A stretch of DNA of 64,000 nucleotides from an uncultured SAR86 cluster bacterium (GTDB lineage: Bacteria; Pseudomonadota; Gammaproteobacteria; Magnimaribacterales; AG-339-G14): positions 94,993 to 158,992 of the forward strand of contig CACPMT010000001.1 of the NCBI GenBank assembly GCA_902635045.1, given 5' to 3'. A program made the position numbers and the translations under genes. Below are positions 1 through 64,000 of the stretch, piece after piece; within the stretch, counting starts at the first letter, position 1; each line of letters begins with the position of its first letter. The notes under the pieces are model-generated. The model saw only the letters and a list, made by a program, of their open reading frames with translations, was not told the DNA's origin and made no database searches.

Positions 1-1065
1 CCTTTTGTTTTATTTTCGTGTGCTGACAACATTACTGAAAAAGCAAAAAAATTTAGTCAAGAAAAAATCATAATTGATACACACATAGATACGCCTTTTC
101 AAATTTGGCGACAGAGAAACAATACTGGCACCAACGATGATATTACTAAGAGCACAAGTTATCATTTTGACTATCCTCGAGCGATTGAAGGAGGATTAAA
201 CTTAACTTTTCAAAGTATTTGGATTCCTCCAAGAACCGAGCCCGAGGGCACCTCGTATGATTTAGCAATAGAATTGATTGAAATGATGAACGAAATTATT
301 GAAGAAAATCCAGATAAATTAATTTTTATTAGAAATCCTGAAGATGTTGAAATTTTAAAGAGCAATAAAAACTTAGTTGGAATGGCTTATGGCATAGAAA
401 ACGGAGCTCCCCTTGAAGGAAATTTGGATAATATAAAGTTTTTTGCTGATTTAGGGGTTAATTACATAACTCTTGCTCACTCAAAGAGTAACCATATTTC
501 TGACAGTTCTTACGATGAGAATAAAAGATGGCCAGACGGATTAAGTCCTTTTGGATTCAAAGTTGTTAAAGAAATGAATAAACAAGGAGTAATGATTGAT
601 ATCTCTCATGTTTCAGACGCTGCTTTTATGAAAGTACTTGAACTTAGTGATGCACCAGTTGTTGCAACTCACAGTTCTTTAAGACACTTCACTCCAGGCT
701 GGGAGAGAAATGTCTCTGATGAAATGCTAATTGCCCTTGCTGAAAACGGAGGAGTTATTCAACTTTGTTTTGGTTCTGATTTTGTCGCTAATCGTAAAGA
801 TAATCCTGATATTCAGGTTTCTGTCAAAAATGTTGTCGATCACATTGATCGAGTAAGAGATTTAGTTGGCATCGACCATGTTGGTTTTGGTTCTGATTTT
901 GATGGGGAAGTTCCCTTGCCAGAAGATATCAATGATGTTTCAAAATTTCCTAATTTAATTGAAGAACTTTTGATGCGAGGCTACACAGAAAGCGAAATAG
1001 ATAAAATACTAAATGGAAATATTTTAAGGGTTTGGAAAGAAGTCAGAGCCCTTGCAGATGCATAG
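1..1065 (+). CDS. Membrane dipeptidase, peptidase family M19 (5' end cut by window)
   Basis: The reading frame is open from base 1, so the start lies outside the window; 354 residues are visible. It looks like a zinc dipeptidase that cleaves dipeptides, including ones with a C-terminal D-residue. The first residues end in a lipobox-like LFSC, suggesting an outer-membrane or periplasmic lipoprotein. The M19 metal ligands can be traced: the HxD pair in DTHID near residue 28, a glutamate in YGIEN near 133, histidines in DISH and ATHSS near 203 and 224, and the aspartate-rich FGSDFDG near the end. The C-terminal GNILRVW is typical of the family. The next gene overlaps it by 14 bases. Confidence 0.88.
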   Translation, partial: PFVLFSCADNITEKAKKFSQEKIIIDTHIDTPFQIWRQRNNTGTNDDITKSTSYHFDYPRAIEGGLNLTFQSIWIPPRTEPEGTSYDLAIELIEMMNEIIEENPDKLIFIRNPEDVEILKSNKNLVGMAYGIENGAPLEGNLDNIKFFADLGVNYITLAHSKSNHISDSSYDENKRWPDGLSPFGFKVVKEMNKQGVMIDISHVSDAAFMKVLELSDAPVVATHSSLRHFTPGWERNVSDEMLIALAENGGVIQLCFGSDFVANRKDNPDIQVSVKNVVDHIDRVRDLVGIDHVGFGSDFDGEVPLPEDINDVSKFPNLIEELLMRGYTESEIDKILNGNILRVWKEVRALADA

Positions 1066-1360
1066 TTTTCTTAAAAATTTTGGATACTTTTTAATTTGGG
1101 GAGATTCCTATTTGGTTCTTTTTTTCATTCATAGTCTTTTTGTCAGCCCAATAACAGTAGAAAATTATTTTTTAGAATATTGGCAAGTAGCGCTTTATCT
1201 ATTTGAATGGTTTGGAGAAATTAATTACGTATTAGGTAGCTACATTAACTGGTTACTAGCTCTGCCTGCAGCGTTAATTTTTTTTCTAAGATTTTTTTTC
1301 ACCACATTTATTGGTGTTTTGATTGTTAGAAAAATTAACTCTATCTCAGCTCATAAATAG
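1052..1360 (+). CDS. Small hypothetical membrane protein, 102 aa
   Basis: I do not recognise a family. The protein is rich in Phe, Leu, Ile and Trp, with two or three likely membrane segments around residues 15-35, 45-65 and 68-95, and a short basic C-terminus. It starts inside the end of the M19 gene, at ATG 1052 or ATG 1058, which suggests translational coupling. Its 3' end overlaps the convergent TRAP-protein gene by 20 bases. Function is unknown; a role alongside the dipeptidase is only positional inference. Confidence 0.6.
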   Translation: MQMHSFLKNFGYFLIWGDSYLVLFFIHSLFVSPITVENYFLEYWQVALYLFEWFGEINYVLGSYINWLLALPAALIFFLRFFFTTFIGVLIVRKINSISAHK

Positions 1361-2441
1361 CTTCCTCTGATATCTCGTGATATTGAGAAACATTTTTTTG
1401 AAAATTAGATATTGATTCGTAAACCTTTTTTGATGACTCATCTTGTTGAGTCAACTCAACTAACAATTCTTCTGTGATTCTTTTGAATTCAGTTAAAACA
1501 TCATTCGGTAATTTTCTAAGTTCTACGTTGTGATCATTTACCAGAGATATAAGCGCTTGATTGTTTCTTGAAGTATATTCATCCAGCATATCCTGATTTA
1601 TAGCTCTTGATGCTGTTTTTAGTATCACCTGAAGATCTTTTGGTAAAGAGTCATAAGCTTCTTTATTTATTATAGTTTCTAAAGTGGGTCCGGGTTCATG
1701 CCAACCAGGATAATAATAATATTTTGCAGCTTGGTGAAATCCAAAAGTTAAGTCGTTGTAAGGGCCTATCCATTCAGCAGCATCAATGACTCCAGTTTGA
1801 AGATTTGTAAATATTTCGCTACCTGGCATTAATACTGCCTCTCCTCCAGCTCTAGTAAACACCTTTCCAGCCAAACCAGGTATCCTCATACGAATTCCTT
1901 TTAAATCTTCTAGGCTATTGATTTCTTTGTTGAACCATCCAGCCATTTGCACACCGGTATTTCCACCTGCCAAAGGGATTAAATTAAAAGGCTCATAGAG
2001 CTCTTCCCATAACTCTTGGCCGCCACCGTAGTGAAGCCAAGCATTCATTTCCTGAGCATTTAAGCCAAAAGGGATAGCAGTGAAAAATTGTGCTGCTGGA
2101 ACTTTTCCAATCCAATAATAGGCCGCTCCGTGACCCATTTCTACACTGCCTCTGGAAACAGTATCAAATACTTCTAATGCCGGAACTAATTCTCCATTAC
2201 CGTAAACTTTTATTTGCAACCTTCCATCGCTCATTTCATCAACAAGCTTGGCTAAGTTTTCGGCTCCCAAGCCAACGCCTGGGTAGTTTTTTGGCCAGGT
2301 CGTTACCATTCGCCATTTAAAACTTTCCTTAACCTCTGAAGTTTGATTAGAGACTTCTTGCGCTGAACAAGAAATAAAAATAAAACTTAAAAATAAAATT
2401 AAGAAATTTTGTCTAGTTTTGCAAAACTTAGAACCAACCAT
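1341..2441 (-). CDS. TRAP transporter substrate-binding lipoprotein, DctP/TakP-like
   Basis: This is a periplasmic solute receptor of the TRAP family, which normally hands an organic acid to a DctQM permease. The N-terminal hydrophobic stretch ends in a lipobox (FISC, Cys near residue 25), so it is probably lipid-anchored. The body carries the DctP pattern: a TTWP start, RMRIPGLAGKVF, the LMPGSEIFTNLQTG loop and the YYYYPGWHEPG segment, which resembles TakP-type alpha-keto-acid binders. No DctQ or DctM gene is in the window, so it is an orphan here. Its start lies 43 bases inside the 3' end of uvrD, on the same strand. The ligand cannot be assigned from sequence alone. Confidence 0.85.
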   Translation of the reverse strand: MVGSKFCKTRQNFLILFLSFIFISCSAQEVSNQTSEVKESFKWRMVTTWPKNYPGVGLGAENLAKLVDEMSDGRLQIKVYGNGELVPALEVFDTVSRGSVEMGHGAAYYWIGKVPAAQFFTAIPFGLNAQEMNAWLHYGGGQELWEELYEPFNLIPLAGGNTGVQMAGWFNKEINSLEDLKGIRMRIPGLAGKVFTRAGGEAVLMPGSEIFTNLQTGVIDAAEWIGPYNDLTFGFHQAAKYYYYPGWHEPGPTLETIINKEAYDSLPKDLQVILKTASRAINQDMLDEYTSRNNQALISLVNDHNVELRKLPNDVLTEFKRITEELLVELTQQDESSKKVYESISNFQKNVSQYHEISEEAIYELR

Positions 2442-4570
2442 TTTGTTCCCTCTGTATCAAAATTAACCTGCACTCTCGCATTACTTCCATCACCTTCATA
2501 ATTTAGAATTACTCCTTCTCCAAAAGAAGGATGCCCTACTCTATCGCCAAGTGCAAAACCTCCAACTTTATGTTCCGTTCCTCCAACTATTTTAGGTGAA
2601 AAAGATTTTGCCTGACTAATATTTTCCGAGGCTATTCTTATTTCATATTTAAATTCCTCAGGAATTTCCTTCAAAAATCTAGAAGCAGGACTAAATCCAT
2701 CAACCCCAAAAACGTTTCTTACTTCTGCATAAGTTAAATATAGTCTTTCCATTGCTCGAGTCATTCCTACATAACAAAGCCTCCGCTCTTCGGCTAACTG
2801 TCTAGGATCTTCGACTGATCTTTTATGAGGAAAGAGTCCCTCTTCGCATCCAGCTACAAAAACCAATGGGTACTCGAGTCCTTTAGAAGAGTGCAAGGTC
2901 ATCATCTGAATTGCATCTTCATTTTCTTTAGCTTGATTTTCTCCAGCATCTAATGATGCCTGATCAAGAAACAATTCAAGTTGTGACCTTTCGTCATCAG
3001 CATCCTCGCCAATAGAAAAAAATCCTGCTGCTGCTGACACAAGCTCTTCTAAGTTTTCCACCCTAGATCTTCCTTTTTCTCCTGGTTCTTTCCCATGAAA
3101 TTCTTTTAACCCAGATAAATCGACAAGTTTTTCAAAGAATTCTTCGATTTCTTTTTTGTTAGCTATCTTAGATATTTTATCTACAACAGAAAAAAATTCT
3201 TTGAGAGCATTTGAAACTTTGGGTCCAGAACTTTCTGATAGCTTTTTAGCTGCCCCCCATAATGAAAGAGCATTTTCTCTGGCTAGCTCACGGATTTGAT
3301 CCATAGTTTTAGCGCCTATGCCTCTACTTGGAACATTTATTATTCTTTCAAATGCAGCATCGTTTTGATTGTCGACAGCTAATTTTGCATATGAGAGTGC
3401 ATTTTTTATTTCTAATCTCTCGTAAAATCTAACGCCTCCATATATTCTGTATGGTAACTCAGCTCTTAAAATAGAGTCTTCAAGCACCCTAGACTGCGCA
3501 TTAGATCTATAAATTATGGCGCATTCCGATAAGTTTCTTCCTTCTTCTACCCAACTCTTGATAATATCGACTATAAATTTTGCTTCATCTCTTTCATTAA
3601 AAGCTCTGTATACTTTTATTAACTCTCCTTCTTCTTTTTCTGTCCAAAGTTCTTTGCCTAGTCTTTCTGGATTATTTCTTATCACTGCATTTGCAGCCGC
3701 TAAAATATTTGTTGTAGATCTATAATTTTGTTCTAACTTTAGAGTTTTGACTCCTTTAAAATCTTTAAGGAACCTGTTGATATTTGTACTTTTTGCGCCT
3801 CTCCAACTATAAATAGATTGATCATCATCTCCAACTACAGTTATGTGTCCATCCTTACCGACAAGCTGTTTTAACAAAAGATATTGAATTTCGTTTGTAT
3901 CTTGAAACTCATCCACAAGAATATGTTGAAACCTTTTTTGATAATGCAATAAAAGCTCAGGATTTTTATTAAGCATCTCATAACTACGCAATAAAATTTC
4001 AGCAAAATCAACTACACCTTCTTCCTCACAAGTTTTTTGGTATTCCAAATAAATATCAGCCATTTTTTCTTCAACATAAGTAGCTTTATTAGGAAGTTTA
4101 GCTACTCTTCGACCTTCATCTTTTTGTTTGTTGATGAACCATTGCGTTTGTCTAGCTTGCCAAGTCGCCTCATCTAAATTCATTTTTTTTATGACTCTTT
4201 TAATAATTCTATTTTGGTCATCGCCATCAAGAATAGAAAATGATTTTATTAGGCCAGCTTCTTCCCAATGCATCTTGAGCATTCTATGGAACAAACCATG
4301 AAAAGTGCCACACCACATCTGATTCAATTGCTCTCCAAGGATTGATTCAATCCGGCCGCGCATTTCCTTAGCGGCCTTATTGGTAAATGTGACAGTTAAA
4401 AGACTCAAAGGATTTATATTTTTAACTTTACTCAACCAAGCAACTTTATGGGTAATTACCTTAGTTTTTCCAGAACCTGCTCCGGCTAAAACAAGTGAAT
4501 AAGGTAATTCCTCTGTAACTGCGTCTCTTTGTACTTCGTTTAAATCGTCTAAAATATATGAAATATCCAT
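2399..4570 (-). CDS. uvrD: ATP-dependent DNA helicase UvrD/PcrA/Rep family
   Basis: This superfamily 1A 3'-5' helicase acts in nucleotide-excision and mismatch repair and in clearing stalled replication. At 723 residues it has the expected family length. Visible motifs are Walker A (AGAGSGKT near residue 30), the Walker B/DEAD-like VDEFQDTN, GDDDQSIYSWRGA, QNYRST and VGMTRAMERL. The last 55 residues form the Tudor-like tail seen in UvrD/PcrA (GDRVGHPSFGEGVI). It is transcribed divergently from the flavoprotein gene at 4610, with 39 bases between starts. UvrD is favoured over Rep by this tail, but PcrA-like naming would be equally fair. Confidence 0.93.
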   Translation of the reverse strand: MDISYILDDLNEVQRDAVTEELPYSLVLAGAGSGKTKVITHKVAWLSKVKNINPLSLLTVTFTNKAAKEMRGRIESILGEQLNQMWCGTFHGLFHRMLKMHWEEAGLIKSFSILDGDDQNRIIKRVIKKMNLDEATWQARQTQWFINKQKDEGRRVAKLPNKATYVEEKMADIYLEYQKTCEEEGVVDFAEILLRSYEMLNKNPELLLHYQKRFQHILVDEFQDTNEIQYLLLKQLVGKDGHITVVGDDDQSIYSWRGAKSTNINRFLKDFKGVKTLKLEQNYRSTTNILAAANAVIRNNPERLGKELWTEKEEGELIKVYRAFNERDEAKFIVDIIKSWVEEGRNLSECAIIYRSNAQSRVLEDSILRAELPYRIYGGVRFYERLEIKNALSYAKLAVDNQNDAAFERIINVPSRGIGAKTMDQIRELARENALSLWGAAKKLSESSGPKVSNALKEFFSVVDKISKIANKKEIEEFFEKLVDLSGLKEFHGKEPGEKGRSRVENLEELVSAAAGFFSIGEDADDERSQLELFLDQASLDAGENQAKENEDAIQMMTLHSSKGLEYPLVFVAGCEEGLFPHKRSVEDPRQLAEERRLCYVGMTRAMERLYLTYAEVRNVFGVDGFSPASRFLKEIPEEFKYEIRIASENISQAKSFSPKIVGGTEHKVGGFALGDRVGHPSFGEGVILNYEGDGSNARVQVNFDTEGTKWLVLSFAKLDKIS

Positions 4571-4609
4571 TTTTTATAGTTTAAGCTATAAATTGTATAT
4601 ACGAGAACA

Positions 4610-5203
4610 ATGTCAGAAAACTTAGATTTTTATAACTCTTTAGAATTGACTCTGCTTAAAGCAGAAAACTTAATTTCTGATGGTGTAAATAATAGCAAAT
4701 CATTATTTCATACTCCTGTCTTATCAACTTTCATAAACAATACAATTTCTACTCGTACTGTTGTCCTTAGAGAATTTAATGCAAAAAAAAGAATTCTTAG
4801 ATTTCACACTGATAGTAGATCAGGGAAAATAGAAGAATTGAAAGAAAATTCAATTTCTTCAATCCACGGTTATGATCCTGAACTAAAAGTTCAAGTTAGA
4901 TTAAAAGGAAAAACCTCTATTCACGTCGATGATGAAATTTCTAAAAAGGCTTGGACTCAATCTAGAGAGATGTCAAAAATGTGCTATTCAATCAAAGACT
5001 CTCCTGGGAAAAAAATATCTTCGCCGGAGCCTTTCGATCTAGTGAAAGAAGAAATAAATATAGAACTTGGTTATAAAAATTTTGCTGTCTTGTTATTTTA
5101 TTATGACTCTCTTGAGTTTCTTTTTTTGAAAGGTGCTGGACATCGAAGATCATTATTTGACTGGAGCTCAAATCAATTAAAAAGCAGTTGGCTAATTCCA
5201 TAA
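4610..5203 (+). CDS. Pyridoxamine 5'-phosphate oxidase-family FMN-binding protein
   Basis: The 197-residue protein resembles the split-barrel flavoproteins related to pyridoxamine-phosphate oxidase: a TRTVVLREFNAKKRILRF strand pair is followed by a DSRSGKIEEL segment that usually contacts FMN phosphate. The C-terminus reads RRSLFDWSS, somewhat like the Arg-rich tail of PdxH. It is shorter and more divergent than canonical PdxH, so general flavin reductase or oxidase activity is as likely as vitamin B6 salvage. There is no clear Shine-Dalgarno; a TATATA box ends 8 bases before ATG. It faces uvrD across a short divergent promoter region. Confidence 0.72.
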   Translation: MSENLDFYNSLELTLLKAENLISDGVNNSKSLFHTPVLSTFINNTISTRTVVLREFNAKKRILRFHTDSRSGKIEELKENSISSIHGYDPELKVQVRLKGKTSIHVDDEISKKAWTQSREMSKMCYSIKDSPGKKISSPEPFDLVKEEINIELGYKNFAVLLFYYDSLEFLFLKGAGHRRSLFDWSSNQLKSSWLIP

Positions 5204-5227
5204 ATGTTTTAAAATTAACCTATATTA

Positions 5228-6019
5228 ATGAATAAAAATATGTCTAAACACAATGCTTTAAATATGTTCGGTAGATCTGGCAATCCGGCGATGAACGATG
5301 CTACTTTTTCTAATTTTACTCCTGAATCGATAGTCCCTGGACAAACTATGACACTTCAAGGAACAGTAAACAAAACTGGAATCTTGTTACTTCTAGTTAT
5401 GATCACAGCTACTTACACTTGGAATCAATTCTTCTCAACTGGATTGCCTGAAACTGTCATGCCAATTGCTATAGGTGGGGCAATTTTTGGATTTGGCTTT
5501 GCTCTTGCAACTATTTTTAAAAAAACTTGGGCTTCAGTTACGGCACCTCTGTATGCGTTAAGTCAAGGTTTATTCTTAGGAGCAATTTCTGCTATTTTTG
5601 AACTCCAATTTCCTGGAATTGTTATACAAGCGGTTGGGCTTACCATGGGAACTTTGGCTTCTTTGTTAGTTCTATACAAAACTGGAATTATCAAACCTAC
5701 TGAAAATTTTAGATTAATGATTGTTTCAGCAACTATGGGCATAGCATTGCTTTATATAGTGAGCATGGTTATGAATATGTTTGGCTCTTCTGGTATTGGT
5801 TTTATACATTCTAATGGTTTGTTTGGAATAGGGTTTAGCTTATTTGTAGTTGCTATAGCGGCACTTAATCTTGTTTTAGATTTTGACTTTATCGAACAAG
5901 GTTCAGAACAAGGGGCGCCTAAGTATATGGAGTGGTTTGGAGCTTTCTCCTTAATGGTTACTTTGATTTGGCTTTACTTAGAAATGCTAAGGCTCTTGGC
6001 AAAATTAAGAAGTAGATAG
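5228..6019 (+). CDS. Bax inhibitor-1/YccA-like integral membrane protein
   Basis: This 263-residue protein has seven predicted membrane helices after a soluble 40-residue N-terminus that carries the SGNPAMN/TLQGTVNKTG pattern of the bacterial BI-1-like (BaxI_1) group. Late motifs such as LNLVLDFDFIEQG fit the conserved acidic pair of the last helices, thought in BI-1 proteins to act in pH- or calcium-dependent leak. The physiological role in bacteria is poorly defined. Its TAG stop overlaps the GTG start of the next gene by one base. The ATG lacks a strong ribosome-binding site; a second in-frame ATG lies four codons in. Confidence 0.85.
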   Translation: MNKNMSKHNALNMFGRSGNPAMNDATFSNFTPESIVPGQTMTLQGTVNKTGILLLLVMITATYTWNQFFSTGLPETVMPIAIGGAIFGFGFALATIFKKTWASVTAPLYALSQGLFLGAISAIFELQFPGIVIQAVGLTMGTLASLLVLYKTGIIKPTENFRLMIVSATMGIALLYIVSMVMNMFGSSGIGFIHSNGLFGIGFSLFVVAIAALNLVLDFDFIEQGSEQGAPKYMEWFGAFSLMVTLIWLYLEMLRLLAKLRSR

Positions 6020-6228
6020 TGGATTTCAACACTATTTTTTTTGGGCTTTTAGCTATTGGCTCATTAGGCATATTTTTTTTTCTTGGGCCATTAAGAGCAT
6101 CTGCTAAGCAAAGAAATCGAGAGGACAGAATCGACTGGTCTAAGGGGAGAAGTTCATTATTTAGAATTTTTATTTGGGCGCTTGTTTCAATACTTTCAAT
6201 ATCACTTTTAATTAGATTTTTTCTCTGA
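6019..6228 (+). CDS. Small two-helix membrane protein, 69 aa
   Basis: A short protein with two hydrophobic helices (about residues 4-24 and 45-68) separated by a charged, Arg-rich loop. It starts at GTG, sharing one base with the TAG stop of the BI-1-like gene, and its TGA is followed at once by the ATG of nadB. These junctions suggest a three-gene translationally coupled operon. I do not recognise a family. Confidence 0.6.
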   Translation: MDFNTIFFGLLAIGSLGIFFFLGPLRASAKQRNREDRIDWSKGRSSLFRIFIWALVSILSISLLIRFFL

Positions 6229-7797
6229 ATGTTAATTCAAACAGACGTCTTAATTATAGGAAGTGGTGCTGCAGGACTTACAGCTGCATTAGAATTAGCT
6301 GATAAATTAAACGTATTAATAATTTCAAAAGAAACCTTAGTTGACAGTTCAACTTGGTATGCTCAAGGCGGAATTGCTGCTGTCCTTGCAGAAGAAGATA
6401 CTACAGAAAGTCATATAAAAGACACTTTAATTGCAGGAGATGGTCTTTGTGATGAAAAAGCTGTCAGATTTTGTATAGAAAATGGTAAATCTGCAATTGA
6501 TTGGTTAATAAACTCTGGCGTAACTTTCACAAAAAATGATGCAACGGATGATTTTCATTTAACACAAGAAGGCGGTCATTCTCATCGAAGGATAATTCAT
6601 GCCGCTGATGCGACAGGTAAAGAAGTCTCCGATTCCTTGGCTGCTAAAGTTTTAAAAAATAAAAAAATTAAAATATTAGAAAACCATTTGGCTGTTGATT
6701 TAATAATTAAAGAAAAAAAATGCCGAGGCGCCTATGTCTTCGACAAAAAAAAAGAAAAAGTATTATCAATATCTGCTGGAGCAACAGTTTTAGCTACTGG
6801 AGGAGCTAGCAAAGTTTATCTTTACACTAGTAATCCTGATGGAGCTAGTGGTGATGGAATCGCTCTGGCATGGAGAGCTGGATGCGAGCTATCCAATATG
6901 GAATTCAATCAGTTTCATCCTACTTGTCTTTATCATCCAGATGCAAAATCTTTTTTAATAAGTGAAGCCCTTAGAGGCGAAGGAGCAAAACTTAAAAATT
7001 ATAAAGGTAATCAGTTTATGGAAAGATATGATTCTAGAAAAGAACTTGCTCCCAGAGATATTGTTTCGAGATCAATAGATGCTGAAATGAAAAAAACTGG
7101 AAATGATAATGTTTTTCTAGATATCAGTCATAAAGATACTGATGAAATAAAAAAAGCTTTTCCTACAATCTTCAAAAAATGTTTAGAGTTTGGTTTTGAT
7201 ATAACAAAAGATCCTATTCCAGTAGTTCCTGCAGCTCACTATACTTGCGGAGGAGTAAAAACTGATTTAGATGGACAAACTAATATTAAAAACTTGTATG
7301 CCATTGGCGAAACTTCCTGCACTGGTCTTCATGGAGCAAATCGAATGGCAAGCAATTCTTTATTAGAATGTGTCGTGTTTGCTAAATCCTCTGCTAGAAG
7401 TATTAAATTAAATCTAGACTCAAAAATAATTGATCTGCCTGACTGGGATAGCTCAAAAGTAATCAGAGCAGGAGAAAATATAGTTATTGCTCATAATTGG
7501 GACGCGACAAGGAGACTAATGTGGGATTATGTAGGAGTTGTAAGGAGCAATAATAGACTTGAAATGGCTAAAGAAAAAATAAAGCTCATATTCGAAGAAG
7601 TAGAAAATTTTTATAAAAACTTCGAAATATCGTCTGATTTTATAGAATTAAGAAATCTGGTGTTAGTAGCGAGAATTATCATTGAAAGCGCTATAAAAAG
7701 AAAAGAAAGTAGAGGTTTGCATTATACAGTCGATTACCCAGAACTTAGCGAGCAAGCCATACCGTCAAGCTTGTCCAAAGATAATATGGAATTTTAA
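6229..7797 (+). CDS. nadB: L-aspartate oxidase NadB
   Basis: NadB is the cytoplasmic flavoenzyme that oxidises L-aspartate to iminoaspartate in the first step of de novo NAD synthesis. The 522-residue protein opens with the FAD-binding GSGAAGLTAALELA, followed by TWYAQGGIAAVL and the HRRIIHAADATG substrate loop. GLHGANRMASNSLLECV is the family signature that closes the FAD site. Length and domain order (FAD-binding, capping, C-terminal helical) are normal. nadA and nadC are not in the window. The ATG directly follows the stop of the small membrane gene, so coupled translation is likely. Confidence 0.94.
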   Translation: MLIQTDVLIIGSGAAGLTAALELADKLNVLIISKETLVDSSTWYAQGGIAAVLAEEDTTESHIKDTLIAGDGLCDEKAVRFCIENGKSAIDWLINSGVTFTKNDATDDFHLTQEGGHSHRRIIHAADATGKEVSDSLAAKVLKNKKIKILENHLAVDLIIKEKKCRGAYVFDKKKEKVLSISAGATVLATGGASKVYLYTSNPDGASGDGIALAWRAGCELSNMEFNQFHPTCLYHPDAKSFLISEALRGEGAKLKNYKGNQFMERYDSRKELAPRDIVSRSIDAEMKKTGNDNVFLDISHKDTDEIKKAFPTIFKKCLEFGFDITKDPIPVVPAAHYTCGGVKTDLDGQTNIKNLYAIGETSCTGLHGANRMASNSLLECVVFAKSSARSIKLNLDSKIIDLPDWDSSKVIRAGENIVIAHNWDATRRLMWDYVGVVRSNNRLEMAKEKIKLIFEEVENFYKNFEISSDFIELRNLVLVARIIIESAIKRKESRGLHYTVDYPELSEQAIPSSLSKDNMEF

Positions 7798-7798
7798 A

Positions 7799-8197
7799 TT
7801 ATTTTTTCTTCAAAATATCTCTCATAGACAAGACCCCTACTAAACTGTCTTCTTCCATAACAGCTAAGTGTCTTATTTGATTTTCTATCATGAGAGCTAG
7901 TGCTTCTTCTGCTGTTTGAGAAGAAGTAACGCTAATAATATTTTCTGACATGATATCTTTAACTTTGAAATTATCTAAATCTTCGTCACTTCTAGACAGC
8001 AATTCAATAATGTCTCTTTCTGTTAAAATACCAGTTAAATCTTGAGGATTATTACTTTCGGGACAGTGAACCAGAAGAGCTCCAATCTTTTTTTCATCCA
8101 TCATTCTTATAGCTTTCTTTACAGAGCAATTATCAGTGACAGTGAAAATATCCCAATATCTTTGGTTTAAAAGCATTTCGCTTACTTTCTGATCCAT
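7799..8197 (-). CDS. CBS-domain pair protein
   Basis: The 132-residue protein is two tandem CBS motifs and nothing else: the first spans about residues 15-70 (ends GILTERDIIELL) and the second about 78-130 (ends VGVLSMRDILKK). Such Bateman modules bind adenosyl nucleotides or sense energy state, usually to control a partner protein. No partner is fused or evident nearby. It converges on nadB with one base between the stop codons, and I see no terminator hairpin at that junction. Confidence 0.85.
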   Translation of the reverse strand: MDQKVSEMLLNQRYWDIFTVTDNCSVKKAIRMMDEKKIGALLVHCPESNNPQDLTGILTERDIIELLSRSDEDLDNFKVKDIMSENIISVTSSQTAEEALALMIENQIRHLAVMEEDSLVGVLSMRDILKKK

Positions 8198-8230
8198 AAA
8201 TAATGATTTTACGTTGAAATTGATCCGTTT

Positions 8231-8236
8231 TATAAT
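8231..8236 (+). promoter_or_regulatory. Putative -10 box of the TonB-domain gene
   Basis: A consensus TATAAT lies 24 bases before the ATG at 8261, followed by a clear AAGGAG ribosome-binding site. I see no convincing -35 at the ideal spacing, so the assignment rests on the -10 alone. Confidence 0.4.
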
Positions 8237-8260
8237 GTTTTCTTTCTCAAGGAGATTAAA

Positions 8261-8650
8261 ATGAAAAATTCATATAAAGATATAAGTGTAAAAAGTTTAT
8301 TTTTAGGCATTGCGCTTTTTATTTTTACTAGTACTTCTTTTGCGGACGTAGGATATGTTGGCGAAGATGACAAAATAGAAATTGATGTTAATAGAATTTA
8401 TACCCAGCCTGCTAAATTTCCAAGAAAGGCGTTAAGGTTAGCTAAGGACGGTTATGTGTTAATAGAATTTGATATTGATACTGATGGTTCAGTAATCGAT
8501 CCTTATGTTGTTGAAAGTGAGCCTGCTGGATTGTTTGAAAGAGCCGCTATGAAATCAATAAGAAAATGGCTTTACGAGCCTCCTGTTTACGAAGGAGTTT
8601 CTGTAAAGGTTAACGACGTTCAAGTAAAGCTCACATTCAAAGTTCAATAA
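8261..8650 (+). CDS. Secreted TonB C-terminal-domain protein
   Basis: The 129-residue protein starts with a cleavable-looking signal sequence (hydrophobic residues 14-27, TSTSFA as possible cleavage site), followed almost directly by a TonB C-terminal fold: the FPRKALRLAKDGYVLIEFDIDTDG pattern split over residues 46-70, then SIRKWLYEPP. Unlike normal TonB it has no proline-rich spanner. If the signal is cleaved it also has no membrane anchor, so it could not be energised by ExbBD in the usual way. An AAGGAG site sits 8 bases upstream. It stands 20 bases before the hybrid kinase gene and may be co-transcribed with it. Confidence 0.8.
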   Translation: MKNSYKDISVKSLFLGIALFIFTSTSFADVGYVGEDDKIEIDVNRIYTQPAKFPRKALRLAKDGYVLIEFDIDTDGSVIDPYVVESEPAGLFERAAMKSIRKWLYEPPVYEGVSVKVNDVQVKLTFKVQ

Positions 8651-8670
8651 AATATTTAATCAAACGCTAA

Positions 8671-11667
8671 ATGCGTATTAGAACTACACTAATTTTAATT
8701 GGTTTAGTAGGAAACATTCTTCTTGCTGCAGTTCTTTTCGGTTTATATTCATGGAGAGAAAATACTCAAAGAGAGTATTCTTCAGAATCCCTTGTAACGA
8801 CTTATGAAGCAGCCTGGTTTCAAACTCTAGAAACATCTTTTGATACCATTTCAAGCTGGCTCCCCAGCGGCGAGAGAGGAACTTTCTGGGATCCTGAAAA
8901 TGAAATCTTTCCTGAAGAAGAGCTTTCTTCTCCAGAAGACGAATTCAAAAATCCTTTAATCGAATTTATTACAACCAAAAATACTGGGGAAGCAGGATAC
9001 CTTTTGGATCTCATGTTTGAATTTGACTTAGATGAAGGAAATTTAAGTTATGTCATGGCTTATTACCCAGATGGAAACAGATTTTATTGTAGTAGTGCTT
9101 TGGATTTATCAGGCATTGATCCATGTAACCCGAAAGCTGAACCTGATTTTTTTTCAAATCTAGAAGAATATATAACTGATGCAAGTAGAAGACCTAGGAG
9201 AACCCTTTCTACAATTATTGACGTCTCTGGAAAAGAAATATCTACTTTAAATCAAGCAATGGCATTTCCGATAAAAGCTTTTAGTAATAATGCTGAAGCT
9301 GTAATGGTTATGGGAATAGACATAAGAAAATCTTTAGAAACTTTTGGAGATGAATTTGAATTAGTTTCAGCAGTAAGAACACCTCAAGGAATTATTTCCT
9401 TAGGAGATGACTACGCGAGATATGAATCAGCATTAAACGAAGAGCAAGTTGACTCCTTTGGTAATGAAAATGATTTGTCATTATTTGTTCAGAAAGCAGA
9501 AAGCTATTTAACTGAATATGGGAACAGAAGTAACGTAAGAGATGCAGATCTGGGCTCTTCAATAACGATGCTTCCATTGAGTTCATATACTTCAGCAGAC
9601 ATGGCTCAATTTTTTATTTTTAAAGATGAGAGTGCAAGTATTACTCAAGAAAATAACATTCTGAACATAATCTACACTTTAATATTTATTGTAATTACTG
9701 TTGTTATTTTGATTATGTCTCTAATAACTGCTAGTACATTCGGATCTATAAATAAAGCAATTGAAGTTTTAGAAGCTCTAACCAGTGGAGACTTGTCCAA
9801 AAATATGCCCGAAAGAAGAAGCTTTCTTACGTCCGATGACGATGAAGTTGGTCAATTAGGAAAAGCATTAGAAATATATAGAGGTCATCTTACAGAGATG
9901 GAGAATATTCGTGAAGAGCAAGCAAGACGCAGAAAAGAAAGAGATGAAGCAATTATCAATAAAATGTCCATTCTTGCTGATGAGCTTGAAGGAGATTCAA
10001 GAACACTAATACTTAATGACATAAAGAAAATGCAAGACTTGGCCACAGATAATGAAGAAGAGTCAAGCGAAGATAAATCTGTTGAATTGATGACAATGGC
10101 TTTTTCTAGAATGGCAGATGAAGTGCAAGTTCTAATAGATTCAAGAACAAAAGAAATGGAAGAATCTAGAGATGAAGCTCAAGAAGCAAACGAACAAAAA
10201 AGTAAGTTTTTTGCAAACATGAGTCATGAATTAAGAACTCCACTAAACGCTATCTTAGGATATGGTGAAATGCTTTATGAAGAGTGTGAAGATCTTGGAT
10301 ATGATGATTTAATGCCGGATCTTCAAAAGATCACTTCTGCTGGTACACATTTATTGTCACTGATTAATAATGTTCTTGATCTTTCAAAAATTGAAGCCGG
10401 AAAGATGGAACTTTATCTTACAAGTTTTGAAATAGAAAAATTGGTGGAAACTCTCAAGGACGTTAATTCTCCTTTAGCTTCTAAAAATGATAATGGCTTT
10501 AAAATAAATATAGAAGATGCAATAGGCTCAATGACTCAAGACGAAACGAAACTAAGGCAATGTGTTACTAACTTTCTGAGTAATGCCTTCAAATTTACGG
10601 AGAGAGGATTGGTGACCTTAGATGTTTCCTCTTTTGTTAAAGATGACATTGAAATGATTGAGTTTAAAGTAACAGACGATGGTGAAGGAATGAGCCCAGA
10701 AGGAGTCGCAAAAGTATTCGAAGAATACACTCAGGCTGAGCGTTCAACCTCTGCTACTCATGGAGGGACAGGTTTGGGGCTGCCAATAAGTAAAAGGTTT
10801 GCTCAATTAATGGGCGGCGATGTCGGAGTCTCATCCGAAAAGGGAAATGGATCAGTTTTTTCTATTTATGTTCCAAGAATTTGTTCCGAACAAGAAGATA
10901 TTTCCGAAATAAATGTTGAGAATATTGATGACGAAAATATATGCGTATTGATAGATGATGATGTTGCAATGCATGATTTGATTAGACGAACAATTGTTAA
11001 GGCAGGAATGAGATTAATTGGAGCTACTGATGGTGAACAAGGTTTGAAAATAATTCGTGAAGTAAAGCCTAAGTTAATTCTTTTAGATGTTTTAATGCCA
11101 GGTAGAGACGGATGGTCCATTTTAAAAGAATGCAAAACAGATGAAGAAATAAAAGATATCCCTGTTGTTATGGTCAGTCAAATGTCACAAGAAAAACTTG
11201 CTTCTTCATTGGGAGCAGATGATTATTTAACGAAACCAATTGATAGAGCCAAATTTTTAAGGACAGTTTCTTCTCTGATAGGTGCAGATGATGCAAATAA
11301 AACTATTTTAGTAGTAGATGATGATGCTAATACGAGAGATATTTTAGAAAGAGCTCTGGTCGATGCCGGTTACGAAGCTGTTTTAGCCAAAGATGGCAAA
11401 GATGGCCTTTCAAAATTAGACAAAGATCCTGCTTTAATTGTTTTAGATTTAGAAATGCCTAGAATGGATGGTTTTGAATTTTTAGAAAATCTCATCGAAA
11501 TTAAGGAAGAAAGCGAAAGGCCTAACGTCTTAGTTTATTCAGGAAAGGATTTAACTGATGTTCAAGAAGAATTATTAAAACAAAATGTCGAAGGCTTAAT
11601 TAAGAAGGACGATGTTTCTATTAATCAGCTTCCAGGAATGGTTTCTAAAATTTTAAGCAAAAGTTAA
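8671..11667 (+). CDS. Membrane hybrid histidine kinase with two receiver domains
   Basis: The 998-residue sensor kinase has one N-terminal membrane helix (residues 4-24), a roughly 300-residue periplasmic sensing region of no family I recognise, a second helix at about 332-354, a HAMP-like linker and a charged coiled coil. The HisKA box follows, with phospho-acceptor His519 in SHELRTPLN. The ATPase domain shows NFLSNAFKFTE, DDGEGM and GTGLGL. Two receivers come after it, with phosphoacceptor aspartates at about 806 (LLDVLMP) and 926 (VLDLEMP). It converges on an operon encoding a lone receiver, a diguanylate cyclase and a phosphodiesterase, its probable downstream partners. Confidence 0.92.
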   Translation: MRIRTTLILIGLVGNILLAAVLFGLYSWRENTQREYSSESLVTTYEAAWFQTLETSFDTISSWLPSGERGTFWDPENEIFPEEELSSPEDEFKNPLIEFITTKNTGEAGYLLDLMFEFDLDEGNLSYVMAYYPDGNRFYCSSALDLSGIDPCNPKAEPDFFSNLEEYITDASRRPRRTLSTIIDVSGKEISTLNQAMAFPIKAFSNNAEAVMVMGIDIRKSLETFGDEFELVSAVRTPQGIISLGDDYARYESALNEEQVDSFGNENDLSLFVQKAESYLTEYGNRSNVRDADLGSSITMLPLSSYTSADMAQFFIFKDESASITQENNILNIIYTLIFIVITVVILIMSLITASTFGSINKAIEVLEALTSGDLSKNMPERRSFLTSDDDEVGQLGKALEIYRGHLTEMENIREEQARRRKERDEAIINKMSILADELEGDSRTLILNDIKKMQDLATDNEEESSEDKSVELMTMAFSRMADEVQVLIDSRTKEMEESRDEAQEANEQKSKFFANMSHELRTPLNAILGYGEMLYEECEDLGYDDLMPDLQKITSAGTHLLSLINNVLDLSKIEAGKMELYLTSFEIEKLVETLKDVNSPLASKNDNGFKINIEDAIGSMTQDETKLRQCVTNFLSNAFKFTERGLVTLDVSSFVKDDIEMIEFKVTDDGEGMSPEGVAKVFEEYTQAERSTSATHGGTGLGLPISKRFAQLMGGDVGVSSEKGNGSVFSIYVPRICSEQEDISEINVENIDDENICVLIDDDVAMHDLIRRTIVKAGMRLIGATDGEQGLKIIREVKPKLILLDVLMPGRDGWSILKECKTDEEIKDIPVVMVSQMSQEKLASSLGADDYLTKPIDRAKFLRTVSSLIGADDANKTILVVDDDANTRDILERALVDAGYEAVLAKDGKDGLSKLDKDPALIVLDLEMPRMDGFEFLENLIEIKEESERPNVLVYSGKDLTDVQEELLKQNVEGLIKKDDVSINQLPGMVSKILSKS

Positions 11668-12027
11668 TTATATTTTTTGCTCTATTTTCTCTAATAATCT
11701 TTTGAAATCTACTGGCTTAGTATCAAAATCATCAGCTCCACAATCAAGCGCCTTCTGTCTATCATGCTCCATTGCATGAGCAGTCAAAGCTATAATTGGA
11801 ATAGCTGATATTTCTGGGTCTTCTTTTGCTTTAGTTGTTGCTTCCCAACCATCTAAAACTGGTAGACCCATGTCCATTAAAACCAAATCAGGATTCTCAG
11901 ACTTCATTTTGTCCAACCCCTCTTGACCATCGAAAGCAAATATAACTTCATAATCTCTTCGAGATAGTCTTCTCCCCAACATATCCCGATTCATTTCATT
12001 GTCTTCAACGTACAAAATTTTCTTCAC
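11668..12027 (-). CDS. Single-domain response regulator (CheY/DivK-like)
   Basis: The whole 119-residue protein is a receiver domain: acidic pocket in YVEDNEMN, phospho-acceptor Asp52 in LMDMGLP, the conserved Thr in ALTAHAM, and Lys near residue 104 in DTKPVD. It has no output domain, so it probably relays phosphate or binds a partner, as DivK does. The start is GTG, chosen because AAGGAGAG lies four bases ahead. It is the last gene of the minus-strand signalling operon, 13 bases after the GGDEF gene, and its stop abuts the end of the convergent hybrid kinase. Confidence 0.9.
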   Translation of the reverse strand: MKKILYVEDNEMNRDMLGRRLSRRDYEVIFAFDGQEGLDKMKSENPDLVLMDMGLPVLDGWEATTKAKEDPEISAIPIIALTAHAMEHDRQKALDCGADDFDTKPVDFKRLLEKIEQKI

Positions 12028-12040
12028 TTATCTCTCCTTT

Positions 12041-13501
12041 TCAATCGAATGTGATTTGATCTCTGCCATTTTCTTTAGACTTATAAAGTCTTTCATCTGC
12101 CAAATTAACCATGTCTTCCCAACTCTTTGCAGATTTAGAATTGGCTACTCCACCACTTATATTAATATTAATCTTCGTATCTTGGAATGGTATTTCCAAT
12201 TTATTTACCTCATCTCTTAATGATGCGCAAAAAGACTCAATAGGTTGAGATTCATCATGCATAATGATTGCCATAAACTCTTCCCCGCCTACTCTACCAA
12301 CAATGTTAGGTTTACCTTTTTCTTCAAGTAACTTTGCCAAAGCAATAATAACTTGATCTCCCCCTGGATGACCATAAGTGTCATTGACCTTTTTAAAGAA
12401 ATCTATGTCTACAGATAAGAGTGAAAAATCTTTTCCATTTCCACTCTTTTGTTCTGAAAATGATTTTTCTCCGTGATCAAATATTACTTTACGATTAAAT
12501 ATGCCAGTAAGAGGACATGTTGTCGCTTTTATATGCAGTTCTTCTAGTAATTTTCTATTTGCCTCTCTAAAATATTTTGCTTCTAAGCTTGCAACCGCCT
12601 TAGCCATCAAAATTGTTCCATTCAACGGCTTTGGCAAATAATCTGTAGCACCAAGTTTTATACACTTGGCAGTACTATCCACATCATTAAAAGCTGAAAC
12701 CATTATTATTGGTAGCTCGTCGTCGGTGTGTTTGGATCTAAATTCTTTTAATAGTTCTAAACCATTTATATCTGGAAGGATGACATCTAATAAGATTAAA
12801 TCAGGTGTTTTTCTCTCAACCTCCTCAAGAGCATTTTTCCCATCATAAACAACTCTACATTGAAGACCATGTTGAGATAATCTTCTCTGAAGAACTTCAC
12901 AATTTGTTACATTATCATCAACAATCAATATATCGGCATCTTTTAAGTTATCGTCAATTTCTAAACTATAATCCAGGTCTCCTAAAGATTTAAAAAGTGA
13001 TTCAGCATTTTTTACATTTGACTGACCAGATTCATCTGTTGGCTCGGGCTTGAGGTCTCCCTTAATAAAATCAACAAATTTTTCTATTGCTTTTTCTGTT
13101 TCCCTAGAATGAGAAAGAATATTATTTAAATCATTGATACAACTCTCAGAAAGATCATCTTCAAAATCTTCCATCAAAATCTCACTGTAACCAATTATTG
13201 CATTCAGGGGTGTTCTCAAATTATGTCTCAACTCTGAATATTCCTGCGCAGTTTTATTTTTCTGCGAATCGCTTTTTGTATTTTCACTAAAAGCTTCTTC
13301 ATACTGAGAAAGAAGTTTTTTTTGCCCCATTTTTATTTGTTCTACCTCATCCTCGACAGCAACATTATTTTCCTCAATATATTGAGAGACCAAATCTATG
13401 TACTGCTCAATCGCATCAGCTGGAGCTGTGAACTCTTGTTTAATTTGCGCCAAAAGTATCTGTTCTGCTCCTTTAGATGGTTTGTCTTTATTTATTTCCA
13501 T
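12041..13501 (-). CDS. HisKA-like / receiver / GGDEF diguanylate cyclase
   Basis: This 486-residue protein makes cyclic di-GMP if active: GGEEF lies near residues 405-409, after VDIDFFKKVND. Upstream is a receiver with Asp239 in LLDVILPD. The N-terminus is unusual. Residues about 15-45 look like a decayed histidine-kinase dimerisation helix that has lost its His, and residues 90-130 form a second copy with an intact His93 in RHNLRTPLNAIIGYSE. No HATPase domain follows. I see no RxxD inhibitory site ahead of GGEEF. The start codon overlaps the stop of the EAL gene by one base. Confidence 0.9.
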   Translation of the reverse strand: MEINKDKPSKGAEQILLAQIKQEFTAPADAIEQYIDLVSQYIEENNVAVEDEVEQIKMGQKKLLSQYEEAFSENTKSDSQKNKTAQEYSELRHNLRTPLNAIIGYSEILMEDFEDDLSESCINDLNNILSHSRETEKAIEKFVDFIKGDLKPEPTDESGQSNVKNAESLFKSLGDLDYSLEIDDNLKDADILIVDDNVTNCEVLQRRLSQHGLQCRVVYDGKNALEEVERKTPDLILLDVILPDINGLELLKEFRSKHTDDELPIIMVSAFNDVDSTAKCIKLGATDYLPKPLNGTILMAKAVASLEAKYFREANRKLLEELHIKATTCPLTGIFNRKVIFDHGEKSFSEQKSGNGKDFSLLSVDIDFFKKVNDTYGHPGGDQVIIALAKLLEEKGKPNIVGRVGGEEFMAIIMHDESQPIESFCASLRDEVNKLEIPFQDTKININISGGVANSKSAKSWEDMVNLADERLYKSKENGRDQITFD

Positions 13502-14592
13502 TACAAACTTTTTTTTAAATCCTCTATAAATTCTGGCCTATGCATTAAGTATCCTTGTCCATTTGGACATCCTATTTTAATAAATTTTTCTTTTTGGTCA
13601 TCTGTTTCTATGCCTTCTCCCAACATATTAAGAGACAATGTGTCGCATACACTCACGACGAATTTTATTAATTCCGAAGTAGTTTTTTCAGATATAGTCT
13701 TAGCAAATACTTTGTCTAGTTTTACCGAATCAACAGGCAAATCTCTAAGGTAACTCAATGAAGAATACCCAGCACCGAAATCATCTATAGCTAATGGAAT
13801 TCCGATGTCTTTCAATTTTTGAAAAGACTCTCCTGCTTTTTTTACGTCTTCTAGTTCTGCTGTTTCCGTTATTTCTAATCCTAATTCACCCGGTTTAAGA
13901 CTCAAGTCTTTAACAAAGTCTGCAAAAATTTTAGTGAAATTATCCTGCATAGCTGTATGAGCAGATACGTTTAAATAAATAGTTACTCCATCCATATTAA
14001 ATTCATTTTTAAGCTCAAAAGCTTTTTTAAGCTTTTGCAAAGAAGACATCACGACAAGAGAAAATAAACTTTCACCTTCTATGAGTGGAATAAATTTATC
14101 ATTTGGAATTATATTTCCATCTTCATCTCTTAATCTTAAAAGGGCTTCTAAACCAACAAGTTTTCCTGTTTTTAAATTTATTTGTTTTTGATAAGCAAGA
14201 TCTATTCGGTCATGCTCAATGCAAGTAATCGTTCCCTTCATAGCCTCCAAAGACTCTTTAGAGTTTGTAATAACTTCCAAAAGATAAAATGACGAATCGT
14301 CCTCCAGAGGGACTTCATGAACTCTTGATCTTAAAAAGAAAGTGATTTTTCTTAGTTGAATTTCAATATTTGATTCAAAGGATGAAGCAATTTTTACTTC
14401 CTCAAGTTTTTTTGATGCGCCCAAAGAGAAGACTCCTTTAATTTTTAATTCTTCAGCATCTTCACAAGTAAAAATGTATTTTGATGAATTATTCATCCAT
14501 TTAATACTTAGGTCCTTATCGAAAATAATAAAAGCGCTAGGATGTTGTTGAAGAGACTCTGTTAAATAGAATTCTTGACCTTGCTTAATCAT
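13501..14592 (-). CDS. EAL-domain cyclic di-GMP phosphodiesterase with N-terminal PAS-like region
   Basis: The C-terminal two-thirds of this 363-residue protein is an EAL domain that should hydrolyse cyclic di-GMP to pGpG. Its motifs are complete: EALLR at 149-153, YLNVS, LEITET near 239-244, DDFGAGYSSLSYL at 270-282, VKLDK near 290, EGIE and the closing QGY. Residues 15-110 resemble a PAS fold (IIFDKDLSIKWMN). The ATG overlaps the TGA of the preceding membrane gene (ATGA), and its own stop overlaps the start of the cyclase gene. Opposing enzymes are thus made from one transcript. Confidence 0.9.
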   Translation of the reverse strand: MIKQGQEFYLTESLQQHPSAFIIFDKDLSIKWMNNSSKYIFTCEDAEELKIKGVFSLGASKKLEEVKIASSFESNIEIQLRKITFFLRSRVHEVPLEDDSSFYLLEVITNSKESLEAMKGTITCIEHDRIDLAYQKQINLKTGKLVGLEALLRLRDEDGNIIPNDKFIPLIEGESLFSLVVMSSLQKLKKAFELKNEFNMDGVTIYLNVSAHTAMQDNFTKIFADFVKDLSLKPGELGLEITETAELEDVKKAGESFQKLKDIGIPLAIDDFGAGYSSLSYLRDLPVDSVKLDKVFAKTISEKTTSELIKFVVSVCDTLSLNMLGEGIETDDQKEKFIKIGCPNGQGYLMHRPEFIEDLKKSL

Positions 14593-15053
14593 TTTAATTC
14601 TTCAATTATTTCATCAACAATTACTACAAATTCTTCATCAAAAGTGTCTCTCATAAAAGACCACAATTTAAGGTGATAGGGTGACCTGAACAAAGTCTTA
14701 AATGATTTAAGCATGGAATCCCACTCTGCTTCATCTAACATTCCAATAGTATATTGATAATATTGATTTTCTCTGGATCTAAGCATAACTGCAAAGTAAG
14801 ATAAATAAGTTGCGTCTTCAATTTCTGTTAATTCTTCATTTTTTCTAAGTTTTAATTTGATCTTTACAATGTCTTTTTTCATTCCAGCCAATGCCATTTT
14901 TTGGTGACTATCAGCAACATTTTGTCGAACATTGGCCCTTGAAACCCTATTTTGTTCTCCCAATTCGCGAACTAAAAAATAAACTGTTCCTATTGCTCCA
15001 AAGGCGGCAAGTGCTTGAATAATGGTAGTAATATTTTCAAAAATAAAATTCAC
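14589..15053 (-). CDS. Hypothetical membrane-anchored protein, 154 aa
   Basis: One N-terminal membrane helix (residues 5-28) is followed by a charged, mostly helical cytoplasmic-looking domain (AEWDSMLKSFKTLF, PYHLKLWSFMRDTF). I have seen similar proteins annotated only as hypothetical. It is the first gene of the EAL/GGDEF/receiver operon and overlaps the EAL start by four bases, so a membrane sensing or scaffolding role is possible but inferred only from position. Confidence 0.6.
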   Translation of the reverse strand: MNFIFENITTIIQALAAFGAIGTVYFLVRELGEQNRVSRANVRQNVADSHQKMALAGMKKDIVKIKLKLRKNEELTEIEDATYLSYFAVMLRSRENQYYQYTIGMLDEAEWDSMLKSFKTLFRSPYHLKLWSFMRDTFDEEFVVIVDEIIEELK

Positions 15054-15127
15054 AACTAAAAAATTCTTAAATTGACCGTTAAGATTAATTGTTTTCTAGA
15101 GATTTTGAAACAAATAGTTTTTTTAAA

Positions 15128-16051
15128 TTAAAGCTTTACTGAGCTAAATTTTTCACAAGTAGCATTAAATTCTTTTACTGTTTCATTAATGATTGTTTCA
15201 ACAGATTTAATTTCATCTATCAGACCCATTGATTGACCTGTTAAAGCAGGAGCAGCATTTAAATTTCCTCCAAAATATAAATCTTGAACCCCTCCAAATA
15301 CACTCATATCCATCGATCCTTTTTCATATATTTCTTTTGTGTAGTCAGTTTTTATAGCTCTTAAACAAGGAGAACCGGTTTTATTTAAAACATAAGTATC
15401 AGATTCAGCACCATTTAATATAGCGTTCTTCCAATTTTCGTGAACTGGGCTTTCTTGACTGGAAACAAATCTAGTTCCCATTTGAATGCCCTCCGCCCCA
15501 ACTGCAAAAGCTGCTGCCATTCCTTGTCCATCTGCAATTCCGCCTGCAGCTATTATAGGTAAATCAACTTTTCTTCTTATCGCTTGAATCAATACAAACA
15601 AACCAACTTCTTCCGGACTTTTGAAACCGCCACCTTCCGTTCCTTCAACAACTAAACCATCAACACCAGCTTCTGCGGCTTTTAATGCTCCAGCTAAACT
15701 AGGAACAGCATGATATACAGTTAAACCGGCTCCCTTTAATTTATCAATGTATTTGGCTGGACTTCCAGCGGAAGTGGTTACAAATTTAACTCCGCATTCT
15801 GCAACAAAATCAACTATAGATTCATCTTGCAAAAATAAGATTGGTAAATTTACGCCAAAAGGATTTTCAGTAAGATCTGACATTTTTTTAATTTCTTCTT
15901 TGCAAATTTCTACCTCACCCGAGGAAGTTTCAATTACTCCCAAGCCCCCAGCATTAGATACCGATGATGCAAGTTTACTTCTTGCAATCCAACCCATTGG
16001 CGCTTGAATGATAGGATATTTGGTACCTAAATGTTGAGTCACTCTATTCAT
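15128..16051 (-). CDS. Nitronate monooxygenase-family flavoprotein
   Basis: This 307-residue FMN-dependent TIM-barrel protein resembles nitronate monooxygenase (2-nitropropane dioxygenase), which oxidises alkyl nitronates to carbonyls. Motifs are PIIQAPMGWIA at the N-terminus, GGLGVIE, the VVEGTEGGG loop, and the AAGGIADG...GTRF phosphate-binding region. I chose ATG 16051 over an in-frame GTG four codons upstream because GGAG sits six bases before this ATG. Many relatives act on other substrates, including enoyl-ACP in FabK, so the exact reaction is uncertain. It lies 18 bases after rfbC on the same strand. Confidence 0.85.
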   Translation of the reverse strand: MNRVTQHLGTKYPIIQAPMGWIARSKLASSVSNAGGLGVIETSSGEVEICKEEIKKMSDLTENPFGVNLPILFLQDESIVDFVAECGVKFVTTSAGSPAKYIDKLKGAGLTVYHAVPSLAGALKAAEAGVDGLVVEGTEGGGFKSPEEVGLFVLIQAIRRKVDLPIIAAGGIADGQGMAAAFAVGAEGIQMGTRFVSSQESPVHENWKNAILNGAESDTYVLNKTGSPCLRAIKTDYTKEIYEKGSMDMSVFGGVQDLYFGGNLNAAPALTGQSMGLIDEIKSVETIINETVKEFNATCEKFSSVKL

Positions 16052-16069
16052 ATTTATCTCCACTTTAAA

Positions 16070-16606
16070 TTATAAAAAATATTCTGCATCTGCAAATGAA
16101 GTTCCTTTTTGATCAGATTCAGAAATACTTTTTGGCATATCGGGGAATTCGATTCTAATTTTTTCATCATCCCATTTGATACATCTTTCATCGTTTTTAC
16201 TCCAATAATCTGTAACTTTATAAAAAAATTCAGCGATTTCACTCATAACTAAAAATCCATGCGCAAAACCAGGAGGAACCCATAGTTGCTTATTATTTTG
16301 CTCAGATAGAATTATACCCATCCAATCTCCAAAAGATTCAGAGCTTTCTCTTAAATCTACTACTACGTCATAAACTTCTCCAGAAAGTACTTGCACAAGT
16401 TTTCCTTGTGGTTGATTTATTTGATAATGCAATCCTCTAAAAACGCCTTTTTTTGAAAAACTTTTGTTGTCTTGAACAAAAGAAAAATTAGTATTAGTAG
16501 TCTCATTAAATTTTTTTTGATTAAAATTTTCTGAAAAATTTCCTCTTTCGTCAGAAAAAATTTCTGGAACTATAATTTTTACACCCTCAAGAATATCTCT
16601 TTTCAT
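16070..16606 (-). CDS. rfbC: dTDP-4-dehydrorhamnose 3,5-epimerase RfbC/RmlC
   Basis: RmlC epimerises dTDP-4-keto-6-deoxyglucose at C3 and C5, the third step to dTDP-L-rhamnose. The 178-residue cupin shows FSENFNQKKF near the start, GVFRGLHYQ with the catalytic His region, VDLRESSESFGDW, and PPGFAHGFLV, all typical. It is the last of four co-directional rml genes and starts four bases after rfbA ends. The order on the transcript is B-D-A-C. Confidence 0.94.
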   Translation of the reverse strand: MKRDILEGVKIIVPEIFSDERGNFSENFNQKKFNETTNTNFSFVQDNKSFSKKGVFRGLHYQINQPQGKLVQVLSGEVYDVVVDLRESSESFGDWMGIILSEQNNKQLWVPPGFAHGFLVMSEIAEFFYKVTDYWSKNDERCIKWDDEKIRIEFPDMPKSISESDQKGTSFADAEYFL

Positions 16607-16610
16607 TATT

Positions 16611-17483
16611 TTATTTAATAAAGCTTTTCAAATATTGACCGTATGCACTTTGCATAAGTTTTGCTGCTGTTTTAACATCGTTCTTATTTATCCATTTATT
16701 TCCATAGGCAATTTCTTCCGGACAAGCAACTATAGTATTTTGTCTATTTTGTACTAAAGAAACAAAGTTTGAAGCTTCAAGTAAGCTATCAAAAGTGCCT
16801 GTGTCCATCCAAGTAAAGCCTCTATTTAATATTTTAACTTTTAATTTTTTATCACTTAGATAACTTTGGTTTAAATCTGTAATTTCCAACTCACCTCTTT
16901 TAGACGGTTTCAAATTCTTCGCTCGGGAAACAACGTCTTTTGGAAAAAAGTACAAGCCGGTTATAGCTAGATTGCTTTTCGGGGATTTAGGCTTTTCTAC
17001 AATTTTTACCGGCTTCCCTTTTTTATTAAGATTTAACACTCCAAATCTTTCTGGATCCTTTACCTGATATGTAAAAACTGTGGAATTTTCTTTATCGTCG
17101 TCTGCTTCTTTTAAAATATTAGATAAATTATTGCCGTGATAAATGTTATCTCCAAGAATAAGACAACTGGGAGAGTCTTTAATAAAATTTTTAGCCAATA
17201 TAAAAGCCTCGGCTATTCCATTAGGTTTTTTTTGCTCGATATAAGAAAGTTTTAATCCCCACTGCTTACCAGATCGAAGAAGTTTTTTAAACTTTGGTAA
17301 GTCTTGAGGAGTAGAAATTATTGCAATTTGCCTTATGCCCGCCAACATCAAAGTTGATAAAGGATAATAAATCATTGGTTTATCAAATACTGGCAATAAT
17401 TGCTTAGAAATAACTTGCGTTAAAGGATGAAGTCTCGAACCTATCCCCCCAGCTAAAATTATTCCTTTTCTATTTTTTTCCAT
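16611..17483 (-). CDS. rfbA: Glucose-1-phosphate thymidylyltransferase RfbA/RmlA
   Basis: RmlA makes dTDP-glucose from glucose-1-phosphate and dTTP, entering the rhamnose pathway. The nucleotide-binding loop GGIGSRLHPLT is near the N-terminus, followed by KPMIYYPLSTLMLAGI, GDNIYHG, VEKP and the ITGLYFF segment. I prefer ATG 17483 (290 residues) over an in-frame TTG three codons upstream; the ATG lies two bases after the rfbD stop. Length is normal for the family. Confidence 0.94.
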   Translation of the reverse strand: MEKNRKGIILAGGIGSRLHPLTQVISKQLLPVFDKPMIYYPLSTLMLAGIRQIAIISTPQDLPKFKKLLRSGKQWGLKLSYIEQKKPNGIAEAFILAKNFIKDSPSCLILGDNIYHGNNLSNILKEADDDKENSTVFTYQVKDPERFGVLNLNKKGKPVKIVEKPKSPKSNLAITGLYFFPKDVVSRAKNLKPSKRGELEITDLNQSYLSDKKLKVKILNRGFTWMDTGTFDSLLEASNFVSLVQNRQNTIVACPEEIAYGNKWINKNDVKTAAKLMQSAYGQYLKSFIK

Positions 17484-17484
17484 A

Positions 17485-18366
17485 TCACCCAATAACTTCA
17501 GAAATACTTTTTTTCCAATTTGGCAAACTTATACCAAAATTTATTTTTAATTTATCAGAAGCTAGAAAGGAATATTTAGGTCTTTTTGCTTTTTGATTAA
17601 ATTCTCTAGAAGAAATGGGTGAAATTTTCATTTGAGAAAATGACGAACTAGGATCGCTTAATTTGTTCATTTTTTGAGCATATGTTGCAAAGTCAAACCA
17701 AGATCCAGGTTCACTTCCAGACATGTGATAAATACCCCATCTATTTTCATTATCTGGGTTATTTTCGATTTTTTGTATTATTTTTGAAGTAGCTTTAGAA
17801 ATGTATGATGAAAAGTTTACTGTTGTTATTTGATCATTGATAACCGATAGCTCTTTTTTAGTTTTTGCAAGTTTTTTGATTTTTGAAACAAAATTATCAT
17901 TATTTTTTGATATAACTCCACTAGTTCTTAAAATTAAAAATTTTGAGCAATTCTTTTCGATAAATTGTTCTCCTTCTAATTTAGATTTTCCATATATTGA
18001 TAGAGGGTTAGGCATTTCTGTTTCTGCATAAGGCGTGTTCTTTTTGCCATCAAAAACATAATCAGTCGAAAAATGGACTAATACAGCTCCAATGCTATTT
18101 GCTAGTTTAGATAACTTTTCAACAGCTAAACTATTAACTTGAAATGCTTTATCTATAAATTCTTCTGCATGGTCAACATTAGTGTATGCAGCGCTATTGA
18201 TTATAAAATCTGGCTTTAAGTCTTTTAATTTGGTATTTAGAGGTTCTATATTTGCAAAATCTAAATCATTTCGATTAAAAAAAGTTACTTCACACCATTT
18301 AGTTAAATCATTTTTTAATGCCGTTCCTATTTGTCCTGTTGATCCTAAAACTAAAATCTTTTTCAT
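17485..18366 (-). CDS. rfbD: dTDP-4-dehydrorhamnose reductase RfbD/RmlD
   Basis: RmlD reduces the 4-keto group with NAD(P)H to give dTDP-L-rhamnose. The extended SDR fold is shown by GSTGQIGTAL at residues 8-17, the STDYVFDG loop, the catalytic YGKSKLEGE (YxxxK) near residue 128, and the late RPKYSFLASDKL segment. It lies directly after rfbB with six bases between and leads into rfbA. Confidence 0.93.
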   Translation of the reverse strand: MKKILVLGSTGQIGTALKNDLTKWCEVTFFNRNDLDFANIEPLNTKLKDLKPDFIINSAAYTNVDHAEEFIDKAFQVNSLAVEKLSKLANSIGAVLVHFSTDYVFDGKKNTPYAETEMPNPLSIYGKSKLEGEQFIEKNCSKFLILRTSGVISKNNDNFVSKIKKLAKTKKELSVINDQITTVNFSSYISKATSKIIQKIENNPDNENRWGIYHMSGSEPGSWFDFATYAQKMNKLSDPSSSFSQMKISPISSREFNQKAKRPKYSFLASDKLKINFGISLPNWKKSISEVIG

Positions 18367-18372
18367 ATATTT

Positions 18373-19368
18373 TTAAGCCTTATCTAAATACCATTGAATC
18401 GTTTTTTCTAAACCCGAAGTAAAAGTCTCCTTAGGCTTCCAATTGAAATCTTTCTCTATTTTTGAAGTATCTAAGCTATATCTAAAATCATGTCCTGGTC
18501 GATCTTTAACAAACTCAATTTGTTCTTCATAAGAAGAGCCATTTTGCTTGGGCTTGATAGAATCTAAAATTTTACAAATTTCTTGAACCACTTCTAAATT
18601 ATTTTTTTCACAGCTACCGCCGATGTTATAAGTCTCTCCTGGTTTCCCATTTGCTAAGATTTTTATAATTGCTTCGCAATGATCTTCTACATATAACCAA
18701 TCTCTTATATTTTTTCCGTCCCCATAAATTGGGAGGTTTTTATTATCTAAGGCATTAGTGATGATCAGTGGAATCAGTTTTTCATGATGTTGATGAGGGC
18801 CATAATTGTTTGTGCAATTTGAAATTAAGGTAGGAAGTTCAAAGGTATGATGCCAAGCTCTTACTAAATGGTCGCTTGCAGCTTTTGATGCTGAATAAGG
18901 GCTGTTAGGTTTGTAAGGACTTTCTTCTGTAGATTTTTTATCATTCATATCCAATGATCCGAAAACTTCATCCGTTGAAATATGAAAAAATCTAAAATTC
19001 TTTTTTTCTCCTTTACTCAATGAATTCCAGTATTGAAGAGAAGCCTCTAATAAAGAATATGTTCCAATGATATTTGAATTAATAAAATTTCTTGGGTTTT
19101 CGATTGACCTATCTACGTGGCTTTCCGCAGCAAAATTTAAAATTGCTCTAGGTTTTGTTTCAAAAATTAATGTTGTTATTTCTTCTTGATTTTGAATGTT
19201 TAATTTTTTGAAGGAATAATTGGAATTATGTTCAATATCTTTTAAGTTATTTAAGTCTGCGGCATAACTTAAATTATCAATATTCATAATTTCTTCATCA
19301 AACCGCTCTAACCAGCTCAAAATAAAATTTGAGCCAATAAATCCAGCTCCTCCAGTAACGATAATCAT
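18373..19368 (-). CDS. rfbB: dTDP-glucose 4,6-dehydratase RfbB/RmlB
   Basis: RmlB converts dTDP-glucose to dTDP-4-keto-6-deoxyglucose with bound NAD. Visible are the Rossmann motif TGGAGFIGSNF at the N-terminus, FAAESHVDRSI, STDEVFG, YSASKAASD carrying the catalytic Tyr and Lys, NNYGPHQHHEKLIP and DRPGHDFRYSLD. At 331 residues it is of normal length. Its ATG overlaps the stop of the upstream glycosyltransferase gene by four bases, tying that transferase to dTDP-rhamnose supply. Confidence 0.94.
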   Translation of the reverse strand: MIIVTGGAGFIGSNFILSWLERFDEEIMNIDNLSYAADLNNLKDIEHNSNYSFKKLNIQNQEEITTLIFETKPRAILNFAAESHVDRSIENPRNFINSNIIGTYSLLEASLQYWNSLSKGEKKNFRFFHISTDEVFGSLDMNDKKSTEESPYKPNSPYSASKAASDHLVRAWHHTFELPTLISNCTNNYGPHQHHEKLIPLIITNALDNKNLPIYGDGKNIRDWLYVEDHCEAIIKILANGKPGETYNIGGSCEKNNLEVVQEICKILDSIKPKQNGSSYEEQIEFVKDRPGHDFRYSLDTSKIEKDFNWKPKETFTSGLEKTIQWYLDKA

Positions 19369-20219
19369 TTAATTGATCCTAATAAATTTATTTCTGCAAA
19401 CACGCCTTTTAAAAAAGAGACATATTTAGCTCTTTTCCTTTCCGAAAAAAGCATTTCGGGAGAAAAAACTTGAATCATTGCCAAAAATACATTTTTTATT
19501 GTAACTGCTTTATGATTGTGTTTTTTTTGCGAATAAACTCTTGATCTGCCCATATGATAACCCTTTATTGCTGCTATAGACTTATCCCTTGAACTAGAAC
19601 TTCCGCCAACATGCTTTATCACTGCATTATGAACATAAAATAAAGGGCCTACTTCGTTCTTTAATCTTATAGAGATGTCATCATCTTCGTGATATAAAAA
19701 GATTTTTTCGTCAAACCCCGAAACTTTTAGAAAGTTTTCTTTTTTAATAAAAATAGCTGCGCCGCTTAAAACTGTTACCTCTTTATCCGATGAAGGGAAA
19801 GTTCTGCTCATCCATTCAGATTTTGAAAGAAGAACAGATCTTCTTTTAAAGCTTTGTTTACCGGCTTGATTAATAATTCTAGGATTAAAGGCGCTTGCAT
19901 TAGGATAGTTTCGGGCCGCTTTGATTAATTCTTCTAAAGAATTTGGGAGAATCTCAGAATCTGGATTTACGAATAATAGATAATCACCAGTTGCTTTTGA
20001 TGCGCCAAGATTACATGCTGCACCGAATCCTATATTTTTTTTATTTTGTAATAAGAGGCAGTCATATGCTTTTGCAATTTCCCTAGTTTCTTCATCTTGA
20101 GAGTTATCAACTAAGATAACTTCTATTTCTTTTGGAACTGAGAGCAAAAGCGATTTTAAAGCTTCGCTACTCTTAAAGCATACTACAACAAAGGAAATGC
20201 TTTCCTTAAAAAGACTCAT
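19365..20219 (-). CDS. Glycosyltransferase family 2, WbbL-like rhamnosyltransferase candidate
   Basis: The 284-residue protein has a GT-A fold: SFVVVCFKSSEAL at the start, LVDNSQDEE, KNIGFGAACNLG, then the FVNPDSEI metal-binding motif. The late FDEKIFLYHEDDDISIRL is the acidic block typical of WbbL-type (COG1216) rhamnosyltransferases. No signal or membrane segment is seen, so it should act on the cytoplasmic face. It overlaps rfbB by four bases, which supports dTDP-rhamnose as donor, but the acceptor is unknown. No flippase or polymerase gene is nearby. Confidence 0.82.
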   Translation of the reverse strand: MSLFKESISFVVVCFKSSEALKSLLLSVPKEIEVILVDNSQDEETREIAKAYDCLLLQNKKNIGFGAACNLGASKATGDYLLFVNPDSEILPNSLEELIKAARNYPNASAFNPRIINQAGKQSFKRRSVLLSKSEWMSRTFPSSDKEVTVLSGAAIFIKKENFLKVSGFDEKIFLYHEDDDISIRLKNEVGPLFYVHNAVIKHVGGSSSSRDKSIAAIKGYHMGRSRVYSQKKHNHKAVTIKNVFLAMIQVFSPEMLFSERKRAKYVSFLKGVFAEINLLGSIK

Positions 20220-20238
20220 GATTAATTATATGTTGAAT

Positions 20239-20655
20239 CTAAAATATCAAGAAGATTCCTAAATCTACCAACAAATAAAGCGTAGCTATTAATCCAAATC
20301 CATAAAAATAACTTCTTGGACTTGGATTTTTTTCGGTTGCTATATAATAGTAAAGTAGCATGTGAATAATTCTAGAAATTGCATAGATCCAAACTACTAT
20401 TCCTAATTTAAAAGAACTATAGCCAGCCAAGATTGCAACGATGGACATTCCTAAAAAAGGAATGATATTTTCTAACGAGTTCCAAAATGCTCTGTGACTT
20501 CTAAAAAAGAAAGATTCTTGACCTAAATTAGGATCAATTTTTCCAACCTCATAATCTTTTTCCGCTCTATGTGCTCCTACCATGATCATTGCTTGAAGAA
20601 CAATTGTTGCAAGAATAAGCCACAATCCTATAAATGTAATTTGATATATTTCCAT
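20239..20655 (-). CDS. MAPEG-family membrane protein
   Basis: Four hydrophobic helices in 138 residues, with FRSHRAFWNSLENIIPFLGM near residues 51-70 matching the MAPEG signature (membrane-associated proteins in eicosanoid and glutathione metabolism). Bacterial members are mostly uncharacterised; some have glutathione transferase or peroxidase activity. It ends a long minus-strand run that includes several hydrolases and lies near the rhamnose genes. Two unlinked GST-type genes occur at about 42 kb. Confidence 0.83.
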   Translation of the reverse strand: MEIYQITFIGLWLILATIVLQAMIMVGAHRAEKDYEVGKIDPNLGQESFFFRSHRAFWNSLENIIPFLGMSIVAILAGYSSFKLGIVVWIYAISRIIHMLLYYYIATEKNPSPRSYFYGFGLIATLYLLVDLGIFLIF

Positions 20656-20679
20656 TACTAATTTTCCCTCCTTTAAAGT

Positions 20680-21276
20680 CTAGAAATTGCTAGGTATTTT
20701 TGGTTTAAATTTTTTAAAAAAATTTTTAACATAAATAATATCTCGATAATTATCTCCTGTTGGCTCAAAAAAACCACTAAAAGAGCAAGTTTTTGTTTCA
20801 AAATCAATTCCAATCAAAACAATTTTACTCTCAGTTTGATTTGCTATTCTTAAAAATCCACTTTTCCATTTTTCGACTCTTTTTCTGGTGCCTTCTGGAG
20901 TAAGTCCTATAATCACACCCCCATCACCTTCAGTTAGCTTAGAAACTTCATCAACTACTAATTGAGGATTGTCTCTATCTACTGGAATTCCCCCAATTCC
21001 AGATAAAATATTTTTCAAAAGGGGAATATTAAATAAAGTATGTTTTGCTAACACATTTAGTTTTAAATCGATTGCCCAAATTAGGATCAAAGCATAAACA
21101 AAATCCCAATTTGAAGTGTGTGGTGCGCCAACTAAAATAAATTTTTTTAAGCTTGGTATTTCACCTTCCACTTTCCATCCAGAAATTTTTTGTAAAGTTA
21201 TTCCCAGCCATTTTATTATTTTAGGCCTTTTAGCTAAGTGAATCTCGGGCACAACTGTTTTAATTGAGGAGTTCAA
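20680..21276 (-). CDS. Lysophospholipid acyltransferase-family protein
   Basis: The 198-residue protein matches the PlsC-like acyltransferase superfamily. The usual NHxxxxD active site appears as PHTSNWDF near residue 53, and GLTPEGTRKRVEKWKSG near residue 126 is the second conserved block. This shorter subgroup, with a variant H-box, is common in marine proteobacteria and may acylate 1-acyl-glycerol-phosphate or another lipid. I see one membrane-associated segment around residues 60-80. It lies nine bases from the serine hydrolase gene upstream and is probably co-transcribed with it. Confidence 0.82.
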   Translation of the reverse strand: MNSSIKTVVPEIHLAKRPKIIKWLGITLQKISGWKVEGEIPSLKKFILVGAPHTSNWDFVYALILIWAIDLKLNVLAKHTLFNIPLLKNILSGIGGIPVDRDNPQLVVDEVSKLTEGDGGVIIGLTPEGTRKRVEKWKSGFLRIANQTESKIVLIGIDFETKTCSFSGFFEPTGDNYRDIIYVKNFFKKFKPKIPSNF

Positions 21277-21284
21277 TTTTAAAA

Positions 21285-22496
21285 TTATTTTTCAGAAATT
21301 GATTTTGAAATGGCTCTAAAAATAGCAATGTGAGCATCTTTGGTGTACTGCCTCTCCTCAATAAAATTGAAATTGGATGATGTTTTAGCTATGACAACTC
21401 CTGATTCAGGATTTACATAAATAAATTGATTATAAATTCCATGAGCCGTGTAATCCGATACTCCAGGACCAGGAATCCACCATTGATAACCATAACCCCA
21501 AGCATCAGAGGTAAATTGATCTCCAGCATTGGGTTGAACGTGTTTGTCTAAAGGAACTGTAGAGTTTGAGACCCATTCGGCAGGTACTACTTGTTTTCCA
21601 TTCCAATTTCCTTTGTTTAAATATAGTTGTCCAAATTTAGCCATATCTCTAAGTGTTACATTTAGACCTCCCAAAGACATTTCTACTTCTTGTTTATCTG
21701 TGAGATAAAAAGCATCATCTTGCATTCCTATTTGACTCCAAATCTTTTCATAGAGATACTCCTTAACGGTCGCATTAGTTACTTCGGCAACTAGCATCCC
21801 TAACATTTGAGAATCTAGACTGATGTAATGATTGTAAGTACCTGGCTCTCTCGAATTTTTAAGTGTCTTCGCAAATTCTCTTTGTGAAGTTCCGGTAGCA
21901 GTAACTCTGGCGTATCTATTAATATCCGAATCAGGATCTCCATAGTCTTCGTTAAATGCTATTCCAGATGACATTTGTAATAAATTTTTAATCGATACTC
22001 CTTCATATCCTGTCCCCTCAAAATCTTTTAAATACTTAATAATTGGATCATTAATATCGTCTATTAAGCCCTCATCCAGTGCTATTCCTACCAAAGCAGA
22101 CAAGAAAGACTTAGAAACAGACCAAATAATATGTCTACTGTTTTCTTTATTTTTATTCCAATAATTTTCGTATAAAACTTCTCCGTCTTTCAAAATCATT
22201 AATCCATCGGTATTGAAGTAATCTATAGCTTCTTGAATTGATTTTTTCTCCCCACCAAATTCATAGAGTTCTGGCATATAAAAATCATCTCTTTTTTTAA
22301 ATATGTGAGGATTCTCTGAGGCTTTTATTGGTGTCGAAGTCGGGAAAAACTCCTTCATATTAATAAAATTGTAAGAAATAGTATTTTTATCAAATAGATT
22401 GGCCACTTTATATAGTCTCCAGGCATTAGGCCCAAATATTATAGCTAAAATAACTAAAATGGAGATACTGATGAAAATTATCCAAATCATTCTCAT
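21285..22496 (-). CDS. Serine hydrolase, beta-lactamase/PBP-like, membrane-anchored
   Basis: This 403-residue class C beta-lactamase-fold protein has an N-terminal membrane anchor (residues 4-24). Its nucleophile motif is SVSK in WSVSKSFLSA near residue 128. A second-motif region is seen in GTYNHYISLDSQ and a late glycine-rich turn in YTAHGIYNQFI. Such proteins act as esterases, amidases or D-aminopeptidases more often than as true beta-lactamases. It shares one base with the small membrane gene upstream. It is one of four homologous folds within 10 kb. Confidence 0.87.
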   Translation of the reverse strand: MRMIWIIFISISILVILAIIFGPNAWRLYKVANLFDKNTISYNFINMKEFFPTSTPIKASENPHIFKKRDDFYMPELYEFGGEKKSIQEAIDYFNTDGLMILKDGEVLYENYWNKNKENSRHIIWSVSKSFLSALVGIALDEGLIDDINDPIIKYLKDFEGTGYEGVSIKNLLQMSSGIAFNEDYGDPDSDINRYARVTATGTSQREFAKTLKNSREPGTYNHYISLDSQMLGMLVAEVTNATVKEYLYEKIWSQIGMQDDAFYLTDKQEVEMSLGGLNVTLRDMAKFGQLYLNKGNWNGKQVVPAEWVSNSTVPLDKHVQPNAGDQFTSDAWGYGYQWWIPGPGVSDYTAHGIYNQFIYVNPESGVVIAKTSSNFNFIEERQYTKDAHIAIFRAISKSISEK

Positions 22497-22750
22497 TAAT
22501 TTCTCTTTGTCATTTTTGCAAATATCCTATTTTTTAAATTTGCATAAATGGTTTTTAATTTTCCCACAAGCTCTGGTCCAGCAAAATAAGCTCCTATTAT
22601 TAAAACTATCCAACTTAATGCATATACAAAAGAGGAATAAATTGCCTTTTCCGTCACGCCGAATGAGGGGCTAATCGCTATTGCTCCTATCAAAGGATAG
22701 ACAGCCGCAGATAGCAAGATCAAACCTACCCCAAATATTCTTAGGAACAT
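22496..22750 (-). CDS. Small two-helix membrane protein, 84 aa
   Basis: Two hydrophobic helices (about residues 4-27 and 38-60) are followed by a basic tail ending KNRIFAKMTKRN. I do not recognise a family. Its stop codon overlaps the start of the serine hydrolase gene at 22496, and it lies three bases after the MDR reductase gene, so it sits inside an operon. Confidence 0.6.
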   Translation of the reverse strand: MFLRIFGVGLILLSAAVYPLIGAIAISPSFGVTEKAIYSSFVYALSWIVLIIGAYFAGPELVGKLKTIYANLKNRIFAKMTKRN

Positions 22751-22753
22751 AAA

Positions 22754-23890
22754 TTACTTATGTGGCGTAACTAAATATTTAGTTCCGGTTGCTTGTTTTG
22801 CATAGGTTTTTATTGCATCGGGCTCTAGCATTTCTTCTAAGGAAACCTCTTTTGTATAGCTACTAGCAAAAGTAGTTGTAATTTCTTTGGCAACTCTTTC
22901 TCTCATTTCCTGAAATTTCTCTGTGCCTACTCTTCCAATAAATGGAGTTAAAAGCCATCCTCCAAGGCCCCAAGAAAGTCCAAATGATCTATTGAGCACT
23001 GTCGGAGTTGGATCTAGACCACCATAAATATAAACCTGTTTATAAGTATCAGAGCCGTAACGACTGTATTCAGTAGCATTTTTATTTGCTGCAACTTCCA
23101 TTGCAGATAAAATTTGTCCAGCCAATTTACCTTCGTTTCCGCCCCCAGTAGCATCAAATCCCAAAGTAGCTCCAGTTTCTACCAAGCAATCTATTAAATT
23201 TTTCATAAAATTTTCATCTGAAGTATTACAAATATATTTTGCTCCTAATTTTTTTAACAGTTCAACGTGTTCCTCTTTTCTAACAATATTTACAAGAGGT
23301 ATGTCATCAGCCAAACAGATTTTTACCAACATTTGACCTAAATTTGATGCAGCCGCTGTGTGAACCAAGGCAGTATGATTTTCTAATTTCATTGTTTCAG
23401 TAAACCCAAGAGCTGTTAATGGATTGACAAAAGAAGAAGCGGCTTCGACGGAAGTTGTCCCTTCGTTCATAACCAAACAACTCATTGCAGGCAAACAGCG
23501 ATATTGAGAGTACATTGCTCCTCCAGCAACGCCAACCGTTTTACCTATTAAATTTTTTACATTTTTTCCTGCATCGACTATTACTCCTCCGCCCTCATTT
23601 CCGACTTTCATGGATTTATCTATTCTTGGTTTCATAGATTGCATTAAGCCCGGATGAATTCCCATAGTTGTAACCGTATCTTCGCCTGAACCTTGAGATG
23701 AAATACTGTCGAGATCAGCAGCAAAACTTATTAATAAGCCCAAATCAGAGGGATTGATAGGCGATGCTTCAACTTTAATTAATACATCGTCATCGCCTGG
23801 GGTCGGAACATCCGAGGTAACAATGGATAAATTTAATTTACCTTCACTAGTTATTTCTGATCTTATTTCTTTTGATTTTAAATCTGTCAT
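22754..23890 (-). CDS. MDR-family quinone/enoyl oxidoreductase-like protein
   Basis: The 378-residue protein belongs to the medium-chain dehydrogenase/reductase superfamily: a GroES-like N-terminus (PINPSDLG), GNEGGGVIVDAG, and a Rossmann domain with HTAAASNLGQMLVK and GFDATGGG. I do not see the cysteine-rich structural zinc loop or the usual catalytic zinc ligands, so a zinc-independent NADPH quinone or enoyl reductase is more likely than an alcohol dehydrogenase. TTTTCTCCC-type purine-rich sequence on the minus strand gives a GGGAG site before ATG. The substrate is unknown. Confidence 0.82.
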   Translation of the reverse strand: MTDLKSKEIRSEITSEGKLNLSIVTSDVPTPGDDDVLIKVEASPINPSDLGLLISFAADLDSISSQGSGEDTVTTMGIHPGLMQSMKPRIDKSMKVGNEGGGVIVDAGKNVKNLIGKTVGVAGGAMYSQYRCLPAMSCLVMNEGTTSVEAASSFVNPLTALGFTETMKLENHTALVHTAAASNLGQMLVKICLADDIPLVNIVRKEEHVELLKKLGAKYICNTSDENFMKNLIDCLVETGATLGFDATGGGNEGKLAGQILSAMEVAANKNATEYSRYGSDTYKQVYIYGGLDPTPTVLNRSFGLSWGLGGWLLTPFIGRVGTEKFQEMRERVAKEITTTFASSYTKEVSLEEMLEPDAIKTYAKQATGTKYLVTPHK

Positions 23891-23902
23891 TTTTTCTCCC
23901 TT

Positions 23903-24394
23903 TTAAACTGGATATTTATTTTTAAAAATTAATATAAATTGAATTCCAAGGCCCACTATATACATACTTGTAAAAAGCAAAAAGAAATTTAGCAACAATG
24001 GATCTTCAAAAGAATCTATAAAAGGATCTTTGGGCGGAAGCCTTCTAAGTCCGTCTGTAATTGCCGGCAAAACATGAAACAAAAAAGTAGAAGTGTATGC
24101 AATTGTTTCAATATAAGGAGATAAAATTCCAAAAATTCTTTTCTTTTCTGTCACGTATCCAACCAAAACAGCTAGTATTGCTAATACCCCCATAACATGA
24201 GCTGGGCCAAATCCTCCTTGATGATAAATAAACAAGGATGATGTCGCCACAACCAAAGTAGCAAAAAGGTATATTTCGCCCGATAAATTTTTAGCTTTTA
24301 TAAATCTATATTTTGTTAAAGAATAAAAACCAATTAGAAGTGCGGAAATTCCCAAAATTGTGTGGACCCATCCTAAAAAAGAAATTGCTGGCAT
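23903..24394 (-). CDS. Integral membrane protein, DUF2306-like
   Basis: Four or five membrane helices in 163 residues, with HTILGISALLIGF at the start and the histidine-containing HQGGFGPAHVMGVLA and FLFHVLPAITDGLRRLPP segments. The layout resembles DUF2306-type proteins, whose function is unknown. It lies between the 207-residue membrane protein gene and the MDR reductase gene, with 12-base gaps on both sides, so co-transcription is likely. Confidence 0.6.
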   Translation of the reverse strand: MPAISFLGWVHTILGISALLIGFYSLTKYRFIKAKNLSGEIYLFATLVVATSSLFIYHQGGFGPAHVMGVLAILAVLVGYVTEKKRIFGILSPYIETIAYTSTFLFHVLPAITDGLRRLPPKDPFIDSFEDPLLLNFFLLFTSMYIVGLGIQFILIFKNKYPV

Positions 24395-24406
24395 ATTAGA
24401 CTCCTA

Positions 24407-25030
24407 TCAAGCTTTCCTTCTAAATCTTAATTTATCTACAAGTAAAGTTAATGTTAGTAAAAATAAAAAAAAGATTAATCTGAAATCAAAAAAAATAGGA
24501 GCGCTTACTGGAATAGCAATAGTTTTTATTAATGCATTTATTTTATATTCGTGTCTTTCTGAAAATATTTCATTACTGCCTATTTCCAACATATCCCTGA
24601 TGCTTCTATATCTCATTATCGCAGTTCGATCCCATTCTTTAGTTTCTTCTGCGCCCAAATGATCTATTGCGTTTGCTGAAACATTTCCTGCAAAGACAGG
24701 ATGAGACGCTCTTATAAATAATTCTGGATACATATATTCCATATAATAATCTAATAGATCAGTTGCTGTTGCAGACTCTCCAGTCTTTTCCATAATTGGC
24801 GGGTTTTCATTAACATCTAAGAAATTAACCATATAAAAATCGCCTCCGTCATCATTGCGAAGGAATTCTAGAAAGTTTGATCTATCTTCTTCAGAAATTG
24901 TTGTTTCACCTCTGTCCATTCTTTCTATTACAAGATCGATTTCAGCTTGAGACAAAGGGCCTGATAAATTGGTATACCATCCAAAAAAAATTAAGTATAG
25001 AAGTATAAAAATTATCCAGTGAATTCTCAT
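24407..25030 (-). CDS. Membrane protein with DUF1330-like periplasmic domain, 207 aa
   Basis: A helix at residues 3-20 and another at 180-200 flank a soluble region. The middle contains FYMVNFLDV, YMYPELFIRASHPVFAGN and DRTAIMRYRSIRDMLEI. This succession resembles the small dimeric alpha/beta-barrel DUF1330 proteins, though the match is my inference from pattern. A membrane-tethered version would be unusual. It sits five bases downstream of a serine hydrolase gene on the same strand. Confidence 0.55.
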   Translation of the reverse strand: MRIHWIIFILLYLIFFGWYTNLSGPLSQAEIDLVIERMDRGETTISEEDRSNFLEFLRNDDGGDFYMVNFLDVNENPPIMEKTGESATATDLLDYYMEYMYPELFIRASHPVFAGNVSANAIDHLGAEETKEWDRTAIMRYRSIRDMLEIGSNEIFSERHEYKINALIKTIAIPVSAPIFFDFRLIFFLFLLTLTLLVDKLRFRRKA

Positions 25031-25035
25031 TTTTC

Positions 25036-26307
25036 TTACTCCATAAGTGCTTGATATGTAAGAACTTGAAAATCTTGTCTAATATTTATATGCCTGTAAG
25101 GACGAAGTTGAGTCATTATTAAACCTGTCAGGTTGTTTTCAGGATCTATCCACGAAAGCGTGCAATAAGCCCCTCCCCAAAATGCAGAGCCTTCCGACAT
25201 TGTTGTCGAAGCCTCTCCTCTGTCAGTAACGACTCCATAGCCAAGTCCGAAACCTACTCCTTTTCCATATAACCAGATTAAATGGTCTGAAGTATGATTT
25301 TCTAAAATTAATGAGACTGTTGAAGGAGCCAATATTCTTACTTCATTTAGTTTTCCTTTGTTTAAAACCATTTGTTGAAACCTTAAATAATCGCGAGCAG
25401 TAGAAACCAAGCCACCAGCTCCGCTAAATAAGTATCTAGGTGATTGAATCCATCTGCTTTCAGCCGAGCCTGGATCTCTAAGTTCTATCTCCATTTTTTC
25501 TCCAGGTCCGTACTGGGCAGTCAATCTTCCGCCTTTGGTATCTTCTAAATAAAAATGAGTATCTTTCATGTCTAACGGTTTAAAAATTCGTTCATGCAAA
25601 AAATTATCCAAAGATTCACCTGAAATTACTTCAACTAAATGTCCAACAACGTCTGTAGCATGGGAATATTCCCACCTTTCTCCAGGATGATAATTCAGTG
25701 GAATTTTGGAAAGTCGGTTAATTCTTTCTGCATTACTTCTGGGTAAAGGCTCTGCATTCATAATCTCATCATAAGCCATTGAATTTCCTAAATAACTATT
25801 TGCAAGGCCTGCGGTATGAGTGAGCATATCTCTTATAGTTGGCTCACGCTTAGGATCAATTAATTTGCCAGTTTTACCGCTTGCATCCGAAGTTGTGCTG
25901 ACTTTAACTTTTTTGAAAGAAGGAATATATTTGGATACCGGATCATTTAATTGGAAGAGTCCTTCTTCCCACAAAATCATCAAAGCAATGGAAGCTACTG
26001 GTTTTGTCATTGATGCGATTCTAAAAATTGCATCGCCCCTCATAGGCTTTTTAGCCTCTACGTCCATATAACCTTGTGTTTCAAAATGAATAATTTTTCC
26101 ATTTCTCATTATTGCTGTTAAAACTCCTGGCGTGAGATTTGCGTTAATATATTTTTCCATTGCCGGCGCAATTCTTTCTAGTCTTTCTTTAGAGAATCCT
26201 TCTTGTTCTGGATTAGCTGTTTCAAATTCAATTGATTTTGAAAAAGAAGAAAGGATAAATAATAAAAAAATGAAAAAATATTTTATTTTTTTATCTAGGA
26301 TTTTCAT
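25036..26307 (-). CDS. Secreted serine hydrolase, beta-lactamase/PBP-like
   Basis: This 423-residue protein has a signal peptide (residues 8-24) and a class C beta-lactamase fold. The nucleophile is in ASMTKPVASI (SxxK) near residue 97, the second motif is YSH in GERWEYSHATD, and GVGFGLGYGVV lies before the final strands. Similar EstB-like proteins are esterases. It starts immediately after the 26309 hydrolase gene, with a one-base gap, so the two paralogues are likely made together. The substrate cannot be read from sequence. Confidence 0.88.
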   Translation of the reverse strand: MKILDKKIKYFFIFLLFILSSFSKSIEFETANPEQEGFSKERLERIAPAMEKYINANLTPGVLTAIMRNGKIIHFETQGYMDVEAKKPMRGDAIFRIASMTKPVASIALMILWEEGLFQLNDPVSKYIPSFKKVKVSTTSDASGKTGKLIDPKREPTIRDMLTHTAGLANSYLGNSMAYDEIMNAEPLPRSNAERINRLSKIPLNYHPGERWEYSHATDVVGHLVEVISGESLDNFLHERIFKPLDMKDTHFYLEDTKGGRLTAQYGPGEKMEIELRDPGSAESRWIQSPRYLFSGAGGLVSTARDYLRFQQMVLNKGKLNEVRILAPSTVSLILENHTSDHLIWLYGKGVGFGLGYGVVTDRGEASTTMSEGSAFWGGAYCTLSWIDPENNLTGLIMTQLRPYRHINIRQDFQVLTYQALME

Positions 26308-26308
26308 T

Positions 26309-27535
26309 TTAAATCAATGCATGCAACGCTTTAGATATTTGATTAGAGGTTTTATAGAGCTCTCTGATTTTATGTTCTTTGTTACACACAAAAGCAAAAC
26401 CTAATTTTTTATTTTTATCGCCATAAGCGACTGCCCCTCCTATTCCTGCATGTCCAAAATATCCTTTAGTGTGTTTTGGAGACTCTTCAACTCTGGCAGT
26501 CTGGTTGTACAACATATAACCAAGACCAAAAGCTACGTCACCTCCCATAAGAACAGTATCAGGGCCGTTTGAAATTTGTGTAGTCACTAAGTCTAAAGTC
26601 TGAGGAGAAATAATCTTTTTATTATTCCTTGAACCGCCAGAACTTAAAATTCCATAAAGCTTAGCCAAACCCTCTGCACTTCCATGTCCGTTTGCAGAAG
26701 GGATTTCTGCACATCTCCATTCTGGATCGTTGACTCCAGTCAATCCCGCTCCTTGCGCAATTGATTGAAACGCCCAATAAAAATCTCCGCCAATAATTGC
26801 ATTCTTCATATTTTTTAGTTGTCTAGGCAAAAGGAATGATGGTATGTATTTAATTTTTTCTAAAGGAAAAACTTGGGCATCATCATCTCTTTCTAGCATG
26901 ATCATGTCGGCGCAATTAGAAAAGTCATCAGGGGTTAGTCCAATTTTAAAATCAATTCCAAAAGGAGCAGCAATTTCTTCTTCAAAATATTGTCCCACCG
27001 ATCTTCCATCTATCCTTTTGATAATTTCACCGACTAACCATCCATAGGTTAGCGCATGATAACCTTGTGAAGACCCGGGTTCTCGAATAGGTTTTTGTTT
27101 TTCTAATGCTTCACTAAAGTGTTCAAATTTAGTCCAGTTAGTAATTGGAATGCCTTCTGAAAAACCAAACATTCCTGCACGATGACACAAAAAGTCGCTT
27201 ACTTTTGTATCTTCTTTTCCATTATTGCCATATTCTGGCCAATAGGTTGTAACTTTTTCGTTGCAATCTAACTTCCCTTCTTCAATCAATTTAGCTATGC
27301 AGGTGGCTGTAACCGCCTTAGTCACCGAAAAAACATTTACCCAAGTATTTTGTTCCCAAACCTTTTCTCTTTTTTCGTCTTTGTGCCCACCAAATAAATT
27401 AACGACCATTTCTCCTTCATGCTCAATAGCCACTGATGCGCCTAATTCATGCCCTGACTTTATGGCTTCAGAAAAAATTGTTTCGATTTTATGAAATTTT
27501 GGATGGCAATAGCCAGCAACTGGAAATGTTTCCAT
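26309..27535 (-). CDS. Cytoplasmic serine hydrolase, EstB/beta-lactamase-like
   Basis: The 408-residue protein has no signal peptide. It carries SVTK in NVFSVTKAVTATC near residue 72 as the nucleophile motif, YHA in SQGYHALTYGWL as the second motif, and GYFGHAGIGGAVAYGD near the C-terminus in place of KTG. This pattern is the EstB/LACTB-like esterase group. A GGGAGAG site stands just ahead of the ATG. It lies 25 bases after the flavin monooxygenase gene in the same direction, so it is a candidate partner for hydrolysing ester products of that enzyme. Confidence 0.88.
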   Translation of the reverse strand: METFPVAGYCHPKFHKIETIFSEAIKSGHELGASVAIEHEGEMVVNLFGGHKDEKREKVWEQNTWVNVFSVTKAVTATCIAKLIEEGKLDCNEKVTTYWPEYGNNGKEDTKVSDFLCHRAGMFGFSEGIPITNWTKFEHFSEALEKQKPIREPGSSQGYHALTYGWLVGEIIKRIDGRSVGQYFEEEIAAPFGIDFKIGLTPDDFSNCADMIMLERDDDAQVFPLEKIKYIPSFLLPRQLKNMKNAIIGGDFYWAFQSIAQGAGLTGVNDPEWRCAEIPSANGHGSAEGLAKLYGILSSGGSRNNKKIISPQTLDLVTTQISNGPDTVLMGGDVAFGLGYMLYNQTARVEESPKHTKGYFGHAGIGGAVAYGDKNKKLGFAFVCNKEHKIRELYKTSNQISKALHALI

Positions 27536-27560
27536 TGAATTCTCTCCCTTATCTTCTTTC

Positions 27561-29465
27561 CTAGTTAAAAGAATTGCTTTGAAGCTCCAAGCCCTCTAAA
27601 GAGCCTTTTTTTCTCCATTTTTTCATTAAACTAAAAAATTCCAGCGAGCCTCCTCCGTAAGGGTTGTTTTGTGGCGAGGTATTGGGCTTACCTTCGTTAT
27701 TATAATATCCAGGGGTACAGCTCTCCTGGAAAGCCTGCATATTTCTTGCTTTCTCAATAACAGTTTTAACCCAATTTTTTTCAGCCTCTTCTGAAGCCTC
27801 TACGTAATTTTTACCTTCCTTCCTCATCCTATCTAAAATATAAGATAGATGGATGCTTTGCTCATCTAATGAGTGTGTGTAGTTCGCAGTAAATCCGCCT
27901 TGAGCTGGTCCAAAGAAAAAAGTGTTCGGAAAGCCTCTGCAATGCATACCATGGTATGTGACCAAACCATCTTTCCATTTCTCCGAGATTGACAAATTAT
28001 TTTTTCCTACGATCTCATATCCACTTCTTCGAGTATATTCTGTACCAACTTCAAATCCTGTGGCAAAAATTATGCAATCAACTTCGTATTCCTTCCCGTC
28101 AAAGAAAATACCTTTTTCTGTAATCTTATCTAATCCTTTACCATCGGTATCGACCAGTGTGACCGACTCTCGATTATAGGTTTTTAAATATTCGTCGTGA
28201 AAGCAAGGACGTTTGCAAAACTGCCTATAGTAAGGTTTTAAAGACTCAGCAGTTTTTGGATCATTAACTACTTCTTGAGCTCTAGCTCTTATTTTCTCCA
28301 TTTTTTCGAAGTCGACCATCTCAACTTTGTTCATTAAATTGTCTTCGCCAACATGTTTGATGAATTTGTCCATCAGATAATTTTTGATTCCTTTCTTATA
28401 AAAATCTCTGCTAGCTAAACCACCTAAAAACCAGAAGAACATAGTTATTTTTGAAGGCGCGCTGCTTCTGATGCTGCCCAAAATAGTTCTAAAAATTTCT
28501 GTCCATCCATCATTAACCAGATCTTTTTGCTGGAAATTTCCTGTCAAGAAACCTTCGAAGTTTTCTCTTCTTTCATTATGCCAACCAGGTTTCAAGTTTT
28601 TGAACCACTCTTCATCTGTTTCAGAGTTATTTCTTTCGTCAATTGAAGATGGAGTTCTTTGAAAAACGTACAATTCCTTAGCAGCTTCTCCTAAATGAGG
28701 AATACACTGAACTGCAGTAGCGCCCGTTCCTATAATTGCTACTTTTTTGTCTTTCAAGTTCTCTAAATTTCCTTTAGAACTTCCGCCAGTATAAGCATAA
28801 TCCCATCTACTAGTATGAAAAGTATGGCCTTCAAAATCATTAATTCCTTCTATAGCCGGTAATTTTGGTCTATTTAAAGGACCATTAGAGTGAACAACAT
28901 ATTTTGCTCTAATGTCATCGCCATTGTTAGTCGATATTTTCCACAAACCTTCTGTTTCCAACCAAACTACTTCCGTAACCTCAGTTTGAAAAATAGCGTT
29001 TTCGGCAAGATTGAATTTTTCCGAAATTTTACCAATATATTCTAAAGTTTCGGGTGCGTTAGTATATTTATGCTTGGGTACAAATTTTGTTTCTTCTAGC
29101 AAAGGAAAGTAAATGTATGATTCGATATCACAAGATGCTCCTGGATAACGATTCCAGTACCAAGTACCTCCAAAATCTCCACCTTTTTCAATTATTTTAA
29201 AATCATCGATTCCAGACATTCTTAATCTGGAAGCAGCTAAGATTCCTCCAAAGCCTCCACCTATTATTGCAACTTCAGTAATTAAATTTTCTGATTTTTT
29301 TTCAATTTTTTTTGTATACGGATCTTCAACAAAATATTTAAAGTCTCCCTCAACCTCTTTATATTGATCGTTTCCATCGGCTCTGAGCCTTTTATCTCTT
29401 TCTTGCCTATATTTTTCTCTTAATTGATCTGGATCAAAATTAAAATTTTCTGTATTTACTGCCAT
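27561..29465 (-). CDS. Flavin-containing (Baeyer-Villiger-type) monooxygenase
   Basis: This 634-residue enzyme should insert one oxygen atom into a ketone or similar substrate, using FAD and NADPH. An N-terminal extension is followed by the FAD motif IGGGFGGILAASRL, then YPGASCDIESYIY. The fingerprint FEGHTFHTSRWDY corresponds to FxGxxxHxxxW of Baeyer-Villiger enzymes, and the NADPH motif is GTGATAVQCIP. IFATGFEVGTEY is the late conserved segment. It heads a minus-strand run with two hydrolase genes directly behind it. Substrate range is not predictable. Confidence 0.9.
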   Translation of the reverse strand: MAVNTENFNFDPDQLREKYRQERDKRLRADGNDQYKEVEGDFKYFVEDPYTKKIEKKSENLITEVAIIGGGFGGILAASRLRMSGIDDFKIIEKGGDFGGTWYWNRYPGASCDIESYIYFPLLEETKFVPKHKYTNAPETLEYIGKISEKFNLAENAIFQTEVTEVVWLETEGLWKISTNNGDDIRAKYVVHSNGPLNRPKLPAIEGINDFEGHTFHTSRWDYAYTGGSSKGNLENLKDKKVAIIGTGATAVQCIPHLGEAAKELYVFQRTPSSIDERNNSETDEEWFKNLKPGWHNERRENFEGFLTGNFQQKDLVNDGWTEIFRTILGSIRSSAPSKITMFFWFLGGLASRDFYKKGIKNYLMDKFIKHVGEDNLMNKVEMVDFEKMEKIRARAQEVVNDPKTAESLKPYYRQFCKRPCFHDEYLKTYNRESVTLVDTDGKGLDKITEKGIFFDGKEYEVDCIIFATGFEVGTEYTRRSGYEIVGKNNLSISEKWKDGLVTYHGMHCRGFPNTFFFGPAQGGFTANYTHSLDEQSIHLSYILDRMRKEGKNYVEASEEAEKNWVKTVIEKARNMQAFQESCTPGYYNNEGKPNTSPQNNPYGGGSLEFFSLMKKWRKKGSLEGLELQSNSFN

Positions 29466-29539
29466 ATTAAACCTTTAAAAAAATGATTATCTCAATTTAT
29501 CATTGAGTTTTAAAGCTTTCTAATAATATTTTAATTGTC

Positions 29540-30136
29540 TTAATTTTTATCGAAAGAAGGTACAACATTTGTAATCGGAATCATTAAATGTTCCCACTCA
29601 GTATTCGGAAACATAACATAAGAACCTCCAGCATATGGATTAGATGTAATTTGTTTTAAGACACCCCTTGGAAGAAGTAACATTAAATGCGGTCCTGAGT
29701 CATGAAAATTTCCTGTCTCAGCAGATTTTTTGTGATCATCCATTCCGACACTGGTTGGAACGTCGTTATCTACTGGAACATCTCCCATTAACATATAAGC
29801 TTGTCCAAACTTCTGATTTTCGATATCGTTTTTTTCCCCAGCCATAAATCTCTCGTTCCACTTACGCCATTCTTCATCTAAACACATTGGAGCTATTCTT
29901 TGAGGAGTACTGCCTGTCATGCAGACCCAATCATTAGTCCCTTTTTTAAGAAGTGATCCATCAAAATCCATAAATGTTGCTTTATCAGTAATAGCGGAAG
30001 GAGCTGCTTTTTTTGCCATCTTTATAAGCGCATTTTTTGAATAAGGCGATTTATGGCTTTCGTTTTGCTCATGGCCTCCTGCCAATACGCTGAATGAAAT
30101 ACAGTAACCTAAAATAAGTATTAAAATCTTTTTCAT
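29540..30136 (-). CDS. Secreted hypothetical protein, 198 aa
   Basis: A signal peptide (residues 3-19, cleavage near LAGG) leads to a soluble, His- and Met-containing domain with TNDWVCMTGSTPQRIAPMC, LMLLLPRGVLKQI and GGSYVMFPNTEWEHLMIPI. I do not recognise a family. Two cysteines near residues 72 and 83 could form a disulfide in the periplasm. It is separated by 74 bases from the monooxygenase gene downstream and is transcribed away from the hydrolase at 30216. Confidence 0.6.
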   Translation of the reverse strand: MKKILILILGYCISFSVLAGGHEQNESHKSPYSKNALIKMAKKAAPSAITDKATFMDFDGSLLKKGTNDWVCMTGSTPQRIAPMCLDEEWRKWNERFMAGEKNDIENQKFGQAYMLMGDVPVDNDVPTSVGMDDHKKSAETGNFHDSGPHLMLLLPRGVLKQITSNPYAGGSYVMFPNTEWEHLMIPITNVVPSFDKN

Positions 30137-30215
30137 AAGTTTGTCCTTTTGTTTTTTTATTTACATGTTTAGACTAGCTTGATAGAAAAAAAACATCAAC
30201 TTTTGTCTTTAAGCA

Positions 30216-31361
30216 TTGAATAACATAAATAAAACAAACTGGCTGATCCCTCCAAATAATAGATGGAGCTTTAGAAATATGAGCTCTGTATTTGATACAG
30301 TTAAATTATCAAAATCTGATACCCCTTTTACTATCCCGAAAAATCTAACTGATTTAGATTCTTTTGAATTCGACGGTCTTGAAGGTAAAACTAACTTAAG
30401 AGAAATGCTAGATTCAAGTTACACCGATGCATTTGTGATTCTAAAAGATAGCAAAATAATTTTTGAAGAGTATCAAAATGAAATGAAAGATAACGACCTT
30501 CATCTAATGAATTCAGTATCAAAATCTTTTGTTGGTATGCTGCTTGGAATTTTAGAGAATGAAGCCAAACTGAGTACAACGGATAAAGTAATAAAATATA
30601 TTCCTGAACTACAAAATTCTGCTTTTCAAGAAACTACCATCCAACATGCTTTAGATATGACAGCAGCTGTCAAATTCACCGAAGATTATAATGATTCTAC
30701 TTCAGAATTTTGGCATGAGGCTGCCGTAGTTGGTTGGCGACCAGATCTAAAAAGTAAAGTTTCCTCAACAAACCTTTTGGAGTTTATGACTAGTTTGAAA
30801 GAAACTTCGCAAAAAGAATTCGAAATGTTTGATTACCGCACAGTCCTGACAAACATTTTAGCTTTAACAGCAGAAAGGGCTTGCCAAATTAAATTTCAAG
30901 ATCTTCTCCAAACCTACATATGGGATAAATTAAAAACTGAACACGATGCTCAAATTGTCTCAGACGGAAATGATTTCCCTTACATGGGAGCTGGAATGAA
31001 TGCGAGCGCCAGAGATCTAGCCAAATTTGGCTTAATGTTGATGAACAATGGAGCTTTTAATGATACTCAGATTGTTCCAGAAAGTTGGATTAAATGGACT
31101 CTTGAAGAATCTGCTGAATATAAGAATATTTTTTCAAAAAGCGAATATGGTTTGAGATTGCCTGGTTTCCACTACAAGAATCAGATTTGGGTTGGCGGTC
31201 CTGAAACCATGATTTGCATAGGTATTTATGGTCAGGCCATATATGTAGACCAAAAAAATAAAGTAGTAATTGTTAAATTATCGTCTCATCCCGAACCTGA
31301 CGATCCCTTGATACTAGGTAATACTTTCTTGGGAATTGCGGCTTTAGCAGAAAATATTTAA
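30216..31361 (+). CDS. Serine hydrolase, beta-lactamase/PBP-like, cytoplasmic
   Basis: The 381-residue protein is the fourth hydrolase of this fold in the cluster, and the only one on the plus strand. SVSK in MNSVSKSFVGM (near residue 106) is the nucleophile motif, FDYRTVLTNILA holds the second-motif region and AGMNASARDLAKFGLML follows the family pattern. The frame begins at TTG 30216. I kept this start because the N-terminal WLIPPNNRWSFRNM segment is family-like, but the first ATG is 21 codons later. No signal peptide is seen. Esterase activity is the safest guess. Confidence 0.82.
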   Translation: MNNINKTNWLIPPNNRWSFRNMSSVFDTVKLSKSDTPFTIPKNLTDLDSFEFDGLEGKTNLREMLDSSYTDAFVILKDSKIIFEEYQNEMKDNDLHLMNSVSKSFVGMLLGILENEAKLSTTDKVIKYIPELQNSAFQETTIQHALDMTAAVKFTEDYNDSTSEFWHEAAVVGWRPDLKSKVSSTNLLEFMTSLKETSQKEFEMFDYRTVLTNILALTAERACQIKFQDLLQTYIWDKLKTEHDAQIVSDGNDFPYMGAGMNASARDLAKFGLMLMNNGAFNDTQIVPESWIKWTLEESAEYKNIFSKSEYGLRLPGFHYKNQIWVGGPETMICIGIYGQAIYVDQKNKVVIVKLSSHPEPDDPLILGNTFLGIAALAENI

Positions 31362-31366
31362 AACTT

Positions 31367-31915
31367 TTATACTTCGTTCTTGGCTTTAGAAGTCCAAAAC
31401 TTTGTCATATTAATTGTTGTCTGATCTTTGACTATAAAGTGATGGTAAAGGGCTGCAAGAATATGAATAAGAATTAATAAAATAATTGCATTTGTCGAAA
31501 ACTCATGAATTCCCCGAATCAAATTAAACATCTCAAGATTTTGAGTTTCTGAAGATAAATTCAATAATCCAAAAACCACAACCGGATCAGAAGTGAAATT
31601 GGCTGACAAAATCCCGGTTACAATTAACATCCCCATTAATATGTAAAGTCCGTAGTGTCCTGCTTTCGCCGACAGTACCTGCCAACTAGGCATCTCTGCA
31701 GGAAGTGCTGGAGCACCGTATCTATATCTCAGAAAGATTCTTAATAAAAATAAAAACGTTACTATTAAACCAGCCTGAGCATGATCTACTCTAGATTCAA
31801 GTCTATCCCAAAGCTCCATGTCGCCACCAAATTTTTGGGCAACATTTAAATCCAACATTATTATTATGGCCATCAACCAATGAATAACTTTTTGAGCTCT
31901 TAAATAATCAATCAT
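31367..31915 (-). CDS. Cytochrome b561-family membrane protein
   Basis: Four membrane helices in 182 residues, with histidines placed for two b-type hemes: HWLMAI in helix 1, DHAQAG in helix 2, GHYGLYILMGM in helix 3, and HEFSTNA plus HILAALYHHF in helix 4. Bacterial cytochrome b561 passes electrons between the quinone pool and periplasmic acceptors, or oxidises superoxide as CybB does. It converges on the hydrolase gene with five bases between and lies nine bases after a small membrane gene. Confidence 0.86.
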   Translation of the reverse strand: MIDYLRAQKVIHWLMAIIIMLDLNVAQKFGGDMELWDRLESRVDHAQAGLIVTFLFLLRIFLRYRYGAPALPAEMPSWQVLSAKAGHYGLYILMGMLIVTGILSANFTSDPVVVFGLLNLSSETQNLEMFNLIRGIHEFSTNAIILLILIHILAALYHHFIVKDQTTINMTKFWTSKAKNEV

Positions 31916-31924
31916 TTATCAATT

Positions 31925-32326
31925 CTAAATTAAAAAAACCAAAGATAAATTAAATATTAAAGCTAACAAAGTTAATAAAACGCTTACTGTATGGAGTATT
32001 CCAAACGTTTTTTTATTTTCTTGATCTCTCGCTCTATTCGTTGCAGGAATCAGAGAATAACAAACAACAAAGAAGATAAAATTCAGTAATTGCAAAAAAA
32101 CTAAAGGAAAAAATTTCAACCCATTTACTAATCCTATAGCTAAGCCGACTAGAGCTAGAGCAGCTAAAAATAAAAAAAATTTTGGAAAAAGATTTCTTAA
32201 CAAAAGTCCTGCATTTTCTTCAGGCAAAACCTTAAAGATGGAAGAAGCAACGATAAATGATTGAAACAAAATTACTCCTGCACTTATACCGGAGATTAAA
32301 ATAAAAAAAGTAAATGCTGAATTCAT
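31925..32326 (-). CDS. Small four-helix membrane protein, DUF4149-like
   Basis: The 133-residue protein has four hydrophobic helices and the pattern SGISAGVILFQSFIVA, LLRNLFPKFFLFLAAL and YSLIPATNRARDQ, which resembles DUF4149/TMEM205-type proteins. Function is unknown. It precedes cytochrome b561 by nine bases on the same strand, so the two are probably co-transcribed. Confidence 0.55.
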   Translation of the reverse strand: MNSAFTFFILISGISAGVILFQSFIVASSIFKVLPEENAGLLLRNLFPKFFLFLAALALVGLAIGLVNGLKFFPLVFLQLLNFIFFVVCYSLIPATNRARDQENKKTFGILHTVSVLLTLLALIFNLSLVFLI

Positions 32327-32390
32327 ATTTTTAAAGGTTAAAAGCTTATTTTATCTAGCTCTCATAAATGTTAATCCCAATTGTAATGGC

Positions 32391-32396
32391 TATAAT
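32391..32396 (+). promoter_or_regulatory. -10 box six bases before the TPR gene ATG
   Basis: A perfect TATAAT is followed by exactly six bases and then ATG 32403. Transcription from it would begin at or within a base or two of the start codon, giving a leaderless message. No -35 of quality is visible at 16-18 bases. Confidence 0.5.
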
Positions 32397-32402
32397 TTCT
32401 AT

Positions 32403-32843
32403 ATGAAAATAAAATTTTTTACTATATTTTTACTATTACTATCCTCTTCTGTTGTTTTTTCAGCTAAATATGGGAAAACAGATCCAGATAAGCTCTACAC
32501 AAGGGCGCTCAAATTCATTGAGCAAGAAAGATTTTTTGAAGCAAAGAAAGTACTCAAAGCATATACGAAATCTAAACCAGAAGATTCCTTTGGCTGGACC
32601 TTGTACGCTTTTAGTGAAAGAAAACTTGGAGGTTTGGAAAAGGCACGAGGATTATATGAAAAGGCTTTATCTCTGGATGCTGAAAACAAAGCAGCTTTAG
32701 AATATCAAGGTGAACTTTTTGTAGAATTGAATATGCCCGCATTAGCACAAGCCAATTTAGAAAAACTCAATGTTCTTTGTCCAAATTCTTGTGAAGAAGC
32801 TGAGCAATTGAAGAGTTTTATTGCTGGAACCGCTATCAAATAG
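32403..32843 (+). CDS. Secreted TPR-repeat protein
   Basis: The 146-residue protein has a signal peptide (residues 2-20) and then about three TPR helices-turn-helices: ALKFIEQERFFEAKKVL, AFSERKLGGLEKARGLYEKAL and ELFVELNMPALAQANLEKL. TPRs are protein-interaction scaffolds, so it probably works in the periplasm with another protein. Two cysteines close the third repeat (LCPNSC). There is no ribosome-binding site; a TATAAT sits six bases ahead. It is followed by the desaturase gene after 36 bases. Confidence 0.78.
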   Translation: MKIKFFTIFLLLLSSSVVFSAKYGKTDPDKLYTRALKFIEQERFFEAKKVLKAYTKSKPEDSFGWTLYAFSERKLGGLEKARGLYEKALSLDAENKAALEYQGELFVELNMPALAQANLEKLNVLCPNSCEEAEQLKSFIAGTAIK

Positions 32844-32867
32844 TTTTTACTTATTTTTTTTAATTTA

Positions 32868-32873
32868 TATAAT
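32868..32873 (+). promoter_or_regulatory. -10 box six bases before the desaturase ATG
   Basis: A second perfect TATAAT followed by six bases and ATG 32880, the same geometry as at the TPR gene just upstream. It suggests an independent, possibly leaderless desaturase transcript. The surroundings are very AT-rich, so a chance match is possible. Confidence 0.45.
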
Positions 32874-32879
32874 TCTGAT

Positions 32880-33788
32880 ATGTCGACCGATAAACTATTA
32901 AATGATGTTGAAGTAAGCGAACTTAAGCAGAAAAACGATCTCATTAACGTCTTTACTTTAACGTCTATGTGGGCTCAAGTAATACTGGCTTTTGGATTAT
33001 TCATTTTATTTCCCAACCCTTTGACATTTTTTATTTCGGCAATAATCATTGCCGCCAAACAATTTCAAATGGTTGTTTTCATGCACGATGGCGCACACGG
33101 TCTTATTTTTAAAGATAGAAGATTAAATGATATTGCCTCTCAATGGCTTTGCGCCTATCCGGTGATGACCGATACATTGCCATATAGAAAAGTTCATTCT
33201 CAACATCACAAGCATACAGATACTGAAAAGGATCCTGATTTGAGTCTTACTCAAGCGTTTCCTACTTCTAGAGAAAGTCTTGTTAGAAAATTCGCTAGAG
33301 ATTTATCTGGCATTGCTGGGATTAGAAGATACTCTGCAGCCCTGATTTCTGCTTGGGGCAATGAGGAATCTTTTCTAAAAAGCTTAAAAAGATTTTCTTT
33401 TAAATTAAAAGGTTTTTTCATCACTAATTTTATAATTCTTGCCATCCTAGTTTCCTTAAATCAAGGATGGTTATATTTATTTTTGTGGTGGTTGCCAATG
33501 CTGACCTTTTTTAGTCTTTTTTACAGAATCAGAAGCATTACCGAACATTCTGGACTCAGCGGCGATAATGATTTTACGTTTACTAGAACAACTCTTGTAC
33601 CTTGGTATCTCAAATATTTTTTAGCGCCACTTAATGTAAATTATCATATTGAACATCATTTATTCACCTATTGCCCCTGGTATAACTTACCTAAAGCTCA
33701 TCAAATGCTCAGAGAAAAAGGTTTTACAGATCAAATGGAAATATCTAAAGGATATTTGCCTGTATTCAAAAAAATTCTGATACAGTAG
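32880..33788 (+). CDS. Membrane fatty-acid desaturase/hydroxylase
   Basis: The 302-residue protein has the three histidine boxes of membrane di-iron desaturases: HDGAH at 69-73, HSQHHKH at 106-112 and HIEHHLF near 257. Hydrophobic pairs lie between them (about 28-65 and 175-205). It likely introduces a double bond into an acyl chain or acts on a related lipid or carotenoid substrate; membrane fluidity control would fit. SITEHSGL near residue 220 is an extra family motif. It ends 10 bases before a histidine-rich protein gene on the same strand. Confidence 0.87.
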   Translation: MSTDKLLNDVEVSELKQKNDLINVFTLTSMWAQVILAFGLFILFPNPLTFFISAIIIAAKQFQMVVFMHDGAHGLIFKDRRLNDIASQWLCAYPVMTDTLPYRKVHSQHHKHTDTEKDPDLSLTQAFPTSRESLVRKFARDLSGIAGIRRYSAALISAWGNEESFLKSLKRFSFKLKGFFITNFIILAILVSLNQGWLYLFLWWLPMLTFFSLFYRIRSITEHSGLSGDNDFTFTRTTLVPWYLKYFLAPLNVNYHIEHHLFTYCPWYNLPKAHQMLREKGFTDQMEISKGYLPVFKKILIQ

Positions 33789-33798
33789 CTCATTAAAA

Positions 33799-34068
33799 AT
33801 GAAGGGTAGGAGAATTTTTTTATTACTAAGCGTTCTACTTTTTGCGATTTCTGTATCTGCAGAACCCTTAGCCCATGATCATCATGATGAAGGCCATCAT
33901 GAAGAATTTTGCATTGTTTGTCATTTTGTTGAAATATCTTCAATAGATCATTTTAATCGTTTAGAAATTTCCGATACCCTCAACCAAAGCTTATTAAAAG
34001 AAAAGTATTCTTCTTATTTTTTAAATCATTCATCTCCCTACTCAACTAGAGCACCTCCTAAAATTTAA
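33799..34068 (+). CDS. Small secreted His-rich metal-binding protein
   Basis: This 89-residue protein has a signal peptide (residues 5-21) and then a dense metal-ligand run, HDHHDEGHHEEFC, followed by CIVCH. The C-terminus ends STRAPPKI; small His/Cys proteins with a terminal RAPP motif are often next to metal-related TonB receptors. It ends 47 bases before the ZnuD-like receptor gene. A role as periplasmic zinc or copper carrier feeding from that receptor is inference from composition and position. Confidence 0.72.
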   Translation: MKGRRIFLLLSVLLFAISVSAEPLAHDHHDEGHHEEFCIVCHFVEISSIDHFNRLEISDTLNQSLLKEKYSSYFLNHSSPYSTRAPPKI

Positions 34069-34115
34069 AAACTCAAAACAAATTTTTTAAATTTTAATTT
34101 TTCATAGGAGGTATT

Positions 34116-36143
34116 ATGAAAAAGTTTACAAGAATGCTCACACTAATGAGCATAGTGGCGATAAGCCCGGCTTTTGCGCAAGATATTGAAGACGTTATTG
34201 TAACTTCATCGATCTTGGGTACAAAAAGCCAAATTGAAAATCCCATTCACGTCATTGACGAGGAAACTCTCAATAAGTCTGGAAGTCACAGCATAGGTGA
34301 ATCCATAGATAATTTGCTTGGTGTAAGCAATACAGATTTTGGATCTATCGTTGGGCAACCTGTAATTAGGGGACTTTCTGGAGCAAGAGTAAAGGTTCTT
34401 GAAAATGGACTAGTTAATAGAGACGTTTCAGGAATTGGTGCAGACCACCCAATTGACATAGACTTAAATAATATTCAACAAGTTGAAATTGTTAGAGGGC
34501 CAAGTTCCTTGCTTTACAGCAATGGTGCACTTGGTGGTATTGTTAACGTTGTAGATAACACAATCACCCAAGAAGATTTTTCTGAACAAGAAATAAAACT
34601 TGGTTTTGAGCACAACTCAGTAAGTGACGGCGATGTTCACAACATTAGTTTTAGCGATAACATTGAAGGCTTTAATGTAAGTCTTGCCTACAAGCATCAA
34701 AATTTTAATAATTTTGAAATTCCCGATGAGGCTGTAATCCATGAGGAAGAAGGTCATGAAGAGGAAGAAAAAGATTATTTGGAGAATTCTGATGCAAAAA
34801 TTGCTGCTTACAAAACCGGTGTTTCAATTGTTGAAGATTGGGGTTATTTTGGAGTTTCATTTAAAAATATTGAAAACGTTTATGGTATTCCTTTTCACGG
34901 CAAACATGAAGAAGAAGAGGGCGGTGAACACCATGAGGAAGAAGAAGAAAGAATTGAATCTTCAACTGATTCTGACACTACAAACATAAAAGGTGCTTAC
35001 AAAATAGCAAGTGATTACATCAATCAAGTTGATTATTTTTATAGCGACACTGATTATGAGCTTGTTGAGTTACACATTGGCGGTGAGCATAATGGTGAAA
35101 AAACGACTTTCCTTAACGACGCACAAGAACTTGGAGCAATTCTGGATCTATCTAACGACGCCTTGACACAAAAAGTTGTAATTCGTTCAATGGAAGAAGA
35201 CACCTCGATTCTTGGTGAAGAAGCTTTCATGGAAAATGTCGAAAGTGAAGAAACAAGCTTTGGATACTACCTTAGTAGAGAATTTTCCAACTTCGATATT
35301 GACTTTGGTATCAGAAGAGATGAGGTAAATAGAAAGAGTAAAGTTGGATCAACTGCGTATGATAAAGACTTTGACTCAACAAGTTTTGTGCTTGGATTTG
35401 GTTTTAATCTATCTTCAACAGCTGACTTAAGCCTTAGCATTGGTTCAGTCGAAAGAGCACCTTCATCCGTTGAAATGTTCATGAATGGAGAACATGCTGC
35501 AGTTCAGAGAAACGAGATAGGTAATCCAAATATGCAAGCTGAAGAAGCACAAAACATAGACCTTGGTTTGAGTTTTGATAACGACGTCATCTATGGATCA
35601 ATAAACTTTTACCAAAACGATGTTGATAACTACATTTATCGTAAAGATAGTGGAGTAAAAGGCACAGGTGAAATGAAACTTGAAATCGCAAATTTTGTGC
35701 AAAAAGATGCTGAACTTGATGGTTACGAGATTCAAGTTGGAACAGATTTTGATTTTCTAAATGGAAACTTAGGTTTAACGATTGGTAGAGACTCTGTCAA
35801 CGGAACTTTCATAGACGGTTCCAATATTCCTAGAATAGTTCCAGCGAGAGACATTTACACGCTGTCTTATACAGAAGACAATTTGTCAGTTGACTTAGAT
35901 TTAACTGAAGTAAATGCACAGCCTGATTTTGGTTCTGACGGTGATTCATTTACTGCTGGATTTGAACTGCTCGATTTAAGTATCAGCAGGTCTTTCCCAG
36001 TTGAGGGAGTTGAAGACTTTAAAGTAGTGCTTTTTGCTAACAATCTCTTAGATGAAATAGCAAGAAACCATTCATCTACTGTTAAAAATGAAGTGCCCTT
36101 ACCAGGCAAAAACTTAGGTATAGGTTTTAGAGTTACTTTGTAA
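34116..36143 (+). CDS. ZnuD-like TonB-dependent outer-membrane receptor
   Basis: The 675-residue protein has a signal peptide, a plug domain (IEDVIVTSS near residue 25, the TonB-box region, and VEIVRGPSSLLYSNGALGG) and a beta-barrel ending in the typical aromatic strand GIGFRVTL. Two acidic and histidine-rich loops, HEEEGHEEEE near 209 and HGKHEEEEGGEHHEEEEE near 262, resemble the metal-catching loops of ZnuD zinc receptors. DHPIDIDL near residue 109 also fits that group. A strong AGGAGG lies 7 bases before ATG. Zinc is the most likely substrate; heme or another metal is possible. No Zur box was seen. Confidence 0.88.
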   Translation: MKKFTRMLTLMSIVAISPAFAQDIEDVIVTSSILGTKSQIENPIHVIDEETLNKSGSHSIGESIDNLLGVSNTDFGSIVGQPVIRGLSGARVKVLENGLVNRDVSGIGADHPIDIDLNNIQQVEIVRGPSSLLYSNGALGGIVNVVDNTITQEDFSEQEIKLGFEHNSVSDGDVHNISFSDNIEGFNVSLAYKHQNFNNFEIPDEAVIHEEEGHEEEEKDYLENSDAKIAAYKTGVSIVEDWGYFGVSFKNIENVYGIPFHGKHEEEEGGEHHEEEEERIESSTDSDTTNIKGAYKIASDYINQVDYFYSDTDYELVELHIGGEHNGEKTTFLNDAQELGAILDLSNDALTQKVVIRSMEEDTSILGEEAFMENVESEETSFGYYLSREFSNFDIDFGIRRDEVNRKSKVGSTAYDKDFDSTSFVLGFGFNLSSTADLSLSIGSVERAPSSVEMFMNGEHAAVQRNEIGNPNMQAEEAQNIDLGLSFDNDVIYGSINFYQNDVDNYIYRKDSGVKGTGEMKLEIANFVQKDAELDGYEIQVGTDFDFLNGNLGLTIGRDSVNGTFIDGSNIPRIVPARDIYTLSYTEDNLSVDLDLTEVNAQPDFGSDGDSFTAGFELLDLSISRSFPVEGVEDFKVVLFANNLLDEIARNHSSTVKNEVPLPGKNLGIGFRVTL

Positions 36144-36160
36144 ATTCTAGAACATCTCCT

Positions 36161-36197
36161 GAATGCCGAAAGCAATATTGAGTTGTTTTCGGCGTTC
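36161..36197 (+). other. 11-bp inverted repeat between receptor and dehydrogenase genes
   Basis: GAATGCCGAAA at 36161-36171 pairs with TTTCGGCGTTC at 36187-36197, ten Watson-Crick pairs and one G-T, around a 15-base loop. It starts 18 bases after the receptor stop and ends two bases before ATG 36200. No T-run follows on the plus strand, so a normal intrinsic terminator is doubtful; it could be a Rho-linked 3' end, an RNA structure over the next gene's start, or an operator. Confidence 0.45.
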
Positions 36198-36199
36198 AA

Positions 36200-37195
36200 A
36201 TGATTAAGATAGCTTCTAATTCTATGAAGCTAGTCATTGCTAAAGACACTGATCAATATTTTGGATCTCAACTAAGAGACCTCGATTTTCCAGTTGAAAT
36301 TTTCCCTATAGATCCTGTAGATGCTTCAAACCCAACTTGGGACTCTATTCCAGACTGCGACGCGCTTTTTCTTTCGTATCAATTTTTATTTGCAATTAGA
36401 GACAACCAAGAACTTTTTCAGCCGTTATTAAATCTCTGTAAACGCATGCAATTTATTCAGACTGGTTACGCTGGAATGGACGATCCTTTTTGCCAAGCGA
36501 TGTTAAAAGAATCTAAGGCGGTTATAGCTAATGCGAGCAGTATTCATGCCATCCCTATATCTCACTATGTCTTGTCCCAAATGTTGCGTTGGAATAAAAG
36601 AATAGACCAACATATAGAGCTTCAAAATAAAAAAAATTGGAGTCCAATGGGCGGTGATGGAGAATTAACAAATAAAACTTTATTGATATTAGGCTATGGC
36701 GGGATAGGCAGAGAAGTAGCTAAACTTGGCAAAGCTTTTGGAATGAATGTAATTGGCATAAGAAGAAAACCTGAGGAGTGCGAGTTTGCTGACGAGGTTT
36801 TAACTATGGATCGATTGGAAGAATTTTTACCTGTAACTGATTTTTTAGTAATGGCCTTGCCGAATGCAAGAGATACCGATGATGTAATTAACAAAAAAGT
36901 TCTGCAAAATCTAAATAATTCAGCAATGCTAATTAATGTTGGTAGAGGAAATTCAATAAATGAACAAGATCTTGCAAATGCCCTTAATTCAGGAGAGCTG
37001 GCTGCAGCAGCTTTGGATACAACTAAAATTGAGCCGCTAGATACTGCTTCAGATTTATGGACAGCAAGAAACTGTTTCATATCTGCACATGATTCGGCTC
37101 ATTCCCTTTTAGGCCTGCCTCGTTCTTTTGAATTATTTTTAGAAAACGTTAAAAATTTTAAAGACCAAAAGCCTATTAAAAATCTTTATAGATAA
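36200..37195 (+). CDS. D-2-hydroxyacid dehydrogenase family protein
   Basis: The 331-residue protein has the NAD-binding motif GYGGIGREVAKLGKAFG near residues 163-179 and the catalytic-domain signatures ALPNARDTDDVI, LINVGRGNSI (with the Arg) and ALDTTKIEPL (with the Glu). The active-site His is probably in SAHDSAHS near residue 296. It would interconvert 2-keto and D-2-hydroxy acids, such as glyoxylate or hydroxypyruvate. ATG 36200 abuts an inverted repeat and has no ribosome-binding site; a second in-frame ATG eight codons later is a possible alternative. Confidence 0.85.
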   Translation: MIKIASNSMKLVIAKDTDQYFGSQLRDLDFPVEIFPIDPVDASNPTWDSIPDCDALFLSYQFLFAIRDNQELFQPLLNLCKRMQFIQTGYAGMDDPFCQAMLKESKAVIANASSIHAIPISHYVLSQMLRWNKRIDQHIELQNKKNWSPMGGDGELTNKTLLILGYGGIGREVAKLGKAFGMNVIGIRRKPEECEFADEVLTMDRLEEFLPVTDFLVMALPNARDTDDVINKKVLQNLNNSAMLINVGRGNSINEQDLANALNSGELAAAALDTTKIEPLDTASDLWTARNCFISAHDSAHSLLGLPRSFELFLENVKNFKDQKPIKNLYR

Positions 37196-37275
37196 AAGTC
37201 TTTTAAAAGTTTTTATTTATTATTTTTATAAAGATATTAGCTGTTTTTCAATTGTTCTAAGTTAATCTTTCCGTC

Positions 37276-38691
37276 ATGAATATAATTTTGCTTCATCGCG
37301 ACTTAAGAATACATGATAATCCTGCTTTATTCCATGGCACGAACGCCGAGGAAGCTTTAGTCGTTTATGTTTACGATAAAAAATACTGGCAAGGTAATGG
37401 CAAATCTACCTTCCAACTCAAATTTGGCATGGATTGTCTTAAAGAAGTTTCAAATAACTTGAAAAATAGAAACATACCTCTGCATATTTTTGAAGGAAAT
37501 TATGAAGAACTTAAAAACTGGATTGAAGTTAATTTTCCAAAATCTGTAATTTACATGAACCACTTTACAGATATCGGCTATTACCGAAATGATACTAATG
37601 TTTTTAAACGTTTTTATGCAGACCAAAAAAGAATAAAAATTTTTGAGAATTTTGGAATTCAAACAAAAAATTTTAATCGCGACGCTTGGTCGTTCGATTG
37701 GCAAAAAATAATGACTAAACCTATCTTATCTGAAATAAAAACTTCTACTCCATGGTCGACTAAAAATATTAAATTAAACAGCTTTGAAGAATTCTCTTCT
37801 AAATTAAATTTAAATGACCAAATGACTGAATGCCAAATTGGAGGAGAAACAAAAGCATTTGAACTAATGCATTCTTTTTTAGAAGAAAGAGGAAGTGGCT
37901 ACGCTCTTAAAATGTCTAGTCCAGTAGAGGCTGAATTTGCATGTTCTAGACTTTCCGCTCACATTGCTTTTGGTTCCATTTCACTAAAAACAGTTTATCA
38001 ATCTTTGCTAGAAACTATTCCTAACTCATCTTTCAAAAAGGATTTGTACTCTTTTAAAAAAAGGCTTCATTGGCATTGTCATTTCATTCAGAAGTTAGAG
38101 ACTGAGCCAGAATTGGAGTTTTCTTCGATGCACCCAATGTGTGACAAATTGAGAGGGGATGGGGACAACGAGATAATCGAGAAATGGATAAAAGGAGAAA
38201 CAGGGTTTCCATTTCTTGATGCGTGTATGCAATTCCTTAAAAAAAAGGGATGGATCAATTTTAGAATGCGGGCAATGATCATGTCGTTTGCTTCTTATAA
38301 TTTATGGCAGCCTTGGCAAAAAACTTCCCCACTATTGGCACAATTATTTGTCGATTACGAACCTGGGATACATATCTGTCAGGTTCAAATGCAAAGCGGC
38401 GTTACCGGTATCAATTTACCAAGAATTTATTCGGTAATAAAACAAAGCAAGGATCAAGATCCCGATGCGTCATGGATTAAAAGTCAGCTTCCTCAATTGA
38501 GAGAATTCTCAGCAGACAGTATTCATAATGCAGAGCTAGCAGAAACCTATAAAGAAATTATTTGTGATCCAAAAGCTAGTGCAAAAAAAGCTAGAGAGAC
38601 CATATGGTCAATGAGGGCTAACAAAGATTTCAAGAAGCTTGCTAAAGATGTTTATTTGAAACATGGAAGTCGCATGAAAAGAAGAGCCTAG
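37276..38691 (+). CDS. Cryptochrome/photolyase-family flavoprotein
   Basis: The 471-residue protein has a photolyase alpha/beta N-terminal domain (HRDLRIHDNPAL at the start) and a C-terminal FAD domain with RLHWHCHFIQKLE, GETGFPFLDACMQFL, GWINFRMRAMIMSF and the QMQSGVTGIN FAD loop. It either repairs UV-induced pyrimidine dimers with blue light or works as a cryptochrome. The QSGVTGI and KQSKDQDPD segments differ from the usual WR.GTGGTDA-like class I loop, so it is not the most typical CPD photolyase. It stands alone, 80 bases after the dehydrogenase gene. Confidence 0.85.
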   Translation: MNIILLHRDLRIHDNPALFHGTNAEEALVVYVYDKKYWQGNGKSTFQLKFGMDCLKEVSNNLKNRNIPLHIFEGNYEELKNWIEVNFPKSVIYMNHFTDIGYYRNDTNVFKRFYADQKRIKIFENFGIQTKNFNRDAWSFDWQKIMTKPILSEIKTSTPWSTKNIKLNSFEEFSSKLNLNDQMTECQIGGETKAFELMHSFLEERGSGYALKMSSPVEAEFACSRLSAHIAFGSISLKTVYQSLLETIPNSSFKKDLYSFKKRLHWHCHFIQKLETEPELEFSSMHPMCDKLRGDGDNEIIEKWIKGETGFPFLDACMQFLKKKGWINFRMRAMIMSFASYNLWQPWQKTSPLLAQLFVDYEPGIHICQVQMQSGVTGINLPRIYSVIKQSKDQDPDASWIKSQLPQLREFSADSIHNAELAETYKEIICDPKASAKKARETIWSMRANKDFKKLAKDVYLKHGSRMKRRA

Positions 38692-38705
38692 AGTATCTTA
38701 AATTT

Positions 38706-39488
38706 TCAAGAATTTTCAGGTTTCATAAACAACAAAGTCATCCTATCGCTTTCTCCAATCTCTAAATATTTAGATTTATCTACGTCTTTTAATCTCAAAG
38801 TAGGAGGCAAAGTCCAAACTCCTTTGGGATGATCGGTTGTGTCTTTAACATTCGAATTAATTTCGGATTTATCGATCAGAACAAAACCAATTTTTTCCGC
38901 TGCTTGGATTGCATAGGCCTCGGTAACGTATCCAGTTTTTTTCATTTTCTTAAATGATGTCTCCGGTTTTGCTCGATGTTCCACCACTCCAAAAAACCCA
39001 CCTGGCTTTAAGGCATTAAAGCTATTTGTAAAAATTTCATCCATAGAAGGTCCCAACCAGTTATGAAGGTTCCTAAAAGTTAATACTGCATCTACAGAAC
39101 TTGCTGGAGCAAGAGTAGAATCGAGATTAACCAACTTAACCTTTTTTAAGGCTTCATTGTTAATTAACATTTGCTCGTAGTTTGCTCGACTTCTTTTCAA
39201 ATAATTATTTTCTATTTTTGGATTAAAATGCGCAGCTATTAACAGTCCGGAATCTTTTAAATAATTCGCAAGAATTTCTGTATACCAGCCGCCCCCAGGA
39301 GACAACTCGATGACCGTCATGTTTGGCTCTATCTTAAAAAAAGATAAGGTCTTATAAGGATTTCTGTATACATCTCTACTCATATTTTTTGCTGCTCTAT
39401 CTGAGTTTTCAACTGCATCACGCAAAGAATCTGCTGAGAGAAAAGACCCGGCCAACAAAAAAATAACAATAAATATTTTTTTAATCAT
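38706..39488 (-). CDS. Predicted class I methyltransferase with signal peptide
   Basis: The 260-residue protein has an export signal (residues 3-20) followed by a Rossmann-like methyltransferase domain: VIELSPGGGWYTEIL near residues 60-74 as motif I, then LVNLDSTLAPASSVDAVLTFRNLHNW and ALKPGGFFGVVEHR. This set matches COG4798, predicted methyltransferases with signal sequences, whose substrate is unknown. S-adenosylmethionine is not known in the periplasm, so either the leader is not cleaved or the fold has another job. Its ATG overlaps the stop of the ABM gene by four bases. Confidence 0.82.
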   Translation of the reverse strand: MIKKIFIVIFLLAGSFLSADSLRDAVENSDRAAKNMSRDVYRNPYKTLSFFKIEPNMTVIELSPGGGWYTEILANYLKDSGLLIAAHFNPKIENNYLKRSRANYEQMLINNEALKKVKLVNLDSTLAPASSVDAVLTFRNLHNWLGPSMDEIFTNSFNALKPGGFFGVVEHRAKPETSFKKMKKTGYVTEAYAIQAAEKIGFVLIDKSEINSNVKDTTDHPKGVWTLPPTLRLKDVDKSKYLEIGESDRMTLLFMKPENS

Positions 39489-39787
39489 ACTGCTTTTTCA
39501 AAAGTTTCTAATTGTGGAGGACCCATATAAATTTCAGCGTGTTGACCAGCATTTTTGTGTGCAAGGCGAAAAGCTTCCGACTTAGTCCAATTGATAAAAT
39601 GTTCCCTAGACTCCCAAATGCTGTGAGAAGCATAAAGCGAATAATCTTTTTCGGTATTGCCTTTCATTAAATTAAATTCTTTGAAGCCTTCAACGCCCTG
39701 CAAATGCGTATCTCTTTCTCTCCAAATTTTTTCAAAATCTTCTTCGCAACCTTTGACGATTTTGAATCTATTCATAGCCAAAAACAT
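39485..39787 (-). CDS. ABM-domain monooxygenase, heme-degrading IsdG-like
   Basis: A single 100-residue ferredoxin-like ABM domain. MNRFKIVKGCEEDFEKIW, LYASHSIWESREHFINWTKSEAFRLAH and the closing YMGPPQLETFE resemble the IsdG/HmoB-type proteins that cleave heme, or small quinone-forming monooxygenases. An asparagine near the start and a histidine late in the chain fit heme-binding relatives. A strong AGGAGG precedes the ATG. It lies between the enoyl-CoA hydratase and methyltransferase genes in an apparent operon. Confidence 0.78.
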   Translation of the reverse strand: MFLAMNRFKIVKGCEEDFEKIWRERDTHLQGVEGFKEFNLMKGNTEKDYSLYASHSIWESREHFINWTKSEAFRLAHKNAGQHAEIYMGPPQLETFEKAV

Positions 39788-39812
39788 ATACGCCTCCTAA
39801 GTTGATTAAAAA

Positions 39813-40634
39813 TTATTTCCCTTGAAATTCTGGACTTTTCTTTTCTATAAATGCTTTAACCGCATTTTTGTGATCCAGTGTTTCGCCACAATGTACGTGA
39901 TGCGTTGCCTCTAAATCTAAACAATCGTCGACGTCTCCGCTCATAGCGCGATTCAAATTTTCTTTCATATATCTATAAGCAACAGATGGTCCAGCTGCTA
40001 GCTGTTCTGCTATTTCTTTCGTTTTATTCTCTAACTCATCAGGTTCTACTACCCAATTTGTGAGACCTAAGCTCAAAGCTTCTTCAGCAGAAACTCGGTC
40101 TGAAAGAAAATACAATTCTCTAGCTTTTGCAGAACCAATAAGCTGAGACAAAAAATAAGTCCCGCCATAATCTCCTGAAAAACCTACTTTTGCGAAAGCA
40201 GTTGTCATAAACGCTGCTGATGACATGATGCGTAGGTCACAAGATAAAGCATAAGACAAGCCTGCTCCGGCTGCAGCTCCAGGCAGAGAGGCAATCGTAG
40301 GTTTTGGCATTTTAAATAATTTACCAGACGTACCTCTTTGGTGATCTCTTTGTTGATGGATTGCTTTATCAATAGTCATGTCTCCTCTACCTTCTGAATT
40401 TCTAGAAGACATTCCTTTCACATCTCCTCCAGCGCAAAAAGCATTTCCTGCACCTGTGAGAACAATGCAACGCACCTCATTATTAAGTTCAAAATCAGCT
40501 ATATTTTTTTGCATCGCTTCATTCATCTCAGCCGACATTGCATTTCGCGCTTCCGGTCTATTCATAATTAAATAGCCAACACCATTTTCTACTTTGGCAA
40601 GTAAGTGGTCTGTTCCCGTATCTAACTCTCTCAT
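39813..40634 (-). CDS. Enoyl-CoA hydratase/isomerase-family protein
   Basis: A crotonase-fold enzyme of 273 residues. The oxyanion segments are AFCAGGDVKGM near residue 66 and GAAAGAGLSYALSCDL near residue 118. At the second catalytic position it has GDYGGT, an aspartate as in PaaG-type isomerases rather than the glutamate of classical hydratases. It may therefore isomerise or hydrate an unsaturated acyl-CoA from fatty or aromatic acid breakdown. GAGAGG precedes ATG. It is divergent from the VOC gene by 40 bases. Confidence 0.88.
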   Translation of the reverse strand: MRELDTGTDHLLAKVENGVGYLIMNRPEARNAMSAEMNEAMQKNIADFELNNEVRCIVLTGAGNAFCAGGDVKGMSSRNSEGRGDMTIDKAIHQQRDHQRGTSGKLFKMPKPTIASLPGAAAGAGLSYALSCDLRIMSSAAFMTTAFAKVGFSGDYGGTYFLSQLIGSAKARELYFLSDRVSAEEALSLGLTNWVVEPDELENKTKEIAEQLAAGPSVAYRYMKENLNRAMSGDVDDCLDLEATHHVHCGETLDHKNAVKAFIEKKSPEFQGK

Positions 40635-40674
40635 AATTTCCTCTCTAGTTTTTATTTGTTATTCTACAAATATT

Positions 40675-41421
40675 ATGAGATTAAGACAGTTAGTATTTGT
40701 ATCTCGAGAAAGAGACAGGTTGGCGAGACAAATTTGTACTCTTCTTGATCTTAAAGAAACTTATCATGATGCAGGATTAATTAATTTTGGGCTTGAAAAT
40801 GTATTGATTCCACTTGGAGATACCTTTTTTGAAATAGTCATGCCAGTGCAAGAAAATACTACTGCCGAAAGGTTTTTAGAAAAAAGAAACGGAGACGGTG
40901 GCTACATGGTCATCGTGGATGTCGACGACTTTGAAAGTGAACAAAAAAGAGTTGAGTCATCCGGGATTGAAATTGTCTGGCATGGTAATAGAAATGAAGA
41001 GGAAATAAATGCCCGAACAATTCATCTTCACCCAAAGCAGGTTGGTGGAGCTATTTTATCGATAGATCATATGAATCCAAAAAATGCTTGGCTCTGGGCT
41101 GGTACAAACTGGGAAAAAGACATAAATAAAAATCTTGTTGATGTGCTCTCAGGTGTTGTCATGCAATCTGAAGATCCAGAACAATTATGTATGCAGTGGG
41201 AAAAAGCTCTAGGAATAAAAAGAGCCCAAAATGAATTGAAAATTCAATTAGCAGAGTCAACTATAAACTTTGTAGAAAGTATTGACGGAAGAGGGGAAGG
41301 TATTAATGCTTTCAAAATTAAGGCACTGAATAAAGATCAAATCATAAAAAATGCAAAATCAATGAAAATTTTTCAAAACGAAGAAATCTTATTAGGTGGA
41401 GTCAAGATTATTCTGGAGTAA
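40675..41421 (+). CDS. VOC (glyoxalase-like) superfamily protein
   Basis: Two beta-alpha-beta-beta-beta units typical of the vicinal oxygen chelate fold occupy 248 residues: RLRQLVFVSRERD...VLIPLGDTFFEIVMPV and AGTNWEKDINKNLVDVLSGVV...ILLGGVKIIL. The frame is open upstream to 40594, but that extension overlaps the divergent hydratase gene, so I chose ATG 40675, where the domain begins. No substrate is evident. It probably forms an operon with the isomerase gene nine bases downstream. Confidence 0.8.
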   Translation: MRLRQLVFVSRERDRLARQICTLLDLKETYHDAGLINFGLENVLIPLGDTFFEIVMPVQENTTAERFLEKRNGDGGYMVIVDVDDFESEQKRVESSGIEIVWHGNRNEEEINARTIHLHPKQVGGAILSIDHMNPKNAWLWAGTNWEKDINKNLVDVLSGVVMQSEDPEQLCMQWEKALGIKRAQNELKIQLAESTINFVESIDGRGEGINAFKIKALNKDQIIKNAKSMKIFQNEEILLGGVKIILE

Positions 41422-41430
41422 ATCAAGCAG

Positions 41431-42030
41431 ATGACAAAAAGAATTGAATATTTTTTAGATTGCAGCAGTCCCTGGACTTATCTTTCATTCAAAGGAATTT
41501 TAAATTTAAAAAAAACTAAAGATTTTGACATTATATGGAAGCCTATTTTAGTGGGCGGTATTTTTAATTCGATCAATCCGAGTGTCTACGAAAGTAGAAA
41601 AAATCCAGTGAAAGAAAAATTAGATTATTCTCAAAAGGATATGAATGATTGGACTAAATTAAGAGATATTGAAATAAATTGGCCAAAAATTTTCCCCATC
41701 AATAGTGTAAGGGCCATGAGGGGAGCTTTTTATTTTTTAGATGAACGTCTTGCAATAGAGTCATATCTTGAATCTATATTTAAAGCTTATTGGACGGATG
41801 GAATTGATATATCAAGCGAAGATTGTTTAGCGAAAATTGTAGATTCCTTAGGTGTTGATTCAAAGCGCTATATTGAATTTATTAATCTGCCTGATACGAA
41901 AAGTAGGCTCATAGAAAATACCCAAGAACTTATGGAAAGAGGCGGCTTTGGTTCGCCGACCTTCTTTATCAATGATACGGATATGTATTTTGGTAACGAC
42001 AGGTTGCAATTGATCGAGAACTTACTCTAG
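41431..42030 (+). CDS. 2-hydroxychromene-2-carboxylate isomerase-like (DsbA/kappa-GST fold)
   Basis: The 199-residue thioredoxin-fold protein opens with EYFLDCSSPWTYLSF, the active-site loop of the NahD/kappa-GST group with Ser in place of a CxxC. NSVRAMRGAFYFLDE and GSPTFFINDTDMYFGNDRL are further family motifs. NahD-type enzymes isomerise 2-hydroxychromene-2-carboxylate in naphthalene degradation using glutathione, and many relatives are general isomerases. It lies opposite a GST gene and close to a Rieske oxygenase gene, consistent with aromatic-compound turnover. Confidence 0.85.
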   Translation: MTKRIEYFLDCSSPWTYLSFKGILNLKKTKDFDIIWKPILVGGIFNSINPSVYESRKNPVKEKLDYSQKDMNDWTKLRDIEINWPKIFPINSVRAMRGAFYFLDERLAIESYLESIFKAYWTDGIDISSEDCLAKIVDSLGVDSKRYIEFINLPDTKSRLIENTQELMERGGFGSPTFFINDTDMYFGNDRLQLIENLL

Positions 42031-42034
42031 AGAT

Positions 42035-42769
42035 TTAATCTTTTTCTTTTGCCTTTGCCATTTCAGAAATACTTTTGGCATCTTGTTTAAACATAGTTTT
42101 AAGACTTTCTTTGGAAATTCCTTCACCAAAATTTCTTACTTCTTTTCCAACATCCATACCTCTTCTTACGGCTGGTCTTACTTTTATGGCGTCAAACCAT
42201 CTTCTTACATTTGCAAAAGAATCTAGATCGACTTCGTACCTTTTGTAGGCGGTTACCCATGGAAAAGACGCCATATCAGCAATTGAATAATCTCCGGCTA
42301 GAAATTCTCTTTCGTTCAAAACTTTATTCATTACTCCTAACAAGCGATCATATTCATTCTTATATCTAGTTTCGGAATATGTGTGATCGCCAGGAAAATT
42401 CGGAGCGTAATTGACAAAATGACTTACTTGGCCGGCCATTGGACCCAATCCTCCAACTTGCCAGAATAACCACTCTAAAACTCTTTCTCTGTTAGGAGAT
42501 TGCTGAGGAAAGAATTTTTCTGCCTTTTCCGCCAGATACATTAGTATTGCGCCGGATTCAAATACACTTATTGGTTGTCCATCAATTATATTTTTATGAT
42601 CAACAATCGCCGGCATTCTGTTATTTGGACTAATTTTTAGAAATTCTGGTTTGAATTGATCGCCTTTGCCTAAATTGACATAAATTACGTTGTAATCCAT
42701 CTCGCATTCTTCAAGCATGATAGAAATTTTCCAACCATTGGGTGTTGGAGCATAATAAAGATCTATCAT
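42035..42769 (-). CDS. Glutathione S-transferase, YfcG/Nu-class-like
   Basis: The 244-residue cytosolic GST has an N-terminal thioredoxin domain starting LYYAPTPNGWKISIMLEEC, the TPNGWK pattern of YfcG/Nu-class enzymes. NNRMPAIVDH is the cis-proline loop and FESGAILMYLAEK binds the gamma-glutamyl part. The helical C-terminal domain holds YSIADMASFPWV. YfcG-type enzymes reduce disulfides and peroxides more than they conjugate. It is nine bases downstream of the Rieske oxygenase gene. Confidence 0.88.
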   Translation of the reverse strand: MIDLYYAPTPNGWKISIMLEECEMDYNVIYVNLGKGDQFKPEFLKISPNNRMPAIVDHKNIIDGQPISVFESGAILMYLAEKAEKFFPQQSPNRERVLEWLFWQVGGLGPMAGQVSHFVNYAPNFPGDHTYSETRYKNEYDRLLGVMNKVLNEREFLAGDYSIADMASFPWVTAYKRYEVDLDSFANVRRWFDAIKVRPAVRRGMDVGKEVRNFGEGISKESLKTMFKQDAKSISEMAKAKEKD

Positions 42770-42778
42770 TTTCTTTTA

Positions 42779-43978
42779 TTAAGATTTTATGAGGGGTAGT
42801 TTTTGCAGGCCTAAAGCTTCTCTATAAGTATTGTGATAGTGATGAAGAGCTGGCTCATTTCTTCCAAAAGTAAGAAATTCAAGGTTACCAGAATTTAATC
42901 CCCTATGGGATGAGGCAGCTGCTACATAATCCTCGTCCCGAATAACATTGCCAAATGCAGTGTAGAGTTCTTCGAGAGGGTTTTGACCAGTTTCCGGAGA
43001 AACTCCCATTTTTTTTGCGGCTTCAAGCGCCTCAGGATAAAAATAGAACGAAATCTTTGAAACACTTTTGTGAGGCGAATCTTCTAAAGGATACTCTTTA
43101 ACCAAAAAAGCTCCTTCTGGCGTTGGCATAAAGATTATATTTGGAAATAGATAATAAACTGGTAGCGTTCCTGTACAAATTTTCCAATCTTCTTCAGGCA
43201 TTTCTCTCATTGCATCGATGTCTCTTTTGCACAAAATTAACCTTCCATTCCTTTTAAAACTGTCAAACATTTGACAATTACCATGAAAAGCTTGGAATAG
43301 AGAGTCTTTGTGCAAAACAGAAAAGTGATAAGTTTCACCAAAAGTATCTATGGCTAACTTCCAATTCATCTCAGTTTGATATTCATCTTCATGAGAAAGA
43401 ACTAACTTGTCAAAATCCCACGCAGCAAATTCTTCATTCAACTTATCACCTAATAATTCATCTAAATTTATTTCTCCACTTGAATTTGGATGCACCCATA
43501 AGAATCCGAATTTCTCTAGACTTGGTAATTCAGTCAGCCCATAACAGTCTTTATCTATTTTTCCAAATTGGTCGCTTTTCGGATAACCAACTAAATCTCC
43601 TTCATTATTAAAAGTCCATCCGTGGAAAGGACAAGAGAATTTGGATTTGATTCCTTTTTTATCCTGTTCTATTTGAGCACCTCGGTGGGAACATACATTT
43701 GCAAAAGCTCTAAATTTTCCTTGAGGATCTCGTGCGGCAATAATAGAAGAACCGAAATCTTCGATCGTTACAAAACTATTGGGTTCTGCTAAATCTCCTG
43801 ACATACCAACAATTTGAGGATAATCCTTAAAAAAGGATTGCCACTCTAATTTGAATCTATCTTCGCAAGTATAGGTGTCAGCTGGAGTTTTAATTATTCC
43901 ACCAGCATCAACGTTTGTATTAGCATCTAAATGACTAATTAGGCCTTTGAGCAGTCTATTTTGTTCTTCCTTTAACAT
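42779..43978 (-). CDS. Rieske aromatic-ring-hydroxylating oxygenase alpha subunit
   Basis: The 399-residue protein has a Rieske [2Fe-2S] site with Cys96, His98, Cys116 and His119 (CSHRG and CPFHGW) and a catalytic domain whose mononuclear iron ligands lie in DTFGETYHFSVLH near residues 213-225. It should hydroxylate or demethylate an aromatic or quaternary-amine substrate. No reductase, ferredoxin or beta subunit gene is adjacent, so electron partners must be elsewhere. No ribosome-binding site is visible; TAATAT stands six bases before ATG. Confidence 0.88.
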   Translation of the reverse strand: MLKEEQNRLLKGLISHLDANTNVDAGGIIKTPADTYTCEDRFKLEWQSFFKDYPQIVGMSGDLAEPNSFVTIEDFGSSIIAARDPQGKFRAFANVCSHRGAQIEQDKKGIKSKFSCPFHGWTFNNEGDLVGYPKSDQFGKIDKDCYGLTELPSLEKFGFLWVHPNSSGEINLDELLGDKLNEEFAAWDFDKLVLSHEDEYQTEMNWKLAIDTFGETYHFSVLHKDSLFQAFHGNCQMFDSFKRNGRLILCKRDIDAMREMPEEDWKICTGTLPVYYLFPNIIFMPTPEGAFLVKEYPLEDSPHKSVSKISFYFYPEALEAAKKMGVSPETGQNPLEELYTAFGNVIRDEDYVAAASSHRGLNSGNLEFLTFGRNEPALHHYHNTYREALGLQKLPLIKS

Positions 43979-44028
43979 ATGAAAATATTAAATTTTTTTT
44001 TTAATCTTTCCAAGTTTTAAATAAAAAA

Positions 44029-44424
44029 TTATTCGTGACAATTGCAGTCAGAATTTTGACAGGCGCGGTAATTTCTATAATGAGCAAATATTAAAAAAGC
44101 TGATCCAATTATTGTAAGTATAGTTTCTAAAGGCAGGCCTAAATAGGTTCCTTCATTAAACAGAGCAAAGAAAAGAACTGTTAATCCAAAAAGCCCAATC
44201 GGAAAAAAGGAATTACTTTTATGATTTTTTTTACCTAAATATAGAGCATAAAGACTAATTGGTGCTGCCATAAAAAGAAGAGAGTAATGAAGTATTTCAT
44301 CAGAAAACTGTATTGAAAAAAAAGCAACGGAGGAAATCAGAAAAGCTGGCATAAATAGACAATGCAATATACAGGCCAAGGATAAGGTCATTGCCAGCCT
44401 ATCTGAAATTAACTGAGTTTTCAT
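44029..44424 (-). CDS. MerC-domain membrane protein
   Basis: Four membrane helices in 131 residues. The first includes the paired residues of MerC in SLACILHCLFMPAFL (Cys near 18 and 22), and the C-terminus ends in a Cys/His cluster, CQNSDCNCHE. MerC proteins carry mercury or other soft metals across the inner membrane; chromosomal copies without other mer genes probably handle another metal. A promoter and a 13-bp palindrome lie just upstream, suggesting repressor control. Confidence 0.82.
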   Translation of the reverse strand: MKTQLISDRLAMTLSLACILHCLFMPAFLISSVAFFSIQFSDEILHYSLLFMAAPISLYALYLGKKNHKSNSFFPIGLFGLTVLFFALFNEGTYLGLPLETILTIIGSAFLIFAHYRNYRACQNSDCNCHE

Positions 44425-44435
44425 GTGTTTCTTTG

Positions 44436-44448
44436 CTCCCTAAGGGAG
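44436..44448 (-). promoter_or_regulatory. Palindromic candidate operator before the MerC gene
   Basis: CTCCC-TTA-GGGAG (minus strand), five paired bases on each side, is the only G/C-rich symmetric element in this intergenic region. It overlaps the predicted transcription start and ends 11 bases before the ATG. It could be an operator or a short hairpin in the leader. The regulator is unknown. Confidence 0.4.
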
Positions 44449-44452
44449 AATC

Positions 44453-44481
44453 ACTTTAGATTAATAATTCTCAGGATTCAA
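44453..44481 (-). promoter_or_regulatory. Putative promoter of the MerC gene
   Basis: TTGAAT at 44481-44476 and TAAAGT at 44458-44453 are separated by exactly 17 bases and point toward the MerC gene. The predicted start falls in the palindrome at 44436-44448. Both boxes are partial matches. Confidence 0.4.
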
Positions 44482-44496
44482 CTTTTACTATTAGAT

Positions 44497-44952
44497 TTAA
44501 GATGAATATTCTTCATTAAGACCCTTTAAATCTTCAAAATTCATAGCTTGAAGAACTTCTAAGTTTTCATCCAAAATCTCATAAATTGGATCTGTAGATG
44601 AATAAGGCCTCAAACTGAAATAAACGACAACATCTTCATCGCCACCGCCCTCAGTGTGGGCTTCACCCGGCTCACCGGCTTTAAAAACTCCTGCAGGTCT
44701 GACGTCCTTTAATTCTCCATTAGGAAGATAAGTCTTTAACTCTCCTTTTACAGTAAAAGTGCTGTAGTTAGAAGTATGTCGATGCATAAGAATCTTTTCG
44801 TTTGCTGCAAATTTAAACAACACATCAACAATTTTTGCTTTTTCATCGACATTTAAAATTGATAAAGATATGTGATCAGCTGGTTCTCCATCTGGCCCAG
44901 GTAATGGTTTCCAATCTATCTTAGATTCGTCAAAAGTATTTATGTCTAACAT
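44497..44952 (-). CDS. Cupin-domain protein (ChrR-like)
   Basis: The 151-residue protein is one cupin barrel: KILMHRHTSNYSTFTVKGEL near residues 55-75 supplies the metal-binding histidines and GEAHTEGGGDEDVVVYFSL the second motif. Similar proteins are called anti-sigma ChrR-like or acetylacetone-dioxygenase-like cupins. I chose ATG 44952 because GGAG lies six bases ahead; an in-frame TTG 13 codons upstream has no such site. The metal and substrate are unknown. Confidence 0.78.
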   Translation of the reverse strand: MLDINTFDESKIDWKPLPGPDGEPADHISLSILNVDEKAKIVDVLFKFAANEKILMHRHTSNYSTFTVKGELKTYLPNGELKDVRPAGVFKAGEPGEAHTEGGGDEDVVVYFSLRPYSSTDPIYEILDENLEVLQAMNFEDLKGLNEEYSS

Positions 44953-44996
44953 TTTATATCTCCATTTTTTTCTATTTTCAAAGGTTACCAAATTTT

Positions 44997-45341
44997 TTAA
45001 GAGTTCGTGGGATTTACAAAAAAATAAGGCTTCAAATAAAGGATTTTTCCATTATCTAGAGAAAAAAAATCCGTAATTTGTAACTTTTCTCCTGAAGAAG
45101 TCTCCCACTCAAAACTCAGAAACAAATCTTTGCCTTCTACCGCCGAATGGCCCTTTTCTATTTTTGTAATAGACTCCGAAATAGGCTTTAGAATATTTAA
45201 TACCTCTTCAATTCCAGTTATTTTGCCATAAACCGCACTATCGAAAACGACGTCAGGCGCAAAGGGAACTTTTTCAAAATTGCCATTTTTTAAAGCATCA
45301 ATATAAATGTCACCTATTTCAATAATTTCCTCTTTAGTCAT
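44997..45341 (-). CDS. SnoaL/NTF2-like small protein
   Basis: The 114-residue protein looks like a single cone-shaped NTF2/SnoaL fold: helices IIEIGDIYIDALKNGNF, then strands VVFDSAVYGKITG and LQITDFFSLDNGKILYLKPYF. Such proteins are ligand-binding or isomerase modules, often of unknown function. It lies between the cupin gene and the Cys-rich mini-ORF on the same strand. Confidence 0.7.
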   Translation of the reverse strand: MTKEEIIEIGDIYIDALKNGNFEKVPFAPDVVFDSAVYGKITGIEEVLNILKPISESITKIEKGHSAVEGKDLFLSFEWETSSGEKLQITDFFSLDNGKILYLKPYFFVNPTNS

Positions 45342-45389
45342 TTAAAAAATCTCTTTAGATAATTTAATGAAAAAAAGAGTTTGAGGTAT

Positions 45390-45443
45390 TTATTTTGTTT
45401 TTGCACAACAAGTGCATTCGCAACAATCGCAACAATCACACAT
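45390..45443 (-). CDS. Cysteine-rich 17-residue mini-ORF, metallothionein-like
   Basis: ATG at 45443 opens a 17-codon frame reading MCDCCDCCECTCCAKTK and closed by TAA. Eight of 17 residues are cysteine, in CC and CxC spacing like metal-thiolate clusters, and the tail is basic. It is too short for ordinary gene calling. A perfect extended -10 (TGGTATAAT) ends five bases before the ATG. It sits alone in the 125-base gap between the SnoaL-like and 45467 genes. Metal binding is inference from composition. It has no family I know, and chance cannot be fully excluded. Confidence 0.5.
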   Translation of the reverse strand: MCDCCDCCECTCCAKTK

Positions 45444-45448
45444 ATCTT

Positions 45449-45457
45449 ATTATACCA
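45449..45457 (-). promoter_or_regulatory. Extended -10 promoter for the Cys-rich mini-ORF
   Basis: On the minus strand, TGG directly before TATAAT gives a perfect TGnTATAAT extended -10, which does not need a good -35. Five bases separate it from the ATG, so the first transcribed base should be at or near the A of ATG 45443. Confidence 0.55.
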
Positions 45458-45466
45458 AATAATGAT

Positions 45467-45922
45467 TCATGTAACGGGCGATGAATGATGAGCCTTTATT
45501 TTTAAAGAATCATCGACATTCACCAGCAGAAATGTAAAAGCTACAATAGTAACTTCATCAAGCTCGTGAGGTTTAAATTTCAAGGCCCCCATTACAACTA
45601 TAAGCTCATTTTTTTCGATAAAATCCATTTCTATTAATGAAATTTCTTGCCAAGGTTTTAAAGCAAAGCCTTTGTCTTCATTAACGTTACCTCCGACAAA
45701 ATAAGACATGGCCAAATCTTTTTTATTCCTAAAAATAACTTCTTTTGTGAAAGTTGGTTTAAACAAGACTTTTTCAGTATCAAAAGCATAGTGGTGGGAT
45801 AAAAATTTATCTGCTTGCTTAACGTAATCGCCTTTATCAAGATATATTCTGCCAATTTCAATAACGCCATCTTTCCAGGAGTTGAGAAAATTTTTGATTT
45901 CTGTAATTTTTTCTCCACTCAT
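45467..45922 (-). CDS. NTF2-like hypothetical protein
   Basis: The 151-residue protein starts with an amphipathic helix and GVIEIGRIYLDKGDYVKQADKFL, followed by strands around VLFKPTFTKEVIFRNKKDLAMSYF. Homologues with this pattern are often mislabelled phosphoribosyl-AMP cyclohydrolase, but I see no metal site for that. An NTF2/SnoaL-like fold is likely. I chose ATG 45922; the frame also allows GTG 45937 upstream. The function is unknown. Confidence 0.65.
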   Translation of the reverse strand: MSGEKITEIKNFLNSWKDGVIEIGRIYLDKGDYVKQADKFLSHHYAFDTEKVLFKPTFTKEVIFRNKKDLAMSYFVGGNVNEDKGFALKPWQEISLIEMDFIEKNELIVVMGALKFKPHELDEVTIVAFTFLLVNVDDSLKIKAHHSSPVT

Positions 45923-45953
45923 TTTTTTAATAAGCACGTCATAAGATTCTTGC

Positions 45954-46340
45954 TTATTTGACTATAATTTGAATTTTTTCTGACATTAAAGGGGGCTTAT
46001 GCGGAATGTGGTATTTATCACCTAAGACCAATTGCAGAGAATGTTTGCCTGAAGGAAGTTCCAAGTTGGTTTCAGTTTGGCCCAATCCAAAATGCAGGTG
46101 TTGATCTGAGGATGGAATAGGCGAATTATAGTCAACTTCATCTACATTTATTAACAAATGATGATGACCGGTATTAGTTACATCAACGCCTGCAGGCGCA
46201 ACGCCCTTACCCCTTAAACCAAATTGAATGAGAAATGGTGACTTCAATACATCTCCATCTTTAATATTTATAAAATAGACTTTCTCTGAAAAAACGTTTA
46301 AAGACAGCAATAAAAAAAACGGCAAAATCGCTAATTTCAT
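45954..46340 (-). CDS. Secreted DUF4399 protein
   Basis: A signal peptide (residues 3-18) is followed by a beta-sandwich of the DUF4399 type: VYFINIKDGDVLKSPF, FGLRGKGVAPAGVD, GHHHLLINVD, DQHLHFGLGQTET and LQLVLGDKYHIPHKPP. The histidine pairs suggest a copper or other metal site, but the role is not known. It faces the MFS gene across 125 bases. A TTGTAT / 18 bases / TAAAAT promoter ends six bases before its ATG. Confidence 0.82.
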   Translation of the reverse strand: MKLAILPFFLLLSLNVFSEKVYFINIKDGDVLKSPFLIQFGLRGKGVAPAGVDVTNTGHHHLLINVDEVDYNSPIPSSDQHLHFGLGQTETNLELPSGKHSLQLVLGDKYHIPHKPPLMSEKIQIIVK

Positions 46341-46346
46341 TCTTGA

Positions 46347-46376
46347 ATTTTAGAAGTTTCTTGAGGTTACATACAA
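46347..46376 (-). promoter_or_regulatory. Putative promoter of the DUF4399 gene
   Basis: TTGTAT at 46376-46371 and TAAAAT at 46352-46347 are 18 bases apart on the minus strand. Six bases separate the -10 from ATG 46340, so the message would be leaderless or nearly so. Confidence 0.4.
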
Positions 46377-46453
46377 CTTTATTTTATTTATTTTTTTGAT
46401 AAAAAATCCATTCCTCTTTTTTTAAGTCTAGTGAAAAGGGAGAGATTTACGTT

Positions 46454-46459
46454 TATCAT
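46454..46459 (+). promoter_or_regulatory. -10-like box six bases before the MFS gene ATG
   Basis: TATCAT, five of six consensus bases, is followed by six bases and ATG 46466. A purine-rich GGGAGAG lies further upstream, too far to act as a ribosome-binding site. Confidence 0.35.
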
Positions 46460-46465
46460 AAACTT

Positions 46466-47773
46466 ATGGAAAAGACTCAAACAGAAGCAAGCATTAGAAA
46501 AGTCGCCTTGACCTCTTTATCAGGAACCAGCATCGAGTGGTATGATTTCTTTTTGTATGGTGCTGCTGCTGGGCTGGTATTTCCAAAACTTTTCTTTGGA
46601 GAAGTAGATCCAACAACAGCTCTTATCTTATCTTTCATGACATTTGCAGCAGGTTTTATAGCTAGGCCCGTGGGCGGAATTATTTTTGGCCATTTTGGTG
46701 ATCTTGTTGGTAGAAAAAAAACTTTAGTATTTGCTTTGATGTTAATGGGTGTAGCTTCAACTCTAATTGGCCTGTTGCCGACTTATGAAACTATAGGAAT
46801 AGCAGCTCCGCTTTTATTGACTTTTTTAAGATTCTGCCAAGGAATTGCAATTGGCGGTCAATGGGGTGGCGCAATGTTATTAGTTACTGAAAGTGCGCCA
46901 AGCCATAGACGAGGTTATTACGGGGCTTATGCGCAAGCAGGAGCGCCGGTCGGAGTAATTTTAGCTAACATTGCTTTTATATCTGTCAGCCTAATCACAT
47001 CAGAGGAAAATTTTCTTGCATGGGGTTGGAGAATTCCTTTCTTAATAAGTTTTGTTTTAGTAATAATTAGTATGTATATCCAATTAAGACTTGAAGATAC
47101 CAAAGCCTTTAAAGAGCTCGAAGCAGCTAAAAGTTCTCAAGACAACACCAAACAAGAAATTAAGTCTTCGCCTATACTTGAAGCTTTAAGAAGATACCCT
47201 CGAAGAATTTCTCTTGCTGCAGGAGCATTTCTTTCGATCCAGGTAACTTTTTATATTTTGGTGGCTTTCATACTGGCCTATGGTGTTGCAACTACAGACC
47301 TCTCTCGAAATGATTTACTTGCCGCAGTGCTTATTGGCTCAGCCATTATGGTGCCTCTTCAATTTTACTTCTCTCATTATTCGGACAAAAACGGTAGAAA
47401 AGGGATTTTCATGGCTGGTGCCTTACTGACAGCTTTATGGTCTTTTTTTCTTTTTCCTCTAATTGATACGGGAAATTTTTATCTGGTTATTTTGGCTGTA
47501 ACTGGAGGGTTGGCTTTTTTGGGCATGATGTATGGTCCTCAAGCAGCTTTTTTTGCTGAACTTTTTTCCACAGAAGTCAGATACTCAGGGGCATCCCTTG
47601 GCTATCAAATTGGAGCTATTTTAGGAGGCTCTTTTGCACCAACCATAGCAACCCTGCTTTGGACAAGTTACGATATTTTTTGGGTCTCTGTTTATATTGC
47701 TTTAGCTTCAGCAGCTTCATTGCTTTCGGTATATTTTCTTACAGAAACTTATAAAACGGACCTAAATAAGTAA
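46466..47773 (+). CDS. MFS transporter, metabolite:H+ symporter (MHS) type
   Basis: Twelve membrane helices in 435 residues. SGTSIEWYDFFLYG near the start, RPVGGIIFGHFGDLVGRKKTL as the loop 2-3 signature and FCQGIAIGGQWGG identify the MHS branch (KgtP, ShiA, ProP relatives). It should import an organic acid, betaine or similar solute with protons. The substrate is not predictable. It stands alone between divergent DUF4399 and convergent ceramidase-like genes. Confidence 0.88.
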   Translation: MEKTQTEASIRKVALTSLSGTSIEWYDFFLYGAAAGLVFPKLFFGEVDPTTALILSFMTFAAGFIARPVGGIIFGHFGDLVGRKKTLVFALMLMGVASTLIGLLPTYETIGIAAPLLLTFLRFCQGIAIGGQWGGAMLLVTESAPSHRRGYYGAYAQAGAPVGVILANIAFISVSLITSEENFLAWGWRIPFLISFVLVIISMYIQLRLEDTKAFKELEAAKSSQDNTKQEIKSSPILEALRRYPRRISLAAGAFLSIQVTFYILVAFILAYGVATTDLSRNDLLAAVLIGSAIMVPLQFYFSHYSDKNGRKGIFMAGALLTALWSFFLFPLIDTGNFYLVILAVTGGLAFLGMMYGPQAAFFAELFSTEVRYSGASLGYQIGAILGGSFAPTIATLLWTSYDIFWVSVYIALASAASLLSVYFLTETYKTDLNK

Positions 47774-47786
47774 TCGATCTCTACTG

Positions 47787-49301
47787 CTAATTTTTTGATT
47801 CTTCTATCAATTTAATAATGTTTTCATGAATCTCTGGTGCTGTGCTTGGGCCCAAAGAAACCACTTCACCATAGGTTTCTTCAGTCTCTCCGTAGATCCA
47901 AGGAGCCTCATTGTCCCATTCACTTTTTGGAATAATGTAACCAATAGAATCATTAGCTAAATTGACCATCAGGTTAAGTTTTTCTGAATATTGGCTTCGA
48001 AGATACGGAACTTCTTGGGGAGCCATTTCAAAATCAGCGCCTTCAGGATTTTCTATACCTCCAACAGCAATTTCTGGGTAAAGTTCTCCAGGAACGCCGG
48101 TAATAGATGCATCCCCTATTTTTATGAAAGCCGCCTCACTAAGATAACGTACAAATGGCGGCGTCAAACTAAATTTAGGATCAGTATCAATCACGCCAAG
48201 CAAAGTACCTAATGTCAGCATAAAATTCTCCAAACCTAATTCTATTTCTGTCGAGTAGACAGTTATGGATGGTTCTGGAGACTGCTCAAAATCACCTGCA
48301 TGAAAAGCTTCTATGACGCTATTTGCTAGGCTATATCCGTATGTACGTGCTTTAGTATGACTTGGTTTAGTGATCATTTTTTTCAAAACAGGATCGTAAA
48401 TTGGATCGGTTGGACCTGATGTCATCAAGCCTCCAATATTTCCTGTAAGCCATAATGTGGTTCCTCCAAGTCCGGGTCTAATTAATTGGTCGTCATAGTA
48501 AATACCTTCACTGATGCCCTTCCTTAAGTAGCCAGCTACATCAGCCGTTAATTCCAAATTTTTGTCCCATGCAAGTTCGACATGAATTCCAAAATTTATC
48601 AATGAACCAATTACTGAACCATCGGGACGACTAAATAAGATCGCTCTTATATCGTCATCTATCACAATGGGTTTTCGTTTGTCTTTAATAGGCGTGAGAG
48701 GATTTGTCGGGATTAAAGCTAAATTCATTTCAGCGGGTTCCAAATTGTCTATAGCCATTTTTAATGTGCTTATGAAATCTCTTTTAAGCTGCTCCATGTA
48801 ATTATCATCAACACCGCTTTTTAAAAAACTTGGACCCCAAAGACCTTGCGTATCTGGGCCTTCATGGTTGTGGGTTGCATGCACCATAATGTAATCTAAG
48901 CCCCATTCTTCAGGAACATCTTCACGGACGCTAAGAACAAACTTTCGCATTAGCCCAATAGTGTCAGCACTAATAATCCCTATCCGAGTCTGGCCATCGT
49001 CAATTACCACGGCTACTGCCATGAGGTCATCTTTAACTCCTTGAGCAGCCCGTTTATTTTGAAAACCCGCCATCCATACAGCATCGAATTGGTTATTGCC
49101 GTTTACATCAGTCCACTTATCAATATCTGAATCAAATTGAGCATCGTTATTTAAATCTTCCCATTCATCAATAAGATCGGGGGTAATGGAAAGCTCGGCA
49201 AATCCAACTTTAAATTCATTTGCATGAAGTTGAGCTGCCAAAACAATACTAAACATCATAAAGATGTAGAGTCTGTTTTTTAAAAAACTTAAACACATCA
49301 T
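47787..49301 (-). CDS. Secreted neutral/alkaline ceramidase-like protein
   Basis: A signal peptide (about residues 8-27) is followed by GFAELSITPD and HATHNHEGPDTQGLWGP, the zinc-site pattern of the neutral/alkaline non-lysosomal ceramidase N-terminal domain. TGVPGELYPEIAVGG and VNLANDSIGYIIP are further matches. An EF-hand-like acidic block, DLNNDAQFDSDID then DVNGNNQFD near residues 49-74, is inserted early and could bind calcium. True ceramidase activity is unproven; it may act on another amide or lipid. The gene lies 28 bases downstream of the Calx-beta autotransporter gene on the same strand. Confidence 0.82.
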   Translation of the reverse strand: MMCLSFLKNRLYIFMMFSIVLAAQLHANEFKVGFAELSITPDLIDEWEDLNNDAQFDSDIDKWTDVNGNNQFDAVWMAGFQNKRAAQGVKDDLMAVAVVIDDGQTRIGIISADTIGLMRKFVLSVREDVPEEWGLDYIMVHATHNHEGPDTQGLWGPSFLKSGVDDNYMEQLKRDFISTLKMAIDNLEPAEMNLALIPTNPLTPIKDKRKPIVIDDDIRAILFSRPDGSVIGSLINFGIHVELAWDKNLELTADVAGYLRKGISEGIYYDDQLIRPGLGGTTLWLTGNIGGLMTSGPTDPIYDPVLKKMITKPSHTKARTYGYSLANSVIEAFHAGDFEQSPEPSITVYSTEIELGLENFMLTLGTLLGVIDTDPKFSLTPPFVRYLSEAAFIKIGDASITGVPGELYPEIAVGGIENPEGADFEMAPQEVPYLRSQYSEKLNLMVNLANDSIGYIIPKSEWDNEAPWIYGETEETYGEVVSLGPSTAPEIHENIIKLIEESKN

Positions 49302-49329
49302 AAGAAAAGTATTGAAACTAATTGTTCGA

Positions 49330-52300
49330 TTAAAAATTCCCTATTAGCTCAAAAAAACAAACTTCTGATGTCGAGATATCATTTTTATCAATACCTGAGA
49401 AGTCAGATAAATAGTTAGATCTTCCTTCCCATCTACAACCAATATTAGTGTTTAAGTATCTAGAAATTTCAAGCATCAATCCTATGTCAACTTCCCAATT
49501 ATGAGCCTTCATTCCATCGTCTAGTTTTAGCTTGTAATTCGTATTCGGTCCTTCTAAGTTGTAATACATGTTTTGGCTAGAAGTTTTTGAGTAATCCAAA
49601 CCATATTCTAGCGATATATATGGCATTGCATTATATTTTGATTCTGCAAATAAATAGCTGATATCTGTTCCGATTGATGCCTTAGCATTCGATAGTGTCA
49701 GTTCATCAAAAGTTAACGCCGCCTCGCCGCCTATTTCACTATATTTATCGAACTCTGTGTACGAACCATCCATTCTAAGATAAGGAGAAATTTGCCAGTT
49801 GTTATTCTCATTGTTCAAAGAGCGAATAAACGCCAATGACCCGAATAATTGATTCGCTTCTCTTTCGCCTTTTAGAAGCTCTTGTCTATCCAATCGGTCT
49901 GAATCAAATTCTATTCTTCCAATCCCAAAAATATATTGCAATGAATTTCTTTCGTTATCAAATTTTCCATATGTTGAAATGCTATAGTTCCTGGACTCTA
50001 CATTAGAGTTATTATTTCTATCTTTTGGTTTAGTTTCACCTAGGCCCAAAGCAAAACCAAACAAATCACCGTCGTCACCTGATAGCTTATCAATTCCTAA
50101 ATGAAAAGATCTTTCGTCAAGAACTCTTTGACTAGTTTTAATCTTGCCTAAAGTAAATTCTCCAAATTCACCATCAATCCATATAGACCAATCACCAATC
50201 GCTTCCTTTAGCTCTCCTTCAGCCGTCACTGTTACAGGATCTGATACCCATTCTTTAAAGGCAGATTTTAATTGCTCTGTATTCAGAGTTGTGTTGACTT
50301 CTTCCCGATCAATATCTAAATTCGAAATTTGATTGTCAGAATCAGGATCTGCAAGGCCTTTATTTTGGTCATAACGTTGAGCTGCAATGATTGATTCATA
50401 TGAACTAGGATCGTCAAAGTCTGTTAAGCAGAAATAATTTGCATTTGGGTCTGTCCATGCTTTTAGATCATCTGTTAGTGTGTGGGTATAAACTGAATTT
50501 TTACCCAGTAGAGCATTTGAAGATTCTAAAAGAGACACAATAATTTTCCTATCTCCTGGAGTAAAACCAAATCTATCTTGCGGGATACCTTCAATCATAA
50601 TAATGGCAGATTTGAGCCCTGCCTCTATATCTAATATTCCTTCCCCGAATGAGAAGTTTTCCTTGGCTGATGAGCCAGTAATTTTAAAATCTATGGCGAT
50701 ATCTTCAGGTGCAATTTTAGATAAGTGCACTTTTATCTTCAGAGAAGAAGCAGTTTTAGGACCACTAGAATTTATTGTGCAAAACTCTACGATAGGCTCT
50801 TTAATAAAATCATCATCAAGCGGTTCTTCAATAAAGTTATTATCAAGCTCATTTGCACCGCTAGTCTTAATTGAATCAATAATATTGTTATCGAAATTAA
50901 CCCTGAAACCTTGTCGAGATGAGGTCGTCATACGTTTGGAAATTGCATTTATATTTTGATCGACCCAGCGAGTTGCAATTCGATTCATCGCTTTAGCATT
51001 ATCGATTACAGGCTGCTTCAAAGTAGGATCGGTCAATTCAATACGAGTTTTAAAATTAAACTCTGTTATATCACTAATGCCATTAAAAGAATTGCCAAAA
51101 ATATCATCAAACGCTGTATTTTCTATTAAGACGTAATATTCAGTATCGTGTTCAAGATCCGCAGGTAAATTAATCGTGATGGTCTCTGTCCCACAACCGG
51201 TCACAATCGCATTTGGAAGAGTGACTGCAAAAGATGAAGAATTATCCGCTGCTTTAATATCGATGGTGCCTGTTTCGCAATCCACAACTTTGTTAAAAGT
51301 TAAAACTATGTCGCTATTTATAGGCACACCTGTACTATCGTCTTGAGGACCGGTTTTTGTTAAGACTGGTTCTTGAAAATCATTGTCATTGATAATGACA
51401 GTGTGAACAATGTCACTGCCAAGAATTGCGTTAGTTGGGTTGGATAAAGTGATAATTATGGTTTCATCAGCTTCTTCCGTTGAGTCATCAACAATCGATG
51501 GGATAACTATTGTTCCGCTTGTTGCCCCCTCTTCTATGAGTACGCTGCCAGATGACAAAGAGTAGTCTGTACCTGACCCAGCAGTGCCCCCAGTGACTGA
51601 ATAATCAACTGCAATCTGTTGAAGAGATGCAAAAGGAATTACGACAGATAATGATCTTGATGCAACTGATTCTGAACCAGTGGAAGTCGAAGCAGAAAAT
51701 GCTACTTCCGGAATACCATCATCGTCTTTGATGGTGTAGGTATGAACACTATCGTTCCCTAGCACGGCGTTGCTTGGCCCTGATAAAGTTATGATCACCG
51801 TTTCATTTGCTTCTGCTAACTCGTCATTAACAATACCTGCGATAGTGATAGTCCCACTTGTTGCGCCAGCACTAATGGTTAAAGTGTCATTGGCTAGAGT
51901 GTAATCGGTACCCGAACCAGTCGCCGTTCCCGTGACCGCATAATTAACTGTCACGTTTTGGCTTGATGCGGCAGAAAGATAAACTGTTAGAGCAACCGAC
52001 GAGATATCCTCTGCACCACTAGAAGCAGAGTTACCAAAATCTATTGTAGGCTGACCATCATTATCTGTGATGGTATAAGTGTGCGTATCTTTACTACCTA
52101 AAGAGGCGTTAGTAGGGTTTGATAAAGTAACGATAACTGTCTCATTTAGCTCATCCACAGAATCGTCAATTATCCCGGCTATTGTAATGATTCCGCTTGT
52201 TGCGCCAGCACTAATGGTCAACTTGCCATTGGCTAGAGTGTAATCGGTACCCGAGCCTGTGGCCGTTCCCGTTACCGCATAATCAACCGTTATGCTCTGA

Positions 52301-55300
52301 CTTGACGCCGCAGACAAATCTACAGTCAAGCTTGCAGAAGAAGTTGATTCAGCCCCACTTGAACTAGAGACATTGAAATCAATTTCTGGCGCATTATCAT
52401 TGTCAGTAATCGTATAAGTATGAACACTATCGCTTCCTAAAGTTGCATTATTAGGACTTGATAAGGTCAGAATGACAGTCTCATTGTCTTCGTCAGCTGT
52501 ATCGTCAATAATATTAGAGATCGTAATGATTCCATTCGTTGCACCAGCACTGATGGTTAAGGTGTCATTAGCTAGAGTATAATCAGTACCCGAGCCAGTC
52601 GCCGTTCCTGTCACGGCATAATTAACTGTTACATCTTGTCCAGAGGCTGCAGATAAATCAACCGTGATATCTTTGGAAGATGAAGATTCGGCTCCGCTAG
52701 AGCTGGTGGCATTAAAATCAATTACTGGAGGATCGTCATTATCCGTGATGGTATAAGTATGAACGGTGTCATTGCCCAAAGTTGCATTGCCAGGACTTGA
52801 TAAAGTCACAATGACTGTTTCATCGGCTTCATCCACAGAGTCATTAACAATGCCGGCGATACTGATTGTTCCACTAGTTAAACCAGCGTCTATAGTTAAG
52901 GAACCATTGGCCAGAGTGTAATCGGTTCCCGAGCCAGTTGCCGTTCCAGTTACCACAAAATTGACCGTTGCGTCCTGTTCTGAAACTGCCGATAAATCTA
53001 CGGTCAAGTCTGCGGAGGAAACTGACTCTGCTCCGCTAGAGTTGGTGGCATTAAAATCAATTACTGGAGGATCGTCATTATCCGTAATGGTGTATGTATA
53101 TACTTCGTCACTGCCCAAAGTTGCGTTGCTGGGATTTGATAAAGTAACTATTACTGTTTCATTAGCCTCATCAATTGAATCGTCGATTATGCCTGATATA
53201 TCTATAATTCCAGTCGTTGCGCCAGCATCAATAGTTAAAGAGGAATCGGCCAGAGTATAATCAGTTCCTGAGCCAGTCGCGGTTCCTGTCACAGCATAAT
53301 TAACCGTCACATCTTTTCCAGAGGCTGCCGATAAATCTACGGTCAAACTTTCTGAAGAAACTGATTCGGCCCTGCTTGAACTAGTGGAATTAAAGTCAAC
53401 CACCGGAGGGTTGTCATTATCCGTAATAGTGTAAGTATGAACCATAATGGAGCCTGGATCAGCGTTTGACGGATTGGATAAAGTAACAATGACTGTCTCA
53501 TTTGCCTCATCTAAAGAATCATCAATTATGCTAGCAATTGTAATATTCGTTGAATTTGAATTAGGTGCAATAGTTGCCATGCCATTGGCTAAAGTGTAAT
53601 CGGTGCCCGAGCCGGTGGCCGTTCCTGTGACGACATAATCAACTGTTACGTTTTGTGCCGAGGTTGCCGATAAATTAACCGCAATGTCTTTGGAAGAAGT
53701 AGATTCAGCTCCACTTGAAGTGGCAGAGGCAAAAGATATATTTCTGTCGCCTACTGGCTCCAAAATTGTGTATGTATGAACATTGTTACTGCCCAAAGTC
53801 GCATTGTTAGGACTTGATAAAGTAAGAATAACCGTCTCTCCCCCATCAGGGGTTCCATCATTAACAATACCAGCAATTGTAATATTCGTTGATGTTGAAC
53901 CAGCTGCAATGGTTGCCATGCCGTCGGCTAAAGTGTAATCAGTGCCCGAGCCGGTGGCCGTTCCTGTCACGGCATAATTAACTGTTACGCTCTGTCCTGA
54001 GGCTTCCGATAAATTGACCGAAATATCTTTACTAGAAACAGACTCTAATCCATCAGAACTAGTTACTTCAAAAGCTACAACCGGCGCACTGTCGTTGTCA
54101 GTGATGGTGTAAGTATGAACGCTGTTGCTACCCAAAGTTGCATTGTTTGGACTGGATAGAGTAAGAATGACAGTCTCATTGGCTTCATTTAGGGAATCAT
54201 TAACAATGCTACCAATAGTAATCATTGTTGATGTTGAACCAGGTGCAATAGATGCCATGCCATTGGCTAAAGTGTAATCGGTGCCCGAGCCGGTGGCCGT
54301 TCCTGTCACAGCATAATTAACGGTTACGTTTTGACTCGATGCTGCCGAAAGATCAACCGTGATATCTGTGGAAGATGAAGATTCAGCTCCGTTTGAACTG
54401 GTGGCATTAAATTGAACTACTGGAGGATTATCATTATCCACGATGGTATAAGTGTGGGCATCGTTGCTTCCCAAGGTTGCATTAGTAGGACTCGATAATG
54501 TAACAACAACAGTCTCATTGGCTTCGTCAAGTGAATCGTTAACAATGCCAGCAATAGTAATATTCGTTGATGTTGAACCAGGTGCAATAGATGCCATGCC
54601 ATTGGCTAAAGTGTAATCGGTGCCCGAGCCGGTGGCCGTTCCTGTCACAGCATAATTAACGGTTACGCTCTGTCCTGAGGCTGCCGATAAATCTACGGTC
54701 AAGTCTACAGAGGAAACTGACTCAGCTTGGCTCGAAGTAGTAGTATTAAAGGCAACTGATGGAGGATTGTCATTATCCGTGATAGTGTAAGTATGAACGC
54801 TATTGCTACCCAAGGTCGCATTGTTAGGATTTGATAAGGTGACGACAACTGTTTCATCCGCTTCATCTAATGAGTCATTAACAATACCAGCAATTGTAAT
54901 ATTCGTTGATGTTGAACCAGGTGATATAGTTGCTATGCCGCTAGCTAAAGTATAATCGGTGCCCGAGCCAGTGGCCGTTCCTGTCACGGCATAATTGACT
55001 GTCACATTTTTTCCTGAGGCTGCTGATAAATCAACCGCGATATCTTTGGAAGATGAAGATTCGGCTCCATTCGAAGTAGTAGTGTTGAAGTCAACCACTG
55101 GAGGATTGTCGTTATCAATAATTGTATAAGTGTGAACGGTGTTATTGCCCAAAGTTGCATTGGTAGGACTTGATAAAGTGACGATCACCGTTTCATTTGG
55201 TTCGTCCACAGAGTCATTGACAATGCCGGCAATACTAATTGAGCCGCTGGTTAAACCAGCGTTTATAGTTAAAGAACCACTGGCCAGAGTGTAATCGGTA

Positions 55301-56124
55301 CCCGAGCCAGTCGCGGTGCCAGTTACCGTATAATTAACAGATACATTTTGAGTTGCTGCATATGATAAATCTATATTCAAAGCTGCAGAAGAAACCGATT
55401 CAGCTCCACTTGAGCTTGTGCTACTAAACGCTACAGTTGGACTGGCCGCTCTAGTTATGACTCGAATATAGTCACCCGGCTTGCCGTTCTTCGAGCCAAT
55501 TCTAAGTATTCTCTTGTTAGAGCTAATTGATACCCAGTCCCCAGATGTAGTTGAGGCTGTTGTGCTGCTGCCATAGTGAACATGGTCCTCTGTCTGCCTT
55601 GCACTAAAACCACTATTACCACTATGGGGATAAGATGCGCCTTCTTTACTTATTTCGGCTAATTCCACAGTCATTGTTGGGTCTGTCCAGTATCCCAAAA
55701 TTTCATTTTCAAATTCTATTTCGCCAATATATGCGGTTCGATCATCTTTAGAGTTGTGTTGGCTGTTAATAAAAACTAGGTAAGAATTGGCTGGAGTAGT
55801 TCGAAAATTAATTGACGTAACACTTCCAGATGGCACATAACCAAGGCCACTAAAGCTGTATACAGTGTTGCATGCAGCGGAGTTTGGCGTTGATTGGCAG
55901 ATGTTTGTTCTTTCAGGGACAATTACAAAGTGCCCGTTACTTGCTTGCAGGCCTTCAGTGGTCTGTTTTCGGGCCTTCAGAATTGGGTTAGCATCAGTTT
56001 TTATTTCTACATATGTGTTAGTTGTTACAATGCCATCAGCATGAGCTTGCATAGATTGCAAACCGGCAAGTACTAGAAAAATACTAATACAAAAAGATCT
56101 AAACAAATCTAGCCTTATTTTCAT
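49330..56124 (-). CDS. Giant Calx-beta repeat autotransporter/adhesin, 2264 aa
   Basis: The protein has a signal peptide (residues 9-28), a unique N-terminal domain (about 30-225), 12 tandem Calx-beta domains of about 113 residues (about 229-1585), an Ig-like bacterial domain (about 1586-1695), and a thirteenth, diverged Calx-beta unit with a low-complexity acidic linker before it. The final 296 residues form an autotransporter beta-barrel ending in Phe. Each repeat ends with the DE.NETV..TL acidic motif and a DNDNPP linker, where calcium should bind. It is probably a calcium-stiffened surface adhesin. It has no serine-protease triad that I can see. Confidence 0.92.
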   Translation of the reverse strand: MKIRLDLFRSFCISIFLVLAGLQSMQAHADGIVTTNTYVEIKTDANPILKARKQTTEGLQASNGHFVIVPERTNICQSTPNSAACNTVYSFSGLGYVPSGSVTSINFRTTPANSYLVFINSQHNSKDDRTAYIGEIEFENEILGYWTDPTMTVELAEISKEGASYPHSGNSGFSARQTEDHVHYGSSTTASTTSGDWVSISSNKRILRIGSKNGKPGDYIRVITRAASPTVAFSSTSSSGAESVSSAALNIDLSYAATQNVSVNYTVTGTATGSGTDYTLASGSLTINAGLTSGSISIAGIVNDSVDEPNETVIVTLSSPTNATLGNNTVHTYTIIDNDNPPVVDFNTTTSNGAESSSSKDIAVDLSAASGKNVTVNYAVTGTATGSGTDYTLASGIATISPGSTSTNITIAGIVNDSLDEADETVVVTLSNPNNATLGSNSVHTYTITDNDNPPSVAFNTTTSSQAESVSSVDLTVDLSAASGQSVTVNYAVTGTATGSGTDYTLANGMASIAPGSTSTNITIAGIVNDSLDEANETVVVTLSSPTNATLGSNDAHTYTIVDNDNPPVVQFNATSSNGAESSSSTDITVDLSAASSQNVTVNYAVTGTATGSGTDYTLANGMASIAPGSTSTMITIGSIVNDSLNEANETVILTLSSPNNATLGSNSVHTYTITDNDSAPVVAFEVTSSDGLESVSSKDISVNLSEASGQSVTVNYAVTGTATGSGTDYTLADGMATIAAGSTSTNITIAGIVNDGTPDGGETVILTLSSPNNATLGSNNVHTYTILEPVGDRNISFASATSSGAESTSSKDIAVNLSATSAQNVTVDYVVTGTATGSGTDYTLANGMATIAPNSNSTNITIASIIDDSLDEANETVIVTLSNPSNADPGSIMVHTYTITDNDNPPVVDFNSTSSSRAESVSSESLTVDLSAASGKDVTVNYAVTGTATGSGTDYTLADSSLTIDAGATTGIIDISGIIDDSIDEANETVIVTLSNPSNATLGSDEVYTYTITDNDDPPVIDFNATNSSGAESVSSADLTVDLSAVSEQDATVNFVVTGTATGSGTDYTLANGSLTIDAGLTSGTISIAGIVNDSVDEADETVIVTLSSPGNATLGNDTVHTYTITDNDDPPVIDFNATSSSGAESSSSKDITVDLSAASGQDVTVNYAVTGTATGSGTDYTLANDTLTISAGATNGIITISNIIDDTADEDNETVILTLSSPNNATLGSDSVHTYTITDNDNAPEIDFNVSSSSGAESTSSASLTVDLSAASSQSITVDYAVTGTATGSGTDYTLANGKLTISAGATSGIITIAGIIDDSVDELNETVIVTLSNPTNASLGSKDTHTYTITDNDGQPTIDFGNSASSGAEDISSVALTVYLSAASSQNVTVNYAVTGTATGSGTDYTLANDTLTISAGATSGTITIAGIVNDELAEANETVIITLSGPSNAVLGNDSVHTYTIKDDDGIPEVAFSASTSTGSESVASRSLSVVIPFASLQQIAVDYSVTGGTAGSGTDYSLSSGSVLIEEGATSGTIVIPSIVDDSTEEADETIIITLSNPTNAILGSDIVHTVIINDNDFQEPVLTKTGPQDDSTGVPINSDIVLTFNKVVDCETGTIDIKAADNSSSFAVTLPNAIVTGCGTETITINLPADLEHDTEYYVLIENTAFDDIFGNSFNGISDITEFNFKTRIELTDPTLKQPVIDNAKAMNRIATRWVDQNINAISKRMTTSSRQGFRVNFDNNIIDSIKTSGANELDNNFIEEPLDDDFIKEPIVEFCTINSSGPKTASSLKIKVHLSKIAPEDIAIDFKITGSSAKENFSFGEGILDIEAGLKSAIIMIEGIPQDRFGFTPGDRKIIVSLLESSNALLGKNSVYTHTLTDDLKAWTDPNANYFCLTDFDDPSSYESIIAAQRYDQNKGLADPDSDNQISNLDIDREEVNTTLNTEQLKSAFKEWVSDPVTVTAEGELKEAIGDWSIWIDGEFGEFTLGKIKTSQRVLDERSFHLGIDKLSGDDGDLFGFALGLGETKPKDRNNNSNVESRNYSISTYGKFDNERNSLQYIFGIGRIEFDSDRLDRQELLKGEREANQLFGSLAFIRSLNNENNNWQISPYLRMDGSYTEFDKYSEIGGEAALTFDELTLSNAKASIGTDISYLFAESKYNAMPYISLEYGLDYSKTSSQNMYYNLEGPNTNYKLKLDDGMKAHNWEVDIGLMLEISRYLNTNIGCRWEGRSNYLSDFSGIDKNDISTSEVCFFELIGNF
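51373..55440 (-). repeat. Tandem array of about 12 in-frame 339-base Calx-beta repeats
   Basis: The repeats code for about 113 residues each. A core block encoding TGTATGSGTDYTLA is nearly unchanged at DNA and protein level from unit 1 to unit 11, while the flanks and the twelfth unit vary more. This looks like repeated duplication with gene conversion. Misassembly of copy number is possible. Confidence 0.9.
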
Positions 56125-56213
56125 TATTTAAGTAGCTTTTCCCCGAATGATTTCCGAACTGAATTATATATAAATTATAAAAATTTACATATTTCTCTTT
56201 AAATAAATTTATT

Positions 56214-56900
56214 TTATCGCCTTAGTAATATAACGATCCAACGACTTAGATTTAAGATGTCGGCTAACGCAGCCGAAACATAAGTTAGAGCTGCTGCTCT
56301 CAAGACACTACTAACGGCTTTTTCGTTTGACTGCGATACGTAGTTACCTTCTCTCAAAATAGGCAGCGCTTTGGAAAAACTTGCGTCAAATTCGATTGGC
56401 AGAGTCACTGCGTGGACCATCATGCGAGCGATAAAACCGGAGAGCCCTAAAAAAAGTAATAAAGAAAATGGCATTGGGTGCCGCGTAACAATACCGATCA
56501 CTGGTGACAAAGAGATTATAGCAGCACTCCAACGGGCCACCTTATCAACAACCGGAACCATCTTTGTTCTAGCAGCCAGACGTTTATCGCCTTGCTGATG
56601 CTGGATTGCGTGTCCAACCTCATGCGCTGCAATTGCAATTGCGGTTAACGATTTAGATTCGTAATGCTCTGGCAAAAGCCTAACTTTTTTTTCAATTGGA
56701 TCGTAGTGATCTCCGAGCTCAGTTACTTCGACCTTCACATCTTTTAAAGAGAATCGCTCAATTAAATGCTTTGCAAGCTCTCCGCCAGTGCCAGGCATTT
56801 CTGGCTGTTGCGATGAATGCCTTCTCATCACCAACTTCACCCACAAAGAAGGTCCAAATATCAATGCTAAAACTAAAAGCACTCCTGTTGCTAAAACCAT
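56214..56900 (-). CDS. Membrane zinc metallopeptidase, YugP/Zn_peptidase_2-like
   Basis: The 228-residue protein has an N-terminal membrane helix (residues 3-22), the zinc motif HEVGH at 93-97 and two hydrophobic segments around 125-165. This is the YugP-type neutral zinc peptidase family; substrates are unknown. AAGGA lies before ATG. It follows the Nmad3 gene on the same strand after 19 bases, so the two are likely co-transcribed. Confidence 0.87.
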   Translation of the reverse strand: MVLATGVLLVLALIFGPSLWVKLVMRRHSSQQPEMPGTGGELAKHLIERFSLKDVKVEVTELGDHYDPIEKKVRLLPEHYESKSLTAIAIAAHEVGHAIQHQQGDKRLAARTKMVPVVDKVARWSAAIISLSPVIGIVTRHPMPFSLLLFLGLSGFIARMMVHAVTLPIEFDASFSKALPILREGNYVSQSNEKAVSSVLRAAALTYVSAALADILNLSRWIVILLRR

Positions 56901-56919
56901 GTTTTATTTTCCTTATTAA

Positions 56920-57717
56920 TTAACCGTATTTTTTTATTAGGTTCACTGCCCACTTCATTACACTTGGATTTTTCTCAATGTCAAGGATGAACTCTTGTCC
57001 AAACCCTTTATAGAAGATTTTAGATTCTTTTTCGTTATCCCACTTCATTCTATTTAAGAATAGTCCTTCTGTATTTGAAAAATATTTTGAAGGCAGTTTC
57101 CATCTAGATCGTGTTTTATTTGCTTCAGTCAAAATTAAATCGTTATGTGTCTTTTTGAATAAACCATGGCCCTTGTTAAAAACTTTTTTTCCATTTATCT
57201 CTAAAGTTTTTTTGCCTACATAGATAGTATTGTTTAAAAATTTAGAGGTATCGCCATACCCATGAGGATGGGCAATATTCTTTTTTTTAAGATATGCGGT
57301 TATTGCTTCGGACCCTTCGATTATTTCTCTTATTTGCAGCCACCCAAAAAGATGATGCAAATCCCTTCCCTTAATTGAAAAATTCTTAAACCATCCAAAG
57401 AATAAGAATAAATCTCCTGGACCTACATTATTATTTTTTAATTCTGTTTGAGACGAACCTGCTTGACCGAAAATACCAACATCCTCATTAAGCAACGGGT
57501 CATGATGACAATAATCTGTAGGTTTAACTTTGGCAGATACCTTTTTTAATAATTCAGTACCTGATATTCCATAAAGGTTTAAATCTTTATACTTTTTTGG
57601 TGATGGGTGATTTTGAGGAATCGGTATAGAAAAGATCCTTCCATCGCTAAGTATAGGCGACGCACTTCCGCCTGCTCTAGCATCAAATCCTTTTCTGCTA
57701 AGAATTATTCTTTTCAA
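56920..57717 (-). CDS. Nucleotide modification-associated domain 3 (Nmad3) protein
   Basis: The 265-residue protein matches the Nmad3 pattern: RIILSRKGFDARAGGSASPIL at the N-terminus (split here by family position), HHDPLL, DVGIFGQAGSSQTEL and GPGDLFLFFGWF. These domains were defined by association with DNA or nucleotide hypermodification systems in phages and bacteria, and no reaction has been shown for this one as far as I know. The start must be TTG 57717, because the frame has no ATG between it and an upstream stop. No kinase or methylase partner gene is next to it. Confidence 0.75.
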   Translation of the reverse strand: MKRIILSRKGFDARAGGSASPILSDGRIFSIPIPQNHPSPKKYKDLNLYGISGTELLKKVSAKVKPTDYCHHDPLLNEDVGIFGQAGSSQTELKNNNVGPGDLFLFFGWFKNFSIKGRDLHHLFGWLQIREIIEGSEAITAYLKKKNIAHPHGYGDTSKFLNNTIYVGKKTLEINGKKVFNKGHGLFKKTHNDLILTEANKTRSRWKLPSKYFSNTEGLFLNRMKWDNEKESKIFYKGFGQEFILDIEKNPSVMKWAVNLIKKYG

Positions 57718-57799
57718 CTTTTGTAAATAAAAACTCCACCTGAGGATCTATTTCACCGTGACGATTACAGTCAGAGTAGTGATTTAACATATCATTAAT

Positions 57800-58627
57800 T
57801 TAATACTTTATTGTTATACCTGCGCCGTATACATTATCAGAAGCAGTTGCTTTAAATTTAAAAGAATATTTGTCATCAAACACTCCGCCATAACCAACAC
57901 CGATTGCCAATCTTTCTTTTTCAGAAAAACTTCCAGCACCTACTCCAAATGAAAATCCTTCATCTGCAATATCTATGTGACTCATTGCAATTGTAGAGGC
58001 AATTCCTGCTGATAAACTTTTCCCGTTTATGAGCAGGTCACTACCGTTAGTTACATTTATATCGATTTTATTTCCACTGGCATCTGTAGCATATAGTTCT
58101 TGAACTCCGTTTCTCTCTACTGTGACTAAGGAATTTTCACCTATGTGTGTCTCACCGCTAGAAGTAGTTTTAATAATAGTTTTGCCATCAGAATCTTTTA
58201 TTTCGGTATCTGAAGAACTATTAGATATTGTGATTCCGTTATTAGCATCGCCAACTTGAGTTTCTTCAGCAGCATTTTTAAAAATTAAATCTTTTCCTGT
58301 CCAAGGTGTTTGAAATACTGTTTGAAAATCGCTATCCACGCTTGCAAGAGTAGTTAATTCGTTCGTTTTTGGATTAAATTTTATATATACGCCTTGAGAA
58401 TCTTTTAAAAATAAATTTCCATTGTAAGAATCTAAAAAAGACGCGCCTGGTTGCCAGAATCCAGATGGGAAAGCAAAATCCTTAACCAGTGTAGATGCTC
58501 CGGTTTCTTGATTAATTGTATATATTTCATTTTTTTGAGTAGAAGCGTTGTATTTAACTCCTAAAAAATTTTCAACAGCAAATATTTGATTCGATAAAAT
58601 TATCGTTATTAATATTAATTTTTTCAT
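57800..58627 (-). CDS. Secreted protein with YadA-like C-terminal anchor
   Basis: A signal peptide (residues 3-17) leads to an N-terminal region of beta-strands (LGVKYNASTQKNEIYTINQETG and similar) and a middle with short repeats such as THIGENSLVTV. The last about 75 residues, AGIASTIAMSHIDIA through GVGYGGVFDDKYSFKFKA to a terminal Tyr, resemble the trimeric YadA membrane anchor. At 275 residues it is very small for a trimeric autotransporter. AAGGAG precedes ATG, and TATAAA lies 19 bases ahead of that. The role is probably surface attachment. Confidence 0.68.
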   Translation of the reverse strand: MKKLILITIILSNQIFAVENFLGVKYNASTQKNEIYTINQETGASTLVKDFAFPSGFWQPGASFLDSYNGNLFLKDSQGVYIKFNPKTNELTTLASVDSDFQTVFQTPWTGKDLIFKNAAEETQVGDANNGITISNSSSDTEIKDSDGKTIIKTTSSGETHIGENSLVTVERNGVQELYATDASGNKIDINVTNGSDLLINGKSLSAGIASTIAMSHIDIADEGFSFGVGAGSFSEKERLAIGVGYGGVFDDKYSFKFKATASDNVYGAGITIKY

Positions 58628-58738
58628 ATTTTCTCCTTTTATGAATAATTTTATATTGCCCTCTAAAAAGAAAAATTAAAAGTTTTAAGAATCTAAAATG
58701 TTGTCGTTTTTGCTGTGATGTTTAATCACTACTCGGAC

Positions 58739-60565
58739 TTACTCTACCGTGACTGACTTAGCCAAGTTTCTTGGCTGATCAATATCGGTGCCTCTCAATA
58801 ATGCAACCTCATAAGAAAGAATTTGAAGTGGAATTGAATAAAGTATTGGAGTTAATAAGAAATCGCAATCTGGCATGCTGACGTATTGACCTGATGATAA
58901 CTCTAGTTTTTCTTTGGCGTTGCCGAAGACATAAAGGGCTCCGCCTCTTGCTTTGACTTCTTCTAAATTTGAAACAAGTTTTTCTGCCAATTCGTGCTCT
59001 GGCGCAATCGCTACCACTGGCATTTCTTCATCAATTAATGCAAGAGGACCATGTTTGAGCTCACCTGCCGGATAAGCTTCAGCATGAATATAAGAAATCT
59101 CTTTTAATTTTAAGGCGCCCTCTTTCGCAATCGGATAGAAAATACCTCTGCCAAGGAAAAGAGCATTGTTTTTATTAGCTATTTCAGATGCAAAACTTGT
59201 GATTTCGTCTTTCAATAAAAGAGCTTCAGATATTTTTTCTGGTAAGGTTCTTAAGGCCTTAATAATTCGACCTCGAAGCCTCGGATTTTTTCCTGATGCT
59301 TTTGCCAAAGCCAAGGTCAACAACATCAAAGCAACCAATTGGGTGGTAAAACATTTAGTAGAGGCTACACCTATTTCTTGACCAGCATTAGTCAACAGCA
59401 AATAATCAGCTTCTCTTGCTAGGGAACTCGTAGGAGTATTACAAATTCCCAAAGTTGCTAAATAGTCTTTTTCTTTGGCATATCTTAGAGCCGCCAAAGT
59501 ATCTGCTGTTTCTCCAGACTGCGATATAGCAATTAATAACGTATCTTCGTCAATATAAGGATTTTTATACCTGTACTCACTTGCGTAATCCATTTGAGTG
59601 GGCAATCCAGAGATGGCAGAAAACCAATTAGCTGCTACTCTTCCTGCATGCAATGCGGTGCCGCAAGCCACTATTTGAACTCTCTTGACTTTTGCAAGCA
59701 AATCCGAAGAGCCTTCGCCAAAAATATTATCTAACACATCTTCCCCACCGATCCTGCCATCTAAGGTGTTAAGAATAGCGCCAGGCTGTTCAAATATTTC
59801 TTTTTCCATGTAGTGTCTGAAGTTTCCCTTTGAAGACGCTTCTGCATTAACATCTATAGATAACTCTTCACGATTGGTTAATTTATCTTGCACATCATAA
59901 ATTTCTACTTGATCAGAAGATATTCTTGCTACATCGCCATCTTCCATAATTAAGAAGTTTTTTGTTAATTCCGCTAAAGCCAAAGGATCGGACGCGGCAA
60001 AGTTTTCTTTTTTACCTAAGCCAATCACTAATGGAGATCTATTTCTAGCAAGTACAAGATTATCGGGGTCTTTTTGATCAAGCGCAGCAATAGCATAAGC
60101 TCCTTCCAATTTATTTTTTAAAGCTTGCATGGCCGTTAATAAAGAATCATTTGATTTTAAAAAATGATCAAGCAAGTGGGCAATTAATTCAGAGTCTGTC
60201 TTTGAATAAAAAGTATAGTCCTGAGCAGTCAACTCGTTTTTAAGCTCAAGATAATTTTCAATGATTCCATTATGGACGATAAAAACTCGGTTGTTAGATT
60301 GATGAGGGTGAGCATTGATTTCGGAAGGTTCGCCATGAGTCGCCCAACGAGTGTGAGCTATACCGACTTTGCCTTTGGGCTTTTCCGATTTCATTTTTTC
60401 TTCTAAAAGGTTTACTTTGCCCAAAGTTCTGAGATGAGCAACATCGCTCTCAACATGCATAGCAATTCCTGCAGAATCATAGCCTCGATATTCCATTTTA
60501 TAGAGCCCTTTGATAAGAAGCTTACCCACGCTTCTATCGGTTGCTGCCGCAATAATTCCGCACAT
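58739..60565 (-). CDS. glmS: Glutamine-fructose-6-phosphate aminotransferase GlmS
   Basis: GlmS makes glucosamine-6-phosphate from fructose-6-phosphate and glutamine, the first committed step toward UDP-GlcNAc. The N-terminal nucleophile Cys2 is in MCGIIAAATDRSV, and MEYRGYDSAGIA follows. Two SIS sugar-isomerase domains contain SQSGETADTLAAL and KEGALKLKEISY, and the C-terminus ends AKSVTVE. 608 residues is normal. Its ATG overlaps the glmU stop by one base (TAATG). I saw no ribozyme in the short leader. Confidence 0.96.
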   Translation of the reverse strand: MCGIIAAATDRSVGKLLIKGLYKMEYRGYDSAGIAMHVESDVAHLRTLGKVNLLEEKMKSEKPKGKVGIAHTRWATHGEPSEINAHPHQSNNRVFIVHNGIIENYLELKNELTAQDYTFYSKTDSELIAHLLDHFLKSNDSLLTAMQALKNKLEGAYAIAALDQKDPDNLVLARNRSPLVIGLGKKENFAASDPLALAELTKNFLIMEDGDVARISSDQVEIYDVQDKLTNREELSIDVNAEASSKGNFRHYMEKEIFEQPGAILNTLDGRIGGEDVLDNIFGEGSSDLLAKVKRVQIVACGTALHAGRVAANWFSAISGLPTQMDYASEYRYKNPYIDEDTLLIAISQSGETADTLAALRYAKEKDYLATLGICNTPTSSLAREADYLLLTNAGQEIGVASTKCFTTQLVALMLLTLALAKASGKNPRLRGRIIKALRTLPEKISEALLLKDEITSFASEIANKNNALFLGRGIFYPIAKEGALKLKEISYIHAEAYPAGELKHGPLALIDEEMPVVAIAPEHELAEKLVSNLEEVKARGGALYVFGNAKEKLELSSGQYVSMPDCDFLLTPILYSIPLQILSYEVALLRGTDIDQPRNLAKSVTVE

Positions 60566-61911
60566 TATCTTTTCTTAATATTTTTTTGCCTGTTTCTGGC
60601 CAAAGCCAATTTGTTATCTGGAACATCTTGAGTTATTACTGAACCCGCACCAATCATACTATTCTTTCCGATTTTAAGTGGCGCTATAAGCGAAGAGTTT
60701 GAGCCGATAAAAGCTCCAGAACCAACGTTTGTTTTGTTTTTTCTTTTTCCATCATAATTAACAAAAATTGTACCCGCGCCGATGTTTATTTCTGGTTCCA
60801 ATACGCCATCTCCGATGTAGGTCAGATGCTTTGCTTTTGTTTTTTTGCCAATTTTACTTCTTTTGATTTCAACAAAATTTCCTACCTCCACATCTTGTTC
60901 GAGTTCGGCCCCTGGGCCAACATGAGCGAACGGACCAATGGCTGAATTATCGCCAATTTGAGAATTTTCTATTACCGAATAAGGCTCTACTTTAACTTTT
61001 TTATTCAATTTTGAGTCTTTTATGACTGCGCCTGCTGAGATAGTGCAATCATTTCCAATAGAAACGCTTCCTTGCAAAACCACATTGATATCAATAAATA
61101 CGTTTTTGCCAATATTTATTTCGCCTCTAAAATCTACTCGATTAACATCGGCAAATTTAACCCCCTTTTCCATGAAACTTTTTGCCATTTCTTTTTGATA
61201 GATACGCTCTAAATTTTGCAACTCTTGAGTGTCATTAGCGCCTAATAATTCTTCAGAGTCTCCAAGATTTATTGCTGTTATCTTTTTTTCTTCATTGTGA
61301 CAACAAGAAACAACATCCGTTAAATAGTATTCCTTGGCGGCATTATTATTTTTGAGTTTGGGCAACCAACCTTTCAAATTTTTAGATGAGGTAGCCATAA
61401 TTCCTGAATTAACCTCAGTAATTTTTCTCTCACTAGCAGATGCATCTTTTTCTTCAACTATGCCGACTACCTTTGAATTAGCTTGTCTGATAATCCTACC
61501 CAAGCCTTTTGGATTGGACGCTTCAAAAGTTAAAAGAGACAAATTATCTCCGGAAGTTCTTGAAATAAGTTTTTTTAAAGTTTTAATTTTTACCAAAGGC
61601 CCATCGCCGTAAAGCACAACTACACAGGAGTTAGGCCTTAAACTCGGTAAAGTTTGTTTGACTGCATGGCCCGTTCCAAGTTGCTTTCTTTGTAGAACCC
61701 AATTGGTAGATCTAGGTGCTTTTACAAAAGATTGAATGAGTTTGCTTTGACCGCCGACTACTATATGAAGTTTTGACTTCTTAATTTGAGAGCAAGTATC
61801 GATTACATGTTGCAAAAGCGGTTTGTTGCCTAAAGGCTGAAGAACTTTGGGTAAATTAGACTGCATCCTTTTCCCTTGTCCAGCAGCTAATATGATTATG
61901 TCGACATTCAT
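60565..61911 (-). CDS. glmU: Bifunctional GlmU: glucosamine-1-P acetyltransferase / GlcNAc-1-P uridyltransferase
   Basis: GlmU acetylates glucosamine-1-phosphate and then joins it to UTP, giving UDP-GlcNAc. The N-terminal pyrophosphorylase domain has LAAGQGKRM and KVLQPLG; the C-terminal half is a left-handed beta-helix of hexapeptide repeats (IGPFAHVGPGAEL, VNYDGKRK). I set the start at ATG 61911 (448 residues); an in-frame TTG five codons earlier lies inside a hairpin. It follows atpC, the usual gammaproteobacterial order. Confidence 0.95.
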   Translation of the reverse strand: MNVDIIILAAGQGKRMQSNLPKVLQPLGNKPLLQHVIDTCSQIKKSKLHIVVGGQSKLIQSFVKAPRSTNWVLQRKQLGTGHAVKQTLPSLRPNSCVVVLYGDGPLVKIKTLKKLISRTSGDNLSLLTFEASNPKGLGRIIRQANSKVVGIVEEKDASASERKITEVNSGIMATSSKNLKGWLPKLKNNNAAKEYYLTDVVSCCHNEEKKITAINLGDSEELLGANDTQELQNLERIYQKEMAKSFMEKGVKFADVNRVDFRGEINIGKNVFIDINVVLQGSVSIGNDCTISAGAVIKDSKLNKKVKVEPYSVIENSQIGDNSAIGPFAHVGPGAELEQDVEVGNFVEIKRSKIGKKTKAKHLTYIGDGVLEPEINIGAGTIFVNYDGKRKNKTNVGSGAFIGSNSSLIAPLKIGKNSMIGAGSVITQDVPDNKLALARNRQKNIKKR

Positions 61912-61920
61912 TTTAAAAGA

Positions 61921-61937
61921 AGCCAATAAAATTGGCT
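61921..61937 (-). terminator. Weak hairpin between atpC and glmU
   Basis: On the minus strand AGCCAAT and ATTGGCT pair perfectly around TTT, and TCTTTT follows. The stem is short and AT-rich, so it may be a partial terminator or attenuator between the ATP synthase operon and glmU, whose ATG lies nine bases downstream. Confidence 0.5.
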
Positions 61938-61953
61938 TATGGGAGGTATTTAA

Positions 61954-62367
61954 CTACTTCTTGCGTAATTTACGCAAGGTTTGAAGTCTTGCAGCAGCTT
62001 CGGCTAATTCAGCTCTTGCTCTTGAGAAATCTAAATCGGAATCTGCATTTTCCTTAATTTTTTCAGCTGCTTCTCTGGCTTTTTCAGCTTGTTCTTCGTC
62101 AATGTCTTCAGCTCTAATTGCAACATCTGACAAAAGAGTCACCACATCAGGCTGAACTTCTATGAAACCACCGGATAAAAAGAATACTTCTTCCTCACCA
62201 TTCTCTTTAACTATTTTTACTGGCCCAGGCTTAATACCGGTTAAAAGTTGTGAGTGTCCAGGCGTAATTCCCAATTCACCCATTGATCCTGTCGCAACAA
62301 CCATGGAAACGCTCTCGGAAAAAATTTCTTTTTCGGCACTTACAATGCTGCATAGGATGGTAGACAT
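61954..62367 (-). CDS. atpC: ATP synthase F1 epsilon subunit AtpC
   Basis: The epsilon subunit links the rotor gamma subunit to regulation of F1-ATPase. The 137-residue protein has the beta-sandwich N-domain (MVVATGSMGELGITPGHSQL, FFLSGGFIEVQPDVVTLL) and a helical C-terminal hairpin (ARAELAEAAARLQTLRKL). It starts three bases after atpD and is followed by the atpC-glmU hairpin. Confidence 0.96.
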   Translation of the reverse strand: MSTILCSIVSAEKEIFSESVSMVVATGSMGELGITPGHSQLLTGIKPGPVKIVKENGEEEVFFLSGGFIEVQPDVVTLLSDVAIRAEDIDEEQAEKAREAAEKIKENADSDLDFSRARAELAEAAARLQTLRKLRKK

Positions 62368-62370
62368 GCT

Positions 62371-63765
<1,395 letters not shown>

Positions 63766-64000
63766 CTATATTGCTTCAGCTCCAGCAACAATCTCAGAAA
63801 GTTCTTGAGTAATCGCTGCTTGCCTTGCATTGTTGTAAATAAGTTGTAATTCATCAATTATCGTTCCTGCGTTCTCTGTTGCATTTTTCATCGCCACCAT
63901 TTTTGCAGCTTGTTCGCAAGCTATGTTTTCTATTACAGCCTGATAAACCAATGACTCAATATATCTTTGCATCAATCCATCTAATAATTCTTTTGCATCT
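63766..64000 (-). CDS. atpG: ATP synthase F1 gamma subunit AtpG, C-terminal part (cut by window end)
   Basis: The frame is open to base 64000, so the gene's 5' part is outside the window; 77 residues are seen. [30 protein letters not shown] and [26 protein letters not shown] are the highly conserved C-terminal helix of the gamma rotor. The remaining ATP synthase genes should lie to the right. Confidence 0.96.

Follow-up and report, generated by a model that had tools for sequence, protein, structure and literature searches.

A conserved eight-cysteine micro-gene of SAR86 bacteria with a predicted leaderless mRNA and a putative metallothionein-like product

The genome of an uncultured SAR86 cluster bacterium, of which a stretch of 64,000 nucleotides (the window) was analyzed, contains a 54-bp micro-gene that is, on the evidence of its sequence and of its relatives, a real and conserved protein-coding gene of SAR86 and not a repeat artefact. 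Its mRNA is predicted to be leaderless, and we consider it fairly probable that the product is a minimal metallothionein-like buffer for soft metals, perhaps with a MerC-family protein as its partner. No earlier description of the peptide was found in literature searches.

The micro-gene, its promoter and its conservation

The minus-strand ORF (45443-45390; Table 1) translates into the 17-residue peptide MCDCCDCCECTCCAKTK, followed by a stop codon, and lies in a 125-bp gap flanked by minus-strand ORFs on both sides (44997-45341 and 45467-45937). Translation and the ORF map thus bear out the initial annotation, which had described a minus-strand peptide with 8 cysteines among 17 residues in an otherwise empty gap. 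A window-wide search revealed no second ORF as rich in Cys, so that 45390-45443 is unique in the window, and a 17-residue ATG ORF with more than five Cys occurred in none of 100 Markov-simulated windows.

Table 1. Coordinates of the micro-gene, its promoter and neighboring genes in the window
Feature	Position	Strand	Basis
Micro-gene, predicted leaderless, product MCDCCDCCECTCCAKTK (8 Cys in 17 residues)	45390..45443	-	translation and conservation
Extended -10 promoter TGGTATAAT, start of transcription predicted at or next to the ATG	45449..45457	-	sequence and relatives
Upstream SnoaL/NTF2-like gene, distant match to metal-independent (iota-type) carbonic anhydrase	45467..45937	-	NCBIfam NF047901
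Downstream gene, DUF4904/SnoaL-like	44997..45341	-	Pfam
Cupin-like gene between micro-gene and merC	44497..44991	-	Pfam Cupin_7, just under cut-off
MerC-family inner-membrane metal transporter, recurrent genomic partner	44029..44424	-	PF03203, E 5.9e-26
DUF4399 gene, further upstream, neighbor only	45954..46340	-	Pfam

When 1.3 kb of the window was compared by BLASTN with 101 related genomes, many matches were restricted to query positions ~402 to 448, i.e., to the mini-ORF, and the 45-bp core of the micro-gene was matched at 80-95% identity in genomes from other families of the order. A degenerate pattern located the micro-gene in 61 of the order's 203 genomes and a less strict five-Cys pattern in 73, while a reversed control pattern had zero matches in the same genomes. 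A model that combines promoter and ORF, built on sequence alone, yielded ~76 strong copies in the 203 genomes (75 at E < 1e-11, one at 1e-8), among them the additional copies MYDCCKCCECSCCSK, MTNCDCCSCCECACCPK and the shortened MCDCCECSRCAK; its scores are sharply bimodal, with a jump from the strong copies down to noise, and, together with the reading of the extra copies, this indicates that the micro-gene is usually either intact or gone. The same mini-ORF, which was to be sought in relatives, is hence present in ~76/203 genomes of the order. Three SAR86 families share the ORF together with its Cys scaffold and promoter, and the frameshifts or lost cysteines that had been named as grounds for rejection did not emerge in them; two copies depart from the scaffold, a C2-to-Y variant and a shortened one. 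The latter (locus L348, G107:C1:241406-241459) has an intact start and -10 region and is possibly decaying. One genome (G093) has two copies, MCDCCNCCKCSCCSK and MCDCCKCCECSCCSK, on separate contigs (L354, L355).

Family f2 lacks the micro-gene, as do two genera of the window's own family, g3 and g4, and the strict pattern had no match outside SAR86 among 369 genomes spread over the class. Pattern-scan matches in Burkholderiales and elsewhere (MCACCGCCGC... and similar) were rejected, as those among the matches listed had neither the promoter nor the C12/C13 pair; these matches share a common upstream context, as would be expected if they were a different frame of a single conserved gene. No family profile covers the peptide, and Rfam returned only a weak S15-leader match elsewhere, which was judged to be due to chance.

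The scaffold and its codons were analyzed at 58 non-redundant loci. The products have 14-19 residues and read M-C-x-CC-x-CC-x-C-x-CC, followed by a polar tail of one to six residues, mostly SK/AK. The eight cysteines are nearly invariant, with codons alternating between TGT and TGC, and Cys10, 12 and 13 are present at all 58 loci although the five-Cys pattern did not require them. The pN/pS ratio is 0 at the Cys codons (for the first five partly by construction) and 0.74 at the four spacer codons; non-Cys codons are weakly constrained, and the spacer positions hold only D/E/N/K/S/T/A/Q. Base identity is at background directly 3' of the stop codon and 5' of the -10 region.

The promoter is the second conserved element. 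The perfect TGnTATAAT that had been noticed five bases before the ATG is present in the window (TGGTATAAT, minus strand, 45457-45449, ending 5 nt before the ATG) and recurs at near-identical spacing in the relatives: a -10 box lies 5-7 nt before the ATG at 55/59 loci, compared with 3.9% of background ATGs, and a TATAAT-like hexamer ends exactly 6 nt 5' of the ATG at 53/59. The consensus over the loci, TTAGTTTATAATnnnnnnATG, has no recognizable -35 element and no Shine-Dalgarno sequence. Since a -10 box so near the ATG leaves no space for a Shine-Dalgarno site, the mRNA should be leaderless. In the proposed mechanism, this promoter would start the transcript at the ATG, and 70S ribosomes would read the leaderless mRNA directly.

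Genomic context and linkage to MerC

MerC-family genes (PF03203) occur almost throughout the order, as a rule in a single copy (165/203 genomes), whereas the micro-gene is patchy. The two lie within 6 kb of each other in 32 of 57 scored genomes, compared with ~1% by chance, where the 57 are the micro-genes in genomes with a listed MerC position and the p-value of the linkage is too strong because related genomes are not independent. Their arrangement varies: MerC is located directly downstream of the micro-gene at loci L032, L035, L060, L080 and L161, directly upstream at L054-L059, after a glyoxalase II gene in genus g15, and after other genes in the window and in genomes G045 and G017. In genus g11, MerC is mostly absent within 1.5 kb of the micro-gene, and in at least four genomes, some of them complete or near-complete, that carry both on one contig the distance is ~100-430 kb. 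The MerC relatives beside the micro-gene have a CxxHCxxxP motif and a Cys-rich CH tail at the C-terminus. In genome G062 (L352, G062:C1:1298000-1303000), a divergent, Lys-rich version, MCKCCKCCKCSCCAK, is located directly upstream of MerC, and an HMA-domain gene and a cupredoxin gene are close to the pair.

In the sister genus g4, a carbonic-anhydrase-like gene and MerC are separated by one gene of ~173 aa, and the gap lacks the micro-gene; the neighborhood has been kept without it, and the micro-gene has therefore been gained or lost as a unit. The corresponding upstream gene of the window matches NF047901 with an E-value of 5.8e-14 at 52 bits, which is far below the cut-off of 350, and a gene of this type is also located upstream of the micro-gene in one sister-genus genome (G020). 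It is unannotated, and its relatives adjoin MerC in sister genera. The presence of MerC and DUF4399 nearby, which had been stated in the initial annotation, was confirmed by the profile matches listed in Table 1; most neighbors of the micro-gene in the window are non-metal genes. HXXEE-domain membrane proteins (PF13787) adjoin the micro-gene in ~10 loci of several genera (cluster CL2). Further along the window, positions 49330-56124 encode a 2264-aa repeat protein, apparently, as judged by eye, with Calx-beta-like repeats and an autotransporter-like C-terminal region.

Metal buffering and the alternative readings

Overall, the combination of a hydrophilic eight-Cys peptide, fixed Cys spacing, linkage to MerC and the lack of an SmtA-type protein in the order makes a metallothionein-like role the most plausible one. 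The peptide, unfolded by itself, with eight cysteines spaced C-x-CC-x-CC-x-C-x-CC by polar or charged residues, would most likely remain cytoplasmic and fold about ions of a soft metal (Zn, Cd, Cu(I) or Hg), and it may buffer or detoxify metal brought in by the MerC-family transporter that is often encoded nearby. MerC from mercury-resistance operons transports Hg(II); plants that express it accumulate more cadmium, according to the account of Kiyono 2012 given in PMC6416403. The initial suggestion of a metallothionein-like microprotein is thus partly supported: the ORF, scaffold and promoter proved to be conserved, and the linkage to MerC backs the metal-handling idea.

In Cys fraction, CC/CxC spacing and the lack of aromatic residues in the core, the peptides agree with the metallothionein class; one member has an F in its C-terminal tail. 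The 26-residue Cu-metallothioneins of Neurospora crassa and Agaricus bisporus, with 7 Cys, were once regarded as the shortest (PMC4755600). They are likewise very Cys-rich with short spacing, polar spacers and an aromatic-free core, but the micro-gene product has 14-19 residues, eight Cys and CC pairs rather than CxC throughout, is bacterial, is predicted to be leaderless and is a putative metal binder; there is no sign of common descent. SmtA-type proteins adopt a zinc-finger-like fold with His (PMC10612145). The micro-gene product resembles SmtA/BmtA in being bacterial, Cys-rich and a putative metal buffer, but the PF02069 model has 51 positions, and a His-free peptide of this size is too short for the fold. 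None of the 203 SAR86 genomes had an SmtA-type metallothionein (PF02069) above the curated cut-off, and the window genome lacked any match; an identity with SmtA/BmtA was rejected. The direct scan of single peptides covers those of at least 20 residues, whereas this one has 17. Phytochelatins and glutathione are made by enzymes and not on ribosomes, with one thiol per repeat; they too are small, unfolded and thiol-rich, but the micro-gene product is gene-encoded and has eight thiols.

Among the alternatives, the most serious, although unlikely, is a cysteine-responsive leader peptide, on which ribosomes would stall when cysteinyl-tRNA is scarce and thereby control a downstream gene. A precedent exists in mycobacteria, where leaderless polycysteine sORFs lie ahead of conserved operons and act on them in cis as attenuators (Canestrari et al. 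2020, doi 10.1111/mmi.14498, as cited in PMC9094748 and PMC13236596). As far as they are described in these citing articles, the gross features are shared: the SAR86 ORF is also short, polycysteine and, with its -10 box at 53/59 loci, predicted to be leaderless. Furthermore, a same-strand gene is located directly downstream at 52/57 loci, often 12-150 nt away, against a same-strand background of 82%. Unlike in the mycobacterial cases as cited, however, the downstream genes are variable, falling into ~27 different families instead of a common regulated gene, and are sometimes convergent (L121, L128 [cyclase-family gene, 32 nt off] and L135), and the Cys spacing is fixed. None of the downstream families scanned was recognized as belonging to cysteine or sulfur assimilation, no conserved control element follows the stop codon, after which the sequence is unconserved, and MerC, the recurrent partner, is often upstream. 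Folding of the ORF with the downstream RNA revealed no attenuator structure (mean z -0.5; terminator-like sites at 4/59 loci). Ribosome stalling would require neither the conserved Cys spacing nor the polar spacers. Given the varied and convergent downstream genes, the lack of RNA structure and the fixed Cys spacing, a general regulatory role is unlikely, although single loci might have one.

Unlikely, too, is a thiol/redox peptide that would serve as a glutathione- or phytochelatin-like buffer against oxidants and electrophiles instead of a metal store. Eight thiols per 14 residues would suit this function, and glyoxalase II (hydroxyacylglutathione hydrolase) is encoded by the next gene at all loci examined in genus g15, but this neighbor is confined to one genus, and vicinal CC pairs with fixed spacing together with the linkage to MerC better match metal thiolate clusters. 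We regard as improbable a metallochaperone or cluster-assembly helper that supplies one particular protein with Cu(I), Fe-S precursors or some other metal; the MerC linkage in SAR86 and a look-alike phage ORF directly upstream of IscU- and IscA-type genes point in this direction, but no partner is constant throughout SAR86, and the phage ORFs, which in other phages lie among unrelated genes, may have arisen by convergence. Finally, a chance ORF out of a CAACAATCG-like repeat, which had been considered at the outset, is extremely improbable: a 9-bp unit (TCGCAACAA, 2.2 copies, 45418-45437) does exist in the micro-gene, but this reading is opposed by the simulated windows and the fixed promoter distance and can be regarded as already refuted by the order-wide conservation with synonymous changes.

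Phage look-alikes and implications

A six-Cys pattern detected ~44 short ORFs with ~15 distinct peptides on viral contigs, e.g., MCKCCKCCNCTCC, MCTCCKCCNCTCC, MCSCCKCCNCNCC, MCKCCKCCTCTCPECN and MCKCCDCCDCGCDC. Nearly all are preceded by a Shine-Dalgarno-like stretch, and many of the peptides carry the C12-C13 pair of SAR86, which the pattern did not demand. Some of these ORFs lie in DNA similar to that of Kyanoviridae phages infecting Pelagibacter, Methylophilales and Synechococcus. An exact-DNA scan of the viral contigs for the micro-gene found nothing, and such ORFs were missing from the sections read of the named phage records nearest to these contigs (HTVC008M, Melnitz and AG-345-L05). 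On a phage contig with a T5-like terminase gene nearby (L191:3577-4356), MCKCCKCCNCTCCE is directly followed by IscU-type (PF01592) and IscA-type (PF01521) genes. Polycysteine ORFs of 13-17 residues with Shine-Dalgarno sites occur in several marine phage lineages (L185, L186, L188, L196, L210, L213, L223, L224, L236, L238-L240, L253), and in one phage group the ORF adjoins a conserved, secreted, possibly outer-membrane-like protein of ~430 aa with no family assigned.

With 13 residues to compare, the resemblance between the viral ORFs and the SAR86 gene may reflect common ancestry or convergence. We tentatively propose that SAR86 and several marine phage lineages might share an undescribed class of ribosomal metal-thiolate peptides of 13-19 residues with the scaffold C-x-CC-x-CC-x-C-x-C(C), leaderless in the host and with Shine-Dalgarno sites in the phages; if so, these would be the smallest known gene-encoded metallothioneins.

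The fixed distance between promoter and ATG offers a clean model of leaderless translation in Gammaproteobacteria. SAR86 bacteria are among the most abundant bacteria of the surface ocean, and genes for 14-19 residues, which are far under the length limit of gene callers, are likely missing from their annotations. Should the micro-gene product bind metal, it would be roughly a third to a half shorter than the 26-residue metallothioneins and would be a candidate partner for the MerC-like proteins of bacteria that are not mercury-resistant. It would then also bear on the handling of trace metals in streamlined ocean bacteria without SmtA-type metallothioneins.
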